64,000 nt of DNA. It comes from Deltaproteobacteria bacterium. GTDB taxonomy: Bacteria > Desulfobacterota > Deferrimicrobia > Deferrimicrobiales > Deferrimicrobiaceae. The stretch is taken from NCBI GenBank assembly GCA_021815305.1, contig JAKAHC010000009.1, positions 1 through 64,000 of the forward strand, given 5' to 3'. Numbering within the stretch: position 1 is the stretch's first letter; each line of letters opens with the position of its first letter. This document shows, in pieces, positions 1 through 64,000 of this stretch. The notes below the pieces were generated by a model. It searched no databases, was not told the DNA's origin, and saw only the letters and a program-made list of their open reading frames with translations. The translations under genes and the position numbers were made by a program.

Positions 1-2
1 AA

Positions 3-120
3 AGTGGCCGGGATGCTACCGGATCAGGTGGCCGACTTCCACCGGAATCAGTGGCCGGGATCGACCGGAATGGGTGGCCGGCTTGCCACCGGAATCAGTG
101 GCCGGAATGGACCGGAATAC
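3..120. repeat. IS21-type terminal repeat array
   Basis: Four near-identical 17-18 bp units, of the form accgga(a)tca-gtggccgg, begin at about 18, 41, 64 and 88, a period of 23-24 bp, with partial units at both edges. Regularly spaced multiple transposase-binding repeats are typical of IS21-family ends. The body of this element would lie to the left of the window. The family assignment is by resemblance only. Confidence 0.55.
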
Positions 121-453
121 GCAGGATACGGAGGGAGGGCCACGGTTGCCGAGGCTATCGTCCAACCGCGAGTTTGGATTTATTCGTGGAGTTGGTCGGC
201 CGCGGGATCGGTCTTTAACATCAGCATCCCCGCAGGGAAGTACCAATGGCTGGTGGTCCCGGTAACGGTCTCAGGGGCGGTGGGGTGGGGAGGTGAAATA
301 CAGGAAGCGTACCCGGCGGATGTCCGGTGCTACATCGACTCGACGTATTCCTCGGTGGTGTCGTCTCCGAACGCGACTGCTGTTACCGGCAACTGCGTGC
401 TCAATATCGGCGGCATGTCCGGGGCGAAGCAGCTGCGTGCGTATTCCGGTGAA
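121..453 (+). other. Unassigned stretch between two IS ends, with an open frame
   Basis: This stretch separates two IS21-like termini. A plus-strand frame stays open to 465 and encodes a Ser/Val/Gly-rich segment with beta-strand character, but its only in-frame start lies inside the left IS repeats. The frame is therefore probably a remnant of a gene interrupted by insertion. I do not recognise its family. Confidence 0.3.
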
Positions 454-515
454 CTTGACCAGTGATTCCGATCGAACCTGACCAGCGATTCCGGCGCAAG
501 TTGACCAGCCGTCGG
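454..515. repeat. IS21-type terminal repeats of the minus-strand IstB element
   Basis: Three units built on ttgaccag or ctgaccag followed by cgattccg-like bases start at about 454, 477 and 500, a period of 23 bp. They sit just beyond the 3' end of the minus-strand istB fragment, where the right end of an IS21-family element is expected. Their sequence differs from the array at 3-120, so they belong to a different element. Confidence 0.6.
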
Positions 516-545
516 AGCGCAGCGACGCGGGTGGTTCTTTTTACG

Positions 546-812
546 TCAGGTTCTGGTTTCGGTCAACGGATCTTTGGTTTGTGCCCTTCGTTTCCGCATG
601 GACTCTCCCTTCATTTTGATCTTGTGGGTGTTGTGAACGAGCCGGTCGAGAATGGCGTCGGCCAGCGTGCCGTCGCCGATCATCTCGTGCCAGTTCTCGA
701 CCGGAAGCTGGCTGGTGATCAGCGTGGAGCGGTTGATGTGGCGGTCGTCCATCATCTCCAGCAGGTCGCGGCGCTGCCCGTCGTCCAGGGGGGGCAGCCC
801 CCAGTCGTCCAG
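546..812 (-). pseudogene. istB: IstB-like transposition ATPase, 3' fragment
   Basis: The C-terminal 88 residues of an IS21-family helper ATPase remain. They begin exactly at the Walker B segment ([11 protein letters not shown]) and continue through the sensor-1 region [16 protein letters not shown] to the conserved [20 protein letters not shown] tail. The Walker A half is missing, so the product cannot bind ATP normally. The fragment stops at the centre of a perfect palindrome, on whose other side a second istB fragment begins in the opposite direction. IstB normally assists the IstA transposase, and no IstA is present here. Confidence 0.8.
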
Positions 813-841
813 TTATGTGGAGCTCCACATAACTGGACGAC
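804..841. repeat. Perfect 38-bp palindrome at the junction of two istB fragments
   Basis: The 19-nt half-site gtcgtccagttatgtggag is followed immediately by its exact reverse complement. The outer nine bases of each arm are the Walker B codons (Leu-Asp-Asp) of the two divergent istB remnants. The inner 20 bp belong to neither gene. An inverted-repeat junction of this kind could arise from insertion or excision at conserved codons, or from fold-back repair. Confidence 0.85.
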
Positions 842-1147
842 TTCTGTCTCGATGCGATGGATACCACCGAGAGCCGCGACACCTACGAACTGCTGACAGA
901 GCGGCATCGCGCCGGGTCCATGATCGTCACGTCCAACCGCGGGCCCGACGAATGGCTCCCCACCTTCGCCGACCCGGTCCGCGCCCAGAGCGCCATTGAC
1001 CGCTTCACGAACAACTCCTACGACCTTGTAGTCGAGGGCGAATCGTATCGACCGAGGATGAAGCCAAAACGCACCTCCGAAACCGAACCGGAACCCTCGT
1101 CGGCACGATCCAGATCGCGCCGACGAGGTGGACAGAAACGAAGATGA
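833..1147 (+). pseudogene. istB: IstB-like transposition ATPase (second type), 3' fragment
   Basis: This open frame begins at the Walker B codons (LDDFCLDAMD) with no usable upstream start. It carries the typical C-terminal region of another IS21-family helper ATPase, including HRAGSMIVTSNRGPDEW and DPVRAQSAIDRFTNNSYDLV, and ends in a basic tail. The ATP-binding N-terminal half is absent. It is paired head to head with a different istB remnant across the palindrome at 804-841. Its own element's right-end repeats appear downstream at 1218-1263. Confidence 0.8.
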
Positions 1148-1217
1148 CGTGATAAGAACCCGATAAGAAGATCCCCCGGGATCGCTCCTCTCATCCGGTC
1201 ACGCAGGCCGGGGTACA

Positions 1218-1263
1218 GGGGGGTGAATGATTCTGAAAATGGGGGGGTGAATCAATCTGGAAA
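1218..1263. repeat. Right-end repeats of the second IS21-like element
   Basis: Two 21-bp units of the form gggggtgaat-NN-ttctgaaaa / gggggtgaat-NN-atctggaaa start at 1219 and 1243, 24 bp apart. They lie 70 bp after the plus-strand istB remnant. Spacing and position fit an IS21-family right end and mark the boundary between the IS debris and the nuclease module starting at 1295. Confidence 0.55.
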
Positions 1264-1294
1264 CCGGCACAATTCACACGCGAGCGAGGTTTAG

Positions 1295-2530
1295 ATGAAC
1301 ATTTTTAGAATTATCGCATCAGGGAAGCATGGGTTCCGCGAAGAGTTTGCATCAGCATTTCTTGCCTATCTTCTGTCCCCGAAGATGGACCATGGGCTGG
1401 GGCATTCCTTCCTATCGAGGCTCCTCGGGAGAGTGGCCGCTACAGGGGATTTCCGAGAGATCCAAGGGTTGGCGGGTAGCATGAAAAGCCGCCTCTGGGA
1501 GAGTGTCCTTGACCCCAGGGGAGACGACACCACAGTGGAGCTCGAGTTCAACTGTGGTTCCGGCTTCGTCGATGTTGTGGTCAAGTGCGGCGACTGGTTC
1601 GTCATGATTGAAAATAAGATCGTCCATGCCTCGAGGACAGCAGATCAGGTTCAGTCGCAATACGCAGGGTTCTTGTCCACCTTGGGAAAGCAGGAACAGT
1701 TCGGGAACTGCCATGTCTTGGTCCTGTACCTCGTGCCTGGCATGTTTAACGGGGAGGTGTGGGCCGTCTCCCCATCCTTCCAGGAAGAGCTCGACAAGGT
1801 GGAGTTGCGGGAGGGAGACAGGAAGGCCTTGATATCTTGGCAGCCTGCCGTGGGAGATGATGGCGCGATACCATCCATCGTTGACGTTGTGCTGGAAATC
1901 CTCCGGAGCGAGGCTTCAGGGACAGTCCCGCCTCTCGGGACAGAGGTACGCCACACGCTCCTTTCTCTAGTCGATTTTGCGTTGGGGGAGTTCCAGGGTT
2001 TCCATTACGAAGGTGCAACGGCGAAAAAGTCATCTGGCCCCAAGATGAAGGTTCGTGATGTGCTAAACATGACGGGAGATCTTTACGTGGGTGTCCGTTA
2101 TGGTCGTGGGGGCACCGCGTTCGATGCATGGAGGAACCCCGCGTTTCTCGACAGAGAAGTCAGCGTGACCGAGGACCCGGGCCTTGGGTGGCAGTACGTT
2201 CCGTTAAAGGACTTCCAGAAGATCGCTCGCTGGGCCTTGGACCCTGAGGCCAACAACCTGAGTGGTCTTGAATGGGCAGGGACGCCGTTTGGCCCTAACA
2301 CTCTTTATCGGATTGGCCGATGGGGCAAGACGGATGGTTTTTTCATCGGGCTCAAGGGCGGAGTTGAGAAACTGAAGAACATGACTCTCGAGGAGATTTG
2401 TAGCAGGGTGATCTGGCAGATTGGAAACAAGAAAAAGAACTCAAGCTGGATACCTGCTAGTGAGTTTTCGGAGCTCCTCGACAGGAAGGGTTTCAATCCG
2501 GACGGAATGCCGCTCCTGACGGAAGCCTGA
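1295..2530 (+). CDS. PD-(D/E)XK superfamily nuclease-like protein
   Basis: This 411-residue protein has the layout of the PD-(D/E)XK (PDDEXK_4-like) family. An N-terminal helical segment (about residues 14-45) contains the HGLGHSFL motif. It is followed by a nuclease core with Asp93 in FVDVVVK and the E-x-K pair Glu106/Lys108 in MIENKI. These residues form the usual metal-binding and catalytic set. The C-terminal 200 residues are unlike anything I can name and may recognise DNA or a partner. Relatives often occur in defence islands, and this copy sits between IS remnants and a tRNA-3' repeat. DNA cleavage and a defence role are inferences. The start follows no strong ribosome site. Confidence 0.65.
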   Translation: MNIFRIIASGKHGFREEFASAFLAYLLSPKMDHGLGHSFLSRLLGRVAATGDFREIQGLAGSMKSRLWESVLDPRGDDTTVELEFNCGSGFVDVVVKCGDWFVMIENKIVHASRTADQVQSQYAGFLSTLGKQEQFGNCHVLVLYLVPGMFNGEVWAVSPSFQEELDKVELREGDRKALISWQPAVGDDGAIPSIVDVVLEILRSEASGTVPPLGTEVRHTLLSLVDFALGEFQGFHYEGATAKKSSGPKMKVRDVLNMTGDLYVGVRYGRGGTAFDAWRNPAFLDREVSVTEDPGLGWQYVPLKDFQKIARWALDPEANNLSGLEWAGTPFGPNTLYRIGRWGKTDGFFIGLKGGVEKLKNMTLEEICSRVIWQIGNKKKNSSWIPASEFSELLDRKGFNPDGMPLLTEA

Positions 2531-2552
2531 TGTTTCCCGTCTAAGTCGAGAG

Positions 2553-3035
2553 ATGGATAGCTTGAATTACGCCGTTTATCGAAAAGTTTTACTAATGGTC
2601 AGCGAGCTTCACGTGCGTGGCTACCAGCAGCTGCGCATCGCCCCAGGGATGTCTCCTTCTGGATGTCACTGGCGTTGTTCGATCACTCCAGTGACTAACA
2701 TTTCCCGGGAGCACGGAGCGAGGCTGGCCAGCGAAGGCCCATCGGCCGACTATTCGAGCGCGAGCGGAGGGAAGTACTTCGGGTGGAGCAATGTCTCCCG
2801 ATTTACACCGAGCCGATTGGCCGTCCGGTTCATTGAGCGATTCCCCGATATCGTCGCTGCCGGCAAGGGGAGCGACTGGCTGTACTCAGGTTGGTATCAG
2901 GAAATGCTCAGCATCACCTACCCTGACCTATTTCCAATCGCCTATGCCGATTGGGATCTTCCGGAGCACTTCTTGGCGACCACAGGAGGGAGGGAAGGAA
3001 TTCTGATTGCCTTACCCCCACTGCCGTTGGTCTAA
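2553..3035 (+). CDS. Hypothetical protein paired with the nuclease
   Basis: A 160-residue protein with no signal peptide or membrane segment and rich in aromatic residues. The C-terminal half carries WYQEMLSITYP and a Tyr/Trp-rich stretch. I do not recognise a family. It starts 22 bp after the nuclease on the same strand, so the two are probably one transcript. The pair occupies a self-contained unit between IS21 remnants and the att-like repeat at 3091. A partner or regulator of the nuclease is the simplest guess. The ribosome site before the ATG (cgagag) is weak. Confidence 0.5.
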   Translation: MDSLNYAVYRKVLLMVSELHVRGYQQLRIAPGMSPSGCHWRCSITPVTNISREHGARLASEGPSADYSSASGGKYFGWSNVSRFTPSRLAVRFIERFPDIVAAGKGSDWLYSGWYQEMLSITYPDLFPIAYADWDLPEHFLATTGGREGILIALPPLPLV

Positions 3036-3170
3036 ACGCCATGTGTCCCATTTGTGTCCAAAATCCTCGGAAGGTAGCCTAAATCTCCCGAAATCTACGG
3101 AAAGTGTCATTTTGCCATGTCTGTAACTATTTAATAAACCAAGGTGATTTGAGCGATTTTGCAGGCGCGA

Positions 3171-3228
3171 GCGGCTTGAGGGGGTGGTGGGGAAACCCGT
3201 GCGGGTTCAAATCCCGCCTTCGGCACCA
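3171..3228 (+). pseudogene. tRNA-Leu(GAG)-like 3' fragment
   Basis: The segment reads as an anticodon loop with TTGAGG, a long variable arm (tggggaaacccg), a perfect T arm (gcggg-ttcaaat-cccgc), and an acceptor 3' strand cttcggc followed by ACCA. The variable arm and the implied gccgaag acceptor partner favour a leucine tRNA. The D arm and 5' acceptor strand are absent, and the anticodon stem does not pair well, so this is a fragment and not a working tRNA. Confidence 0.65.
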
Positions 3229-3239
3229 TCGCAATAAAC

Positions 3240-3275
3240 AAAGGGAATCCGGATCTATGCCGGTTTCCCTTTTTT
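3240..3275 (+). terminator. Rho-independent terminator of the former tRNA (copy 1)
   Basis: The stem aaagggaa(t)ccgg pairs with ccggtttccctt around a short loop and is followed by a T run. It lies 12 bp after the CCA end of the tRNA fragment and is duplicated exactly at 8042-8077. Confidence 0.75.
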
Positions 3276-3425
3276 CGTCATGTGGAAGTTTTGTGGAAGT
3301 CAGGATCGAGCGGGGCGGGGAAATATCCATCGACGTGCCAAAATTCGAAGCTGGTCGGGGCGGACCACTGTCCAAATCCATGCAGGTTAAGTTCACAGAA
3401 TTTGTGTTCTGGGAGATAGAACGCC

Positions 3426-3887
3426 ATGAGCGCATCAAACCGAAGCCAATTCGTCTACGTCACCATCATCCGCACGACGCCAGCCAAACTGTGGGAGGCC
3501 CTGACCGATCCCAAGTTCATCAGCCAATACTGGTATGGCGTGAAGGTAGAGTGCGCCTGGAAGAAGGGGGCATCGTGGCGGATGGCTTTCCCCGATGGGC
3601 GGCTAGCCGATGCGGGCGAAATTCTGGAAATCGACCCGCCGCGGCGACTGATCATTCGCTGGCAGAACGAGTGGAACTCGGAACTGAAGGCTGAAGGCCC
3701 GAGCCGCTGCACTTTCCAGCTCGAGCCCGTGGACAATGCAGTGAAGCTCACCATCACGCACGAAATCGACCGGCCGGATTCCAAGTTCATCACGGCCGTA
3801 TCCGCCGGTTGGCCGTACACCCTTTCCAACCTGAAGTCGCTGCTCGAAATTGGGGTGATCGCCACGACGGCTCACCCGGGGCACTGA
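3426..3887 (+). CDS. SRPBCC / AHSA1-family protein
   Basis: A 153-residue START-like (SRPBCC) protein of the 'activator of Hsp90 ATPase homolog 1-like' type. The family signature is clear at the N terminus (YVTIIRTTPAKLWEALTDP), as is the closing helix around WPYTLSNLKSLLE. Such proteins form a hydrophobic cavity and are usually small cytoplasmic ligand-binding proteins of unknown ligand. It is followed 16 bp later by a second family member and then by the stub of a third. ArsR regulators often precede such genes, but none is present, perhaps because the att repeat replaced it. The GC content is lower than in the core genes downstream. Confidence 0.75.
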   Translation: MSASNRSQFVYVTIIRTTPAKLWEALTDPKFISQYWYGVKVECAWKKGASWRMAFPDGRLADAGEILEIDPPRRLIIRWQNEWNSELKAEGPSRCTFQLEPVDNAVKLTITHEIDRPDSKFITAVSAGWPYTLSNLKSLLEIGVIATTAHPGH

Positions 3888-3903
3888 GGGACTCGGAGCG
3901 ATC

Positions 3904-4350
3904 ATGGCGACGAACGCGCAGAACTACACGGCAACTATCGTGGTGGCGAAACCTCCGCACGACGTCTTTAAGTCCTTGAGCGACGTTTCGAAATGGTGGG
4001 GAGGCAAAGACCTTGAAGGAAGCACCACGCGACTCGGCGACGAATTCACCATCACGCATGGGGACGTCCACTATTCGAAACAGAGGATGGTCGAGCTTAT
4101 TCCTGACCAGAAGATCGCTTGGCTCATCACGGAGAGCCGGTTGGCATGGCTGGAAAGAGACAAACACGAATGGACCAACACGAGATTGGTTTTCGAGATA
4201 ACGCCCAACGGCGACGGGGCCGTTCTCCGCTTCACCCACGAGGGCCTTGTCCCCGGAAATGAGTGCTACGCAAGGTGTGCCGACGGCTGGAACACGGCCA
4301 TCAAGGACTGGCTGTTTCGCTTCATCACCGACGGAACTGCTCATTTTTGA
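3904..4350 (+). CDS. SRPBCC / AHSA1-family protein, second copy
   Basis: A 148-residue START-like domain protein. It opens with a beta strand and the VAKPPHDVFKSLSDVSKWW segment and ends with the long C-terminal helix NTAIKDWLFRFI typical of the fold. It is divergent from the gene just upstream and probably cotranscribed with it. No catalytic residues can be assigned, and members usually bind small lipophilic molecules. The start ATG follows ggagcgatc, a poor ribosome site, so it may be translated by coupling to the upstream gene. Confidence 0.72.
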   Translation: MATNAQNYTATIVVAKPPHDVFKSLSDVSKWWGGKDLEGSTTRLGDEFTITHGDVHYSKQRMVELIPDQKIAWLITESRLAWLERDKHEWTNTRLVFEITPNGDGAVLRFTHEGLVPGNECYARCADGWNTAIKDWLFRFITDGTAHF

Positions 4351-4383
4351 TCTGCAAGTTCGAGAGGCCGCAAAGAGAACGTC

Positions 4384-4485
4384 ATGAACGCAGGGAATCG
4401 CAGTAGCTTTGTCGACATCACCTACATCCGCACCACGCCCGAGAAGCTGTGGGCGGCCCTGACCGACACGAGCTGTATTGCTTGA
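4384..4485 (+). pseudogene. SRPBCC-family gene, truncated 5' stub
   Basis: The first 33 codons of a third AHSA1-like gene are intact and closely resemble the N terminus of the gene at 3426 (YIRTTPEKLWAALTD). Homology then stops abruptly and an in-frame TGA follows. The break is 33 bp from the 3' end of the recombinase gene on the other strand. It therefore probably marks the joint where the integrase segment was added. Confidence 0.7.
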
Positions 4486-4517
4486 ACGATTGCCTCTTGG
4501 ATTGAGAAACCTGGGTA

Positions 4518-5687
4518 CTACTGATTAAGCGCGGCCGCTTCCGGCTGTCGGGATGAACCTCTTCCGCGCTCTCTCTCCTCCCGCGACCGATAGGTGATAT
4601 TCGATTTGACGGGCGGTGGAGGGATTGCGATCTTGTTTAGCTTGGCCACCTGCTCCTGGATATGGGGCTTGGCGATATCCACGTAGATCATCGTCGTCTT
4701 GATGTCCTTGTGGCCCATCGCCTTCTGGATGGCGAAGGGGTTTGCACCTGCCATTGCCATTTGCGATCCGAAGGTGTGGCGCAGCCCGTGAATCGCAATC
4801 CGCGGGATGCCTGCCCGGTCACACGCGTCGTTGAGGCCGATGCGGATATCGACCAGGTGCCCTTTTCGCCCCGGGCAGACAAGCGGCGACTTGACCGTCC
4901 GCTTCTCGTTCATCTCCCGGAGCGCCTGGAGGGCTTGCATGGCCCCCTCCGTCAGCGGAATGGTGCGGTCCTCGTTTCCCTTTGGCATCCACCCGTTTTT
5001 CGCCTGAACGCGGAGGAGCCTGTTATCGAAATCGACGTCGCTCCATTCGAGATGGGCCAGTTCCCCCTTGCGGATGCCGGTGAACGCAAGTAGCTGTATT
5101 GGCCACCGCGTCCGGGGCGTTGCCGCTTCCAGGACTTTCCAGATCGCTTCCTCGGAGAGGAACTTCGGGTTCTTCTTCGCAACCTTTACGCGGCGGATCT
5201 TCGGCAGCTCGTCCAGGTATCCGCAATCGACGGCATACCTGAGCGTGCAGGAGAGGGCCTTGAGCTCCGAATTCATTGTCGCCGGCGCGATCCCGTCCTT
5301 GTTCCGTTTCGTCTTGTATGCTTCGATGACCTCGTAGCTGATCTCTCGGACGTTGCAGGTGAAGAAGGGCTTGAGGTGAGCCCTCGTGGCGATGAACCGC
5401 TCCATGCGCGTCCGGGGGGCGAGGTTGACCTGTGCCCACTGATCGTACTTTTCGCAGATCAGGTGAAAGTGAAGGTCCTCGGGCAGGCTGCCGTTGCATT
5501 TCCGGATGCGCCCTTCGAAGTCCTCGAGCTGGGTCTTGGCCTCCGCCATCGTGTCCCAGGCGCCCTGGCGGACGCGCTGGCCGAACTTGTTCCGTATCTC
5601 CTGGATCGCATGGACGCGGGTTCCCTGGATCACCGGCTTGCCGAACCGGACCTTCTCATCCACGGTAATGCGGGGAGCGATCTCCAT
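4518..5687 (-). CDS. Tyrosine recombinase with a DUF433-derived N terminus
   Basis: A 389-residue phage-type integrase. The catalytic set is complete: Arg206 (FTGIRKGEL), Lys230, His300/Arg303 (HGLRHTF), His326 (MGHKD) and nucleophile Tyr335. The SAM-like core-binding domain lies at about 75-160. Residues 1-25 are not integrase-like: RITVDEKVRFGKPVIQGTRV is the opening of DUF433 antitoxins. The arm-binding domain thus appears to have been replaced when the gene fused to an antitoxin start, which may also have supplied its promoter and ribosome site. It lies between two tRNA-Leu-like repeats, the expected att sites. Activity is plausible but unproven, since the arm-binding domain is missing. 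Confidence 0.85.
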   Translation of the reverse strand: MEIAPRITVDEKVRFGKPVIQGTRVHAIQEIRNKFGQRVRQGAWDTMAEAKTQLEDFEGRIRKCNGSLPEDLHFHLICEKYDQWAQVNLAPRTRMERFIATRAHLKPFFTCNVREISYEVIEAYKTKRNKDGIAPATMNSELKALSCTLRYAVDCGYLDELPKIRRVKVAKKNPKFLSEEAIWKVLEAATPRTRWPIQLLAFTGIRKGELAHLEWSDVDFDNRLLRVQAKNGWMPKGNEDRTIPLTEGAMQALQALREMNEKRTVKSPLVCPGRKGHLVDIRIGLNDACDRAGIPRIAIHGLRHTFGSQMAMAGANPFAIQKAMGHKDIKTTMIYVDIAKPHIQEQVAKLNKIAIPPPPVKSNITYRSREERERGRGSSRQPEAAALNQ

Positions 5688-6261
5688 GAGATTTCACCTC
5701 GTCCTGCCAGAATCAGTCCAAATATACATTATTTCCGATTGCCACCACCCGGCCTTGGATTCGCGTAGCCGTTTTCCAGGAGCGGCCGGATCGAGTCGCC
5801 TCGGATACGTTGTGACGCTCGAGCGTTTCATGGCGACGAACCCGGAAATACAAGGTGCCCTATGTTTCACGACGCCGGGAGTATCGTTTTCGGGCACTTC
5901 TCACAGGTGGATGACGCTCGATCGCTTTGATCCGTCCATCCGCAAACACGTACTGGCGCCAATATGAGAAGGTTTCCGTGCGAATGGGATGCGACGTCAA
6001 TGGATCGTGGAGGACGATAAAGTCCTCCCCGAGGACAACCGGGGAATTCGCAGCATCAACTGCCGAGTGAATGATCGCGCTGATGCCTGCGTACGCCGGG
6101 TCGAGGAATGCAGTCGTTGTAATCCGCACCCCCGAGAGTTTGGTAATCGCCTCGCGTTTCTCCGAAGTGCCTTGCCGAATGCAGGCGGACGTGGCAGAAT
6201 CGGTGAGGACGGTGTGAAATGTTCATACCACCATGGAGATGATCCAAGGAGGTGCGGAACG
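5688..6261. other. 574-bp stretch without a confident gene
   Basis: Between the recombinase start and the RHH antitoxin there is no convincing complete gene. A minus-strand frame (about 6215 to 5860) reads smoothly, with compositions such as ITTTAFLDPAYAGISAI and HPIRTETFSYWRQYVF, but it has no good start or ribosome site and no family I recognise. It is probably a gene remnant. Confidence 0.35.
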
Positions 6262-6501
6262 ATGGGGGAAGCGGTAAAAAAGACCATATCCCTGCCGCCC
6301 GAGCTCGCCGAGGATGCCGAACGGATTGCCCGCGAAGAGGGAAAGAGCCTGAGCGCGGTGATCCAGGATGCGCTCAGAGCGGCGAGGCGGCAACGGCTAC
6401 GTGGTGAATGGAAAGCGGCGCAAGGGTACTGGAGCGCCCGGGCAACGGCGAAAGGGTTTCTGAAAGAGGACGATCTTGACCGGTTCCTGCGCCGGCGATG
6501 A
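6262..6501 (+). CDS. Ribbon-helix-helix (CopG-type) antitoxin
   Basis: A 79-residue protein with a KKTISLPPELAEDAERIA strand-helix followed by the helix SLSAVIQDALRAARRQ. This is the RHH/CopG fold, which binds DNA as a dimer. The C-terminal tail (EDDLDRFLRRR) would wrap the toxin. The start is fixed by the ribosome site aaggaggtg at 6247-6255, and the stop overlaps the toxin start (ATGA). It should repress its own promoter together with the PIN toxin. A decayed relative lies at 14171. Confidence 0.8.
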   Translation: MGEAVKKTISLPPELAEDAERIAREEGKSLSAVIQDALRAARRQRLRGEWKAAQGYWSARATAKGFLKEDDLDRFLRRR

Positions 6502-6914
6502 AGGTCGTTTTCGACTCCAATATCCTGATCGCGGCGTTGTTATTCCCGGGAGGGCGTGCCGACGCTGCGGTGGCGAACATTCTCGATGGGGTCGATGATC
6601 TCGTCATCTCGCGCCCTATCATCCAGGAAGTCCTCTCGGTGCTGGCGTCGAAATTTTCCCGTGACAAGGAAGAGTTGAGCCGCGTGGCGGTCATTTTGGG
6701 GGAGATGGGAGAAATCGTGCTTCCTTCCCGCCGACTGTCCGTCTTCCGGGATGAACCGGACAACCGAATTTTGGAGTGCGCTATTGAAGGTGAGGCGGAA
6801 GTGATCGTCACAGGCGACAAGGCGATGCTGTCCATCGGCGAATACGAGGGAATCCGGCTGGTGTCGCTCGCCGATTATCTGGCGAAAAGACGTCGCAGGA
6901 AACGATATGAATGA
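6498..6914 (+). CDS. PIN-domain toxin (VapC-like, COG1569 type)
   Basis: A 138-residue PIN-domain ribonuclease. It starts MKVVFDSNIL with the first metal-binding Asp at residue 6. A mid-protein acidic position lies in IIQEVLSVL, and the later acids are in RDEPDNRILECA and VIVTGDKAML. PIN toxins cut RNA, often tRNA, until bound by their antitoxin. It overlaps the RHH antitoxin by 4 bp, the classic coupled arrangement. All expected acidic residues seem present, so it is probably functional. Confidence 0.82.
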   Translation: MKVVFDSNILIAALLFPGGRADAAVANILDGVDDLVISRPIIQEVLSVLASKFSRDKEELSRVAVILGEMGEIVLPSRRLSVFRDEPDNRILECAIEGEAEVIVTGDKAMLSIGEYEGIRLVSLADYLAKRRRRKRYE

Positions 6915-7096
6915 CCTGAAGATTCTCCCCAGCGAATCGTCATATTCAGCCATCGATATCCCTGAAGGATGCATGCGCCACGAATATCTTGGCGCCTGAT
7001 TCGTAGCTCCCCGCGTCCGTGGGTCATTTCCTACGACGATTAGCTTCCCTGCCATCCGTGTGGCTCGCGTGTGTCCGCGGGAGCGGGGAAAAACGC

Positions 7097-7123
7097 TTGC
7101 CCATACCTAATTAGGTATATAAT
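7097..7123 (+). promoter_or_regulatory. Promoter with palindromic operator, leaderless HigBA transcript
   Basis: A -35-like ttgccc (7097-7102) and a perfect -10 tataat (7118-7123) flank a perfect 16-bp palindrome, atacctaattaggtat (7103-7118), that fills the spacer. The GTG start of the toxin at 7130 is 7 bp after the -10 box, where transcription should begin, and no ribosome site fits. The layout predicts autorepression by the XRE antitoxin and a leaderless mRNA. Confidence 0.65.
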
Positions 7124-7129
7124 GGGAGC

Positions 7130-7510
7130 GTGATTAAGCGCGCATTTCCGGAAAAGCCGCTTCACTGGGTCGGGTCGGCGAAAGACGACCTGCTCGAATT
7201 TCCTGATGCGGTGGTCGACGATATTGGATACGCGCTCTATTTGGTACAAATTGGCGGGAAGCCCCCCAACGCCAAGCCCTGGAAGGGCGAAGGTCCCGGC
7301 GTCTTTGAGATCATCGAGGACCACCGGGGGGACACGTACCGGGCGGTCTACACCGTTCGATTCACGGAAGCTGTTTATGTATTGCTCTGCTTCCAGAAGA
7401 AGTCTCCTTCCGGCATTCGCACGGCACAAGTCGATCAGAACCGGATTCGCGATCGGCTCCGGGCGGCCGCGGAAGACTACGAGGTGAGATATGGCGAGAA
7501 TAAAGCGTGA
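7130..7510 (+). CDS. HigB-like toxin (RelE/Gp49 family)
   Basis: A 126-residue protein of the phage Gp49-like / HigB group, related to RelE mRNA interferases. Recognisable segments are LHWVGSAKDDLLEFPDAV near the start, the central YRAVYTVRF strand and VYVLLCFQKKS. Such toxins cleave ribosome-bound mRNA. The toxin precedes the antitoxin, as is usual for HigBA, and overlaps it by 20 bp. It starts with GTG directly at the predicted transcription start. Catalytic residues vary in this group and were not assigned. Confidence 0.8.
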   Translation: MIKRAFPEKPLHWVGSAKDDLLEFPDAVVDDIGYALYLVQIGGKPPNAKPWKGEGPGVFEIIEDHRGDTYRAVYTVRFTEAVYVLLCFQKKSPSGIRTAQVDQNRIRDRLRAAAEDYEVRYGENKA

Positions 7511-7829
7511 AGCGGTTGTGGCCGGCAGCGGAAACGTCTTTCGGGACCTCGGCCTTGCCGATTCGGAAGACAGGAAGCTTCGAGTGCAGCTCGCGGTTCG
7601 CCTGAACGAATTGATCGACGAGTATCGTCTCAGCCAGGCGGCGGTCGCGAAGCGATTTTGTATTCCGCAACCGCACGTCTCCGATCTCAGGAACTACAAG
7701 CTGAGTCGTTTCTCGTCCGAGCGGCTCGTCCGGTTCATCACCTTGCTTGACCGGGACATCGACATCGTAATCCGCCCTCGGGACTCGGCGCACAAGATCG
7801 GGCACGTGGCGGTGCTGTTCGCCGTGTGA
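7491..7829 (+). CDS. XRE-family antitoxin (HigA-like)
   Basis: A 112-residue helix-turn-helix protein. The HTH spans about residues 45-75 (YRLSQAAVAKRFCIPQPHVSDL), followed by a family-typical tail KLSRFSSERLVRFITLLDRD. HigA-type antitoxins neutralise HigB and repress the operon. The palindrome over the promoter at 7103-7118 is the likely operator. The gene overlaps the toxin by 20 bp and ends 60 bp before the second att-like repeat, so this TA pair sits at the right edge of the integrative module. Confidence 0.82.
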   Translation: MARIKREAVVAGSGNVFRDLGLADSEDRKLRVQLAVRLNELIDEYRLSQAAVAKRFCIPQPHVSDLRNYKLSRFSSERLVRFITLLDRDIDIVIRPRDSAHKIGHVAVLFAV

Positions 7830-7972
7830 GCAAACGCGACTCGAGTGGCTCGTTTGTGGCTGAAATCTACGGAAGCCTGCGGAAAGCTCCCTAAATCTAC
7901 GGAAAGTGTCATTTTGGCTTGGCTGTAACTATTGAATAAGACAAGGCGATTTTAGCGTTATTGCAGGCGCGA

Positions 7973-8030
7973 GCGGCTTGAGGGGGTGGTGGGGAAACCC
8001 GTGCGGGTTCAAATCCCGCCTTCGGCACCA
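7973..8030 (+). pseudogene. tRNA-Leu(GAG)-like 3' fragment, second copy
   Basis: Identical to 3171-3228: TTGAGG anticodon-loop sequence, variable arm, intact T arm and acceptor 3' strand with CCA, but no 5' half. It can act as an attachment site but not as a tRNA. Confidence 0.65.
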
Positions 8031-8041
8031 TCGCAATAAAC

Positions 8042-8077
8042 AAAGGGAATCCGGATCTATGCCGGTTTCCCTTTTTT
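8042..8077 (+). terminator. Rho-independent terminator (copy 2)
   Basis: Same stem-loop and T run as at 3240-3275, carried within the duplicated att-like repeat. It would also insulate the Phd/PIN module from the HigBA operon upstream. Confidence 0.75.
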
Positions 8078-8304
8078 CGTCATGTGGAAGTTTTGTGGAA
8101 GTCAGGTTCGAGTGAAGCGATATATGGCCGCGGACCCACACCCTCGGGCACGATTTCGACCTCCGACTCTGCCGTAGCGTCGACGTCCGACAGCTGAATC
8201 TTCCTAACCACCTCCGGTCTTCTGCGTCCCACAAACGCGTGTTGCCTTTCCGTTTAGATCATGGGAATATGGACTATGAATGTGTCCACAATGGAGGGAA
8301 CAAC

Positions 8305-8556
8305 ATGCCGAGATCCGCGAGCCTGAAGTTCGTCGGGGTGAGGGAGTTCAAAGAGAAATTGACCGGTCTGCTCGGGAAGAAGGAGGAGGTGGTCGTCACG
8401 CGGCACGGCAAACCGATCGCCAGGGTCGTGCCGGTCACGAAGGGTTCCCCCGAGGACCTGCTTCTGGAAATCGGCATGGTCCTCAAAGAGGCGGGTGTCT
8501 CGAAGGAGGAGGCGTTGCGGGCGCTCCATGCGGCCCAAAAGGCCGTCCATGGTTAG
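8305..8556 (+). CDS. Phd/YefM-type antitoxin
   Basis: An 83-residue antitoxin. The N-terminal Phd/YefM fold is seen in VGVREFKEKLTGLL followed by EEVVVTRHGKPIARVVPV, the usual strand pair. The C-terminal helix KEEALRALHAAQKAVHG would bind the toxin. The start is set by the ribosome site ggaggg at 8293-8298, and the stop overlaps the PIN gene. It should form a repressing complex with the downstream toxin. Its 3' half is duplicated at 13815-13936 in a dead copy. Confidence 0.8.
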   Translation: MPRSASLKFVGVREFKEKLTGLLGKKEEVVVTRHGKPIARVVPVTKGSPEDLLLEIGMVLKEAGVSKEEALRALHAAQKAVHG

Positions 8557-8980
8557 GACCGTCATCGACGCCAACGTCCTGGTCTCGGCGGCCTTCGGCG
8601 GAACACCTCTTGACGCCGTGGGAAAGGCATTCTCGATTGGAGAGGTTTATCTTTCCCCGGCCATAGTGGCCGAGATCGGGGGGACGATCGAGCGTTTGGC
8701 GCCCAAGCTGGGGGATGAAAAGACGAAGACCCTGTCGGCTCTGTGGAAGCGCTTTCAATCTCTCTGTCACCTGGCTGAACCGGAAAGGGATGTCGCGATC
8801 TGCCGGGATCCCAAGGATGACGCCTACCTTTCACTCTGCGTGTCTGCCAGGGCCCACTTTCTGATCACTGGCGACAAGGACCTTCTCGCGGTTGCACCGG
8901 CACGAGCGCCCGAGTTGCCAAAGGGCCTGAAGATCCTGACACCCCGAGAGTTCATGGAGACCGATGTCGGCGAGAGCTGA
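8549..8980 (+). CDS. PIN-domain toxin (VapC-like)
   Basis: A 143-residue PIN-domain RNase. The start MVRTVIDANVLVSA places the first catalytic Asp at residue 7. Further acidic residues are in the EIGGTIERL region, in CRDPKDDAYLSL and in LITGDKDLL. The start codon lies inside the antitoxin reading frame (8-bp overlap), so translation is coupled. Pairing a Phd-type antitoxin with a PIN toxin is a known mix. A truncated duplicate of its first 48 codons is found at 13929. Confidence 0.82.
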   Translation: MVRTVIDANVLVSAAFGGTPLDAVGKAFSIGEVYLSPAIVAEIGGTIERLAPKLGDEKTKTLSALWKRFQSLCHLAEPERDVAICRDPKDDAYLSLCVSARAHFLITGDKDLLAVAPARAPELPKGLKILTPREFMETDVGES

Positions 8981-9066
8981 GGTCGCGACCAGGCGCGTTC
9001 GATGAGGGTTGCTAGAGGTCCAAGGTGCGCGCGAAGCCGGCACGTGCCGGGTAGGAGGACAACCAG

Positions 9067-10095
9067 ATGGCCGGCGAGATACGCGAGAATTTCAACGGCT
9101 ACGTTTTCCAGGATGGGCGTTGTGTGTCCATCGAAGATGTGGACACGATTTGCGAGGAAATCGTCTCGAAAGTGGGGGAGCGGGGAAAGATATGCGGGAT
9201 ACTGCGCGGCCTGGTCGACGAGTGTCTGAATGCGGGGCTGCTGAAGGCGGCGCTTGCCTACCTTGAGAAAGAGACCTCGATCACAGACGATCCGCAGGGG
9301 TTGGCTAAGATACACCTGACCGCCGGGACGGTGTTCGAGAGGATGGGGGATCATGATTCTGCGGTCCAGCGGTACAAGGCAGGGTTGGCGTTGCCCAAAG
9401 GAGATGACCACACCTGGTATTTCCTCCACAATAACCTCGGGTACTGTCTGAACATCCTTGGGCTGTTCGACGAGGCGGAGAAATACTGCCGGGCCGCCAT
9501 CGAGATCGATGAGCGGCGATACACCTACGATCCCACGACCGGCGTCCGGGTCGCGGCGGACAACGGGTACGTCCTCACCTATCGCTCCGGCGTCGGGAAT
9601 CTCGTCAAGACGGACGCTTCCGGGAATGTCCAGTGGCAGCGGACCTTCAGCGGAGGAGGGAGCACGGATTCCTACTCGGTGGACCTGACCTCCGACGGGG
9701 GGTACATCCTCGCCGGGGGACGTTCCTCGAACGGCGGGGATCTCTGGCTTGCGAAGACCGATTCGTCCGGGAACCTCCTGTGGGAAAAGATGTTTGGCGG
9801 CACAGGCTTCGAAGTCGGCCGTTCCGTTCGGCAGACCTCGGACAACGGCTTCGTCGTCGCGGGATACTCCAATTCCGGCGGCAGCGGAGGGGAGGATATC
9901 TATCTCGTCCGGACAGACGCCTCCGGGATGCTCCTCTGGGAGAAATGGTTCGGCGGCACGGGCGAGGATCGGGGGTACGGGGTCATGCCAACTGCGGACG
10001 GCGGCTTTGCCGTGGCAGGGAGATGGACGCCGGTCGGAAGCACGAGTTTCCGTCCGGTGATCCTTAAGACCGATTCATATGGAAACATTCCATAA
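9067..10095 (+). CDS. Chimeric protein: TPR domain joined to beta-propeller-like repeats
   Basis: A 342-residue protein made of two unrelated parts. Residues 1 to about 150 look cytoplasmic and contain tetratricopeptide-type helices (GTVFERMGDHDSAVQRYKAG and NNLGYCLNILGLFDEAEKYC). From about residue 152 (nucleotide 9520) it changes to tandem repeats of 45-50 residues with GGYILAG / GGFAVAG and KTDSSGNLLWEKMFGG. These are typical of secreted bacterial propeller-like proteins. No signal peptide precedes either part. The junction lies in an island with other chimeric genes, so a recombination product is likely. The start follows ggaggacaacc. Function unknown, possibly none. Confidence 0.6.
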   Translation: MAGEIRENFNGYVFQDGRCVSIEDVDTICEEIVSKVGERGKICGILRGLVDECLNAGLLKAALAYLEKETSITDDPQGLAKIHLTAGTVFERMGDHDSAVQRYKAGLALPKGDDHTWYFLHNNLGYCLNILGLFDEAEKYCRAAIEIDERRYTYDPTTGVRVAADNGYVLTYRSGVGNLVKTDASGNVQWQRTFSGGGSTDSYSVDLTSDGGYILAGGRSSNGGDLWLAKTDSSGNLLWEKMFGGTGFEVGRSVRQTSDNGFVVAGYSNSGGSGGEDIYLVRTDASGMLLWEKWFGGTGEDRGYGVMPTADGGFAVAGRWTPVGSTSFRPVILKTDSYGNIP

Positions 10096-10161
10096 CCTCT
10101 AGCCCGTGCCGCAGAGGCCGGAGCCATGGATGGGCGGAGGCTCAGGCGGGCGAGTCCCCCC

Positions 10162-10256
10162 CCTTCGGCACCATCGCAATAACCAAAGGGAATCCGCAGA
10201 GGCGCCGGGTTCCCTTTTTCCGTCATGTGGAAGTTTTGTGGAAGTCAGGATCGAGC
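10162..10256. repeat. att-like repeat, degenerate copy 3
   Basis: The sequence ccttcggcaccatcgcaata followed by a terminator (10185-10219, ttccc and T run) and tgtggaagttttgtggaagt matches copies 1 and 2. The terminator stem has diverged (cgcagaggcgccggg), and the tRNA T arm before it is shortened and decayed. After it, caggatcgagcg is shared with copy 1 only. This suggests an older integration at the same site. Confidence 0.65.
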
Positions 10257-10392
10257 GAGCAACAAACCCCCTCTTGCGCGACGTCCCGGACCGGATCGCG
10301 GCCGTCAGGACTGTCGTAGCGACCCCGTCCGACGGCGCAACACAACCCGCCGGTCTCCTCAGTTCCCGTTCGACATGCCCGTTCCGATGTTG

Positions 10393-10404
10393 TAACATAT
10401 GTTA
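10393..10404. promoter_or_regulatory. Palindromic operator before the AbrB/Doc pair
   Basis: A perfect 12-bp palindrome, taacatatgtta, lies 22 bp upstream of the AbrB-type antitoxin start. Position and symmetry fit autoregulation by the antitoxin-toxin complex. No clear -35 element was identified. Confidence 0.4.
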
Positions 10405-10426
10405 TTACGTCTTGCGGGAGGCGCTC

Positions 10427-10651
10427 ATGTTCAAGGTGAAGGTGAGGAGAGTCGGCAACTCGCTTGGGGCCATACTTCCCAGCGAGGTAGCGGCTCGCTT
10501 GCACGTCAAAGAAGGTGACAGTCTTTCCGTGACCGAGACCCCCGACGGCGTCCAACTATCCCCGTACGACCCCGACTTCGACGCGGCAATGGAGGCGTTC
10601 GAACGGGGCAGGACGCGATTCCGCAATACGCTGCGCCGGCTGGCGAAGTGA
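10427..10651 (+). CDS. AbrB/MazE-type antitoxin
   Basis: A 74-residue swapped-hairpin AbrB (SpoVT/MazE) protein. The signature VKVRRVGNSLGAILPSEVAARL is followed by EGDSLSVTETPDGVQL. The C-terminal part (PDFDAAMEAFERGRTRFRNTL) is the toxin-binding tail. Its start follows cgggaggcgctc, a good ribosome site. It overlaps the Doc gene by 4 bp. The pair combines an AbrB antitoxin with a Doc toxin in place of the Phd antitoxin of the classical P1 system. Confidence 0.82.
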   Translation: MFKVKVRRVGNSLGAILPSEVAARLHVKEGDSLSVTETPDGVQLSPYDPDFDAAMEAFERGRTRFRNTLRRLAK

Positions 10652-11052
10652 AGCGCCGCGTCCGCTGGGTACCGGAATCGGCCGTACGGGCGATGCACGC
10701 GGAACTTATCGCGGAGCATGGAGGGAGAGCGGGAATACGAGACGCCGGTCTGCTTTCGTCGGCCCTTGCGCGTCCACGGAACCGACGGGCCTACGGAACC
10801 TCCCCGTCGCGATTCGACCTCGCTGCCGTCTACGGCGTTGCGATCGTCAAGAACCATCCATTTATCGACGGCAACAAGAGAGTGGCCCTGATGGTCATGT
10901 ACGTATTCCTGGAGATCAATGGATATCGCCTGGACGCGCCGGAAGTGGACGCGGTGGACTTGATGCTGCGCCTTGCCGCGGGAGAACCGGATGAGAGGAA
11001 ACTCTCGGGATGGCTTAAGGCGAATTCCACCTCTTTCCGCGGGCAGGATTAG
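10648..11052 (+). CDS. doc: Doc toxin (Fic fold)
   Basis: A 134-residue death-on-curing protein. The Fic-type motif HPFIDGNKR is at residues 70-78, the form used by Doc kinases that phosphorylate elongation factor Tu. The preceding helix region contains the Doc-typical GGRAGIRDAGLLSSALARP. It starts with GTG overlapping the antitoxin stop. All catalytic motif residues are intact, so the toxin is probably active when freed from its partner. Confidence 0.85.
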   Translation: MKRRVRWVPESAVRAMHAELIAEHGGRAGIRDAGLLSSALARPRNRRAYGTSPSRFDLAAVYGVAIVKNHPFIDGNKRVALMVMYVFLEINGYRLDAPEVDAVDLMLRLAAGEPDERKLSGWLKANSTSFRGQD

Positions 11053-11115
11053 GGATCGGTACAGGGGACTAGTTGGCGTGATGCGTCCCGTGCCCTCGAT
11101 CGACTTCCCTCTCTC

Positions 11116-11143
11116 GCAACTTTGTATCTGCAACTTTGTATCT
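11116..11143. repeat. 14-bp tandem duplication
   Basis: The unit gcaactttgtatct occurs twice without spacing in the gap after doc. It may be a slippage product or part of a lost site. No gene is seen between 11053 and 11265. Confidence 0.6.
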
Positions 11144-11265
11144 TGACCCTCTCATGACTCGACGATAAACTTCACGCCACCACCGGAATATTACTTCTCG
11201 ATTGCCTTCAGAACATGACATGTGTTGGTAGATATCGCTTTCATCAAAATCAAGGGGGGAGTGCG

Positions 11266-13548
11266 ATGACCCGGTTCGGCGCGTTCCGAGGTGTTTCCCG
11301 TTTCACGCCTGTCTTCCTGCTCGTTGTCCTGCTGATCCCCGCGTACGCGACGGCTCACACGGCCATCCCGTACGACCTCCCGCCTCCCGGGAAATCGGTC
11401 GCGCAAGGTGAGTACATCGTTTCCGTCTGGAAGGATCACGGATGGGTGGAGGCCGGACGTCTTCCCTTCGATCCGTGGTACCGGACTCGGGAACTCGACC
11501 TTGCAGCCTTCTCGCCTTTGGGAACTCCGGCGCAAATCCGGATAGAGCAGCGGGGGGGAGGCGCCGCCCACGTCGACGCGATCATCCTCGGGGGTGTTGC
11601 GCCGTCCAAGGTGACCGGCAGCAATGAACCGTTGGCCTTGCGCAAGTTGTCCCGGCAGGATTTCGACGTCGCCGACGCGTTCGGGAAAACCCTCGAGGTG
11701 TCGTTCCCCGCGGGCAAGTCCAGGCGCCTGTCGATCACCGCGCGGATCGTGGGAACCGAGGTCAGCAAGACCCCCTTCCAGTTTCCCTTGAAGAACATGT
11801 ACAAGCCGATGACCGCGGATTCGGCTTTTTATCCGTACCGACTGAAACCGACCGGTCCGGGACGTCTTGCGGCCGGCCGCGCGCTGTTGCGGCGCGTCCC
11901 ATTTTTCAAGGAGTTCTGCCGGTCGGGCTCCGGACACCCTTCCGGGTACGCCTACGGCTGGGTGGAGAACGACCGTGACGACCTGTACGTACGGATCGAC
12001 TTCAGCGGCGACAACACGCGGGACGGAGACGCCGATTACACCAAGGTCTACGTGAAGACCGGTTCGGGCGTCCGGGAATTCAAGCAGTCCGAGGGTTCCA
12101 CGCGGTGGGGGGTCCCTTCGTTCACGTACACCGACAAGGTACCGTACCAGCACAAGGTCTATGACTTCACGATCCCGCTGAAGGAGATCGGCCTGGCGAC
12201 GGCCGAGGGGCCGGGCTCCACCCTCCTGCTGGCCTTCGCGGCTTACGGAACATTGGCCCCGGGCCTTGGCGTCGTCTCCACCACCCCCGACAATAACGCC
12301 GTCGGCGTCCCGGTCGACAACGCGATCACCGTCGTCTTCGACCGGGCGATCGACAACACCACGGTGGACAACTCCACCTTCATCGTTCAGACCGGCGGCA
12401 CCGGCGTGCCGGGAACCTTTTCCTTCCCGGCGGCTAATTCGGTGGCGTTCACCCCGTCGTCGCCGCTGGCAGACGGAACGGCGTACACGGTCACACTCCC
12501 GGGCATCACGGGAATCCAGGCGGACCCAGGTCTGGGCGGTGGCGGGCTTGCCGCCGACTACGTGTTCAGCTTCACGACGGCCGGGTCGTCCGTGCACCTG
12601 TTCTTCTTCAAGGAAGCCGGCGGGTGCGCCGTGGCCGGATCCGGCGGAACGCTCGGAGACGGGATCGGGACGGTCGCCGCACTGTTGGTCCCCGGAATCG
12701 GCCTCGCGGTGCGCCGCCGCTTCCGGCGCCGTGCGAAGGGCGCGGAAAAACGGCGCGACGACCGGAAGACGTCCCGGACGCATTCGATACTCTTCATCCT
12801 GTTCCTCGCCGTCCCGCTTCTGGCCGCAGGAAGCCGGATAGCCCAGGCCGGACCGTTCGAAGCGCCGGCTCCCGCCGTCAAGGCGGGCGGGTTCTCCCTG
12901 GGGGTCGGCTACTTCCACGACGAGACCAAGTGGAAGCCCGACACCGGAAGCGCCACGACCGGCACCGGCGTCAACGTGATCTGGGCGACGGGGAAGGTCA
13001 AGCAGGACAGTCTCTTCCTCAAGGCCGCATACGGCGTCGCGGGGAAGTGGGAAGTCGACGTCCGGGCGGGTGCGGCGAACCGGCGGGCGCCCGAGGACTT
13101 CAAGGATCGCTATAATTTCTTCGGCGGAGTGGCGGTGCGCGGCCTGCTCTACGACACTCCGTCGCTCGGTATCGGCCCGGTTTTCCAGGCGAACTACTAC
13201 ACGAAATCCACGGATTCGGTCCGGTTCGTGGACGCCGGAACGACATGGTCCGGGACGGTCACGATCGAGAACCAATGGGATGCGAGCCTGGGGGTCGCCG
13301 CCCAGACCACCCTCGGGAAATTCCTCCTGTACGCCGGCCCGTCGCTGACCATCAGCCGTGCCGACGTCAAGCACAATCTTTCGGGAGGGGGTCAAAGCAT
13401 CGACGTTTCCAACAAGTACAAGGAAAAAAGCGAGTTCGGCGGATTCGCCGGTCTGAGGGTCCCCCTCGTCGACCGGCTTTCCCTGGAGGTCGAAGGTCAG
13501 TTCCGCGACGAGTTCTCGGCCGGCGGTTCCCTGTCGTACGCGTTCTGA
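11266..13548 (+). CDS. Fused surface protein: Ig-like/CTERM-type protein plus outer-membrane beta-barrel
   Basis: A 760-residue frame that looks like two genes joined without a stop. Part 1 has a signal peptide (VFLLVVLLIPAYATA) and a beta-rich region. An SbsA/Big_5-like Ig domain follows at about 340-440 (VSTTPDNNAVGVPVDNAITV), then a CTERM-like tail: AGGCAVAGSGG, a hydrophobic helix (VAALLVPGIGLAV) and the Arg cluster RRRFRRR near 490. Such tails normally end a protein. Part 2 follows at once with a second signal-like segment (SILFILFLAVPLLAAGSRIA, about 506-525) and a C-terminal barrel with alternating strands ending in the aromatic SLSYAF, typical of outer-membrane insertion. Start ATG with ribosome site caagggggga. 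Confidence 0.65.
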   Translation: MTRFGAFRGVSRFTPVFLLVVLLIPAYATAHTAIPYDLPPPGKSVAQGEYIVSVWKDHGWVEAGRLPFDPWYRTRELDLAAFSPLGTPAQIRIEQRGGGAAHVDAIILGGVAPSKVTGSNEPLALRKLSRQDFDVADAFGKTLEVSFPAGKSRRLSITARIVGTEVSKTPFQFPLKNMYKPMTADSAFYPYRLKPTGPGRLAAGRALLRRVPFFKEFCRSGSGHPSGYAYGWVENDRDDLYVRIDFSGDNTRDGDADYTKVYVKTGSGVREFKQSEGSTRWGVPSFTYTDKVPYQHKVYDFTIPLKEIGLATAEGPGSTLLLAFAAYGTLAPGLGVVSTTPDNNAVGVPVDNAITVVFDRAIDNTTVDNSTFIVQTGGTGVPGTFSFPAANSVAFTPSSPLADGTAYTVTLPGITGIQADPGLGGGGLAADYVFSFTTAGSSVHLFFFKEAGGCAVAGSGGTLGDGIGTVAALLVPGIGLAVRRRFRRRAKGAEKRRDDRKTSRTHSILFILFLAVPLLAAGSRIAQAGPFEAPAPAVKAGGFSLGVGYFHDETKWKPDTGSATTGTGVNVIWATGKVKQDSLFLKAAYGVAGKWEVDVRAGAANRRAPEDFKDRYNFFGGVAVRGLLYDTPSLGIGPVFQANYYTKSTDSVRFVDAGTTWSGTVTIENQWDASLGVAAQTTLGKFLLYAGPSLTISRADVKHNLSGGGQSIDVSNKYKEKSEFGGFAGLRVPLVDRLSLEVEGQFRDEFSAGGSLSYAF

Positions 13549-13814
13549 CGAGTTCGATCGGGTCGTTGGTCGTTCGGCGGGCGGGGATCGATGAGGGTCT
13601 CCGCCCGCTGCCGTTGGTTAGCCGCCCGCCGGATCTATGCCGCCGGAACGAGGGGAGTGTTAACTTGTCCTGCGTCCCAGCCCTTCGGCGATGAGAGACA
13701 CTACCAGGGTATTCAAGCTTACCCCCAGAAACTTCTTCACGTATATCGGCTTGATCGGTTTCCGCGCCGGGACGGTAAGCTTTGCTCCCGATGGGTGCTC
13801 AATCCTCCAGCTTA

Positions 13815-14072
13815 TCACGAAGGGGTCCCCCGAGGACCTGCTCCTGGAAATCGGCATGGTCCTCAAAGGCGCAGGCGTCTCGAAGGAGGAGGCGTTGCGG
13901 GCGCTCCAGGCGGCCCAGAAGGCCGTCCATGGTTAGGACCGTCATCGACGCCAACGTCCTGGTCTCGGCGGCCTTCGGCGGAACACCTCTTGACGCCGTG
14001 GGAAAGGCATTCTCGATTGGAGAGGTTTATCTTTCCCCGGCCATAGTGGCGGAGATCGGGGGGACGATCGAG
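13815..14072 (+). pseudogene. Truncated duplicate of the Phd/PIN TA module
   Basis: Bases 13815-14072 match 8435-8692 at an offset of 5380 bp with few mismatches and no indels. They cover the 3' half of the Phd-type antitoxin and the first 48 codons of the PIN toxin (start at 13929). The toxin is cut after EIGGTIE, before most catalytic residues. The antitoxin C-terminal half is fused in frame to unrelated upstream sequence starting at 13691, which could produce an 81-residue hybrid. If expressed, that hybrid might still bind the intact PIN toxin. Confidence 0.85.
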
Positions 14073-14170
14073 TGCCCGGCGACTGGACGATGTCGATGGC
14101 GTGGATGCGAATGCCCGGACAGACGTGGTCCGGCGCCACGGCGTCGTTCCTTGGCATGTGGGTAGTGGGG

Positions 14171-14489
14171 AAAAGCTTAAGCGCCGTGATCCAGGATGCG
14201 CTCAGGGCGGCGAGGCGGCAACGGCTACGCGATCTCACGCCCTATCATTCAGGAAATCCTCGCGGTGCTGGCATCGAAATTTTCCCGCGACAAAGAAGAA
14301 CTGAGCCGGGTCGCGGTCGTTCTATGAGAATTGGGCCGGATCCTGGCATGTGCCGTCGAGGGAAATGCGGAAGCGATCGTCACGGGCGACAAGGCGATTC
14401 TGGCCGTCGGCGAATTCGAGGGAATCCGGCTGATGTCGCTCGCTGATTACCTGATGAAATCGAAACGTGGTCGAAAGCGTCATGAGTGA
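14171..14489 (+). pseudogene. Decayed duplicate of the RHH/PIN TA module
   Basis: Bases 14171-14230 match 6341-6400 in the RHH antitoxin. The sequence then jumps straight to the middle of the PIN toxin (matching about 6598 on), and a second internal deletion removes about 60 bp near 14320. The end (TGDKAIL, then GIRLMSLADYL) is still recognisable. A TGA interrupts the frame at the second deletion. Both gene products are lost. Confidence 0.8.
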
Positions 14490-14620
14490 CCTAAGGAAAT
14501 ACGTTACCGAGCGGAAGTAGCATGGCCGGGAGTTCGCCGAAGAGTTCGACGAGGGGTTCGCGCATTTCAAATTCAGCGCGACACGTCGAAAGGCGCGCGA
14601 GGCAGAGGGAGAATATGAAT
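14482..14620 (+). pseudogene. XRE-type antitoxin stub with internal stop
   Basis: An ATG overlapping the end of the decayed PIN gene opens MSDLRKYVTERK, then a TAG, and continues HGREFAEEFDEGFAHFKFSA. This is the usual N-terminal helix of HigA-type antitoxins that precedes the HTH. The HTH itself is missing. It is a remnant of a third dead TA locus. Confidence 0.55.
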
Positions 14621-14771
14621 CACCCTTGATGCTGATGGTGGTCGCGTGGTGAAGCACCCGATCCAGTTTCGACGCTGTCGGAGGTAGAGATAGGGATGAC
14701 GAACAAGGGAACGACGAAATATTCGCCATCTAAATATGTTTTGTATATAAAATATAATTGTTGTTTTTAGG

Positions 14772-14790
14772 CAATATGTTGTATATATTG
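14772..14790. promoter_or_regulatory. Inverted repeat over the hipBA promoter
   Basis: The half-sites caatat (14772-14777) and atattg (14785-14790) flank 7 bp in a very AT-rich stretch. A -10-like tatatt at 14784-14789 overlaps the right half-site and puts transcription initiation close to the ATG at 14796. No Shine-Dalgarno is visible, so the message may be leaderless. HipB binding here is inferred. Confidence 0.5.
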
Positions 14791-14795
14791 TACGC

Positions 14796-15041
14796 ATGGA
14801 TGACCTGAAAAGGATCGGCTCACAGGTTCGAGAGGCCAGGAAGGGACTCGGGCTGACGCAGGCGGATCTCGCCAGTGAGCTTGGGATCTCCCGGACAACG
14901 CTCTCCTTGCTTGAGAGCGGCATGATCCAGGAATTGGGCATTCGGAAGGTGATCCGGATTCTCGACCGACTGGGGTTTGAGCTGACAACGAGACCGGCTG
15001 GAGCTCCTCCTACGCTCGAAGAGATTCGGGGGAGCCGTTAA
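14796..15041 (+). CDS. hipB: HipB-type XRE antitoxin
   Basis: An 81-residue helix-turn-helix protein: QVREARKGLGLTQADLASEL, then GISRTTLSLLESG, then a short tail with the strand FELTTRP. Size and position match HipB, which neutralises the HipA kinase and represses the operon. The HipA gene starts 3 bp after its stop. The lower GC of the upstream region is typical of an acquired TA cassette. Confidence 0.85.
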   Translation: MDDLKRIGSQVREARKGLGLTQADLASELGISRTTLSLLESGMIQELGIRKVIRILDRLGFELTTRPAGAPPTLEEIRGSR

Positions 15042-15044
15042 ACG

Positions 15045-16253
15045 ATGCCCGAAACCCGGTCTTTAGCGGTCTGGGTCGGACCCCGCAAAGCGGGGAGGCT
15101 CGAGCGGGCCGACGATTATGTCTTCGCATACCATCCTGACGCATCGCCGTCCGACGCGGTCTCCCTGACCATGCCGGTCCGGCTCAAGAGCTGGGAGAGC
15201 CGCGACCTCCATCCTGTCTTCCAAATGAATCTTCCGGAAGGAGCACTGCTGATTGCAGTGCGGAATGCGATCGCAAAGGTCGCCGGAACGGACGACCTGA
15301 CGGTCCTGCGTGTCGCCGGTGGAAATACCATCGGAAGAAATCGTTTCTCTCGCTTGGAAGACGACACACCGATGTTCCCGTCAGAGCCTGAATCGCTCGA
15401 GGAGATTCTTTCCTTCCCCGACGCACTTGAACTATTCAACGAACTCGTGGCCCGCTACGCCCTCCGGTCCGGTGTTTCCGGCGTCCAGCCGAAGGTCCTC
15501 CTCCCCGCAACGGAACGAGCGACAGCCGTATCCTCAGGTTATATCGTCAAGTCATGGGGAGCTGATTTTCCCCAGCTCGGGGCAAACGAATTTTTCTGCA
15601 TGCAAGCGGCCCGGAAAGCGGGGTTGGCGACTCCCGAGTTTCATTTGTCGGAGAATGGCGGTCTATTTGTAATGAAACGGTTCGATATAAGCGCTGATGG
15701 GGCGTCGTGCGGTTTTGAGGACTTCTGCTCCTTGCAAGGGTTGGGGACTGACGGTAAATATAACAGCAGCTACGAGAAGGCGGCGAAGACGATCGATGCC
15801 TTTGTTTCGCCGGAACACAGGATCGAGGCGCGGGAGAGATTCTTCGGGGCGCTGGTTCTTTCCGTGGCCGTCCGAAACGGCGATGCGCACCTGAAAAACT
15901 TTGGTGTTCTGTATGATGACGCGAAAGCGTCGGTCCGGCTTGCGCCGGTTTATGACATTGTGACGACGACCGCGTATCTGAAAAATGATGTTCCGGCACT
16001 GACGATCGAGGGACGAAAAATATGGTGGTCACGAAAGACGCTTGCGAAGTTCGCGATCGTCCACCTTTCGATCGCGCCGGCGAAGGCACGCGAGATCATC
16101 GACTGCGTTGTGGAGGCAGTCGAGGAGATGCGGGAAGAGGTGAGACGTTATATGGCGGATCATCCCTCATTCGTGCCCGTTGGAGACGGGATGCTCGCAG
16201 CTTGGCGGGCAGGGGTAGACGGACTTTCTGCGCACCAGAAGAAGCTGCCCTGA
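15045..16253 (+). CDS. hipA: HipA serine/threonine kinase toxin
   Basis: A 402-residue HipA-family kinase. The N-terminal subdomain (about 1-110) is followed by the activation-loop region SGVQPKVLL near residue 145, where the family autophosphorylates. The catalytic loop NGDAHLKN spans residues 278-285 (Asp280, Asn285), and the metal-binding YDIV motif comes shortly after. HipA phosphorylates aminoacyl-tRNA synthetases and halts growth until bound by HipB. It is slightly shorter than the roughly 440 residues of the E. coli protein. All key residues are visible. It is the last gene of the island. Confidence 0.87.
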   Translation: MPETRSLAVWVGPRKAGRLERADDYVFAYHPDASPSDAVSLTMPVRLKSWESRDLHPVFQMNLPEGALLIAVRNAIAKVAGTDDLTVLRVAGGNTIGRNRFSRLEDDTPMFPSEPESLEEILSFPDALELFNELVARYALRSGVSGVQPKVLLPATERATAVSSGYIVKSWGADFPQLGANEFFCMQAARKAGLATPEFHLSENGGLFVMKRFDISADGASCGFEDFCSLQGLGTDGKYNSSYEKAAKTIDAFVSPEHRIEARERFFGALVLSVAVRNGDAHLKNFGVLYDDAKASVRLAPVYDIVTTTAYLKNDVPALTIEGRKIWWSRKTLAKFAIVHLSIAPAKAREIIDCVVEAVEEMREEVRRYMADHPSFVPVGDGMLAAWRAGVDGLSAHQKKLP

Positions 16254-16279
16254 TGGGATGAGTGGGATTTGTGCCGAAC

Positions 16280-16296
16280 GCCGGGTTCCCTTTTTT
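16280..16296 (+). repeat. Half of a tRNA-type terminator (possible right boundary scar)
   Basis: The sequence gccgggttcccttttttc matches the 3' half of the terminator in the att-like repeat at 10185-10219. It has no pairing partner upstream. It lies just after hipA and before the core-like ArsR operon, so it may be the scar of a fourth att copy. Confidence 0.4.
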
Positions 16297-16385
16297 CAAC
16301 GAAAAATCGTAGGGTTTGATCGACCCGAAGATCCCGATATGTCGGGGCACGCGGAAAAAAGTCCTCTTGAAACCGGTCTCCGTGT

Positions 16386-16399
16386 AACATTAGAATGTT
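16386..16399. promoter_or_regulatory. ArsR-type operator
   Basis: The inverted repeat aacatt-ag-aatgtt lies 23 bp before the ArsR-family start, in an AT-rich patch. It has the length and symmetry of ArsR/SmtB operators and is the likely autoregulatory site for the five-gene operon downstream. Confidence 0.5.
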
Positions 16400-16422
16400 C
16401 TTATCTTACAAGAGGAGGGGAT

Positions 16423-16779
16423 ATGGATCCCGACGTGGCCTACGAACGGGCGGAACTTCTCAAGGCGTTCTCGCACCCCACCCGCCTCCAGATCCTGGAC
16501 GAACTTCGCAAGGGCACGCGGTGCGTGACGGACATGGAGGACATCCTTCCGGTCACCCAAGTGAACATCTCCCAGCACCTCACGGTCCTGCGCAACGCCA
16601 GGCTGGTGGATTTCGCCCAGGACGGGGCGCTGCGGTGTTACTACGTGAGCCGCCCGAAGCTGGTCGGCGGTGTGCTGGACCTCCTCTCTGCCGGTCATCC
16701 CGTTATCCGGAAGACCAAGGAGCAGATCGACCGGGAAAAAGCCGGAAGCCCGAAGGAGAAGGTCTCGTCCCGTGGCTGA
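16423..16779 (+). CDS. ArsR-family transcriptional regulator
   Basis: A 118-residue winged-helix repressor: LLKAFSHPTRLQILDEL, then the recognition helix QVNISQHLTVLRNARLV, then the wing GALRCYYVSRP. Only one of the CxC cysteines of arsenic-sensing ArsR is retained (Cys34 in CVTDME). A second cysteine sits in the wing (Cys72). Such a pair could form a disulfide or tetrasulfide as in thiol- and persulfide-sensing ArsR proteins. Given the sulfur genes downstream, this is my favoured inference. The start is set by the ribosome site agaggagggg. It overlaps the next gene by 8 bp. Confidence 0.8.
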   Translation: MDPDVAYERAELLKAFSHPTRLQILDELRKGTRCVTDMEDILPVTQVNISQHLTVLRNARLVDFAQDGALRCYYVSRPKLVGGVLDLLSAGHPVIRKTKEQIDREKAGSPKEKVSSRG

Positions 16780-17587
16780 CGAAACCCGAACACCTCTTCT
16801 GGAACATGATCCGGCGGAGGAGCCCGTCTTCACGGCCGCCAATCTCCTGGCGGCGGCCCGGGTCCGAAAAGGGTTCGGAAGGATCACCGTTCCGGCCGGA
16901 TGCCTCCTGGATTTCGACGGAGAACTGGTCCGGCACCTGGCCGGTACCGGGAGGGCGTTCGAGGATTCCGCCTGGCCCTGTTTCCATACGCGGCTTTTTC
17001 GGTGGCGCAACGGCGGCGTCGAGTACGGTGCGGTCGGCGGGACGGTCGGGGCTCCCTTTGCCGTCCTGGTTGCCGAAGAACTGTTCACCCTGGGATGCCG
17101 AGCGTTGGTGAGCATCTCCTCCGCGGGACTGGTGGCCGAACGGTTCAAGCCGCCTTTCTTCCTCCTGATCGACCGGGCGTTGCGCGACGAAGGGACCAGC
17201 TGCCACTACCTGCCGCCCGGGCACTATTCCGATGCCGATCCCGCGCTGGTCGCAGCGGCAAGGGATCGGATGGCCGGGCTGTCCGTCCCGGTACATACGG
17301 GCCCGTCCTGGACCACAGACGCTCCCTTTCGGGAGACGGAAGGTCTGATCGCGTCGCGCCGGCGCGAAGGGATCGTTTCCGTGGAAATGGAGGCCTCCGC
17401 GCTGCTGACTCTCGGCAAGGTCCTGAACAAGCCGGTCGTTTGCCTCGCCCACGTGACCAATACCATGGCGACCCGTGCGGAAGATTTCGAAAAAGGTGGA
17501 GATGCCGGTATGGAAGCGGCCCTGAACGTTTGCGAACGTGCGCTCGAGGCCGCCCTGGAACAAACCGGCGGCAAGGACATGAAATGA
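16772..17587 (+). CDS. Nucleoside phosphorylase (PNP/UDP family)
   Basis: A 271-residue protein of the PNP_UDP_1 superfamily. The phosphate-binding and nucleoside-binding segments are seen in GAVGGTVGAPFAVLVAEEL and VSVEMEASALL, the latter carrying the conserved Met-Glu that contacts the ribose. The enzyme should split a nucleoside with phosphate. The substrate could be a purine nucleoside, uridine or methylthioadenosine. It starts with GTG inside the ArsR frame. Its presence between a possible thiol sensor and sulfur-transfer genes suggests salvage of a sulfur-containing nucleoside, but the sequence does not prove this. Confidence 0.75.
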   Translation: MADETRTPLLEHDPAEEPVFTAANLLAAARVRKGFGRITVPAGCLLDFDGELVRHLAGTGRAFEDSAWPCFHTRLFRWRNGGVEYGAVGGTVGAPFAVLVAEELFTLGCRALVSISSAGLVAERFKPPFFLLIDRALRDEGTSCHYLPPGHYSDADPALVAAARDRMAGLSVPVHTGPSWTTDAPFRETEGLIASRRREGIVSVEMEASALLTLGKVLNKPVVCLAHVTNTMATRAEDFEKGGDAGMEAALNVCERALEAALEQTGGKDMK

Positions 17588-17630
17588 TGCCCGGCTGCCG
17601 TCCCGCAACAACAAACGGAGGTGAAAGTAG

Positions 17631-17984
17631 ATGAAGGTGCTGTTTATCGTGAACGACGCACCCTACGGTTCCGAGAAAACCTACAACGCACTTCGGCTCG
17701 CCATGGCGTTGCAGAAGGATCCTCCCGGCACGGAAATCCGCGTTTTTCTCATGGCGGACGCGGTAACCTCCGCCCTGGCCGCACAGGGCACGCCGCAAGG
17801 CTATTACAACATCGAGCGCATGTTGAAGTCCGTCGTCGCCAGGGGCGGCCAGGTGAAGCTGTGCGGAAGCTGCTGCGAAGCGCGGGGTATCAAATCGTTG
17901 CCGTTGCTGGAGGGTGCCGAGGTGAGCACCATGGGCCAGTTGGCGTTGTGGACCGCCGAGTCGGAAAAAGTCCTGGTGTTTTGA
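17631..17984 (+). CDS. DsrE/DsrF-like sulfur-relay protein
   Basis: A 117-residue DsrE-fold protein (YchN-like). The N-terminal strand-loop MKVLFIVNDAPYGSEKTYNA is characteristic. The likely sulfur-carrying cysteine lies in KLCGSCCEARG, which has three cysteines (78, 81, 82). The family shuttles persulfide sulfur. The gene is preceded by the ribosome site ggaggtgaaagtag. It ends 3 bp before a cysteine desulfurase, a natural sulfur donor for it. Confidence 0.8.
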   Translation: MKVLFIVNDAPYGSEKTYNALRLAMALQKDPPGTEIRVFLMADAVTSALAAQGTPQGYYNIERMLKSVVARGGQVKLCGSCCEARGIKSLPLLEGAEVSTMGQLALWTAESEKVLVF

Positions 17985-17987
17985 CGG

Positions 17988-19127
17988 ATGCGCCGCGGGA
18001 TCTACCTCGACTATAACGCGAGCACTCCCATCTGCCCGGAAGCGGTGGATGCGATGCGGCCGTTCCTGACCGATCTTTACGGGAATCCGTCGAGTCCTCA
18101 TTGGGCCGGGATGCCGGCGAAGGACGCGGTGGAGAAGGCCCGGGGGCAGGTGGCGTCGCTCCTGGGCTGCGACCCGACCGAGGTCGTCTTCACCAGCGGG
18201 GGGAGCGAGTCGAACAACCATGCCGTCAAGGGGATCTTCTTCGCCAACCGGGGCCGGGGGGACCACATCATCACCACCTCCGTGGAGCACCCGGCCACGA
18301 TCCAGCCGTGCCGTTTCCTCGAAAAACTCGGCGCGCGCCTGACGGTCCTGCCGGTGGACCGCAACGGGATGGTGGACCCCGATGATGTCCGGAAGGCCAT
18401 CACTGCGCGGACGATCCTGATCACCGTCATGCATGCCAACAACGAAGTGGGAACGATCGAGCCGATACCCGAGATCTCCGCCATTGCGCGCGAAGCGGCC
18501 GTCCCGTTCCATACGGACGCGGCGCAGACGGTGGGGAAGATCTCTGCGGATGTCGAGGAACTGGGCGTGGACCTGCTCTCCGTCGCCGGGCACAAGGTAT
18601 ACGCTCCCAAAGGGATCGGGGCGATCTACATCCGGGAGGGAACGAGGATCGAATCGTTCGTGCACGGTGCGGGGCACGAGGCGGGGCGGCGGGCGGGGAC
18701 GGAGAACGTCCTGCTGGCCGTGGCCCTGGGCGCGGCGTGCGACGTGGCCCGGCAATGGGTCGGGATGCCGCGGGTCAAAGCCCTGCGCGACCGGTTCCGG
18801 GAGGGGCTCGAGGATCTCTTCGGGGGAAAGGTGACGCTCAACGGACATCCGATCGAGCGGCTGCCGAACACGCTCAACGTCAATTTCGTGGGCAGACTCG
18901 GCGCGGAGGTCCTGGCCGGCCTTCCCGAAGTTGCCGCATCGACCGGATCGGCATGCCACGCCGGCTCGGTGACCCTTTCCCCCGTCCTGGCCGCCATGGG
19001 GGTCCCTCCGGAGGAGGGAATGGGGGCGGTCCGGTTCAGCCTGGGACGGTCGACCGTTTGGGAGGAGTTGGAGGATGTTCTGGGACGGCTGAGGTCGAAC
19101 CTGTCGGAGAATGGACATGAGGCATGA
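17988..19127 (+). CDS. Cysteine desulfurase (NifS/IscS family)
   Basis: A 379-residue PLP-dependent class V aminotransferase. It starts IYLDYNASTP. PLP contacts are His101 (SVEHPA), Asp177 and Gln180 (HTDAAQ). The Schiff-base Lys203 is in VAGHKVYAPKG, and the catalytic Cys323 is in STGSACHAG. It converts cysteine to alanine and a protein-bound persulfide. The short spacing around Cys323 is closer to NifS/IscS-type (class I) enzymes than to SufS. Within this operon it probably loads the DsrE-like protein or feeds a dedicated sulfur pathway. Housekeeping Fe-S assembly is less likely, as no IscU-type scaffold is present. Confidence 0.88.
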   Translation: MRRGIYLDYNASTPICPEAVDAMRPFLTDLYGNPSSPHWAGMPAKDAVEKARGQVASLLGCDPTEVVFTSGGSESNNHAVKGIFFANRGRGDHIITTSVEHPATIQPCRFLEKLGARLTVLPVDRNGMVDPDDVRKAITARTILITVMHANNEVGTIEPIPEISAIAREAAVPFHTDAAQTVGKISADVEELGVDLLSVAGHKVYAPKGIGAIYIREGTRIESFVHGAGHEAGRRAGTENVLLAVALGAACDVARQWVGMPRVKALRDRFREGLEDLFGGKVTLNGHPIERLPNTLNVNFVGRLGAEVLAGLPEVAASTGSACHAGSVTLSPVLAAMGVPPEEGMGAVRFSLGRSTVWEELEDVLGRLRSNLSENGHEA

Positions 19128-19407
19128 CGACCTGGAATCCGCGCTTCGCGTCTTCGATCTCGGGGAACGCGCTACGCTCAAGGAGATCAAGGCCCGGTAT
19201 CGGGAACTGGCAAGGAAGCATCACCCCGATGGAGGGAATGGGGGGGATACGGAAGAGATTTACCGGGTGATCGAGGCCAACCGGGTGATCATGGATTATG
19301 TGGATTCATACCGCTACTGTTTCTCGGAGCGGGAGTACCTGGAGCAAGATCCGGAGGAGCGACTCCGGAGGCGCTTCATGGACGATCCGCTGTGGGGCAA
19401 ACGTTGA
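19111..19407 (+). CDS. Small J-domain protein
   Basis: A 98-residue protein that is essentially one J domain. Helix II is KEIKARYRELARKHHPDGG with the essential HPD at 38-40, followed by helix III (IYRVIEANRVIMDY). The J domain activates an Hsp70 ATPase. There is no zinc-finger or substrate domain. It overlaps the cysteine desulfurase by 17 bp and so belongs to the same operon. A role in assembling or unfolding a sulfur-transfer partner is possible, by analogy with HscB in Fe-S assembly. Confidence 0.8.
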   Translation: MDMRHDDLESALRVFDLGERATLKEIKARYRELARKHHPDGGNGGDTEEIYRVIEANRVIMDYVDSYRYCFSEREYLEQDPEERLRRRFMDDPLWGKR

Positions 19408-19579
19408 CCGGCGGGAGACGTTCCCGGGTCTCCATCCTGGTTCGCACGTCATGAATACGATCCCAGGGTGCGACCGTGGCACACGGACGCGCGGATTTCG
19501 AGCGACGGATTTCAGGATCTCCTGGCGGCATTTCAAGCCTTCGAAAGGGGAAAGCGGGACTTCCGCGGAAAGGGCCCCG

Positions 19580-19770
19580 GTGCTCACCCGGCAGCTTCTG
19601 ACCTTCGCCCGCCGTCAGGTCATGGAACTCGGAAACGTCGACCTGAACGGGGTGGTGGCCGGCTCGTCATCGAAACGCAGGAGGCACGGCCGGACGAGCA
19701 GTATCTGAAGCGGCATCCGTACATGAAGGCGGGCCGGCGCGCCGGGAACGTGTATGCCGTTTTCCGATCG
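19580..19770 (+). pseudogene. Histidine-kinase remnant
   Basis: Two kinase pieces are recognisable within 190 bp. LTRQLLTFARRQVME followed by VDLNGVV is the end of the dimerisation helices. In another frame after a deletion, VIETQEARPDEQYLKRHPY belongs to the ATPase domain of hybrid kinases. The same two regions occur intact in the kinase at 27264. The surrounding 19408-20061 stretch holds no other gene I can support. Confidence 0.6.
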
Positions 19771-20061
19771 GTCCTCCCGCAGCGAGCCGATCGCTCGTTT
19801 TATTTGTCATCGAAACGGTGCGAGGCCGATCTCCGCGCGGCGTCTCTCCAGGAAAATAACCTGATTTAGATTAGTTGTTCCGGTCAAATAGCCGTCGTCC
19901 GGCGGCCTTTCCCGCCGTTCCCTGCGGTGCCAGACGTTTGCGGCCTGCCGAAAGAATTCGCTTGCAACCCCGCCGATCCGTACTGGTATTATAACCACGT
20001 TATAGATGCGGGCTCGCTCTTTTGGACGAAACATCCGCGGCATCATCACGGAGGCACGTAC

Positions 20062-21921
20062 ATGTCCGGCGAATCCCTGACGATCGAGGAGAAGGTAGAC
20101 CGCCTGAACGGGCAGATCGAGTACCTGAGCCGGCGGGTTGCCGATGTCGAAGCGCGCTTGGCCGTCTTCGCCCCGGGCCTGTCGCTTGCCGCCGCCGCGA
20201 CCGTCCCCCCTGCATCGCCGCCCTTTTCCAGGAAATCCCCGGGAAAACATCCCGCTCCGGAGCCCGACAGCCTCTCCGACGAGGTGATCCGCTGGGCGAG
20301 CCGGGCGTCGCTCTTCCCCCGCCTGGCTACCCTCTGCTTCCTGATGGTGATCGCACTGATCCTGCGGACCATCACCGACAACGGCATCGTCAACCCGCTC
20401 CTCGGCATGGGGCTCGGGATGGGCTACGCCGCGGCCCTCATGGCGGCCGGCTGGTACCAGTATCGCCGGAACAGCTCCCTGGCCCCGGTGTTCGTCGCCT
20501 GCGGGGCGATCCTTATGTCGAGCATCGTGGTCGAGACCCACGCCCGCTTCCAGTCGCTCCCCCTCGTTCCCGCCTACTGGACGCTGATGGCCACCGGCGC
20601 CGGCATGGCGTTCGTCAGCCGGCAGTTCAAGGTCTTCCTGCCGGTGTCCGTCGGCACCCTGGGGATGTGCCTGGCCGGCGCGGCCATCGACTACCCCCAT
20701 CCGTTCTTCCCCTACCTGTTCATGATCCTCCTGACGGCCAACGTCCTCGGATACTACGCCGGGACCCTGAAGCGCTGCGGCTGGCTCCGCTGGACGGTGC
20801 TCCTCGTCACCCTGGGGATGTTCCTTCTCTGGTGGATGCGGCTCGATGCCGTTGCCGCCCGAAAGATCCCCTCGGCGCCGACCCTGGCCCCCCGGTGGTT
20901 CCTGCCCATCCTGGCTGCCGCCAGCGTCGTCTTCCTGGCGATCGCTCTTCTGGGCATCGTCCGGAGCCGCCATGAGAGGATCTCCGTTTTCGATTTCTGT
21001 CTGCCCGCGATCAATGCCGTGGGGTCGTACCTGGCCGCCCGGGCCGTCGTGGGCGAGGCCGGCGGAAGCGCCCTCGCGTTCCTCCTTGCCGTGTTCCTGT
21101 TCGCCCTCCTCCAGTTCGGGGCCGCCTCCTGGCTCTCGATGCGAAAAATCGAGGGAGTCCCCGGCACCAACTCTTTCGTGTTCGCCGGGAGCGCCCTCCT
21201 GGCGCTGGCCCTCCCCGCCGCAATCGGCGGCGCGCCCGCCGCCCCCGTGCTGGGCGTCTGGGCCCTGGGGGTGGCCGTCCTCTCCGATCGATGGGGCAGC
21301 GGGGCGATCCGGGCAACCTCCTACCTGCTCCAGGTCTGCGGCCTCGCGTCCCTGGCGCTCCACTTCCTGGCCAACGGTCCCGCCGCTACGCCCTTTGGCG
21401 GAACGGTCCCCGCTGCCGCGCTGGCCTCGGTTGCCCTGTGCCATTACCGGTGGTGCCGGCGCCACGCCCCGCCCGCCGGCTCCCCCTTGTTCGGGAGCTA
21501 CGACAGGCAGGACCGCAGCGGCGCCGTCACGTTGATGGTCTCCCTGATCGCCGCCTTCCTCCTGCTTCGGGGGATCGTCTGGCGCATCCTTGCCGGCGGA
21601 CCCGGAGGACCGGAAACCTTCCAGTGCTCCCAGTCGATCATCGTCAACCTGTCCGCCCTGGGACTCGGCCTCTACGCTTTCCGCACCCGCAACCGGGAGA
21701 TCCGCAACGTGGCCATCCTGGTCATCGCGGCGGGGGCGCTCCGGTCCACCGCCGACCTGTTCGGTGCAAAGGGGCTGCCGCTGGTCTTGAGCGTCTTCTC
21801 CTTCGGCCTCGCCGCCGCGGTCCAGTCGGTCATTCTCGGCCGGTGGCAGAGATCCTCTCCGACGGTGTCCACGGGAAGCCCCGATCCGGACAAGGAAACC
21901 GCTTCCGTCTTTTGCGAATAG
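20062..21921 (+). CDS. DUF2339-type polytopic membrane protein
   Basis: A 619-residue integral membrane protein. The first 35 residues form a short coiled coil (KVDRLNGQIEYLSRRVADVE), then a Pro/Ser-rich linker. From about residue 90 there are some 16 or more hydrophobic helices. This layout fits the DUF2339 family of bacterial inner-membrane proteins of unknown function. The ATG is chosen for its ribosome site acggaggcacgt. A gap isolates it from the upstream operon. Transport or envelope assembly are possible roles, but nothing in the sequence decides between them. Confidence 0.7.
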   Translation: MSGESLTIEEKVDRLNGQIEYLSRRVADVEARLAVFAPGLSLAAAATVPPASPPFSRKSPGKHPAPEPDSLSDEVIRWASRASLFPRLATLCFLMVIALILRTITDNGIVNPLLGMGLGMGYAAALMAAGWYQYRRNSSLAPVFVACGAILMSSIVVETHARFQSLPLVPAYWTLMATGAGMAFVSRQFKVFLPVSVGTLGMCLAGAAIDYPHPFFPYLFMILLTANVLGYYAGTLKRCGWLRWTVLLVTLGMFLLWWMRLDAVAARKIPSAPTLAPRWFLPILAAASVVFLAIALLGIVRSRHERISVFDFCLPAINAVGSYLAARAVVGEAGGSALAFLLAVFLFALLQFGAASWLSMRKIEGVPGTNSFVFAGSALLALALPAAIGGAPAAPVLGVWALGVAVLSDRWGSGAIRATSYLLQVCGLASLALHFLANGPAATPFGGTVPAAALASVALCHYRWCRRHAPPAGSPLFGSYDRQDRSGAVTLMVSLIAAFLLLRGIVWRILAGGPGGPETFQCSQSIIVNLSALGLGLYAFRTRNREIRNVAILVIAAGALRSTADLFGAKGLPLVLSVFSFGLAAAVQSVILGRWQRSSPTVSTGSPDPDKETASVFCE

Positions 21922-21974
21922 GCGGCCGTAGCCGGAGGGCCGTCACGCGCGGTCCCGCCGTCGTTCTTCCTCTG

Positions 21975-22319
21975 TCATAACCTTCCCGGCAGGTCGCCAT
22001 GCCACCACCGTTCGATCTTCCGCTCCCACAGGGTCAGCACCCGGCGGTACGCCACCTCTCCGAAGCGCAGCAGGATCGCCACGAAAGCCCCCAGGCCCAG
22101 GAGACTGAGCACCCCGGCGCCGGCGAGCAGTTCATTCGGCGTGAACGGCAGCGAAGGCGACGGATCCATGACGGGGAGTGCGCCCACCGCCATCGCTCCC
22201 GCCCATGTCGCCCACTCGGGGTTCGAAACCCACAGGACCACGGCGTACAGGGAAAGCAGCACCGCTCCGACCCGGAAGTCCCCGCTCCGCCATCCGCCTC
22301 TGGATCCTGCCACCCTCAT
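21975..22319 (-). CDS. Small membrane protein, unknown function
   Basis: A 114-residue protein with two or three hydrophobic segments (VGAVLLSLYAVVLWVS, ATWAGAMAVGALPV and LLAGAGVLSLLGLGAFVAIL). It ends in a basic, Trp-rich C-terminal tail. The ATG is preferred because aaggggggtc lies just upstream of it; an in-frame GTG nine codons earlier is less likely. It is convergent with the DUF2339 gene. I do not recognise a family. Confidence 0.5.
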   Translation of the reverse strand: MRVAGSRGGWRSGDFRVGAVLLSLYAVVLWVSNPEWATWAGAMAVGALPVMDPSPSLPFTPNELLAGAGVLSLLGLGAFVAILLRFGEVAYRRVLTLWERKIERWWHGDLPGRL

Positions 22320-22906
22320 GTCCGACCCCCCTTCTCTGATTCCCACAGTAGTTGTGTGAGGGGACCTTGGCCGTGCAAGGTTTCACAGAGACTGACGAAA
22401 CTTTCCGCAGTCTGTTGTAATGCGCTGCATTCTTCGTACTGACGATGGTGATGCGGGTCTCCATGGATCCGTATGAGTCGAATGATCGGATTTTTGCGCT
22501 GGTGATCCGCTCCCTCCTTCGGAGTTCCGTCGGAGAATATTCCTCAGACCCTGAAGAATATCCTCTTTTCACGAAGCTCCTTTTCCCCTTATTAATAAAT
22601 ATCCTTTAATAATCAATAGATTGGAAATCAAAGAAATTGGTACGTGATATGCTTTCCTGATAAGAGATCCCGGGCGTGCAGGGAAACAGGATCCTTCACC
22701 GGACGCCATCCCGGAGGATGATTCCCGCGCGCAAGGTGCTACCGAAGCCATGAAAGAACGGCATGGCGCCGGTTTCCGGGAATCCCCGCAGTTGCCATGA
22801 ATAGGCGGTCGGGGGAGAACGTAATTACCAGTAACAAATCTAAATTGCATCAACGTCGCCGTACCGGGTTTCCAACCACGTCGTTCCACAAAGGAAGGGG
22901 AAAGAT
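22320..22906. other. 587-bp intergenic region, no gene seen
   Basis: This region separates divergently transcribed genes and is notably AT-rich around 22590-22640 (ttattaataaatatccttta). It must hold promoters for both flanking genes, but I could not identify a convincing pair of hexamers. No RNA gene or repeat was recognised. Confidence 0.4.
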
Positions 22907-24373
22907 ATGCGGATCCGCAGATCGTATTTCGGCTGGACAGTCGGCATCCTGGGCGCGTTGCTGTTTGCCGCATGCGGGGGCGGCGGCGGTTCCCCGGTTT
23001 CCGGCGGCACCGCCACGATCCAGGGGTCGGTTCCCGGGACCGTTTTCGTCGCCGTGGACAACGATACCAACCTTGAAGTGGGGAGGGTCACCGCGACCGG
23101 TACCCCGAAGACCTTTTCCATGAATATCCCCACGGGCAAGAGTTACCGGTTCTACATGATGGAGAACGAAGGCACGGGCAATGCGAGGGTCTACCCCGTG
23201 TACATGGGGGTGAACAACATCTTCGCGCTGGACAACACCGCAAACGGCCAGGTGATCGACTTCGGCCTGATCAATCCCGACCTGGTGACCGGCCGATCCA
23301 CTCCGGCGAACACCCCTCCATTGATGATGGGTCGGGGCGCCTCCTCCACGGTCCCCTCGTCGCTGGCCGGAAGCGCTTTCTCGATGGATAACGTCGCCGG
23401 GACCTCCTGGGGCTACAACACGCTGATGACCTCCGGCACCATGGGCTGGGAGCACGGAAGCTTGTCGTTCGACAACAACGGGCTGGGGCACATGACCGGA
23501 ATCGTGCGGAACGGGACGCCGCTTTCGAACCGGGACGATATTCCCTACGCCATGTCCCTGTCCGGGATGCTCCGCAACGCCGGGGACAACACGTTCCAGT
23601 GCGTGGTGTCGAGGGACATGAGCGTGATGGTGGCGACGTTCACCGACAATACCGGCGGACCGGCGATGATGGTCGCCCAGAAGCGGGGAGGGGTCTATGC
23701 GACGGACGGGTCCGACCTCACCGGGACGTGGCGGTTCCAGCGGATCACCGCCGGCGGCGACAACACGACGTCCGGGTGGGCGTACGGGACCATGCAATTC
23801 GTCTTCGGCAGCGCGGGCATCACCTCGATGACCACGAACGCCGGAGTGGGCGGCGGCGGGAATTTCGCGTTTTCCATGGATGGGAGCGGGATCCTGACCG
23901 AGACGGGGGATCCCTCGTTCTACGGGGTCATGTCTCCGGACAAATCCACGATCGTGGCCACGGACACCTTCGGGGGCAACCCGGAGATGTGGGTCTTGAT
24001 GAAGAACACCACGGCCACCTACGCCACGGCGGACATGGCGGGAGACTGGGTGATGCATGCGGTGTCCTCCGGGAACACCGGCTCGCGGAACTGGACGTAC
24101 GGGCAGTCGATCGTGGATTCGAGCGGCACCGACACGTTCTCCGGGTTGATGGGGAACGCGGGCCCGGTCGCCTCGTCGCGGATGACGTTCCTGATGAACG
24201 GCGGCGTGATGACCATGGGCGGTTCCGGCGGCGGCATGATGGGCGGAGGCATGATGGGAGGGGGGGTAACGACCTCGACCTTCCACGGGGTCATGAACGG
24301 ATCCAAGAACATCATGGTGTCGAGTTATTCCGATGGGAGCGGAGGTTATCCGTTCTCGATCCAGTTGAAGTAG
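22907..24373 (+). CDS. Glycine/methionine-rich lipoprotein
   Basis: A 488-residue lipoprotein. The signal peptide ends in the lipobox LLFAAC (Cys at about residue 23) followed by GGGGG. The body has three repeated blocks of about 80-90 residues, each with a GTWRFQ / GDWVMHAV-type strand and an F-x-G-V-M motif (FYGVMSPD, FHGVMNGS). This suggests a repeated beta domain. Near the C terminus lies a flexible stretch of Gly and Met (GGGMMGGGMMGGG). I do not recognise a family. Ribosome site ggaaggggaaag. It is followed by a strong terminator and is likely a single-gene unit. Confidence 0.65.
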   Translation: MRIRRSYFGWTVGILGALLFAACGGGGGSPVSGGTATIQGSVPGTVFVAVDNDTNLEVGRVTATGTPKTFSMNIPTGKSYRFYMMENEGTGNARVYPVYMGVNNIFALDNTANGQVIDFGLINPDLVTGRSTPANTPPLMMGRGASSTVPSSLAGSAFSMDNVAGTSWGYNTLMTSGTMGWEHGSLSFDNNGLGHMTGIVRNGTPLSNRDDIPYAMSLSGMLRNAGDNTFQCVVSRDMSVMVATFTDNTGGPAMMVAQKRGGVYATDGSDLTGTWRFQRITAGGDNTTSGWAYGTMQFVFGSAGITSMTTNAGVGGGGNFAFSMDGSGILTETGDPSFYGVMSPDKSTIVATDTFGGNPEMWVLMKNTTATYATADMAGDWVMHAVSSGNTGSRNWTYGQSIVDSSGTDTFSGLMGNAGPVASSRMTFLMNGGVMTMGGSGGGMMGGGMMGGGVTTSTFHGVMNGSKNIMVSSYSDGSGGYPFSIQLK

Positions 24374-24404
24374 CTTCGCTCCAGCCCAGACGATCCGTTG
24401 CGCG

Positions 24405-24443
24405 GGAAAGGGGAACCCGGCGTTGGTCCGGGTTCCCCTTTCC
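24405..24443 (+). terminator. Strong stem-loop terminator
   Basis: A perfect 16-bp stem, ggaaaggggaacccgg paired with its complement around a 7-base loop, lies 31 bp after the lipoprotein stop. Confidence 0.75.
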
Positions 24444-24576
24444 GTGTCATGTCCCGGGTGGTCCTTGAAAATAACCTTCACCCACAGTAGATTGACGGCA
24501 GGGAACAGGGTTCTTTCCCGCAACCGTGTGCCGGTGAACCTCAGCCGTTCGGACGATTTGCGGAGGGACAAGGAAA

Positions 24577-25650
24577 ATGCCCCTGGACAAGAAAAACACG
24601 ATCCTTGTGGTGGACGACGATCCCGCCGTTCTGAAATTGACTTCCAGTGTATTGAGGGACTTCGGGTATCCCGTCCTTTCCTGCGGGAATGCCGTGGATG
24701 CAATGGCGAAACTGGAAGAAAATGACGTTCGCGTCGTGCTGACGGACATCATGATGCCCGAGGTAACCGGCCTTCAGCTCCTGGACAGGATCCGTTCATT
24801 CAACTCCGAAATTCCCGTGATTTTCATGACTGCGTATGCGGAACTGGATATGACGATCGATGCGATCCGGAAGGGCGCGTTCGATTTCATCAATAAACCC
24901 TACAAGGTCGAATATCTTGCCCATTCGATAAGGAAAGCGGTCGATTATTGCGGACTCAAGGATCTTGAGAAAAACTACACCACGACGCTTGAAAACACCT
25001 TGGAAAACAAAACCCAGGAATTGGGGAATGCGCTGGCGCTGGTAAAAGCCGCAAGCAAGGAGATCGTCGAACGCCTGGCAGGGGTCGCCGAGTACAGAGA
25101 TACGGATACGGGGAAACACATCAAGCGGATCGGACTGTATTCGCAAAGGATCTCCGCGGCCATGAACCTGCCCGCGGGATTTGTCGATGAGATCGCGTTT
25201 GCAAGCATCCTTCACGATATAGGTAAGGTCGGGATACCGGACAACATATTGCTGAAGCAGGGTCCCCTCACCCCGGATGAGTTCGATCTCATCAAGACCC
25301 ATACGGTGATCGGGGAGAGGGTGCTCGCGGGATCTTCCTACCCGGGAATGTCCATGGCGGCCTCCATCGCGATGAATCACCACGAAAGAAGGGACGGCAG
25401 CGGGTACCCTCGGGGTCTGAAAGCGGAAGAGATACCGATCGAGGGCAGGATCGTGATGCTCGTCGATCAATACGATGCGTTACGGAGCGAAAGGCCGTAC
25501 AAACCGGCTTTTGACCACGATAAATCCTGCAGGATCATAACGGCGGGGGATGCGAGGACATCGCCGGAGCATTTCGATCCCGAGGTGCTGGATACGTTCC
25601 GCCGTGTCGCGCCCGAGTTCGACGGGATCTTCATGGATCACCGGGGGTAA
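24577..25650 (+). CDS. Response regulator with HD-GYP domain
   Basis: A 357-residue two-domain protein. The receiver domain (about 8-122) has Asp57 as phospho-acceptor (LTDIMMPE) and Lys107. A coiled-coil linker follows. The HD-GYP domain has His213-Asp214 in [13 protein letters not shown] and Gly276-Tyr-Pro in DGSGYPRGL. Such proteins degrade cyclic-di-GMP under control of a sensor kinase and affect motility and biofilm formation. No partner kinase is adjacent; the hybrid kinase at 27264 is nearby but carries its own receiver. All metal-binding residues expected for activity seem present. Confidence 0.88.
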
Positions 25651-25673
25651 CGAAAGCGGGATCCTGCGGCTTC

Positions 25674-27020
25674 TCAGGCATTCGTGGTTCTCCTGTTCTT
25701 CAAGGCATTGTGCAGGGCATCCTTGACGGCATCGACGCTTGCACGCACCTCGATGGGTTTGTTCGCGTACCGGCTGGGGAATTCCAGTTTTTCTTCGTGG
25801 TAATCCACCTTGAAATCGGCGAATTTCAGGCCGTGCGCCGTGGAGACGACCACGACATGCTCGGATTTGTCGATCTTCCCGGCCTTGAGCAGCTTGATCA
25901 GCGCGGCCAGGGCGACGCCGGTGTGCGGGCAATTGAACATCCCGGTGGTGTCCCCGAGCGCTGCGGCGTCGGCCAGCTCCTGCTCCGTGGCGTCCATGAC
26001 GACGCCGTCGAACTGTTTCAAGGTGCGGATCGCCTTCTCCACGCTCACCGGATTGCCGATCTGGATGGCGCTTGCCAGCGTCTTTTCGGCCTGCATGGCT
26101 TCGAAGGTTGCGAAGTTCTTGAGATAGGAGCGGTAGAGCGGGTTGGCGCGTTGCGCCTGCGCCACGACGATCCGCGGCAACCTGGCGATCATTCCAAGGT
26201 CCCGCATCATGAGCAGCCCGCTTCCCAGCGCGGAAACATTGCCCAGGTTTCCGCCGGGAATGATGATGACGTCCGGCGTCTGCCATTCGAACTGCTGGAC
26301 GATCTCGACGCCGACGGTCTTCTGTCCTTCGATCCTCAAGGAGTTCATGGAGTTGGCCAGGTAGAGGGTTTCGTCCTTGGTGATCTCCTGCACCACGTGC
26401 ATGCATCCGTCGAAGTCCGTATCGAGCGACAGCACGAGGGATCCGTTGGCGATGGGCTGGACGAGCTGGGCGATGGAGATCTTTCCCTTTGGCAGCAGCA
26501 CGATCGAGGGGATGCCCGCCGCCGCGCAGTAGACCGCCAGAGCCGCCGAGGTGTCGCCCGTGGAAGCGCAGACGACCGCCTGGATGGGCGCGCCTTCGCT
26601 GATCATCTGTTTGACCTGCGACACCAGGACGGTCATGCCGAGATCCTTGAAGGAGCCGCTGTGGGAGTTGCCGCAGAGCTTGATCCAGAGATTCTCCAGG
26701 CCGACGATCTTTCCGAACCGCTCGGCCCAGAAGAGATTGGTGCCGCCCTCGTAAAGGGAGACGATGTTATCGTTCGATATCCGGGGAAGGATCCATTCCT
26801 TCTTGCCCCAGACACCCGACCCGTAGGGCCACTGGGTGGACTTGTAGCGGTCCTCGAACAGCTTCATCCACGCTTTGGCGTCGCGTCGCGCCAGGGCATC
26901 CATGTCGTGCTGCACCTCGAGCAGAGAGCCGCACGACTCGCAGCGGTAGAGGATCCTGTTCAGAGGGTAGGTTGCGATACATTTCGGGTTGATGCATCGG
27001 AACCAGGCATTGTATTGCAT
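25674..27020 (-). CDS. thrC: Threonine synthase
   Basis: A 448-residue PLP enzyme converting O-phosphohomoserine to threonine. The N terminus has a zinc-ribbon-like Cys set (Cys9, Cys14, Cys27, Cys30), as in one bacterial subgroup. The PLP-binding Lys125 lies in [10 protein letters not shown]. The phosphate-binding [10 protein letters not shown] and [11 protein letters not shown] loops follow. The ATG is chosen because cgggggtg lies 8 bp upstream; an in-frame start 11 codons earlier lacks a ribosome site. No other thr genes are nearby. It is convergent with the HD-GYP regulator. Confidence 0.85.
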
Positions 27021-27263
27021 GCGATTCACCCCCGGGCAGCGGCTGCTTGGCATGATTCATCGGGATTCCAAGCGTTTTCGCAAGTGTGGAATATATCACA
27101 ACGGCAGCTCGGCTTGGCCGGAGGCATCCTTAGAGGCAGCGGATATCGGGGATGCGGCTCAGCCGCCTGATCCCACTTCCCGGGAGCGGCCGAACGTGCA
27201 AAACTGTTTCTGCCCGGAACTCCCGGCCCCGTCTTCATGGCCGGCAGGAAGCTGGAGGCGACG

Positions 27264-30248
27264 ATGATCTTCCGGAAGGTTTCCCTCGCGATCCTCGGGA
27301 TCCTGGCGACATGGCTCCTCGCGGGCCAGGCCGCCGGATCGCCCTCCTCCGCGGTTCCATTGACCCCCCGGGAACGGCAATGGCTTCACGAACATCCCGT
27401 CATCCGGCTTGCGCCGGACCCCGATTTCCGGCCCATAGAGTATTTCGACAAGGACGGCGTCTACCGGGGCGCGGCGGCGGACATCGTCCGCCTCGTCGAG
27501 GAGAAACTCGGCCTGAAGATCACCATCGTCCGGCTGAAGAACTGGGACGAGGTGATGGAGAAGTTCCGGAGGCGCGAGGTCGACCTCCTCGGGGCCATCG
27601 TGAAAACCCCGGACCGGGAGAAGTTCGCCCTGTTCAGCGACACGCTCGTCGCCGTGCCGGGCGGGATCTTCACCCGCGACCCGGTGACGCGGGAAATGAC
27701 ACTGGACGACCTCAAGGGGAAAAAAGTCGCCGTCGTTTCGAACTACACGGCCCACGACGTCCTGGAGAATCTGCATCCGGACCTGCTCCTCGACGTCGTC
27801 CCCGACGTCTCCACGGGCCTGGCGAAAGCGTCGCTCGGCATGGTCGACGCCTACGTCGAGAACATGGCGAGCGCCACGTTCTATTCCCAGGAAGCGGGGA
27901 TCACGAACCTGCGGCTCGCGGGCAAGACGAACTTCGACTACCGGTGGGCCATCGGCATCCGGAAAGACTGGCCGGAGCTCCAGGGGATCCTGAACAAGGG
28001 CATCGCGGCCGTCGGAGAGGAAGGGCGGAAGGCGGCCCTCGGCCGCTGGATCAGCGTTCGGAATGTCGGGTGGCGGCCGGACACCACCTTCATCGTCGCC
28101 TTCGTCGCCTCGATCCTGGGCCTCCTCCTGGCCGTCTCGGGGGTCTGGAACCGCTCCCTCCGCAGGGCGAAGGCGGCGCTGCAGGAGAGCGAGAAGCGGT
28201 TCCGAAGCCTCGTGGAGAACGCGGGCGACGCCTTTTTCGTCCATGACACCGAGGGACGGTTCCTCGATGTGAACCAGAGGGCATGCGAGGTCCTCGGCTA
28301 TCCCCGGGAGAAATTGCTGACGATGCGGGCGACGGACGTCGAGGTCGAAGTTCCGAGCGAGGTCCTCCACCGGCATTGGACGCGGGCCGTTCCCGGGGAA
28401 TTCCTCACCTCCGAAGGCAGGGAGCGGCGGCAGGACGGGACGACGTTCCCCGTCGAAGCCCGGTCGGCATCGATCGAGCGGAACGGGGAGAAACACATCA
28501 TCGTGCTCGTTCGCGACATCACGGAGAGGAAGAGAGCGGAGGAGGATCTCCGCCGGAACCTCGAAGTGAACGTGGCTCTCGCGGCGCTGTACAAGCCCCT
28601 GACCTCCCCCCGCACGGATATCCGCGGCATCGCCGCGGCCGTTTTGGACCAGGCGATTCAACTGACCCGAAGCTCCAGCGGTTACATATCGGAGATCGAC
28701 CCCGCATCCGGGGACAACGTCATGCACACCCTTACGGAGATGGTCCAGGGGCAATGCGACGTCCGGGGAGCCGATCGGCGCACCGTCTTCCCGCGGAAAC
28801 CGGATGGGACCTACCCGGGAGTGTGGGGGTATTCCCTGAACACGAAGGAGCCGTTCCGTACCGACGCGCCCGGATCGCATCCCGCCTCCACGGGCCTCCC
28901 CGCGGGTCACATCCCGCTGGAACGCTTCCTGTCGATGCCGGTGCTTCTCGGGAGCGAGCTGGTGGGCCAGATCGCCGTGGCGAATTCCACGCTGGACTAC
29001 ACGGAACACGACGTCCGGGCTCTCGAAAAGATCGCCGAGTTCTACGCCCTGGCGATCCAGCGCAACCGGGCGGATGCGGAGAAGGACCGATTGCAGTCCG
29101 AACTCCAGCAGGCGATGAAGATGGAAGCGGTGGGCCGCCTGGCGGGAGGGGTCGCGCATGACTTCAACAACCTCCTGACGGCGATCATCGGCAATGTCGC
29201 GCTGGCCCGCATGAAGCTGCCGGCCTCCGATGCCGTGGCGGACATGCTCGTCGAAGCGAACAAGGCCGCGGAGAGGGCGGCCTCCCTGATCCAGCAGTTG
29301 CTCGCGTTTTCCCGCAAGCAGATCATCGAGCCGAGGGTCCTGAACCTCGAAGACATGGTCGATGAAGTGCACGCGATGCTGGTCCGCCTGATCGGCGAGG
29401 ACATCGAGCTCAAGACCATCGCACGCAGCCCCTCCGGCTCGGTGAAGGTCGATCCGGGGCAGTTCCAGCAGATCCTGGTGAACCTGGTGGTGAACGCTCG
29501 GGACGCGATGCCTCGGGGAGGGCAGATCGTCATCGAGACCTCGCAGGCGGACCTGGACGACGGCTACTGCTCCCGGCACCCCTACGTCAAGCCGGGCAGG
29601 TTCGCCATGCTCTCCGTGAGCGATACGGGGCAAGGGATGACCGAGGAGGTCAAGGCGCACGTCTTCGAACCGTTCTTCACCACGAAGGCCGTCGGAAGCG
29701 GAACGGGGCTCGGCCTGGCGACGGCCTACGGGGCGGTGAAGCAGGCGGGCGGCTCGATCGAGGTCTGTTCGGAGGTCGGCAAGGGCACGACTTTCCGGAT
29801 CTGTCTTCCGGCGGTGGAGGAAGAAGCCTCGAAGCGGGAGGCCGTGGAGGGGTCGACGGAACTGCCGGGGGGGCGCGAGACCGTGCTGTTCGTCGAGGAC
29901 GAGGAGGTGGTGCGCGGACTCGGCATCCGGGTCCTTGAACAGCTGGGATACAAGGTGTTGCACGCCCCCGGCGGCCCCGAGGCCATCGCCCTCTCCGGGT
30001 CGTACGACGGGCGGATCGACCTGCTCGTGACCGACGTGGTGATGCCGGGGATGAACGGGCGGGAACTGGCGCAGCACTTTCTCGAGGTCCGCCCGGAGAT
30101 GAAGGTGCTCTACACCTCGGGGTACACGGAGCGCGCGGTCGCGCACCACGAGGTGCTGGAGGAGGGGTTGGCCTTCCTCTCCAAGCCGTACCCCCTGTCG
30201 AGCCTGGCGAAAAAGATCCGGGAAGTCCTCGACGGCGCGATGCGGTAA
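27264..30248 (+). CDS. Hybrid sensor histidine kinase with periplasmic SBP_bac_3 domain
   Basis: A 994-residue kinase. A signal/anchor helix is followed by an amino-acid-type solute-binding domain (about 35-260, [20 protein letters not shown]). A membrane helix spans about 274-295, then PAS (about 310-425) and GAF (about 435-590). HisKA has its phospho-His in [11 protein letters not shown] (about 630), followed by the ATPase domain ([19 protein letters not shown]). A C-terminal receiver carries its Asp in [10 protein letters not shown] (about 922). The ligand is unknown. Start chosen for gctggagg just upstream. The bfr gene follows 36 bp later. No separate output regulator is adjacent. Confidence 0.88.
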
Positions 30249-30283
30249 AATGGAAAAATCAACAACCTACACAGGAGGCGCCG

Positions 30284-30754
30284 ATGAAGGGGAACGACAA
30301 GCTCATCGCAACGTTGAATTCGCTGCTGTCGGATGAACTCACCGCCATCAACCAGTACATGGTCCATTCGGAGATGTGCGCCAACTGGGGGTACGGGAAG
30401 CTCCACAAGCACTTCGAGAAACGGGCCGTCGACGAGATGAAGCACGCGGAAAAGCTCATCGCCCGGATCCTCTTCCTGGAAGGGCTGCCGACGGTCAACC
30501 GCCTCGGGAAGATGTCCATCGGCGCGGACGTGCCGAAGCAGCTCGCGGGCGACCACGCGCTCGAGATGGGCGCCATCAAGTCCTACAACGATGCCATCAG
30601 GCAGGCCGGAGAAGCGAACGATTTCGCCACCAGAGAGATCCTGGAACATATTCTCCAGGACGAGGACGGGCATATCGACAACATCGAGGAACTGCAGGAC
30701 CAGATCGGGCACATGACGCTGCCCATATTCCTCACCACGCAGGTCGGCGGGTAA
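30284..30754 (+). CDS. bfr: Bacterioferritin
   Basis: A 156-residue ferritin-like protein that should assemble into a 24-subunit iron store. Ferroxidase ligands Glu18, Glu51 and His54 and the haem-binding Met52 (VDEMKHAEK) are all in place, as are the later [11 protein letters not shown]-type ligands ([10 protein letters not shown]). Length and motifs match E. coli Bfr closely. Ribosome site aggaggcgccg. It is followed by a strong terminator and may be transcribed alone. Confidence 0.92.
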
Positions 30755-30777
30755 CGGGGAAGCGCAGGCGGGCGGAA

Positions 30778-30812
30778 GGGCCGGGGAATCCCGTACCAGG
30801 GTTCCCCGGCCC
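30778..30812 (+). terminator. Stem-loop terminator after bfr
   Basis: The arm gggccggggaa pairs with ttccccggccc around an inner 3-bp stem and loop. It lies 24 bp after the bfr stop. The T run is short. Confidence 0.65.
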
Positions 30813-30941
30813 GTTGCCGGGACGGAGCGGCGGCGATCGGGCGGCTCCGGCGGGAAGGACGGGCCTGCCGCGAGTGGCGAAATTCCAGGGAGGGAAGGGA
30901 TGGGAAGGGACATCGTTCCGGCCGAAGGAGGGGGCGATTCC

Positions 30942-32816
30942 ATGGGAAACCTGGAAGACAGGCTCCGGTCCCTCTTCCGCCCCGGGGATTCCCGGAAGGC
31001 GCAGCAGGATGGGCTGCCCCCGAAGGTCCATTTCAGCATCTGGTATTTCCTGATCGCCTTTCTCCTGATCACCCTCCTTCAGCAGTACATCCTCTCCCGC
31101 AAGGTCGAGACGATTCCCTACAGCCAGTTCAAGCAGCAGCTCGCCGTCGACAACGTGAGCACCGTGACCATCGGTCCGGAAAGCATCAGCGGCGCGTTCA
31201 AGGGGAAGGACAACCGGCCGGGCCGGCGGTTCACCACGGTCCGGGTGGACGACCCCGGGCTGGTGAAGGAGCTGGACGAACACCATGTCGGGTACTCGGG
31301 GCTGTACCAGAGCCGGTTCCTCGGCACGGTTCTCTCCTGGATCGTCCCGATCGGGATCTTTTTCCTGATCTGGCGCTACGCGATGAAGAAGATGGGGCCG
31401 GGGATGGGCGTCATGTCCTTCAGCAAGAGCAAGGCGAAAATGTTCGCGGAGAGCGGGACGAAGGTCACCTTCAACGACGTGGCGGGGATCGACGAGGCCA
31501 AGGAAGAGCTCCAGGAGATCGTGGATTTCCTGAGGACCCCGGAAAAGTTCCGGAAACTCGGGGGGAGGATTCCCAAAGGGGTACTCCTGGTCGGTCCGCC
31601 CGGCACCGGCAAAACCCTCCTTGCCCGGGCCGTGGCCGGAGAGGCGAAGGTGCCGTTCTTCTCCATCAGCGGATCGGAGTTCGTGGAGATGTTCGTCGGC
31701 GTGGGAGCGGCGCGCGTCCGCGACCTGTTCTCCCAGGCCGTCAACCAGGCCCCTTGCATCATTTTCATCGACGAGCTGGACGCGCTGGGGAAGGCCCGCG
31801 GGATGAACGTCATGGGAGGGCACGACGAGCAGGAGCAGACCCTGAACCAGCTCCTGGTGGAGATGGACGGGTTCGAAACCAACAAGGGCGTCATCATCAT
31901 GGCCGCCACGAACCGTCCGGAGATCCTGGATCCCGCGCTGCTGCGCCCCGGGCGGTTCGACCGGCAGGTCCTTGTGGACCGGCCGGACATCGACGGCAGG
32001 GAAGCCATCCTGAGGATCCATTCCAGGGAGGTCGTTCTGGGCCCGGACGTGGACCTCCGCAAGATCGCGGCGCGGACCGCCGGCTTCGTGGGCGCCGACC
32101 TCGCCAACCTCATCAACGAGGCTGCGCTGATGGCCGCCAGGAAAAACAAGGAGGCGGTGGAAGCGGAAGAGTTCGACGAATCCATCGACCGCGTGATCGC
32201 GGGGCTGCAGAAAAAGAACCGCGTGATGAATCCCAGGGAGAAGGAGATCGTCGCCTGCCACGAATGCGGGCATGCGATCGTGGCGGAATCGGTCGAGCAT
32301 GCCGACCGGGTGCACAAGATCACCGTGATCCCCCGGGGGATCGCGGCCCTCGGGTATACCCAGCAGCAGCCCACGGAGGACCGCTACCTGTTGACCCGGT
32401 CCGAGCTGCTGGACCGGCTGGCGGTCCTGCTGGGCGGCAGGGTGGCGGAGGAGCTGGTGTTCGGAGAGATCTCCACGGGGGCGCAGAACGACCTGCAGCG
32501 GGCCACCGACATCGCCAGGTCCATGGTCGCGGAGTACGGCATGAGCGATCGCCTGGGGCTGGTGACCTACGAACGTCCCGGCCAAACGAGGTTTCTCCCG
32601 GGGAATTTTCCCCAGAACAAGACCTGCAGCGAGGAGAAAGCGGCACAGATCGACGAGGAGATCTCCGAGGTCATGGAGAAGGCGCACCGGAGGGTGCGGG
32701 AAATCCTGACCTCCCGGAGGGAGGTCCTGGATGAGGCGGCCCGTCTCCTCTTCAGGAAGGAGGTCGTCCGGGGGGAAGAACTCCGGGAGTTGCTGGGCAA
32801 AGCCCCCACGGCGTGA
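30942..32816 (+). CDS. ftsH: ATP-dependent zinc metalloprotease FtsH
   Basis: A 624-residue membrane AAA+ protease. Two N-terminal membrane helices ([18 protein letters not shown] and [17 protein letters not shown]) flank a small periplasmic domain. Walker A GPPGTGKT is near 218, Walker [12 protein letters not shown] follows, and the arginine fingers are in LRPGRFDRQ. The zinc site HECGH is near 440. It degrades membrane and short-lived cytosolic proteins. The ATG at 30942 follows aaggaggggg; an in-frame ATG at 30900 also has a purine-rich leader, so the start is uncertain by 14 codons. It is convergent with the RNB gene. Confidence 0.9.
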
Positions 32817-32845
32817 CGACCCGGGGGTCGCCCCCCTTTTCCCCG

Positions 32846-34318
32846 TCAATCCACTCCTTTGAAGTCGATGTACCCCAGCTCCACGTCGGTGCGCACCAGC
32901 TGCACGCGAATCCTGTGGCCCACATCGGCGCCTTCGTGTCCGCGGACAAGCTTTCCTTCTACGGGGGGGCGCAGGAGGCGGACCCATGTCCCCTTTTCCG
33001 ATGCGCCGGTGACGATCGCGTCGAACCGTTCCCCGATCCTCGACGAAAGGAGCATCGCCGCGGCGGATTTCCTGACCTGCCGTTCCACCTTGTTCGCGTC
33101 GTTTTCCTTTGCGGTGCAGTGGCGGGCCAACTCTACCAGCTCCTCCGGCCCGTATGGCGGAGGGGATCCCGCCAGCGCCGCCTTCAGCAGCCGCTGGGTG
33201 ATCAGGTCGGGGTAGCGCCGGTTCGGGGCGGTGGAGTGGGTGTAATCCGGAACCGCCAGCCCGAAGTGACCAGGCGCCTCTTCTCCCGGGAACTCGACCA
33301 CGTATTCCCCGGCCCCCATCAGCTTGATGATGGTGAGGGAGAGGTCGGGAAAGCGAAGAGGGTCCGCTTCCCTCCGGAGCGCAAGGAACCGGGCCAGCGC
33401 CTTCGGGTCGGGCGTCGAGGGGAGCCGGACTCCGTATGGGGAGGCCACGTCTACGATCCGGCCCCACCGGTCGGGGGAACGGACGACGCGCCGCAGGGAA
33501 GGGGATCTCCTCGCCGCGAGAAACCGCGCGGTCGCTCCGTTGGCCGCGATCATGAAGTCCTCGATGATCTCCTTGGCCCTGTTTCTCCTTTCGGTTTCCA
33601 GGTCCCGGATCTCCTCGCCGTCGAACACCGGTCGGGTCTCGATCGTTTCCAGGTCCAGCGCGCCGTGCTCATGCCGGAACGCCTTGAGTTTCCGCGCGGC
33701 GAGGTCCTGGACGCGGAGGTTCGCGTCGAGTCCGGGAACCGCGGCGACCGGTTCCGGCGCGGGTTCCTTTCCCTCCAGCCAGGCCGCAACGCTGTCGTAT
33801 GCCAGCTTCGCGTGGTTTCGGACGAGGGCCTCGCAGATGTCGGAATCCCGGAGCGAACCTCCACCGTCGATGACCAGCTCGACGACGATGGCCGGGCGAT
33901 CCTCCCGGAAACCGAGCGAGGTGAGGTCGGTGGAAAGCCTCTCCGGCAGCATCGGGAAGATCTCCGCCGCCGTATAGACCGAGGTGGTGTTCTGCCGCGC
34001 GTGTTCGTCGATCGCCGAGCCTTTCTTCACGAGCGTGTCCACGTCCGCGATGGCGACGCGGATCTTGACCGCCCCGTCCGGAAGCGTCTCCGCGACGGTA
34101 AGCTGGTCCAGGTCGCGGGAATCGTCGTTGTCGATCGACGCCCAGGGGAGGTCCCGCAGGTCTCGCAGAAATCTCTCCCCGCCCGCCGGTGCGGCGCCGA
34201 TCCCGTCGAGCTCCGCGATCGCCTCGGCGGAGAAATCCGGCAGCATCCCCCGGCCGAGCATCGCCAGACGGGCGACCCTCCGAAGGACGGCACGATGCTG
34301 ACGCGCGTCCGTTTCCAT
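32846..34318 (-). CDS. RNB-domain exoribonuclease (RNase II-like)
   Basis: A 490-residue protein made almost entirely of an RNB catalytic domain. The metal-binding acids sit in SIDNDDSRDLDQ (about 61-72). A later family block is PDYTHSTAPNRRYPDL, with the RNA-contacting arginines. N-terminal cold-shock domains of RNase II/R are absent, and the C terminus ends in a short S1-like strand set (FDAIVTGASEKGTWVRL). It should degrade RNA from the 3' end. The N terminus is short for the family. The start follows a weak site (gggggaaag). Confidence 0.82.
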   Translation of the reverse strand: METDARQHRAVLRRVARLAMLGRGMLPDFSAEAIAELDGIGAAPAGGERFLRDLRDLPWASIDNDDSRDLDQLTVAETLPDGAVKIRVAIADVDTLVKKGSAIDEHARQNTTSVYTAAEIFPMLPERLSTDLTSLGFREDRPAIVVELVIDGGGSLRDSDICEALVRNHAKLAYDSVAAWLEGKEPAPEPVAAVPGLDANLRVQDLAARKLKAFRHEHGALDLETIETRPVFDGEEIRDLETERRNRAKEIIEDFMIAANGATARFLAARRSPSLRRVVRSPDRWGRIVDVASPYGVRLPSTPDPKALARFLALRREADPLRFPDLSLTIIKLMGAGEYVVEFPGEEAPGHFGLAVPDYTHSTAPNRRYPDLITQRLLKAALAGSPPPYGPEELVELARHCTAKENDANKVERQVRKSAAAMLLSSRIGERFDAIVTGASEKGTWVRLLRPPVEGKLVRGHEGADVGHRIRVQLVRTDVELGYIDFKGVD

Positions 34319-34584
34319 CTTTCCCCCTCGGGTTCCGTGATGAAGTCGTATGGTATCCGACCCGTGGACCGTTCGCCGAACCGGGAACCCCTCCGAAACC
34401 CTTTCATCTTAAGGAAGCGCCATCGAAAGATCGAGGGGCATGCGCCGGGGAGGGAAATGCCCTTGAAATCGATCGTCGCCCCGGCCCGCATCGATGGGAT
34501 CCGGGAACGGGTTCTCCGTCCCGAATCCGCCACATCGGCGAAGGCCTTGCGATCATGCAAATATTTATGTATATTCTGATATAA

Positions 34585-34605
34585 CTGATAAAATAGATTT
34601 ATCAG
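34585..34605. promoter_or_regulatory. Inverted repeat before the AbrB-ArsM pair
   Basis: The half-sites ctgataaa and tttatcag flank 5 bp in a sharply AT-rich patch (34557-34605) within GC-rich surroundings. Another tctgata half-site lies just upstream (34575). It is 24 bp before the AbrB-type start. It may bind that protein or an ArsR repressor encoded elsewhere. The rest of the 310-bp gap shows no gene. Confidence 0.5.
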
Positions 34606-34628
34606 AATGCAGGCGGAAGGGATGCGGG

Positions 34629-34907
34629 ATGAAGAGAAAACCCATCGGGGATTCCTGTTGCCGGCCGGGGGGATTCGGCGGCTGCAAGGTCGAATCGCTG
34701 GTCACGGTGGACGACCGCGGACAGATGGTTCTCCCCAAGGATCTGCGGGACAAGGCGGGGATCCGGGGAGGTGACAAGCTCGCCGTGATCGGTTGGGAAA
34801 GGGGGGGAAAGGTGTGCTGCCTCTCCCTGATCAAGGCGGAAGAGTTGAGCGAGATGGTCAAAGGGGTGCTCGGTCCCCTGATGGGGGACCTGGTGCAAAG
34901 GACTTGA
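34629..34907 (+). CDS. Cys-rich AbrB-type protein (HgcAB-associated-like)
   Basis: A 92-residue AbrB/SpoVT-fold DNA-binding protein: VESLVTVDDRGQMVLPKDLR, then KAGIRGGDKLAVI. It differs from antitoxins by cysteines at 10, 11, 19 and 63-64 (DSCC, GGCK, VCCLS), likely a metal(loid)- or thiol-sensing site. The C-terminal helix (KAEELSEMVKGVLGPLMG) is family-typical. I recall relatives being annotated as 'HgcAB-associated protein'. It is followed 15 bp later by arsM, so it may control arsenic methylation in place of ArsR. No toxin partner is present. Confidence 0.72.
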   Translation: MKRKPIGDSCCRPGGFGGCKVESLVTVDDRGQMVLPKDLRDKAGIRGGDKLAVIGWERGGKVCCLSLIKAEELSEMVKGVLGPLMGDLVQRT

Positions 34908-34922
34908 AGGAGGGAACGGGAA

Positions 34923-35747
34923 GTGGACGAAGGAAAGATAAGGAAGCGCGTGCGTGATCGGTACGCGGGCATCGCCCGGCAGGGAGGCTCCTGTTGCGGG
35001 CCGGCTTCCTGCTGCGGGAGCGCCGGCGCGGCGGAGGCGGCAAGCCGGAGGATCGGTTATTCCGGGAGGGAGATCGATGCGGCCCCCCGGGGGGCAAACC
35101 TGGGCCTTGGATGCGGCAACCCCACCGCGCTCGCCGCGCTGAAGGGGGGGGAGACCGTTCTGGACCTGGGATCCGGGGCGGGGTTCGACTGCTTCCTGGC
35201 GGCGCGGAAGGTCGGCCCCGGCGGGAAGGTGATCGGGGTGGACATGACGCCGGAGATGGTCGGAAAGGCGCGGGAGAACGCCCGCAAAGGCGATTACGGG
35301 AACGTGGAGTTCCGGCTGGGGGAGATCGAGAATCTCCCCGCGGCCGACGGCTCCGTGGACGCCGTGATCTCCAACTGCGTCATCAACCTCTCTCCCGACA
35401 AGGCCCGGGTCTTCGTCGAAGCGTACCGGGTGCTCCGGCCGGGGGGGAGGCTGATGATCTCGGACATCGTGCTCTCCGGGGAACTTCCTGCGGCCGTCGC
35501 CGGCTCCCTGGCCGCATACGCCGGCTGCGTCGCGGGCGCCGTCCCCAGGGAGGATTACCTGCGCCTTGTGGAGGCGGCGGGGTTCCGGGATGTCCGCATC
35601 GTGCGGGAGAACCGGTTCGAAATCCCGGAGGAGGATCCGGTCGCGTATGCCGCGAGCATCCGGGGCGATGCCGGCATCCCCCCCGAAGCGGTGCGGGCGG
35701 CGATGGGATCGATCGTAAGCGTCCACGTCTTCGGGGAGAAGCCTTGA
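34923..35747 (+). CDS. arsM: Arsenite S-adenosylmethionine methyltransferase
   Basis: A 274-residue SAM-dependent methyltransferase. The SAM loop is VLDLGSGAGFDC. The three arsenic-binding cysteines expected of ArsM are visible in LGLGCGNP, ISNCVINL and YAGCVAGA. Extra Cys pairs occur near the N terminus (SCCGPASCCG). The enzyme methylates As(III) to volatile or less retained forms in the cytoplasm. It starts with GTG after ggagggaacgggaa and is coupled to the Cys-rich AbrB gene. No arsenite pump or reductase is nearby. Confidence 0.88.
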   Translation: MDEGKIRKRVRDRYAGIARQGGSCCGPASCCGSAGAAEAASRRIGYSGREIDAAPRGANLGLGCGNPTALAALKGGETVLDLGSGAGFDCFLAARKVGPGGKVIGVDMTPEMVGKARENARKGDYGNVEFRLGEIENLPAADGSVDAVISNCVINLSPDKARVFVEAYRVLRPGGRLMISDIVLSGELPAAVAGSLAAYAGCVAGAVPREDYLRLVEAAGFRDVRIVRENRFEIPEEDPVAYAASIRGDAGIPPEAVRAAMGSIVSVHVFGEKP

Positions 35748-35771
35748 GGAGCGACCGGGAGGGAGGAACGC

Positions 35772-36770
35772 ATGGCGAGGAAGCGGGAGGGGAACGGCAA
35801 CCATAAGGTGACCGTGGAGGAGCTCCTCCAGGAGATGCGTCGGACCGTGGACGGCCTGGCGGAGGACGGGGCCGGACGCGCGGACCTGAAGCTCCTGTCC
35901 CGCACCCTCCGGGAACTCCGCCACGCGTTCCGGTTCTTCGACGGGCTCCGCGACCGGCCGAAAGTCACCGTCTTCGGCTCGGCCCGGCTTCCCCCGGGAT
36001 CCCCGGCGTACCGGCAGGCGGAATCGTTCGGCCGGGAAATGGCCCGCTCGGGCTGGCTCGTCGTCACCGGCGCAGGCGAGGGGATCATGGAAGCGGCGCA
36101 CCTCGGGGCGGGGGGGGAGCATTCCATCGGGGTGAACATCCTGCTTCCTTTCGAGCAGTCCGACAACACCGTGATGGAGGGGAACCCCCGGCTGATCCAC
36201 ACCAAATATTTCTTCACCCGGAAACTGCTCTTCCTCAAGGAGTCGAGCGGGGTCGCCCTCTTCCCCGGCGGGTTCGGCACCATGGACGAGGCGTTCGAGG
36301 TGCTGACCCTCCTCCAGACGGGGAAGACCCATCCGTTCCCCGTCGTCCTGGTCGACGAGCCCGGGGGAAGCTACTGGGCGACGTGGCGACGCTTCCTCGA
36401 GGAGAACCTCCTGGAAAGGGGGATGATCAGCCTCGAGGACCTCTCCCTGTTCCGGATTACGGAGAGCGTCGAGACCGCCGCCGGGGAAATCCGGGATTTC
36501 TACCGGGTGTACCACAGCGCGAGGTTCGTCGGGGAGCGGCTGGCGATCCGCATCCGGCGCCCGCTGGCGCCGGCGGCGGTCGCGGCCCTCGCCGGGGATT
36601 TCGGGGATCTCCTGACGGAAGGGGCGTTCTCCCAGACCGGCGCCCTCCCGGAAGAGGCCGACGACCCCGAGATCGCCTCCCTGCGAAGGATCGTGTTCCG
36701 GTTCAACAACAGGAGCTTCGGCAGGCTCCGCCAGCTGATCGACCGGCTGAACGAGCAGGATACGCGCTGA
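35772..36770 (+). CDS. LOG-family protein (lysine decarboxylase-like fold)
   Basis: A 332-residue Rossmann-type protein. The LOG core runs from about residue 60 ([20 protein letters not shown]) and carries the hallmark [12 protein letters not shown]. Family enzymes hydrolyse cytokinin-like nucleotide monophosphates, and most bacterial members are uncharacterised nucleotide hydrolases. An N-terminal helical segment and a C-terminal extension of about 100 residues make it longer than plant LOG proteins. It lies 13 bp before the sigma-54 activator gene and may be cotranscribed with it. A link to potassium control is not evident. Confidence 0.78.
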
Positions 36771-36783
36771 GAAGGGGGACCCG

Positions 36784-38142
36784 TTGACCGCCCCGAAACC
36801 GGCCGCGGACGCTCTCAACGTCCTCGTCGTCGACGACGAGAGCAACATCCGCAAGACGCTCACGATCTGCCTCGAAACCGACGGGCACCGCGTCACCCCC
36901 GTCAGCAATTTCCAGGACGCCGTTGCGGAAGCGTCGAGAAGGACGTTCCACATGGCCTTCGTCGACCTTCGTCTGGGCACGGCCGACGGCCTGGACCTGA
37001 TCCCCGTCCTGCTGGCCGGCAGCCCGTGGATGAAGATCATCGTCATCACCGCCTACGCATCGATCGACACGGCCGTGGAGGCGATGCGTCGCGGGGCGAC
37101 CGACTATATCCCCAAACCGTTCACGCCGGCGCAGGTTTCCCTGGCCGTGCGCAAGGTCGAACAGGTGCGCACCCTGGAACAGAAGGTCGCGGGTCTCCGG
37201 GAGGATCTGGAGAGAACGGCTCCCGAAGCACGATTCGAAAGCAACAGCCCCGCGATGCAGCGCGCGGTCGCGATGGCCCGGCAGGCGGCCCCGACCGACG
37301 CGGCGGTCCTGCTCCGGGGGGAGAGCGGGACCGGGAAAACGGTCCTTGCCCGGGCGATCCACCGGTGGAGCGTCCGGTCCGGGAAACCGTTCGGGGTCGT
37401 GTCCTGCCCGTCCCTTCCCGGGGAACTGCTGGAGAGCGAGTTGTTCGGACACGCAAGGGGGGCCTTCACCGGGGCGGTCCGGGACAACCCGGGCCGCATC
37501 GCGGCCTGCGACGGCGGGACACTTTTCCTCGACGAGATCGGGGATCTCCCGCTTTCCCTCCAACCCAAGCTGTTGCGGTTCCTGCAGGACCGGGAATACG
37601 AAAGGCTGGGCGACGCTGCGACCCGCAGGGCCGATGTCCGTGTCATCACCGCCACCAACCGGGACCTGGAAGGGGAGGTCCGGGCGGCACGGTTCCGCGA
37701 GGACCTTTTCTACCGGCTGAACGTCATCCAGGTCGAGATACCGCCCTTGCGCGAGCGTCTCCAGGACCTGGACGAGCTTGCCGCGCAGCATCTCGCCTTC
37801 TACGGAAAGGTGCACCACTGCCGGTTCCTCGGGTTTACGGACGGGGCCCTGCAGGCGTTGAGGTGCCATCGATGGCCGGGGAACCTGCGGGAGTTGCGCA
37901 ACGTCGTCGAGCGGGCTTCCATTCTTTGCAGGTCGGAATGGATCGGCGCGGAATATATCCCGGGTCCCCGTGAGGGAAGCGAGGCCCCGCCCTCCGTCGG
38001 CAGCATGATGAGCCTCGAGAAGATCGAAGAGGAGCATATCCGCCGGGTCCTGGCGGCCTCCCGGTCGCTGCAGGAGGCGGCAGGGATTCTCGGGATCGAC
38101 CAGGCCACGCTGTGGCGCCGGCGGAAGCAGTACGGCATCTGA
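36784..38142 (+). CDS. Sigma-54-dependent response regulator (NtrC type)
   Basis: A 452-residue activator. The receiver domain has Asp61 (MAFVDLRLG). The AAA+ domain has Walker A GESGTGKT, the sigma-54 contact loop GAFTGA (about 226-231) and Walker [12 protein letters not shown]. The C-terminal Fis-type HTH is [20 protein letters not shown]. It should drive open-complex formation by sigma-54 RNA polymerase when phosphorylated. It starts with TTG. A -24/-12 promoter 127 bp downstream heads an operon that includes a sensor kinase and kdpFABC. The simplest reading is that this regulator activates that promoter with that kinase. Confidence 0.88.
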
Positions 38143-38233
38143 AGCGTTCTCCCGCCCCGTTTCACATTTCAAGGGTTTCCCTTGCCTTGCATTGCATTCT
38201 GCACGGGCCTCCTCTTCGCGATCCGTATTTTAT

Positions 38234-38249
38234 CCAATGATTTCATTGG
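38234..38249. promoter_or_regulatory. Candidate activator-binding palindrome
   Basis: The inverted repeat ccaatga-tt-tcattgg ends 20 bp upstream of the -24 element at 38270. It is a good candidate for the Fis-type HTH of the adjacent NtrC-type regulator, although it is closer to the promoter than most upstream activating sites. Confidence 0.5.
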
Positions 38250-38268
38250 GTTGTTTTCTGTCTGTCCC

Positions 38269-38284
38269 TGGCGCGGGGCTTGCT
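38269..38284 (+). promoter_or_regulatory. Sigma-54 (-24/-12) promoter of the kdp operon
   Basis: TGGCGC-GGGGC-TTGCT matches the consensus TGGCAC-N5-TTGCW at all but one fixed position. The GG (38270-38271) and GC (38282-38283) doublets are exactly 10 bp apart. Transcription should begin near 38295, which leaves a 20-base leader with the ribosome site ggggagg before the TTG start at 38316. Confidence 0.72.
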
Positions 38285-38315
38285 TCCCCTTCCGTTGAAG
38301 GTCGGGGAGGGAGCC

Positions 38316-38900
38316 TTGAAACTTCGATACGGATACGAGAGTTCCCTGGTCGGCGTATGGGTCCTCTCGCTGTTCTTATCGTATCTGTCACCTGCCCAAA
38401 CCGCCGTCGGCGATATGGGAGCGACCGAAGGGTTTGAAAATTTGGAATGGGGTGCATCGATTGCGCAGGCGTTGCATGTCTATCCGGACTTGTACTTCCA
38501 CGGTTATATCCTTACGAGAGAGAAGGAAACACCATCCAGGATTTACTACAGGAAGAATGATACGGACAAAATCTACGGGGTCCCTTTCGATTCAGTGGAA
38601 TATTGGTTCAAGGATGACAGGTTTTACAGAATAGTGGCCGTGCTGGATTCGAATATCGGCCCAAGAACGCTGATGACCCAGGCGGAAAGATCGTATGACA
38701 CGCTGATGGACCTTATGAAGCGCAGATACGGGAAACCGAAGGAATACAAGGTGAGTTATGTAACAGAGTATCTTGCGGTCGTAAAAGAGGCGAAATGGAG
38801 AATCAGGGACGTATCGATTTTCCTGAAATACAACGGCGCCGCGAAGGGGGACTCGGATCGATTGATCTTGACGATGGGGAAGCAAGGAGGGACATCTTGA
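38316..38900 (+). CDS. Exported protein of unknown function in the kdp operon
   Basis: A 194-residue protein with a signal peptide (SSLVGVWVLSLFLSYLSPAQTA) and a mature part of about 155 residues. The mature part is rich in Tyr and charged residues (FENLEWGASIAQALHVYP, YWFKDDRFYRIVAVLD). The pattern resembles small periplasmic domains that compare supply and predicted values, but I recognise no family. The TTG start is preferred because ggggagg lies 6 bp before it; an in-frame TTG at 38280 would fall upstream of the predicted transcript. It overlaps the sensor kinase by 4 bp, so it may assist in sensing. Confidence 0.65.
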   Translation: MKLRYGYESSLVGVWVLSLFLSYLSPAQTAVGDMGATEGFENLEWGASIAQALHVYPDLYFHGYILTREKETPSRIYYRKNDTDKIYGVPFDSVEYWFKDDRFYRIVAVLDSNIGPRTLMTQAERSYDTLMDLMKRRYGKPKEYKVSYVTEYLAVVKEAKWRIRDVSIFLKYNGAAKGDSDRLILTMGKQGGTS

Positions 38901-40738
38901 GCCTTCGACGGAAGCTGGCCCTCGGGTTCCTGGGTTTGCTGATGATCATCGCGGGGATCGGGGTACACAACATCACGCGGATCACTTCCCTCGGGCAATC
39001 GATCGAGGTGATCCTTCGGGAGAATTACCGCAGTGTCGTCGCGTGCCAGCAGATGAAGGAAGCGCTCGACCGGATGGACAGCGGGGCGGTCTTCGTTCTC
39101 CTCGGCGCCTACCAGAAAGGGAACGGACAGATCGTGCAACAGGAGGCGCTGTTTGAAAAGGCCCTTCGCGCGGAACTGGCCAACATCACCCTGCCGGGAG
39201 AGGGGGAGAAGGCGGAGTCGTTGAAGAGGCTCTACGACCAATACCGATCCTCGATCGGTGTGATGGCGAACCCCGCGTTCGGGCGGGAAGCCCGCCGGAA
39301 AAAGTATTTCGACGAACTCCAGCCCCTGTTCCAGAAGATCAAAAAGACCGCGGACGACATCGAGCGGATGAACCAGCGGAACATGGTGGAAATGGATACG
39401 CGGGCCAAGCTGCAGGCCGCGTCGGTGCGGCGGCAGATGTACCTGATGCTCCTCGCCTCGACGCTCGTGGCGGCGAGTTTTCTGTTCCTGACGGGGAAGT
39501 GGATCCTCACGCCGATCACCCGCCTGATCTACTCCGCCAACGAGATCCGCAAAGGGAACCTGGACCTCGTGGTGCAGAGCGGTTCCCGCGACGAGATCGG
39601 GCAACTCTCCGAGGCGTTCAACGAGATGGCGGCTTCCTTGCGGGAGTTTCGGCGCACCGACCAGGCCCGGCTGTTGCGCATCCAGCGCTCCACGCAGCAG
39701 GCCTTCGACAGTCTCCCCGACGCGATCGCCGTCCTCAACGCGGAAGGGGAGGTCGAGGTGGCGACCGGGGCGGCACGGGACGCGTTCGGCCTGAAACCGG
39801 GGGGCAGCGCGCGGGAGGGGGCTTTCCCGTGGATGGCGGTCCTTTTCGAAGAGGCCCTCCGGAAAGGCCGCGTCGTGGAACTCGAGGGGGGACAGGCCGT
39901 AGTGCAGCGGTTTGTCCGGAACGAGGAGAAGTTCTACCGCCCGCGGGCCGTACCGATCCTCGATCCCGGGAGAGAGCCGGCGGGCGTGGTCCTGATCTTC
40001 CAGGACGTCACGCAACAGCGCCGGCAGGACGAGATGAAGCGCGGGGTGATCTCGACGGTTTCCCACCAGCTGAAGACCCCTCTCACCTCCATCCGCATGG
40101 CGCTTCACCTTCTGCTCGAGGAGAAGATCGGGGGGCTTACGCCGAAACAGGCGGACCTGCTGGTTGCCGCCCGCGAGGATGCCGACAGGCTCCACACCAT
40201 CGTCGATGAACTGCTGGACATCGGGCGGATGGAATCCGGCAAGGCGGAGATGGATGTACGCCCCGTATCGCCGGGCGGAATGGTTTCGGAGGAAGTGGAA
40301 CCGTATCGAAGCGCGGCCCGCGACGGCGGAGTGTGTCTGTCCGTCGAAATGCCCGCCGATCTCCCGAAGGTATGGGCGGATCCGGCCCGAATCGCACACG
40401 TTTTCTCCAACCTCCTTTCGAACGCCCTGAAGCACACCCCGCCTGGAGGGAACGTCACCCTTTCCGCGAGGGAAGAAGGGGAGTTCGTCCGGTTCGGGGT
40501 CTCCGACACCGGAGCGGGGATTCCCGGGCGGTTCCTGCCCCGCCTCTTCGAGCCGTTCTTCCGGGTTCCCGAGCAAGCGGCGGGTTCGGGAGTGGGTCTG
40601 GGCCTGGCCATCGTGAAGGAGATCGTGGACGCCCACGGGGGAACCGTCGGGGTGGAGAGCCGCGAGGGCCACGGAAGCACCTTTTTCTTCTCGCTGAGGA
40701 AGACGGGATGCCCGGCCTCGGAGGAGGATCGGGCATGA
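38897..40738 (+). CDS. Membrane sensor histidine kinase of the kdp operon
   Basis: A 613-residue kinase. Membrane helices lie at about 5-25 and 178-196 and flank a helical periplasmic sensor domain. HAMP follows (about 197-250, ITRLIYSANEIRKGNLDLV), then PAS (about 270-370). HisKA has the phospho-His in STVSHQLKTPL (near 390). The ATPase domain ends in GLGLAIVKEIVDAHGG. It begins with TTG overlapping the exported protein gene; ribosome site aaggagg. It is not KdpD: it has no KdpD or USP domain. Its gene sits between an NtrC-type regulator and kdpFABC, so it probably phosphorylates that regulator. Confidence 0.85.
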   Translation: MSLRRKLALGFLGLLMIIAGIGVHNITRITSLGQSIEVILRENYRSVVACQQMKEALDRMDSGAVFVLLGAYQKGNGQIVQQEALFEKALRAELANITLPGEGEKAESLKRLYDQYRSSIGVMANPAFGREARRKKYFDELQPLFQKIKKTADDIERMNQRNMVEMDTRAKLQAASVRRQMYLMLLASTLVAASFLFLTGKWILTPITRLIYSANEIRKGNLDLVVQSGSRDEIGQLSEAFNEMAASLREFRRTDQARLLRIQRSTQQAFDSLPDAIAVLNAEGEVEVATGAARDAFGLKPGGSAREGAFPWMAVLFEEALRKGRVVELEGGQAVVQRFVRNEEKFYRPRAVPILDPGREPAGVVLIFQDVTQQRRQDEMKRGVISTVSHQLKTPLTSIRMALHLLLEEKIGGLTPKQADLLVAAREDADRLHTIVDELLDIGRMESGKAEMDVRPVSPGGMVSEEVEPYRSAARDGGVCLSVEMPADLPKVWADPARIAHVFSNLLSNALKHTPPGGNVTLSAREEGEFVRFGVSDTGAGIPGRFLPRLFEPFFRVPEQAAGSGVGLGLAIVKEIVDAHGGTVGVESREGHGSTFFFSLRKTGCPASEEDRA

Positions 40739-40818
40739 TCGACGGGATCTTCATCGTCGTCATCATCGCGATGTTCGGACTGTGCGCGTGGTTCGCGTAT
40801 TCGCTGGAAAGGATATGA
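40735..40818 (+). CDS. 27-residue membrane peptide (KdpF-like position)
   Basis: A minimal open frame, MIDGIFIVVIIAMFGLCAW then FAYSLERI, encoding one hydrophobic helix with charged ends. Its ATG overlaps the kinase stop (ATGA), and it ends 4 bp before kdpF. It could be a second KdpF-like peptide or a regulatory peptide of the kinase. The overlap with both neighbours argues that it is translated. Confidence 0.55.
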   Translation: MIDGIFIVVIIAMFGLCAWFAYSLERI

Positions 40819-40822
40819 ATCC

Positions 40823-40906
40823 ATGTTCGACGTCCTTGTAGGCATCGTCGGGGTCCTGTTGATCGGGTATCTCTTCGTATCGGTCTTCAAGCCGGAAAAA
40901 TTCTGA
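40823..40906 (+). CDS. kdpF: K+-transporting ATPase small subunit KdpF
   Basis: A 27-residue single-helix peptide ending in the family-typical FKPEKF. KdpF stabilises the KdpABC complex in the inner membrane by binding at the KdpA surface. Size, sequence end and position directly before kdpA all fit. Confidence 0.82.
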   Translation: MFDVLVGIVGVLLIGYLFVSVFKPEKF

Positions 40907-40925
40907 GGGCCAAGGAGCGATCCCG

Positions 40926-42647
40926 ATGGACATCTACGGATGGGTGCAACTGGCGATTTTCCTGGGCCTGCTCCTGCTGGCCACCAGGCCGATGGGCCTG
41001 TATCTCTTCCGCGTCCTCGACCCGGAGGGAAAGACGTTCCTCGACCCCGTCCTGAAACCGGTCGAGCGGATCTTCTACCGCCTGATGGGGGTCGACCCGG
41101 CCGTGGAGCACGACTGGAAGCGGTATGCGGTTTCCCTGCTGGCGTTCAGCCTGGTGGGGACCCTTTTCACCTACGCCATCCTGCGTCTGCAGCACCTGCT
41201 GCCGCTGAACCCGCAGCACCTGGGGCCCCTGAGCGGCGATCTCGCCTTCAACACGTCGATCAGCTTCATCACGAATACGAACTGGCAGAACTACGGCGGG
41301 GAATCGACGATGTCGTACCTTTCGCAGATGGCCGCCCTCGCCCTCCACAACTTCACCTCCGCCGCATCCGGCATCGCCGTGGCGGCGGTGCTCGTGCGGG
41401 GGATCGCGTGGCACACCGCCAAGACGGTGGGAAACTTCCTGGTGGACCTTGTCCGGACGACCCTGTACCTGCTGCTTCCCCTCTCTCTCGTCTACGCGGT
41501 CTTCCTTGTCTCCCAGGGGACGATCCAGAATTTCCGACCCTATGTGACCGCACAGACGGTCGAACCGGCGGCCGCGCCGCAGACCATCGTGCAGGGGCCG
41601 ATGGCGTCGCAGGTGGCGATCAAGATGCTGGGGACCAACGGCGGAGGGTACACCAACGCCAACGCGGCCCATCCTTACGAGAATCCGACACCCCTGTCGA
41701 ACTTCGTCCAGATCTTCTCGATCTTCCTGATCCCCGGCGGTCTCACCTTTTACCTGGGGCGGATGGTGAAAAACCGGAAACACGGCTGGTCGATATGGGG
41801 GGCCATGGCCGCCCTGTTCCTTGCGGGCGTCCTTCTTTGCTGGTGGGCGGAAGCAGCGGGGAATCCCCGCCTCCACGCGCTCGGCGTGGCATCCGCCAGT
41901 GGAAACATGGAGGGGAAGGAGGTCCGGTTCGGGATCTTCGACTCCGCCCTGTTCGCCACGGTGACCACGGACGCCTCGTGCGGGGCGGTGAACACGATGC
42001 ACGACTCTATGACGCCGCTGGGAGGGCTGGTCCCGTTGGTCAACCTGCACCTGGGGGAGGTGGTCTTCGGCGGTGTGGGCGCGGGCCTGTACGGGATGCT
42101 GGTCTTCGTGATCCTGACCGTCTTTCTCGCGGGGCTGATGGTGGGCCGCACGCCGGAATACCTGGGGAAGAAGATCGAGTCGTACGACGTGAAGGTCAGC
42201 GCGCTGGCCGTGCTCCTCCTCATCCTCGACATCATGGGGTTCACGGCGTGGGCGGTGGTGAGCAAGTGGGGCCTCGCGGGTCTGAACAACGCCGGGCCGC
42301 ACGGGTTCAGCGAGATCCTGTACGCCTTCTCCTCGGCCACGGCCAACAACGGCAGCGCCTTCGCGGGGCTGTCCGGCGACACTCCCTGGTACGACACGAC
42401 GCTGGCCGTATCCATGATGATCGGGCGGTTTTTCTTCATCATGCCCGTCCTCGCGCTCGCGGGGAATATGGCGAAGAAGAAGATTCTCCCCGAAAGCGGC
42501 GGCAGTTTCCCCGTCGCCGGCCCGGTTTTCGCCATCCTGCTGGTGGGCACGATCCTGATCGTCGGGCTCCTGTCGTTTTTCCCGGCCCTTGCCGTGGGGC
42601 CGATCGTCGAACATTACCTGATGATCCGTTCGAACGCGGTATTTTAG
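40926..42647 (+). CDS. kdpA: K+-transporting ATPase subunit KdpA
   Basis: A 573-residue channel-like subunit with ten membrane helices that selects and admits K+. Selectivity-filter segments typical of the superfamily of K+ transporters are visible: [40 protein letters not shown] and [13 protein letters not shown]. The length matches the usual 555-600. Ribosome site aaggagcgatccc. It is the first large gene of the pump operon and is followed closely by kdpB. Confidence 0.95.
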
Positions 42648-42664
42648 AGAGGAACCGAAAGTCC

Positions 42665-44686
<2,022 letters not shown>

Positions 44687-44698
44687 AAAGGGAACCCC

Positions 44699-45280
44699 AT
44701 GAAGGTGCTGATCGCGGAACTTCGCGCATCGATCGTCCTTACGCTGCTGCTTGCCGCAGTGTGCTGCGGCATCTACCCGTTGATCGTCTGGGGGATCGCG
44801 CAGGGGGTGTTCCCCGGAAGGGCGAACGGGTCCCTTGTCGAAGTGGACGGCAAGGTCGCCGGCTCGTCGCTCCTCGCCCAGCGGTTTACCGGCCCGAAAT
44901 ATTTCCATCCCCGTCCGTCCGCGGCGGGTCAGGGGTATGACGCCGCCGACTCCGGAGGCACGAACCTGGGACCGACGTCAAAGAAGCTGATCGGCACGGT
45001 TCGGGAACGCGTAGCCGCTTATCGTGCGGAGAACGGTCTCCTGCCCGATGCACGGGTTCCGGCCGACGCCGTAACCTCCTCGGCCAGCGGCCTCGACCCC
45101 GACATCAGCGTCGGGAACGCGTTGTTGCAGGCGGCCCGGGTCGCCACCGCCCGCGGGATCCCGAAGGAGGCGGTCCTCAAGAGGGTGCGGGCGCATACGG
45201 AAGGCCGCGATCTCGGGGTCCTGGGGGAGCCGAGGGTGAACGTGCTGCTGCTGAACCTGGACCTGGACGGTAAAATGTAG
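44699..45280 (+). CDS. kdpC: K+-transporting ATPase subunit KdpC
   Basis: A 193-residue subunit with one N-terminal membrane helix (SIVLTLLLAAVCCGIYPLIV) and a periplasmic domain. Family blocks include FTGPKYFHPRPSAAG, NLGPTSKKL, PADAVTSSASGLDPDIS and GEPRVNVLLLNLDLD. It raises the apparent affinity of the Kdp pump. The KdpD-EIIA fusion gene follows 5 bp later. Confidence 0.93.
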   Translation: MKVLIAELRASIVLTLLLAAVCCGIYPLIVWGIAQGVFPGRANGSLVEVDGKVAGSSLLAQRFTGPKYFHPRPSAAGQGYDAADSGGTNLGPTSKKLIGTVRERVAAYRAENGLLPDARVPADAVTSSASGLDPDISVGNALLQAARVATARGIPKEAVLKRVRAHTEGRDLGVLGEPRVNVLLLNLDLDGKM

Positions 45281-45285
45281 CCGGT

Positions 45286-46998
45286 ATGACGGAAGAACGG
45301 GCCGAAACGTTCCTGCGCCTGATCCGCCGCGCGGAGCGCGGCAGGCTGAAGGTGTATCTCGGGTACGGCGCAGGCGTCGGCAAGACCTACCAGATGCTCC
45401 TGGAAGGGCACCGCCTGAAGGACGAGGGGATCGACGTCGTCATCGGCCTGGTGGAAACCCACGAGCGCGCGGAGACCGCGGGGCTGATCAAGGGGCTGGA
45501 GGTCGTCCCGCGCCGCCGTCAGGAGTACCGCGGCGTGGCCCTCGAGGAGATGGACCTGGATGCCGTTCTCGCCCGGAAACCCCAGGTCGCCCTCATCGAC
45601 GAACTGGCCCACACCAACGTCCCGGGAAGCCGGAACCCGAAGAGATACCAGGACGTGCAGGACGTCCTGGCCGCGGGGATCCACGTCGTGACCACGCTGA
45701 ACATCCAGCACCTCGAAAGTCTCTACGACCTGGTGGAGAGGACAACCCACGTCAGGATCCGGGAGCGGATCCCGGACACCGTACTCGGCGAGGCGGACCA
45801 GCTTGTGAACGTCGACCTGACGACCGAGGATCTGAGGAAGCGGCTGCTGGAGGGGAAAATCTACCCTCCGGACCGGATCGCGACCGCGCTTTCCAACTTC
45901 TTCACCGAATCCAACCTCGAGGAGCTCCGGGAGCTGACACTGCGGGAGCTGGCCTCGCAGATCGACCTGCGGCGCCGGGACACGGTGGAAGAGGAATCGT
46001 TCGGCGGCCCCGACCAGATCATGGTCTGCCTCAGTTCCCGGGGTCCCAACAGCGAGGCGCTCCTTCGGTTCGCATCCCGGCTGGCGGGCAGGCTCAACAG
46101 GAACTGGTACGCCGTCTACGTTCAGACCCCGTCCGAGGAGCCCACGGTCATCGACGCAAAGACCCAACGCATTCTCTCCGGAACCCTTACTCTCGCCAAG
46201 CAGCTGGGCGCGATGGTCTTCACCTACAAGGGCGAGGACGTCGCGGACACGCTCTTTCGGTTCGCAAGGGAATACCGGGTCGGCACGATCGTCGTCGGCA
46301 CCCCCAGCCCCATTCCGGCGTGGAAGCGGTTGCTGGGAAAGCGCAGTACGACGGGTCGGCTGGTTGCGGACCCTCGCGGGATGACGATCGTCGTGCTCGA
46401 TACCAGGAAAGGGGAGGCTGTGACCCGCGCCGCTCCCTCCCCGGCCCTCCGGGAAAGGCCGGAGGGCGCATCGGAAAAGGAAAGGAGCCCCGCACCTTCC
46501 CCGCCGAAGCAACCTCTCCTGAGCCTCCTGCTGGGTCCGGGGCGGATCGTGATATGGAACCAGCCGGTCGGCAAGGAACTCGCCTTGCGTACCCTTGTGG
46601 ATTCCGCGGTGGGGGACTGCGGAGCCGGGGACCCGGCGACGATCCTCGGATCGGTCCTGAAGCGCGAGGAAGAGGGGTCGACGTTCTTCAACGAGGGGGT
46701 GGCGTTCCCCCACGCCCGGATCGAAAAGCTGGAAGCCCCCGTCGTCGCGATGGGCATCACGCTCCGGGGAGTGCAAGACGTCTCCACGGAGAAGCCGGTG
46801 GAGTACATCTTCCTCGTTCTCACGCCCGCCGGTTCTCCCGATACCCAGGTTCAGATCCTGGGGATCCTTGCGAGGGTTTCCAGGAACCGGCACCTGCTCC
46901 TGAAGATCCGATCCTGCCGGACCCCGGAAGATGTCCTGTCGGCCATCCGGGATTGGGAGGTCCGGAGCGCGGCCGGGGCGACCGAACCTGCCTTGTAA
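45286..46998 (+). CDS. KdpD sensor domain plus USP plus PTS EIIA fusion, no kinase core
   Basis: A 570-residue protein. Residues 18-225 are the KdpD sensor domain with Walker A GYGAGVGKT and Walker B VALIDELAHTN. Residues 240-375 are a universal-stress (USP) domain (IMVCLSSRGPNSEALLRFA). A Pro/Ala-rich linker (about 376-425) leads to a type-2 PTS EIIA domain (about 430-560) with its phosphorylatable His476 in AFPHARIEKL. The transmembrane, GAF, HisKA and ATPase parts of classical KdpD are all missing. In E. coli, EIIA-Ntr binds KdpD and stimulates it, so the fusion may hard-wire PTS state to K+ control. A partner kinase is encoded in the same operon. Confidence 0.85.
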   Translation: MTEERAETFLRLIRRAERGRLKVYLGYGAGVGKTYQMLLEGHRLKDEGIDVVIGLVETHERAETAGLIKGLEVVPRRRQEYRGVALEEMDLDAVLARKPQVALIDELAHTNVPGSRNPKRYQDVQDVLAAGIHVVTTLNIQHLESLYDLVERTTHVRIRERIPDTVLGEADQLVNVDLTTEDLRKRLLEGKIYPPDRIATALSNFFTESNLEELRELTLRELASQIDLRRRDTVEEESFGGPDQIMVCLSSRGPNSEALLRFASRLAGRLNRNWYAVYVQTPSEEPTVIDAKTQRILSGTLTLAKQLGAMVFTYKGEDVADTLFRFAREYRVGTIVVGTPSPIPAWKRLLGKRSTTGRLVADPRGMTIVVLDTRKGEAVTRAAPSPALRERPEGASEKERSPAPSPPKQPLLSLLLGPGRIVIWNQPVGKELALRTLVDSAVGDCGAGDPATILGSVLKREEEGSTFFNEGVAFPHARIEKLEAPVVAMGITLRGVQDVSTEKPVEYIFLVLTPAGSPDTQVQILGILARVSRNRHLLLKIRSCRTPEDVLSAIRDWEVRSAAGATEPAL

Positions 46999-47015
46999 CC
47001 GTTCTATTCGACGTT

Positions 47016-47984
47016 TCAGAGGAGAAGAACGAGTTTCCCGGTCGTTCCCCTGCCCGCCAGCCGGCGATGCGCCTCGCCGGCCTCCGCCAGAGGGAACTCC
47101 CCCCCGATCCGGACCTTGAGCTCGCCGCGGGAGATCCACCCGAACAGGTCGTTCGCCCGTTCCGTCAGCTCCTCCCGCGTCGCGGTGTAGTGGACAAGGG
47201 ACGGGCGGGTAAGAAACAGGCCTCCTCTCGCGTTCAGGATCTGCGGATCGAACGACGGCACCGGCCCGCTCGCCTGGCCGTAAAGGACGAGGTATCCCCG
47301 GGGCGCAAGGCACCCCAGGCTTTTCTCGAACGTGGATGCGCCGACGGAATCGTAGACGACCTGCACGCCCTTTCCCCCGGTCATCCGCCGGGTCTCGGCC
47401 TCGAAATCGTGCGTGGCGTAGAGGACCACCTCGTCCGCGCCGGCCTGCCTTGCGAGCTCCGCCTTCTCCGAGGTCGACACGGTGCCGATCACGCGGGCCC
47501 CCCGCCGCTTCGCCATCTGCACAAGGAGGAGCCCGACCCCCCCCGCCGCCGCGTGGACGACGCAGGTGTCGCCGGGCCGCAGCGGATACGTCGCGTGGGA
47601 CAGGTAGTGGGCGGTCATTCCCTGGAGCATGACGGCGGCGGCGGTCTTCGGTTCGATTCCCTTGGGGATCTTGACGAGCCTCCAGGCGGGCACGACGGCG
47701 TACTCCGCGTAGGACCCGATCGCCCCGGCGTATGCCACCCGGTCCCCGGGAACGACCTCCGAAACGCTCCCTCCCGTCTCCGCCACGGTGCCCGCGCCCT
47801 CGTTGCCCGGTGTGAAGGGGAGGGGGACCTTGTAGAGCCCCATCCGCTGGTAGATGTCGATGAAATTCACCCCGGACGCCTCGATGCGGACGAGGGCCTG
47901 GCCGTCGCCCGGATGCGGAGTGGGACAATCCTCCGCCTTCATGGCCTCGGGCCCCCCGTGAGCGTGAACGCGGATCGCTTTCAT
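47016..47984 (-). CDS. NADPH:quinone oxidoreductase (zinc-free MDR family)
   Basis: A 322-residue medium-chain reductase of the quinone oxidoreductase type. The N-terminal GroES-like domain contains [19 protein letters not shown] and PGNEGAGTV. The cofactor-binding [19 protein letters not shown] then follows. Residues used for NADPH binding and the lack of zinc-ligand cysteines match family enzymes that reduce quinones by one electron. The start follows ggaggtgtcc. It is convergent with the kdp operon and divergent from the DapA-like gene. Confidence 0.88.
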
Positions 47985-48096
47985 GGACACCTCCGTGAAA
48001 CCGTTGTTATAGAATGGATGACCAAAGCGGGTCGGGGTTTCCTGCGATGGCCGGGATTCTTTCCGCACACCGTACCATGAGAGGAGGGTGTTTCCC

Positions 48097-49029
48097 ATGG
48101 AGGAGAAGGGGAAAGGTTTGACCCTGGAAGGCGTATACCCCATCCTTCCCACCCCGTTCGACGACGGGGAGGAGCTCGATCTTCCTTCCTTCACCCGCAT
48201 GGTGCGCTTCATGGCGGAAATCGGGGTGGATGGGGTGACCGTGCTGGGGGTTCTCGGGGAGTCGAACCGGATGACGGACGCCGAACGGGAGAAACTGATC
48301 GGCACGGCGGTCGCGGCAGCGGCGGGGCGGATTCCCGTGGTCGTCGGGGCGAGCCACAAGGGGACGGCGGCCACCCGGTCCCTGTGCCGGATGGCGGCCT
48401 CCCTCGGAGCGTCGGCGGTCATGGTGGCGCCGTCCCGGGAGCCCGTCCCGTCCGACGAGAAGGTGTTCCAGTATTTCCGGCGCGTGGCCGACGGGATCAC
48501 CCTTCCCATCGTCGTGCAGGACCACCCGGCGTCCACCGAGGTCCACATGCCGGTGCCGCTCCTCCTCCGGCTGATCGACGAGATCCCGCGGGTCGCCTGC
48601 ATCAAGCAGGAGGCGCCCCCCACCCCCGCCAGGATCGGCGCCCTCGTCCGGGGGATGAAGAAGCGGCGGGTCCCGGTGCTCACGGGGCTCGGCGCCCTTT
48701 ACGGGATCTTCGACCTGGAACGGGGGAGCGCCGGCTTCATGACCGGGTTCGCGTTCCCCGAGGTGCTCCTGGCGATGGTGCGGGCCGCGAGGGAGGGCCG
48801 TCCGGACCAGGCCGACGGGATCTACCGGCGCTACCTCCCCCTTATCGTGTTCGAACAGCAGCCGGGCATCGCGGTCCGGAAGGAGATCTTCCGGATGCGC
48901 GGACTTCTCGAATGCGGACGCGTGCGCCATCCGGGGGCCGATCTCGACCCGGAAGCCGCCTCGCAGCTGCGCGCTCTCCTCGACCGGATCCTTCCGGGGG
49001 TCGACCTCCGGCGTCCGATCCGACCGTGA
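48097..49029 (+). CDS. Dihydrodipicolinate synthase-family aldolase/lyase
   Basis: A 310-residue TIM-barrel protein of the DapA/NAL family. The opening [18 protein letters not shown] and [11 protein letters not shown] are typical. The Schiff-base Lys is in ACIKQEAPP. The Tyr that assists catalysis in DapA is replaced here (VVQDHPAST rather than YNVP). A different substrate from the lysine pathway is therefore likely, possibly another 2-oxo acid. Start ATG follows aggagggtgtttccc. It heads a same-strand run with the DUF1850-TAXI-TRAP genes, which suggests action on a transported organic acid. Confidence 0.8.
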
Positions 49030-49060
49030 CGGGGCGCGGATCGAAGAGGGAGCAAACCGG

Positions 49061-49585
49061 TTGACGCGGGGCGGTTTTGGAATTAAAACATGGTGTCACT
49101 ACCGGGCCGGCTCCCGGCGGTCCGGTTTTCCGGCAGCCGGGACGATCCTTCTTGCGTTGTGGGTGGCGGTCTCGGCCGCGCATGCCGCGCCCCCCAAGGC
49201 GGAGGTCGCCGTTCTCAGGGTGTCCGGCGGGAAGATCACCCGCCTCGTCCCCCTGGCCGGCAATTCGTTCACGCTTTCCTGGCGCCACTCCGTCGAACTC
49301 ACGGAGTGGCGGGAGACGTTCGTCGTCGAGCCGGACGGGCGGATCTCCCTTGCGCTGTCCGAATATTCTTCCGCGGGGGCCGGCCTCCCGGACCGGCTCC
49401 AGGAGGGGGAGCGATTCCAATTCGCCGGGGGGCGGATGCGGATCTCGGGGCAGCATGTCGTCCTCGAGGAACTGAGGATCCTGCTTTCGAACGTGTCCGG
49501 GCACGTTCTTTGGGCGGGGGGGGAACGGATCGATCTGAACGCGTTGTTCGGGGAAGGTCCGATCACGATCCGGGTCGAAAAATAA
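49061..49585 (+). CDS. DUF1850 exported protein linked to TRAP transporter
   Basis: A 174-residue protein with an N-terminal signal segment (GTILLALWVAVSAAHAAPP) and the DUF1850 core (FTLSWRHSVELTEWRE). DUF1850 proteins are usually encoded beside TAXI-type TRAP transporters, as here, and their role is unknown. It starts with TTG shortly after the lyase gene and ends 23 bp before the binding-protein gene. Confidence 0.75.
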   Translation: MTRGGFGIKTWCHYRAGSRRSGFPAAGTILLALWVAVSAAHAAPPKAEVAVLRVSGGKITRLVPLAGNSFTLSWRHSVELTEWRETFVVEPDGRISLALSEYSSAGAGLPDRLQEGERFQFAGGRMRISGQHVVLEELRILLSNVSGHVLWAGGERIDLNALFGEGPITIRVEK

Positions 49586-49608
49586 CGGTTTCACAAGGAG
49601 GAGAGACG

Positions 49609-50574
49609 ATGACGAAAGGCAAGAAGTTGGGGATTGCGGTCGTTGCGGCCTGCTCGCTGCTCCTTACGGCCGGCATGGTTTCCGGGGCGAAGTTCATCAC
49701 CATCGCGACGGGGGGGACGGGCGGCGCCTACTTCCCCATCGGGGCGGGCCTGGCGGACATCATCAACAAGAACCTGTCCGGCTTCAACGCCTCGGCGGAG
49801 GTCACGGCGGCGTCGAAGGTCAACTGCATCAACGTGAACGACGGCAAAAGCGACCTGGGGTTCGTCCTGGGGGACACGCTCGCGTACGCCTACAAGGGCG
49901 AGGCGATCGGCGGGTTCAAGACCCCTCTGACGAAGCTTCGCGTGGTGGCCAACATCTACCCCAACACGATCCAGATCGTGGCGCGCAAGGATTCGGGGAT
50001 CACGAAGCTTTCCGACCTGAAGGGAAAGAAGGTCTCCGTGGGGGCGCCAGGCTCCGGGACGGAGATCAACGCGCGGCAGATATTCGCCGCCGCCGGGATG
50101 AGCTACAAGGATTTCGGCCGGACCGATTACCTGAGTTTCTCCGAAAGCGCGGACCAGATGAAGAACCGCGCCATCGACGTGACGCTCATGAGCTCGGGCC
50201 TCCCCAACCCCGGGATCATGGACATCGCGACGTCCCAGGAGATCGTCCTGATTCCGATCGGCGCGGAGGTCGTGAAAAAGCTGCACCAGGAACACCCCTT
50301 CTTCATACCGGCCGTGATCCCCAAGGGGACGTACAAGGGGCAGACGGCCGACGTCCCGAGCGTTGCGATCCCGAACTTCCTGATCACCCGGTCCGACATC
50401 GACGACCAGACCATCTACGACATCACGAAGGCGATGTTCACGCATCTCCCCAGGCTCGTCCAGGCGCACAAGGCGGCCAGGGACATCCGGCTTTCGGACG
50501 CCGCGAAGGGAAGCCCCGTGCCGCTGGACCCCGGCGCGGAAAGGTATTACCGGGAAATGAAGGTGCTCAAGTAG
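49609..50574 (+). CDS. TAXI-family TRAP substrate-binding protein
   Basis: A 321-residue periplasmic binding protein with signal peptide (VVAACSLLLTAGMVSGA). Family signatures are ITIATGGTGGAYFPIGAGLA at the mature N terminus and GAPGSGTEINARQIF in the middle. The TAXI group binds small organic anions such as glutamate or other dicarboxylates. The ligand here is unknown. Ribosome site aaggaggagag. The fused permease gene follows 34 bp later. Confidence 0.92.
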   Translation: MTKGKKLGIAVVAACSLLLTAGMVSGAKFITIATGGTGGAYFPIGAGLADIINKNLSGFNASAEVTAASKVNCINVNDGKSDLGFVLGDTLAYAYKGEAIGGFKTPLTKLRVVANIYPNTIQIVARKDSGITKLSDLKGKKVSVGAPGSGTEINARQIFAAAGMSYKDFGRTDYLSFSESADQMKNRAIDVTLMSSGLPNPGIMDIATSQEIVLIPIGAEVVKKLHQEHPFFIPAVIPKGTYKGQTADVPSVAIPNFLITRSDIDDQTIYDITKAMFTHLPRLVQAHKAARDIRLSDAAKGSPVPLDPGAERYYREMKVLK

Positions 50575-50608
50575 TCCGCGGCGATATCACGACGGGGGAA
50601 CGGCGCGC

Positions 50609-52741
50609 ATGGACAGGATCGGCGATGAGCTCCGGAAGGATCTCGAATCCCTTCCCGGGGTGGACCACATGGACGTCGAGCGGGAGATCGCGAAGTACGA
50701 CCCGGAATTCCGGTTCCGGGACCTTGCCGGGGCCTGGAAATGGATCGTCTTCGCCATCGCGGCGGGGATGTCCGTGTTCCAGCTCTACACGGCGGGGTTC
50801 GGGCTCCTGGACGCCTACGAACAGCGCGCGATCCACCTTGCCTTCATCCTGACGCTTACGTTCCTCCTGTTTCCCCTTCGCCCGAAGGCCGGGACGAAGG
50901 TGCAGCGGGTGCCGGTCTACGACCTCCTCCTGGCGGTGGCGGGGGCGGCGGTCGGCCTCTACATCTTCTGGGACTACCAGGGGATCGTGATGCGGGCGGG
51001 ATTGCCGTCGACGCTGGATCTTGCCTTCGCCTTCGCCACGATCCTCCTGGTGATGGAGGCGAGCCGGCGGATCATCGGGCCGCCGATGGCGATCCTGGCC
51101 TCCGTATTCCTAGCCTTCGCCTACTTCGGGCCCCACATGCCGGGGGTGTTCGCCCACAGGGGATACCATCTCGTCGACATCGCCGAGTACATGTACCTGA
51201 CCACGGAAGGGATCTTCGGGATCCCCCTGGGCGTCTCCTCCACCTACATCTTCCTGTTCATCCTTCTGGGGGCGTACCTCGAACAGGCGGGCATCATCTC
51301 CTTCTTCTCGGACCTCGCGATGAGCCTCGTCGGCCACACGAAGGGAGGGCCCGCAAAGGTCGCCGTCTGCTCCAGCGCGCTGTTGGGGATGGTCAACGGT
51401 TCCGCGATCGCAAACGTGGTCACCGTGGGCGCCTTCACCATCCCGCTGATGAAGAAGACCGGGTTCCGGCCCGAATTCGCCGGGGCCGTAGAGTCCACCT
51501 CGTCGATGGGGGGGCAGATCATGCCTCCGGTGATGGGCGCGGTTGCGTTCATCATGGCCGACACCCTGGGAATTCCGTACGTGGCGATCTGCAAGGCGGC
51601 GGCGATCCCTGCGGTGCTCTACTTCCTCGCCGTCGGGGTGATGGTCCACTTCGAGGCGGGACGCACCGGGCTGCTCGGGTTGCCGAAAAAGGATCTCCCC
51701 CGGTTCCGGCAGGTGATCGGCGGGCGGTGGTACCTGCTGCTCCCCCTCGCCGCCCTTGTCTACCTGCTCCTCGCCGGGTACACGCCGCTGTTCGCGGGGT
51801 TCTACGGCATTGTCCTTACGATCGCCCTCATCATGGCGCAGAAGCTGTGGGCGACGCACGCGAACGCCTTCTTCCGGACGGTCCTGATGGCGGTGATCGC
51901 GGCGGGAGCGGCGGCGACGTACTTCTTCGGGGCGTTCGGCGTGCTCGGCCTCCACGGCGCCCTCGTCGCGATGTCCTTTGGGAACGCCGAGACGCGCCTC
52001 ACCCTCTTCGAACTCGTGAAGAGCCTCCACAACGGGGCGCGCAGCGCGCTGGGGGTGGCGGTCGCCTGCGCGGTCATCGGGATCGTCGTCGGCGTGGCGA
52101 CGATGACCGGGTTCGGCGTGAAGCTCTCCGGCGCGATCATCTCTTTGGCCGGCGGCAGGCTGTTCCTCACGCTCGTACTCACGATGGTGGCTTCCCTCAT
52201 CCTCGGGATGGGCGTCCCGACGATCCCCACCTACATCATCACCTCCACGATGGCGGCGCCCGCGCTGGCGATGTTCGGCGTGCTGCCCCTGGTGGCCCAC
52301 ATGTTTGTCTTCTACTTCGGGCTCCTGGCGGATCTCACCCCTCCCGTCGCCCTGGCGGCCTTCGCGGGAGCGGGGATCGCGAAGGCCGATCCCACGAGGA
52401 CCGGGTTCAACGCCGTGCGTCTCGCGATCGCCGGATTCGTCGTCCCGTTCATCTTCGTGTACGACAACTCCCTGCTGCTCCTCAACACGACGGTGGTCGG
52501 GGCGGTGGTGACCACCTTCGCGGCGACCCTGGGGATCGTTCTCCTGGGGGCCGGGGCCATCGGCTATTTCCTCATACAGGCCACGTGGTACGAACGCCTG
52601 ATCTTCATCGGCGGCGCGCTGCTGCTTATCATCCCCGGCCTGACGACCGACGCCATCGGGCTCCTGCTGGGGGGGATCGGTGTCGCCAGCCAGCTTTTCC
52701 GCAGGCGCGTGCCCGCGCAGCCGAGTCGAGCCACGGCCTGA
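50609..52741 (+). CDS. TRAP transporter fused permease (DctQM-type)
   Basis: A 710-residue membrane protein combining the small four-helix and the large 12-helix TRAP subunits, the normal form for TAXI systems. Family segments include LVGHTKGGPAKVAVCSSALL, GMVNGSAIANVVTVG, STSSMGGQIMPPVMGA and LGMGVPTIPTYII. It imports an organic anion together with Na+ or H+. The N-terminal 40 residues are cytoplasmic and charged. It completes the three-gene TRAP set with the upstream DUF1850 and TAXI genes. A 258-bp gap without a gene follows. Confidence 0.93.
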   Translation: MDRIGDELRKDLESLPGVDHMDVEREIAKYDPEFRFRDLAGAWKWIVFAIAAGMSVFQLYTAGFGLLDAYEQRAIHLAFILTLTFLLFPLRPKAGTKVQRVPVYDLLLAVAGAAVGLYIFWDYQGIVMRAGLPSTLDLAFAFATILLVMEASRRIIGPPMAILASVFLAFAYFGPHMPGVFAHRGYHLVDIAEYMYLTTEGIFGIPLGVSSTYIFLFILLGAYLEQAGIISFFSDLAMSLVGHTKGGPAKVAVCSSALLGMVNGSAIANVVTVGAFTIPLMKKTGFRPEFAGAVESTSSMGGQIMPPVMGAVAFIMADTLGIPYVAICKAAAIPAVLYFLAVGVMVHFEAGRTGLLGLPKKDLPRFRQVIGGRWYLLLPLAALVYLLLAGYTPLFAGFYGIVLTIALIMAQKLWATHANAFFRTVLMAVIAAGAAATYFFGAFGVLGLHGALVAMSFGNAETRLTLFELVKSLHNGARSALGVAVACAVIGIVVGVATMTGFGVKLSGAIISLAGGRLFLTLVLTMVASLILGMGVPTIPTYIITSTMAAPALAMFGVLPLVAHMFVFYFGLLADLTPPVALAAFAGAGIAKADPTRTGFNAVRLAIAGFVVPFIFVYDNSLLLLNTTVVGAVVTTFAATLGIVLLGAGAIGYFLIQATWYERLIFIGGALLLIIPGLTTDAIGLLLGGIGVASQLFRRRVPAQPSRATA

Positions 52742-52999
52742 ACCGTACGGGGAAGCGCGGCCCGTATGTCCCCTGCTTATTGCATGTGCGTAGTAATAAC
52801 TGTAATTATTCCTGTCATATCTTACATTCCTGAAATGTTCGAAGAAAGCGGGGAATATTAAAATACTGTTTCTGAAAGGGTTACCCCGTTATCGCCGGGT
52901 GGCCCGGATGTTGCTCCGGCAAGGGGACAGACCCTGGGCGCCGCGACCGCCCCCTTGCGAAAGGACGGGTTTCAATTCTTCCCGTAAGGAGCGAATCCC

Positions 53000-53761
53000 A
53001 TGAAAACCCCTCTTGCCGTATTCGTGTCCTGCCTGACGGTACTTTGGAGCGGCGGGACCGCTTTCCCCGCGGGTCCCGACTGCGGATGCCCCGACCTGGT
53101 ATACAGCGAAGCCTTTCAGTCGAAGGGGTTGGGGTATGTCTCCACCCCGGAATACGCCGACGCGGTGCGCGCGGTGGCGAACGGCACCTCGAAATACTCC
53201 CCGGAAGAGATCCCTGCCGCCTGGCGTTCCATTGCGGCGGAGTGGACGGCCTACCTCGCCATGCATCCTGCGGGGATGTCCGAACCGGCGGAATCGCCGG
53301 TCTACTCCGATGCGGGGGAACCCTACGATGCGGCGGCGTTCCTGAGGAAGAAGGAGGCTTGCGGGCCGGCGCTCCTGTACCTTGCCTCGCTGGAGTACCG
53401 GTCGAGGTCGGGGCATGAGGGGGTGAAGCCGGTCCTGCCCCTCGTCGTGCGCGCGGCGGCGAAGGACATCGAGGCGCGCGTCGTGGCCAAGCAGGGGATG
53501 GCGGCAAGCTACGCGAAAAGGGCCTCCGCGATCGGGACCCGGATCGCCGAAACGGAACGGATCGGGGCGGAGGAATGCTCCCCGGGCGACCTCGCCCTGG
53601 CGAAATCGGAACTCGAGTTGGCCCGTCGCGAAGCCGGGGGGGTGCGAACCAGTCTCCTCGAAACGGAATCCCTGTTCCGCCGGGCCGAACAGGCGGCCGA
53701 TTCGATCCTGTCGATCCGGAGGGTGGCCTCCGTCAAGGGAACCGTGTGCCCATCGGAGTGA
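53000..53761 (+). CDS. Exported protein of unknown function
   Basis: A 253-residue protein with a signal peptide (LAVFVSCLTVLWSGGTAFPA) and then a Cys pair (CGCPD). The C-terminal third is a long amphipathic helix (ECSPGDLALAKSELELARRE), like the DUF4398-type helical repeats found in envelope proteins. Four other cysteines could form disulfides in the periplasm. I do not recognise a specific family. Start ATG has ggagcgaatcc upstream. It is flanked by gaps and a terminator, so it is probably transcribed alone. Confidence 0.6.
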   Translation: MKTPLAVFVSCLTVLWSGGTAFPAGPDCGCPDLVYSEAFQSKGLGYVSTPEYADAVRAVANGTSKYSPEEIPAAWRSIAAEWTAYLAMHPAGMSEPAESPVYSDAGEPYDAAAFLRKKEACGPALLYLASLEYRSRSGHEGVKPVLPLVVRAAAKDIEARVVAKQGMAASYAKRASAIGTRIAETERIGAEECSPGDLALAKSELELARREAGGVRTSLLETESLFRRAEQAADSILSIRRVASVKGTVCPSE

Positions 53762-53812
53762 TGTCAACCCGGGGATAGAATCCACCCCGAAGGATCCCTC
53801 CAATCAGTGGTG

Positions 53813-53842
53813 CGGGGAGAGCCGGTCGCCCGGCCCTCCCCG
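53813..53842 (+). terminator. Stem-loop terminator
   Basis: The arms cggggag-a-gccgg and ccggc-c-ctccccg pair around the loop tcgc, 52 bp after the stop of the exported protein. A weak T-rich stretch follows. Confidence 0.6.
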
Positions 53843-53922
53843 TTGTCGTTCCCCCTTTTCTGAAATATTCCCCCGGCCTTGCCCCCATGTTTGCAAAAAC
53901 CAAACGATGTTTATTCAAGAGT

Positions 53923-53951
53923 TGACAGAATATATTTAATAAAATATAAAT
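53923..53951 (+). promoter_or_regulatory. Sigma-70-type promoter of the mutase operon
   Basis: TTGACA at 53923-53928 and TATAAA at 53946-53951 are spaced by 17 bp in an AT-rich stretch. This is the best housekeeping promoter in the window. It lies 55 bp before the GntR-family start and should drive the GntR-mutase operon. The GntR protein is likely to bind nearby. Confidence 0.7.
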
Positions 53952-54006
53952 TAGTGTCTGTCGCGAAATCCCTGATCCTCAGATTTCGGAATCCACGCGA
54001 GGACCT

Positions 54007-54723
54007 TTGAGAGAAGAGGTAAACCTTTTCGATTTAAGCCAATACGCCGGCCATCGGCCGGTGGGGGAGCTGGTCCACGCCGCAATGCGGCGCGCGATCC
54101 TCGAAAACGTTCTGCCCCCGGGACGACGCCTCGTCATCAAGGAACTGGCCGCCCGGATGGGGGTCAGTCTGACCCCGGTCCGCGAGGCGATCCATAAACT
54201 GGAATTGGAAGGCCTCGTCCGTAACGAACCGTACAAGGGCAGCGTTGTGACCGAGGCCCCCTCTCTCGAGGAAATGGAGGAATTCTACCGGTTACGGGGC
54301 GCGCTGGAGGGGCTGGTCGCCCACATCGCGGCCCGGCGGGGAACCGCGCAGGAACTTTCGTATCTGAAGGAGGCGATGGAGGAGATGGGGGTGACGGCCG
54401 AGACGGGAAACATCGACCGGTTCATGGACCTCCAGGGGGCGTTCTGGGACCGGTATATCGGCCTGGTCCGCACCAAGCGGCTCTTCCAGCTGATCTCCGG
54501 CATCCGGGATTACCTGGAGCGGGCAAAACCGGTATCGCTCTTGAAGCCTGGAAGGATGGATATGGCGATGAAGGAGATCCGGGCGGTGGTGGACGCCATC
54601 GAGGCCGGAGAGCCGGAACGTGCGGAACATCTCGCCAGAGAGCATTGCCGCCTCGCGTTCGAGGCGTATCGGTCCGTCATGGAGCATCGGCTTGCGGGCG
54701 GTCCGGAAGGGGGGACGCCTTGA
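54007..54723 (+). CDS. GntR-family regulator (FadR/FCD type)
   Basis: A 238-residue repressor. The N-terminal winged helix contains RRAILENVLPPGRRLVIKEL and VSLTPVREAIHKLELEGLV. The C-terminal FCD ligand domain (about 90-225) has helices around EMEEFYRLRGALEGLVAHIA and metal/ligand-binding His residues (EHLAREHCRLA). FCD regulators usually sense organic acids. It starts with TTG and its stop overlaps the mutase start. Control of the downstream acyl-CoA operon in response to a pathway acid is the natural inference. Confidence 0.87.
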   Translation: MREEVNLFDLSQYAGHRPVGELVHAAMRRAILENVLPPGRRLVIKELAARMGVSLTPVREAIHKLELEGLVRNEPYKGSVVTEAPSLEEMEEFYRLRGALEGLVAHIAARRGTAQELSYLKEAMEEMGVTAETGNIDRFMDLQGAFWDRYIGLVRTKRLFQLISGIRDYLERAKPVSLLKPGRMDMAMKEIRAVVDAIEAGEPERAEHLAREHCRLAFEAYRSVMEHRLAGGPEGGTP

Positions 54724-56357
54724 GGGGACAGGAAGGGCAGAGGAAGGCCTGGGAGGCGGACATCGCGAGGCGCCCCCCCGCTCCCGCCGGGACCCCGTCG
54801 GGGATCCCGCTCGAACCGTTGTACGGGCCGGAATCGGCTGCGGGCCGGGATCCTTCCGGGATCGGGTACCCGGGACAATACCCTTACACGCGGGGGATCC
54901 ACCCGTCCATGTACCGGGGCCGCCTCTGGACGTTCCGCCAGTACGCGGGGTTCGGCACCGCGGAGGACACCAACGCGCGCTACCGGTTCCTTCTCGAACA
55001 GGGCCAGACGGGTCTGAGCGTGGCGCTGGACCTCCCCACGCAGATGGGGTACGACTCCGACGATCCCGTGGTGGAAGAGGAGGTGGGCCGGGTCGGTGTG
55101 GCCATCGACACCCTTGCGGACATGGAGGTGATCTTCCGGGGGCTCCCCCTCGACAAGGTCAGCACCTCGTTCACGATCAACGGAACCGCGGCCATCTTGC
55201 TGGCGATGTACCTCGCGCTCTGCGAGCGGCAATCCGTGCCCAGGGAGAAGATCGCCGGGACGATCCAGAACGACATCCTGAAGGAATACGTCTCGCGGGG
55301 AACCTGGATCTACCCCGCGGGCCCCTCCATCCGCCTGATCGTGGACACCATCGAGCATTGCGCCCTGCACGCCCCCAATTTCAACGCCATCAGCATCGCG
55401 GGCGCCCACTTCCGGGACGCGGGCGCCACGGCGGTCCAGGAAATGGCGTACACCCTTGCGGACGCCGTCGCCTACGTCCAGGCGTGCGTGGACCGGGGGC
55501 TGGCGGTCGACGCCATCGCCCGGCAGATCAGCTTCTTCTTCTACACTCACATGGATTTCTTCGAGGAGGTGGCCAAGTACCGGGCGGGGCGTCGGCTCTG
55601 GGCGAAGATCATGCGGGAGCGGTTCGGCGCCAGGGACCCGCGTTCGTGGATGTTCCGCTTCGGCTGCGTCTGCGGCGGGAGCACGCTGACCGTCCAGCAG
55701 CCGCGCAACAACGCCGTCCGCGTGGCCTACGAGGCGATGGCGTCCGTGCTGGGCGGGGTCCAGTCCATGTTCACGACGGCCTACGACGAGGCCTTCGCCC
55801 TCCCCACGGAGGAATCCGCGGAGCTTGCCCTGCGGACGCAGCAGATCCTCGCCTACGAGACGGGCGTTCCCTCCGTCGCCGATCCTCTCGGCGGATCGTG
55901 GTTCGTGGAGGCGCTGACCGACCGGATGGAAGAGGAGATCGCCGCCCTCATGCAGCGCGTGGAGAGGATGGGGGGGATGGTCGCCGCCGTCGAGCAGGGG
56001 CAGATCCAGCGGGAGATCGCCCAGGAGGCGTACCGCCAGCAGCAGCGCGTGGAGTCGGGGGAAAAGGTGGTGGTCGGCGTCAACCGGTTCACGCGGGAGG
56101 AGGAGCCGGCGCTCGCCCTCTACGAACCCGATCCCGGGATCCTCGATCGGCAACGGGAGCGCCTCGCCGGGGTGAAGGCCCACAGGGATCCCGCTCGCGT
56201 GACTGCGACCCTCCGGTACCTCGAGGAAACCGCGAAGGGGACCGCGAATCTCATGCCCGGCCTGATCGAATGCGTGGGCGCGTACTGCACCGTGGGGGAG
56301 ATCAACGGCGTCCTGCTCAAGGTCTTCGGGCGTTTCCAGGAGCCGGTGAAGATATGA
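54720..56357 (+). CDS. Methylmalonyl-CoA mutase-type large subunit
   Basis: A 545-residue acyl-CoA mutase catalytic subunit without its own B12 domain, as in split (archaeal-type) enzymes. Substrate-site blocks are [34 protein letters not shown] and [12 protein letters not shown]. The Tyr of RQYAGF and the Arg of KEYVSRGTW match methylmalonyl-CoA mutases rather than isobutyryl-CoA mutases. Thr-Gln replaces the Thr-His of many MCMs, so another acyl-CoA cannot be excluded. It starts with TTG overlapping the GntR stop. The B12-binding subunit follows 10 bp later. Confidence 0.85.
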
Positions 56358-56367
56358 CGGGGGCGCC

Positions 56368-56799
56368 ATGACGGACAGGAGAACCAGGGTGCTGATCGCC
56401 AAGCCCGGCCTCGACGGCCACGACCGGGGGGCCAAGGTGGTCGCCTACGCTCTGCGGGACGCCGGGTTCGAGGTGCTTTACACCGGCCTCCACCAGACGG
56501 TGGAGCAGGTGGCGGCGACCGCCCTCCAGGAAGCGGTGGACATCGCCGCGCTGAGCATTCTCTCCGGGGCGCACCTTTCCCTGACCCGGAAGCTGATCGA
56601 CCGCCTGACGGCTCTCGGGATCCGGAAAGACCTGTTGGTGCTGGTGGGCGGGACCATCCCCCCGCCGGACGTGCCGCGGTTGCGCGAGCTCGGGGTCGAC
56701 GGCGTCTTCCCGACCGGAACCTCCCTCGCGGATATCGTCGCCTGGTTCCGGGCGGCGAGAGGAGGCGGCGCGGAATGTGGCTCCTCCCCGACCAGGTGA
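56368..56799 (+). CDS. B12-binding subunit of the acyl-CoA mutase
   Basis: A 143-residue cobalamin-binding domain protein. [20 protein letters not shown] contains the DxHxxG motif whose His ligates cobalt. SILSGAHL and [10 protein letters not shown] are the other nucleotide-loop contacts. It is the small partner of the large subunit encoded just upstream. Its last 25 bp overlap the SucC-like gene, so translation of the two is coupled. Confidence 0.92.
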
Positions 56800-57677
56800 C
56801 CGAGGTTTTGCGGGGGTGCGGCCTGGCGGAATCCTCCCAAGCCGTCCCGGAGGCCTGGCTCGCGATGGAGATCGCGCCGGCGGAAGGCGCGGTACGGATG
56901 CACCTCGCTCCGTGGCGGGATCTCCCTTCCGGAAACCTGCGGGCGCATGCGGCCGCGGTCACGATCGACCCCCGCTTCGGCCTCTGGGACCACCAGTCCC
57001 GGGAACTCGCCGTGCGGGCGGGTTTCCGCGCATGGACCCGGGAAGCGCCGAAAATGGTGCGACGCCTCTGGGAGGCGTTCCTCGAATGCGAACTGCTCCT
57101 CCTCGAGACGGGTCTATCGTCGGGAGCGGAGGGATTCTCTTTTGCCTCCGGACGGATGCTCTGCGACGACAACGCCATCGACCGGAACGGGCGGCTGGGC
57201 AGGTTCCGGGAGCCGGTGGCGGGCGAACCGGAGCATGCGATGAAGGTCCACGGGATCGATTACGTCGAACTCCGCGGGGAGATCGGGCTCCTCTCGGTCG
57301 GCGCGGGGGAGACGATGGCGACCATGGACCTCCTCGATTCCTCGGGGGGGCGGGCCGCCTGCTTCATGGACTGCAGCGGGGGGTTCGGGGCGGACGCCGT
57401 GACGGCGGCGCTGCAACGGGCCTCCGCGCTTCCGGGGGTCCGGGTGATGCTGGTCAACATCTTCGGGGGCGTCACCCGGGTGGACGGGGTGGCGGAGTCG
57501 ATCCTGGCCGCCCTGGAGCGGACCCCCGGGTTCCGCCTGCCCCTGGTGATCCGTCTCGAGGGGACCGGGGCCTCCCGGGGCAGGGAGCTGCTTGCCGTAA
57601 AGGGATTCCGGAGCCACACGGCGCTGCGGGACGCGGTGGACGCGGCGGTGGCCCTCGCAAGGAAGGGGCCGGCGTGA
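56775..57677 (+). CDS. SucC-like protein lacking most of the ATP-grasp half
   Basis: A 300-residue homologue of the succinyl-CoA synthetase beta subunit. The C-terminal half is normal: GMKVHG-type core, [48 protein letters not shown] and [10 protein letters not shown]. The N-terminal ATP-grasp part is about 90 residues shorter than E. coli SucC (388). The magnesium/nucleotide motif EINP is replaced by ETGL, and the usual LDGK block reads ASGRML. Direct ATP use is doubtful. It forms an overlapping unit with a complete SucD-like gene, so the pair may handle CoA with another nucleotide-binding subunit, or not use a nucleotide. Confidence 0.75.
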
Positions 57678-58558
57678 GCGTTCTGCTGGATTCGGAGACG
57701 CGGGTTCTCGTTCAGGGACTCACCGGTCGCGAAGGTTCCTTCCATGCGCGAATCATGCGCGAGTACGGGACGAGGATCGTGTGCGGCGTGACGCCGGGGA
57801 AGGGCGGCACGGAACACGAAGGAATCCCCGTCTTCGACACGGTGGCGGAGGCGCGCGAGGCGACCGGCGCCGAGGCGGCCATCATCTTCGTGCCGCGCTC
57901 TTCGGCCGTCGACAGCGCTGCGGAGGCGGTCCGGTCGGGGCTCCGGCTCCTCGTCTGCACAACCGACGGGATCCCGGTGCACGACATGCTCCTGCTCCGG
58001 GCGATGGCCCGGGAGCACGGCTGCGCCCTCGTCGGCCCCAACTGCCCGGGGGTGATCAGTCCGGGCAAGAGCAAGCTGGGATTCATGCCGAGCCACGTGT
58101 ACTCCCCGGGACCGGTGGGCGTGATCGCGAAGAGCGGCTCCCTCTCCTACGAGGTTGCGTATGAACTGACCCGGTCGGGGCTGGGACAATCGACGGTCGT
58201 CGGGATCGGCGGGGATCCCGTGAAGGGATGTTCCTTCGTCGATCTGCTCCCGCTGTTCCTCCACGATCCCGGGACCCGGGTCATCGTCCTGCTAGGGGAG
58301 ATCGGGGGGACCGATGAGGAGCGGGCCGCCCTTTGGATGGAGCGGAACGCGGTCACGAAACCCGTGATCGCCTACGTGGTCGGCCGAACGGCGCCGCCGT
58401 CCTCGAAGATGGGACATCCCGGAACCCTCTTCGTCTGGGATGGGGGGCGCCAGGAAGGGAAGGTCGGCCGCCTCCGGGCCGCGGGCGCGGTCATCGCGGA
58501 AAGCCCGTGGGAGGTGGCTGCGTGCGCCCACGCGATCCTTGGGGAGGTGAAACGGTGA
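57674..58558 (+). CDS. Succinyl-CoA synthetase alpha subunit-like (SucD-type)
   Basis: A 294-residue CoA-ligase alpha subunit. The CoA-binding loop QGLTGREGSFHARIMREYGT, VTPGKGGTEHEGIPVF, GPNCPGVISPG and the active-site His in KMGHPGTL (the phosphohistidine position) are all conserved. It should form an acyl phosphate or CoA ester with its beta partner. It begins with GTG overlapping the SucC-like stop. With the mutase upstream, a role in succinyl-CoA to succinate conversion is plausible, but the incomplete beta partner makes the true reaction uncertain. Confidence 0.85.
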   Translation: MSVLLDSETRVLVQGLTGREGSFHARIMREYGTRIVCGVTPGKGGTEHEGIPVFDTVAEAREATGAEAAIIFVPRSSAVDSAAEAVRSGLRLLVCTTDGIPVHDMLLLRAMAREHGCALVGPNCPGVISPGKSKLGFMPSHVYSPGPVGVIAKSGSLSYEVAYELTRSGLGQSTVVGIGGDPVKGCSFVDLLPLFLHDPGTRVIVLLGEIGGTDEERAALWMERNAVTKPVIAYVVGRTAPPSSKMGHPGTLFVWDGGRQEGKVGRLRAAGAVIAESPWEVAACAHAILGEVKR

Positions 58559-59337
58559 GCGGGAACGTCCTGTACACGGAAGAGGGGGGGGTCGGCGTCG
58601 TCACCGTCAACCGGCCGGAAGTGCACAACGCGCTGAACATGGAGACGATCCGGGAGCTCAGGGACCTCTGCCTCAGGCTGCGGGCGGAGGACGCGCTTCG
58701 CGCGATGATCCTGACCGGCGCGGGGGACAAGACCTTTCTCTCCGGGGGGGACCTGAAGGAGTTCCGGCACCTGAAAACCGTGGAGGAGGCCCGCCACATG
58801 GTTTCCTCCATGAAGGAGGTGACCGACCTGCTGGCGGGATTCCCGTGGCCGGTCATCGCCGCGGTGAACGGGCTGGCGGTCGGCGGCGGGTGCGAGACCG
58901 CGGTGGCCTGCGACTTCCGGATCGCGAGCCGGTCGGCCAAATTGGGCTATCGTCAGATCCGGCTGGGGATCATGAGCGGGTGGGGGGGGGGGCCGAGGCT
59001 GGTCCACCTCGTGGGGAAGGGGCGGGCGCTCCGGATGATGACGACGGGAGACCTGCTGTCGGCGGACGAAGCCCTTGCCATGGGGCTTGTCGATCAGGTA
59101 GTCTTGCCCGACGAGGTCATGACGTCCGCCCTGGCGCTCGCGGAGACGATCGCCGGGAACGCCCCGCTTGCGGTTCGCGCATACAAGCGCCTTGTCCAGA
59201 TCACCGTGCGCGTGCCGCTGGAAGCGGCGCTGGAGTTCGAGACGGAGCTTTTCGGCCCCGTCTGGGTATCGGAAGACCACGAGGAGTGCGTACGCGCCTT
59301 CTTCGAGAAACGCAAGCCGAGCCCGCAGGGCCGATGA
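58555..59337 (+). CDS. Enoyl-CoA hydratase/isomerase-family protein
   Basis: A 260-residue crotonase-fold enzyme. The oxyanion-hole segments are FLSGGDLKEF and VNGLAVGGGCETAVACDF. The first catalytic Glu of hydratases (GGGCE) is kept. The second, normally in a P-E-x-x-L-G motif, is Gln (YRQIRLGI), so simple hydration is unlikely. Decarboxylation (as in methylmalonyl-CoA decarboxylase) or isomerisation fits better next to a mutase. GTG start overlaps the SucD-like stop. Confidence 0.78.
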   Translation: MSGNVLYTEEGGVGVVTVNRPEVHNALNMETIRELRDLCLRLRAEDALRAMILTGAGDKTFLSGGDLKEFRHLKTVEEARHMVSSMKEVTDLLAGFPWPVIAAVNGLAVGGGCETAVACDFRIASRSAKLGYRQIRLGIMSGWGGGPRLVHLVGKGRALRMMTTGDLLSADEALAMGLVDQVVLPDEVMTSALALAETIAGNAPLAVRAYKRLVQITVRVPLEAALEFETELFGPVWVSEDHEECVRAFFEKRKPSPQGR

Positions 59338-59400
59338 GGGTGCCATCGGGAGGGAGAATCCCGTGGCGTGAACAATCCAAGGGAAGAGGAGGAAAGGATC

Positions 59401-60582
59401 ATGGGACGGAACGTTCGGATTCTGCTGGTCGCGGCGGTGGCGCTTCTCATGGTGTCGGGTTCCGCGGTTGCCGCGGAGAAGAAGCCGATCCTCATCGGCA
59501 CCTCCGTGTCTCTCAGCGGGAGCTATGCGGCCAGCGCCAAGTACGGCCTCGAAGGGTACCAACTCTTCGTGGAGCAGTTGAACAAGCGCGGCGGGCTGCT
59601 CGGAAGGCCCGTCAAGCTGGTCTACTACGATGACCGCAGCGACGCCAACACGGGCGTGCAGCTTTACGAGAAACTGATCACCGCGGACAAGGTCGACCTG
59701 ATCGTGGGGCCCTATTCCAGCGGGGTCACCAGCGCCGTCAGCACCGTGGCCGAGAAGCACAAGATGGCGATGATCGGCCCCGAGGCCGCGGACGCGAAGA
59801 TCTACATGCGCGGCTACAAATACAACTTCCAGGGGCAGACCCAGGCGGGCCGGTACATGCTCGGCGCGCTGGCCCTCGCCAAGGCGCACGGTTACAAGAC
59901 GATGGCGATGCTGGCCGAGGACACGGCGTTCCCGAAGGCGGTTTCGGAAGAGGTGGTCAAGGTCGTCCCCGAGTACGGGGTGAAGATCGTCTTCAACCAG
60001 ACCTACCCGAAGGGCGCGGCCGACTTCAGCGCCCTGCTGACCAAGGTCAAGCAGCTGAACCCGGACATCGTGTTCGCTAACTCCTACCTCCCCGACGGGC
60101 AGGGGATCATCCGCCAGAGCCGGGAGCAGGGCGTCGACGCCAAGATGTTCGCCGTCGCCGTGGGCGCCGCCGAGCCCGAGTTCGGCAACCTGGGCAGCAC
60201 GGCGAATTACATCTTCGGCGCGACGCAGTGGGCCGCCAACATGAAGACGAAGGGGAACCCGGAATTCGTCAAGGCGTACAAGGCGATGTTCGGCCGGAAC
60301 CCCGATTACCACAGCGCGGCGAACTACGGCGCCATGCAGGTTCTCGATGCGGCGGTCAAGCAGGTGGGGTCGCTGGATCAGAACAAGATCGCCGCGGCCA
60401 TCTCGAAGACGGAGATGGACACGGTGTACGGCCACTTCAAGGTCGACGGCAGGGGAGTCCAGGTGGGGTACGCTTCCGCCCTCCTGCAGTGGCAGAACGG
60501 CAAGCAGGTGGTCGTGTGGCCCGCCGCCGTGGCGCAGGGCAAGGCGATCCTTCCGACGCCGCCCTGGTCGCAGCGGAAGTAG
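59401..60582 (+). CDS. Branched-chain amino acid-type ABC transporter substrate-binding protein
   Basis: A 393-residue periplasmic binding protein of the LivJ/Peripla_BP_6 type. Signal peptide LLVAAVALLMVSGSAVAA, then PILIGTSVSLSGSYAASAKY, YYDDRSDANTGVQLYEKLI and IVGPYSSGVTSAVSTVAEKH. The ligand is unknown. In such gene settings these proteins bind branched-chain amino acids, amides or aromatic acids. The ATG follows aggaggaaaggatc; an in-frame start 11 codons earlier would add a charged leader. It opens a five-gene liv set. Confidence 0.9.
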   Translation: MGRNVRILLVAAVALLMVSGSAVAAEKKPILIGTSVSLSGSYAASAKYGLEGYQLFVEQLNKRGGLLGRPVKLVYYDDRSDANTGVQLYEKLITADKVDLIVGPYSSGVTSAVSTVAEKHKMAMIGPEAADAKIYMRGYKYNFQGQTQAGRYMLGALALAKAHGYKTMAMLAEDTAFPKAVSEEVVKVVPEYGVKIVFNQTYPKGAADFSALLTKVKQLNPDIVFANSYLPDGQGIIRQSREQGVDAKMFAVAVGAAEPEFGNLGSTANYIFGATQWAANMKTKGNPEFVKAYKAMFGRNPDYHSAANYGAMQVLDAAVKQVGSLDQNKIAAAISKTEMDTVYGHFKVDGRGVQVGYASALLQWQNGKQVVVWPAAVAQGKAILPTPPWSQRK

Positions 60583-60591
60583 TCCCGGGCG

Positions 60592-61464
60592 ATGGATTTC
60601 AGCATCTTCCTGCAGCTCGTCGTGAACGGCCTCCTGGTCGGGGGGGTGTACGGCCTCATGTCCCTGGGGATCAACCTCGTGTGGGGCGTGATGGGCGTCA
60701 TCAACCTGGCGCACGGGGACCTGATCATGGCGGCGGGCTTCCTCACCTTCTGGATCTTCACCCAATGGCACGTCAACCCGCTGCTGCTCCTGCCGGCAGG
60801 AATGGCGATGACGTTCGTGGTGGGGATGCTGTCCCAGCGATTTCTGCTGGGACGGCTCCCCCAGGACCGGGGGGCGATCAAGTCGTCCCTGCTCATGACG
60901 TTCGGCATCTCCTACGTGGTGATTAACTTGGCCCAGCTGCTCTGGGGGAACGAGTTCCAGACGGTGACCTATCTCGCGGGGTCCTGGACGCTGGGGGGGC
61001 TGGACTTCGCCAAGGCCCGGACGGTGGCGTTCCTTGCCGCCGGTGTGATCACGACGTTCTTGTGGCTCTTCCTCCAGTACACGAACCAGGGGAGAGCCAT
61101 CCGCGCGGTATCCCAGAACCGTGACGGCGCCTCCGTTTGCGGCGTCGACAACGGGCGGATCCAGATCGCGAGTTTCGCGTTGGGGGCAGGCCTTGCCGGC
61201 GCCGCCGGGGTGCTCCTCGTGATGATCTTCGCGATCTCGCCGTCCATGGGATCCGGCTACACCATCCGTTCTTTCGCCGTAACGGTGATCGGGGGCCTCG
61301 GCTCCTTCCCCGGCGCACTCTGCGGGGCGATGATCCTCGGTCTGGCGGAAGTCTTCACCGGCTACATGGTCAGCGCCCAGGTCGCCAACGGCGTGGCGTT
61401 CATCCTGTTCCTGGTGGTGCTGCTGGTGCTTCCCCAGGGTCTTTCCGGGATGTTCCGGCGATGA
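60592..61464 (+). CDS. livH: LivH-type ABC permease
   Basis: A 290-residue membrane protein with about eight helices. Family segments are VNGLLVGGVYGLMSLGINLV and GVMGVINLAHGDLIMAAGF at the start, and SPSMGSGYTIRSFAVTVIGG near the end. It starts with ATG 9 bp after the binding-protein gene and overlaps livM by 4 bp. With LivM it forms the membrane pore of the importer. Confidence 0.93.
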   Translation: MDFSIFLQLVVNGLLVGGVYGLMSLGINLVWGVMGVINLAHGDLIMAAGFLTFWIFTQWHVNPLLLLPAGMAMTFVVGMLSQRFLLGRLPQDRGAIKSSLLMTFGISYVVINLAQLLWGNEFQTVTYLAGSWTLGGLDFAKARTVAFLAAGVITTFLWLFLQYTNQGRAIRAVSQNRDGASVCGVDNGRIQIASFALGAGLAGAAGVLLVMIFAISPSMGSGYTIRSFAVTVIGGLGSFPGALCGAMILGLAEVFTGYMVSAQVANGVAFILFLVVLLVLPQGLSGMFRR

Positions 61465-62414
61465 AAAAATATTCCCTTGCGGTACTTGCGGCCGGGATCC
61501 TGTTCGTGGCGGCGCTTCCCCATTTCGGTTCCGATTATCTCGTCGGGTTCTTTTTCAGCACGTTCATCTTCGTGACCGTGGCGTACGGGTGGAACCTGAT
61601 CTCCGGCTACACCGGCTACCTTTCGTTCGGGCAGATGTCCTTCTTCGGGCTCGGGGCCTACGCGTTGGCGATCGCGGTTTTCCGGTACCATCTGCCCTGG
61701 CCCGTGGGGGTGCTTGCGGGCGGCCTCCTTGCCGCGATCCTCGCCGTCCCTCTCGGGTGGCTGATGCTCAGGCTTCGGGGCCCCTATTTCGCCTTGGGTA
61801 TGCTGGGGTTCGTGCAGATACTCTCCACGGTCTCCTCGGCGTGGTCCTCCTTCACGGGGGGCGGGGAAGGGATCTACCTGCCTCCGACGGCGAGTCTGCG
61901 GCCTCTCTATTACGCGGCGGCGGCCATGGTCTTCCTGGGAATCGGCGTGACCCGCGCGATCGAGCGGTCCGCGTTCGGACTGCGGCTCCAGGCGATCCGC
62001 GAGGACGAACTGGCGGCCGAGGCGATGGGAGTCGAGACCACACGGTTGAAGCTCCAGGCCTTCGTCATCGCGTCGGTCTTCCCCGCGATCGCCGGGGGCC
62101 TCTACGCCTGGCGGCTCAGCTACATCGACCCCTCGTCGGCGTTTCCGGGGAACTACGAGATCCAGTCGATCCTGATGACCATCCTCGGGGGCGCCGGGAC
62201 GATCCTGGGGCCCCTGGTGGGAGGGTTGACGCTCTCCGTGCTGTCCGAGGTCATCTGGGCACGGTTCGCCGAACTGCACCTGCTGCTGGTCGGATCGCTG
62301 ATCATCCTGGTCCTCCTCTTCATGCCGGAGGGGATGATCCCCCTGGTTCGCCGCTTCCTCGCCAGGCGCCGGGGGCGGGTCCCCAAGACCGGCATGCAGG
62401 AGGTGCGTCGATGA
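61461..62414 (+). CDS. livM: LivM-type ABC permease
   Basis: A 317-residue permease with about nine helices. Typical segments are NLISGYTGYLSFGQMSFFGL, IREDELAAEAMGVETTRLK and NYEIQSILMTILGGAGTILG. It overlaps livG by 4 bp (ATGA), so the transporter genes are translationally coupled. It is the partner pore subunit of LivH. Confidence 0.93.
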   Translation: MKKYSLAVLAAGILFVAALPHFGSDYLVGFFFSTFIFVTVAYGWNLISGYTGYLSFGQMSFFGLGAYALAIAVFRYHLPWPVGVLAGGLLAAILAVPLGWLMLRLRGPYFALGMLGFVQILSTVSSAWSSFTGGGEGIYLPPTASLRPLYYAAAAMVFLGIGVTRAIERSAFGLRLQAIREDELAAEAMGVETTRLKLQAFVIASVFPAIAGGLYAWRLSYIDPSSAFPGNYEIQSILMTILGGAGTILGPLVGGLTLSVLSEVIWARFAELHLLLVGSLIILVLLFMPEGMIPLVRRFLARRRGRVPKTGMQEVRR

Positions 62415-63154
62415 CCGCGTTGCTCGAGGTGCGTTCCCTGACCAAGTCGTTCGGGGGCCTGCGCGCGGTGGACGGGGTCTCCTTCCAGGTGGAGGAGGGG
62501 AAGATCCTCAGCATCATCGGACCCAACGGAGCGGGGAAGACGACGCTGTTCAACCTCATCACCGGGGCACTGACCCCCGATTCGGGCGACGTTCTTTTCG
62601 AGGGGCGGTCGATCAATGGGTTGAAACCCAACCAGACCGCCTGCCTTGGGATCGGCCGCACGTTCCAGATCGTGCGCCCCTTCCCCCATCTCTCCACGCT
62701 CGACAACGTGACGCTTGCGGCCCTCGCCAAGACGAAAACCCGCCGGGAGGCGCAACATCGCGCCGAGGAGATCCTGGAGGTCACCCGCCTTACGCCCTTC
62801 GCGGACAAGGACGCGCGAAACCTTACGCTTGCCCGCCGCAAGCGGCTGGAAATCGCCCGCGCGATGGCCCTCTCGCCCCGGATCATCCTCCTGGACGAGG
62901 TCATGGCCGGTCTTACGCCGGCCGAGGTGGACGAGACGATCGCGCTGATCAAGAGCCTCACCACGCGGGGGATCTCGGCCGTCGCGGGCGTCGAGCACGT
63001 GATGCAGGCCGTCCGGAAGATCTCGGACCGGATCGTGGTGCTCAACTTCGGGCAATGGCTGGCCGAGGGGCCGCCTGCCGAGGTCATGCGGCATCCCGAG
63101 GTGATCCGCGCCTACCTCGGGAGCCATTACGCGGAATCCCAGGAGACGCCATGA
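62411..63154 (+). CDS. livG: LivG-type ABC ATPase
   Basis: A 247-residue nucleotide-binding subunit. Walker A GPNGAGKTTLFN, the Q-loop region, Walker B IILLDEVMAGL and the H-loop (VEHVM) are present. The ABC signature is unusual: NLTLARRKRLEIARA lacks the Ser-Gly of LSxGQ. That variant is recurrent in a LivG subgroup. It pairs with LivF to power the importer. Overlaps livF by 4 bp. Confidence 0.9.
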   Translation: MTALLEVRSLTKSFGGLRAVDGVSFQVEEGKILSIIGPNGAGKTTLFNLITGALTPDSGDVLFEGRSINGLKPNQTACLGIGRTFQIVRPFPHLSTLDNVTLAALAKTKTRREAQHRAEEILEVTRLTPFADKDARNLTLARRKRLEIARAMALSPRIILLDEVMAGLTPAEVDETIALIKSLTTRGISAVAGVEHVMQAVRKISDRIVVLNFGQWLAEGPPAEVMRHPEVIRAYLGSHYAESQETP

Positions 63155-63870
63155 GCGCGGAACCCATCCTCCGTGTGCGCAATCTCGTGGCATTCCACGG
63201 CGACGTCCAGGCGCTGTGGGACGTGAGCTTCGAAGCGTCCCCCGGAGAACTCGTCGTCCTGCTGGGGGGCAACGGCGGGGGGAAGACCACCACGATCCGC
63301 GCGATCTCCGGCATGCTCCGCCCCGCCGGGGGTTCGGTGGAGTTCAAGGGCGCGCCGATCCACGGTGTGGCCTCCCGCCGGATCGTGGAGCTGGGGATCG
63401 GTCACGTGCCGGAAGGGCGCGCCCTTTTCCCGCAGATGAGTGTGCGGGAGAACCTTCTCCTCGGCGCCTACCTCCCGGGTCCGCACCGGCGGAGACGGGA
63501 AAACCTGGAGAAGGTCTTCTCCCTCTTCCCGGTGCTGAAAGCGCGCCACCGGCAGTCGGCGGGCACGCTGTCCGGGGGGGAGCAGCAGATGTGCGCCATC
63601 GGACGGGGGCTCATGAGCGAACCGTCGCTGCTCATGCTGGACGAACCGTCCCTGGGGCTGGCGCCCATCCTGGTCGAGGAGATCTTCCGGATCATCGCGG
63701 ATATCCGGAAAGAGGGCGTGACGGTGCTGCTGGTGGAGCAGCACGTGGAACAGGCGCTGGAAGTGGCGGACCACGCGTTCATCCTCGCCGACGGGCGGAC
63801 GGTGGGAAAGGGAACCGGGGCGGAGCTGTTGGCCAACCCCGAGGTCCGCAAGGCCTACCTGAGCGTCTGA
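63151..63870 (+). CDS. livF: LivF-type ABC ATPase
   Basis: A 239-residue ATPase. Walker A reads GGNGGGKTTT, a slightly altered G-x-x-G-x-G-K-T. The signature TLSGGEQQMCAIGRGLM and Walker B SLLMLDEPSLGL are canonical, and the H-loop is in VEQHVEQAL. LivF carries the standard signature that LivG lacks, so the pair would form one canonical and one degenerate ATP site. It is the last transporter gene. Confidence 0.92.
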   Translation: MSAEPILRVRNLVAFHGDVQALWDVSFEASPGELVVLLGGNGGGKTTTIRAISGMLRPAGGSVEFKGAPIHGVASRRIVELGIGHVPEGRALFPQMSVRENLLLGAYLPGPHRRRRENLEKVFSLFPVLKARHRQSAGTLSGGEQQMCAIGRGLMSEPSLLMLDEPSLGLAPILVEEIFRIIADIRKEGVTVLLVEQHVEQALEVADHAFILADGRTVGKGTGAELLANPEVRKAYLSV

Positions 63871-63902
63871 CGGGGCGAACCCGCCTGTCGAGGAGGAACC
63901 CG

Positions 63903-64000
63903 ATGGAGTGCTTCAATTGCGCCAAGTGTCCGAGCAACGACAAGGCGTGCCGCTCCCCCGAGGGGAAGGGACCGGCATGGTGTCCGACGACGACGGAGGA
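63903..64000 (+). CDS. Cys-rich protein, 5' end only (DUF1847-like)
   Basis: The frame starts after gaggaggaacccg and runs off the window. Its 32 visible codons contain five cysteines (ECFNCAKC, KACRS, AWCPT). The pattern recalls the N-terminal metal-binding region of DUF1847 proteins, but too little is visible to be sure. It lies 32 bp after livF. Confidence 0.5.
   Translation, partial: MECFNCAKCPSNDKACRSPEGKGPAWCPTTTE

What the first reader, a model, noticed from the sequence alone, without database searches (positions are those of the whole stretch)
45286..46998. KdpD sensor half fused to a PTS EIIA domain, with the kinase deleted
Seen: KdpD domain, USP domain, linker and a type-2 EIIA with His476, and nothing resembling HisKA/ATPase. 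Known: in E. coli the PTS protein EIIA-Ntr binds KdpD and stimulates its kinase. Inference: the fusion captures that interaction in one polypeptide. It may act as a regulator of the separate kinase or of the Kdp pump, reporting nitrogen/carbon PTS state.
Basis: partly seen in the sequence, partly recalled or inferred. Interest (0 to 1): 0.72.

Follow-up and report, generated by a model that had tools for sequence, protein, structure and literature searches.

The report
Potassium-pump kinase fused to PTS switch
The gene encodes a real, widely conserved protein that joins the serine-kinase half of the potassium regulator KdpD to a sugar/nitrogen phosphorelay (PTS) acceptor domain, which suggests that many uncultured bacteria wire their energy or nitrogen state directly into control of potassium uptake.

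Summary
ORF 45286-46998 (570 aa) is KdpD domain, Usp domain, flexible linker, PTS EIIA-2, with the phospho-acceptor His at residue 476 and no HisKA/HATPase. It is the last gene of a kdp operon. It is not an accident of one genome: 89 distinct full-length sequences across more than ten phyla keep the architecture, His476 is invariant, and EI and HPr are encoded in essentially every carrier genome tested. The N-terminal half is not a 'sensor with the kinase deleted'. It is the KdpD atypical serine kinase (shown elsewhere to phosphorylate KdpB Ser162), and its catalytic residues are conserved. The HisKA or GAF regions that PtsN is known to bind in KdpD are absent, so the known PtsN-KdpD contact is not simply 'captured'. 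The operon also carries a sigma-54 response regulator, a separate HAMP-PAS histidine kinase and a conserved -24/-12 promoter. In four genomes the fusion, with an intact serine-kinase site, sits beside RR, HK and a KimA-type K+ transporter and no KdpA or KdpB was found. My best reading is a PTS-gated K+-uptake regulator: a serine kinase on KdpB that may also act on the separate kinase. New variant of a known kind.

The parts
45286..46998 (+). KdpD-Usp-EIIA fusion gene, 570 aa
   Evidence: orthologues
45337..45963 (+). KdpD domain (atypical serine kinase), residues 18-226; Walker A G26-T34, Walker B D105-E106, R186
   Evidence: PF02702 310 bits; 2r8r 54% identity; catalytic residues 89/89
46015..46398 (+). 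Usp domain, residues about 244-371
   Evidence: weak Pfam, fold match to 7ji4; RXXXR-X8-WXAVY motif present, c-di-AMP motif only partly met
46414..46500 (+). Flexible linker, residues 377-405
   Evidence: pLDDT about 40; linker length varies between homologues
46516..46980 (+). PTS EIIA-2 (EIIA-Ntr-like) domain, residues 411-565; His476 codon at 46711-46713
   Evidence: PF00359 61 bits; 1a6j TM 0.87; His476 89/89
36784..38142 (+). Sigma-54-activating response regulator (receiver, AAA+ with GAFTGA, Fis HTH)
   Evidence: Pfam, GAFTGA
38269..38284 (+). Predicted sigma-54 -24/-12 promoter TGGCGCGGGGCTTGCT
   Evidence: 15.8 of 16.8; equivalent site within 300 nt after the RR gene in 27 of 47 loci against 4 of 892 background windows
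38795..40738 (+). Separate histidine kinase (HAMP, PAS, HisKA, HATPase)
   Evidence: Pfam
40823..40906 (+). kdpF-like micro-ORF
   Evidence: sequence MFDVLVGIVGVLLIGYLFVSVFKPEKF, counterparts in most loci
40926..42647 (+). kdpA
   Evidence: PF03814 777 bits
42665..44686 (+). kdpB; Ser156 (codon 43130-43132) equals E. coli KdpB Ser162 in the TGES motif
44699..45280 (+). kdpC
   Evidence: PF02669 233 bits

Best explanation
The protein is a histidine-kinase-less KdpD whose N-terminal domain is an atypical serine kinase that phosphorylates KdpB at the TGES serine (Ser156 here) and so switches the K+ pump off. To the kinase-plus-Usp core it adds an EIIA-Ntr-like domain on a flexible tether. EI and HPr phosphorylate His476 on that domain, and its phosphorylation state gates the kinase and/or the interaction of the protein with the separate HAMP-PAS histidine kinase. 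That kinase drives a sigma-54 response regulator and the kdp promoter. The protein therefore joins PEP/nitrogen state to both the activity and probably the expression of high-affinity K+ uptake. Shown here: the architecture, its conservation, catalytic and phospho-site residues, operon, predicted promoter, and presence of the PTS donors. Inferred: serine-kinase activity of this protein, phosphorylation of His476, the gating and its sign, and the contact with the histidine kinase.
For: KdpD N-domain = serine kinase for KdpB Ser162, including in an HK-less KdpD/Usp protein (PMC11018627). Residues equivalent to Walker A, D109, E110 and R190 are 89/89, and the W39 position is aromatic in 84/89. 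KdpB TGES serine conserved in the window and recovered by the motif search in 63 of 69 KdpB-bearing loci. His476, Pro475 and Glu461 are 89/89 in a domain that otherwise varies widely, which implies selection on the phospho-site. HPr in 40 of 42 fusion genomes and EI in 42 of 42 (one below the cut-off, split in two). In the own genome EI, HPr, hprK, ptsN and rpoN lie in one cluster. Fusion gene directly after kdpC in most loci. PtsN already known to bind and regulate KdpD in several species.
Against: No experiment on any member. EI and HPr are also present in the short-KdpD genomes, so their presence is necessary but not discriminating. In four genomes no KdpA and no KdpB above the family cut-off were found while the fusion and its kinase site are intact, so KdpB may not be the only target everywhere. 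The predicted model shows no fixed EIIA-kinase interface (pTM 0.40). Diadenylate cyclase is present in most carriers, so c-di-AMP rather than PTS could be the main input.
Confidence: 0.55

Rival explanations
1. Split KdpD: the fusion mainly acts as the input arm of the separate histidine kinase. EIIA (unphosphorylated or phosphorylated) docks on the kinase's transmitter in trans, as PtsN does on E. coli KdpD, and tunes transcription through the sigma-54 regulator; serine kinase activity is secondary.
For: In E. coli PtsN acts on the HisKA/transmitter. HK lies immediately upstream of the fusion in L080, L081, L082, L108, L110, L124, L136, L137. In L124, L136 and L137 the RR-KimA-HK-fusion cluster is kept although no kdp genes were found. 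D. vulgaris DVU3334-3336 was already read as a HK split in two ORFs, with DVU3334 regulating kdp (PMC3333781).
Against: All serine-kinase residues are kept at 89/89, which a pure adaptor would not need. Short relatives L044-L047 keep the operon partners without EIIA.
Confidence: 0.35
2. The main input is c-di-AMP at the Usp domain, as for D. geothermalis KdpD, and the EIIA tail is a minor modulator.
For: Diadenylate cyclase found in most fusion genomes including this one. C248, S250 and N255 of the c-di-AMP motif are conserved. Fold match to 7ji4.
Against: The motif (A/G/C)XSXSX2N(Y/F) is not met at the second Ser (R252) or the aromatic (S256); the E. coli-type RXXXR-X8-WXAVY motif is present instead. 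His476 is invariant, so the tail is under selection. G005, 96% complete, has the fusion and no detected cyclase.
Confidence: 0.2
3. The EIIA tail is a degenerate remnant or annotation artefact of a chance fusion.
For: The second active-site His is Gln in this clade (Q 46, H 41 of 89).
Against: One clade of 89 distinct sequences in many phyla keeps the tail with invariant His476. [quoted passage not shown]
Confidence: 0.02

Closest known systems
Short KdpD (KdpD/Usp atypical serine kinase, e.g. Deinococcus geothermalis DgKdpD)
   Same: KdpD and Usp domains, no histidine kinase, catalytic residues, found with kdpFABC
   Different: Adds a C-terminal EIIA domain with an invariant phospho-His; Usp carries an E. 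coli-type motif; separate HAMP-PAS kinase and sigma-54 regulator in the operon
E. coli KdpD / PtsN (EIIA-Ntr) regulation of kdp
   Same: A PTS EIIA-Ntr-type protein and KdpD act on kdp together
   Different: In E. coli they are separate proteins and PtsN binds the transmitter; here EIIA is covalently joined to the part of KdpD that lacks the transmitter; kdp is under a sigma-54-type instead of an OmpR-type (KdpE) regulator
Desulfovibrio vulgaris DVU3334-3339
   Same: Response regulator that regulates its own kdp operon, HK and KdpD/Usp on separate ORFs
   Different: The paper describes only K+ sensor and UspA domains for DVU3336, no EIIA
ptsN2 in alpha-proteobacterial kdpABCDE operons
   Same: EIIA-Ntr gene placed in the kdp operon; PtsN2 binds KdpD
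   Different: Separate gene, full-length KdpD with KdpE

Membership tests
KdpD (PF02702) atypical serine kinase | PF02702 domain above curated cut-off | tested here: met
   310 bits against 26.1
KdpD (PF02702) atypical serine kinase | Walker A G-X5-GKT, Walker B DE, adenine-clamp aromatic and Arg | tested here: met
   G26..G32K33T34, D105/E106, Y35, R186
KdpD (PF02702) atypical serine kinase | Phosphorylates KdpB TGES serine | not testable with these tools
   Target serine present (Ser156); no assay possible
Full-length KdpD sensor histidine kinase | 4 TM, GAF and HisKA/HATPase after Usp | tested here: not met
   Pfam; NCBIfam PRK10490 355 bits against a cut-off of 1123
NF038185 KdpD_non_kinase | Curated cut-off of 550 bits | tested here: not met
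   355.8 bits, best NCBIfam hit but below the cut-off
PTS EIIA-2 / EIIA-Ntr (PtsN) | PF00359 above cut-off, EIIA fold, phospho-acceptor His | tested here: met
   61 bits against 27; 1a6j TM 0.87; His476 89/89
PTS EIIA-2 / EIIA-Ntr (PtsN) | Equivalog PtsN (TIGR01419, PRK10896) | tested here: not met
   33.8 and 35.9 bits against 138.7 and 221
PTS EIIA-2 / EIIA-Ntr (PtsN) | Phosphorylated by HPr/NPr | not testable with these tools
   EI and HPr encoded in the genome
c-di-AMP-binding KdpD-Usp | (A/G/C)XSXSX2N(Y/F) | tested here: not met
   C248, S250 and N255 met; R252 and S256 not met; weaker binding not excluded
Sigma-54 dependent kdp regulon | NtrC-type RR with GAFTGA plus -24/-12 promoter before the operon | tested here: met
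   transcription not tested

The most novel reading that the evidence does not exclude
A PTS-gated protein serine kinase that controls K+ uptake in general and not only KdpFABC: where Kdp is gone it acts on a KimA-type transporter and/or on the adjacent histidine kinase, so phosphorelay state sets K+ import through a tethered EIIA.
Probability: 0.3. Interest if true: 0.78.

Novelty: new variant of a known kind. Interest (0 to 1): 0.56.

Why it matters
How the PTS(Ntr) talks to K+ transport has been argued over for years with separate, transient partners. A natural covalent fusion, kept across many phyla with an invariant phospho-His, says the coupling is direct, and it gives a single protein in which the question can be tested in vitro. 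It also widens the newly described KdpD serine-kinase class, which was surveyed in species listed in LPSN/UniProt, whereas all 80 loci fetched here are from metagenome-assembled genomes. It predicts a signal input (PTS phosphorylation) for that kinase that I found no test of.

Tried and rejected
EIIA as a replacement for c-di-AMP control: rejected, because diadenylate cyclase is found in most fusion genomes and in the short-KdpD genomes alike. Hidden kinase by frameshift: rejected (next gene is on the other strand; the open frame has the same length in relatives). First scan for the sigma-54 site between aligned RR end and HK start gave almost nothing, because the HK start had been placed too early; scanning a fixed 300 nt after the RR stop gave 27 of 47. 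Separate EIIA gene beside the short relatives: none found in the loci held.

Full report
OBSERVATION. The ORF 45286-46998 codes for 570 residues. Pfam gives KdpD (18-226, 310 bits) and PTS_EIIA_2 (428-555, 61 bits) well above their cut-offs, and a sub-threshold Usp (244-341, 17 bits). An AlphaFold2 model from 69 aligned orthologues has confident Usp and EIIA domains, a less confident KdpD domain, and a linker of very low confidence at 377-405 (mean pLDDT 77.5, pTM 0.40). Foldseek matches the three parts to the KdpD N-domain 2r8r, to KdpD-Usp with c-di-AMP 7ji4 (TM 0.85) and to EIIA-Ntr 1a6j (TM 0.87). There is no HisKA or ATPase domain, and the next gene downstream is on the other strand. This is the only KdpD domain in the genome and one of three EIIA-2 domains.

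NOT AN ACCIDENT. Full-length orthologues at 68-79% identity occur in six of 23 other genomes of the same family. A sample of the phylum gave more full-length copies, together with short KdpD/Usp proteins lacking the tail and ordinary full-length KdpD. A scan of GTDB genomes returned 80 loci, nearly all full length at 49-71% identity. By their record titles these are Thermodesulfobacteriota and other Deltaproteobacteria, Aminicenantes, Hydrogenedentes, Krumholzibacteria, Acidobacteria, Phycisphaerales, Lentisphaeria, Verrucomicrobia, Fibrobacteres, Riflebacteria, Latescibacterota, Dadabacteria, Oligoflexaceae and Chlorobiaceae, all of them metagenome assemblies. In 89 distinct sequences His476, Pro475, Glu461 and Gly495 are invariant while most of the EIIA domain varies. 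A tree of the KdpD-Usp part puts all fusions in one clade that also holds five short rows, one of which (L129) is only cut by a contig end. One gain and two or three losses of the tail explain this.

WHAT THE N-TERMINUS DOES. Silberberg et al. 2024 (PMC11018627) showed that the KdpD domain is an atypical serine kinase that phosphorylates KdpB Ser162 and shuts the pump, that HK-less KdpD/Usp proteins exist, and that one of them is stimulated by c-di-AMP. Aligning E. coli KdpD and KdpB to the window, all their key residues are present: Walker A, D105/E106, R186, the aromatic at 35, and KdpB Ser156 in TGES. They are 89/89 across the family, with the aromatic position 84/89. 'Kinase deleted' is therefore the wrong description: the histidine kinase is on another polypeptide, and a serine kinase is retained.

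WHAT THE TAIL DOES. The own genome carries EI, HPr, hprK, ptsN, rapZ, rpoN and a sorbose-type EIIB/EIIC in one cluster. HPr was found in 40 of 42 fusion genomes and EI in 42 of 42, one of them as two pieces below the cut-off. The two HPr gaps are in metagenome assemblies whose completeness is not given. Short-KdpD genomes also have both, so this is a necessary condition that is met and not a discriminating test. [quoted passage not shown] PtsN is known to bind KdpD in E. coli, P. putida, R. leguminosarum and S. fredii, through HisKA in E. coli and GAF in S. fredii. Both regions are absent here, so the tail either gates the serine kinase in cis or reaches the separate kinase in trans.

THE OPERON. 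The order RR, HK, kdpFABC, fusion is found in most loci with enough flank and across phyla. The RR has a GAFTGA motif (or GSFTGA in some relatives), as a sigma-54 activator should. A -24/-12 site scoring at least 14.4 of 16.8 lies within 300 nt after the RR gene in 27 of 47 loci, against 4 of 892 background windows; in this window it is TGGCGCGGGGCTTGCT at 38269. In L081 the RR is followed directly by kdpA with the promoter between them. D. vulgaris DVU3334 was shown to regulate a kdp operon of this type (PMC3333781). KdpE of E. coli belongs to another regulator family (own knowledge), so this looks like a sigma-54-run kdp system.

BEYOND KDP. In L124, L136 and L137 (Chlorobiaceae) and L109 (Fibrobacteres) the fusion stands next to RR, HK and a transporter related to KimA (L136 copy against PDB 6s3k, E 6e-65), with no kdpABC beside it. 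KdpA and KdpB were not found anywhere in those genomes, while KdpB was found by the same search in control genomes L116, L126 and this one. KimA is also near the operon in several loci that keep kdp, such as L116, L119, L126, L128, L113 and L085. The serine-kinase residues and His476 are intact in the Kdp-less copies. Either KimA or the kinase is a further target there, or incomplete assemblies hide a distant kdp; local absence is certain, genome-wide loss is not.

MECHANISM. I put most weight on a bifunctional regulator: serine kinase on KdpB gated by the PTS state of the tethered EIIA, with a possible second action on the separate histidine kinase. c-di-AMP is likely to have some part, since a cyclase is present in most carriers, but the published binding motif is only partly met.

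NOVELTY. Each domain is known, as are the PtsN-KdpD link, the serine kinase and the short form. I found no description of the fusion in the open literature searched, a limited search. I rate it a new variant of a known kind, of solid interest because it is conserved, directly testable and bears on an argued question.

Noticed in passing
window 40735-40818: A second micro-ORF of about 27 residues (MIDGIFIVVIIAMFGLCAWFAYSLERI) lies between the kinase and kdpF; counterparts of the type MIDLVYI..FFGLC.LYARACERL are at the same place in many loci of several phyla, so it may be an unnamed membrane partner of Kdp.
   Followed up: partly
L136:3895-5889, L137:1896-3890, L124:1035-3026, L109:3421-5568: KimA-type K+ transporter inside or beside the RR-HK-fusion cluster, in genomes where no kdp genes were found.
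   Followed up: partly
window 38269-38284 and loci: Conserved sigma-54 promoter between RR gene and kinase/kdp genes: kdp expression appears to be sigma-54 dependent in many phyla.
   Followed up: yes
window 38280-38900: Small ORF with no Pfam match between RR and kinase; the RR-HK gap is shorter, often about 100 nt, in most other loci. Its mechanical TTG start overlaps the sigma-54 site, so the true start is probably further downstream.
   Followed up: no
own genome C11:176952-177275: A 226-aa protein joining a helix-turn-helix-like N-terminus (MLSIQEVARELRVSEKTIRRML) to an EIIA-2 domain: another regulatory EIIA fusion in the same genome.
   Followed up: no
own genome C6, L145:7567-8744 (-): Sorbose-type EIIC and EIIB genes in the rpoN-ptsN-hprK-HPr-EI cluster.
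   Followed up: no
L126, kdpB at G342:C14:33151-34449: KdpB matches only positions 3-440 of 675 although its sister L137 has no kdp at all; possible decay of kdp in this Chlorobiaceae clade.
   Followed up: no
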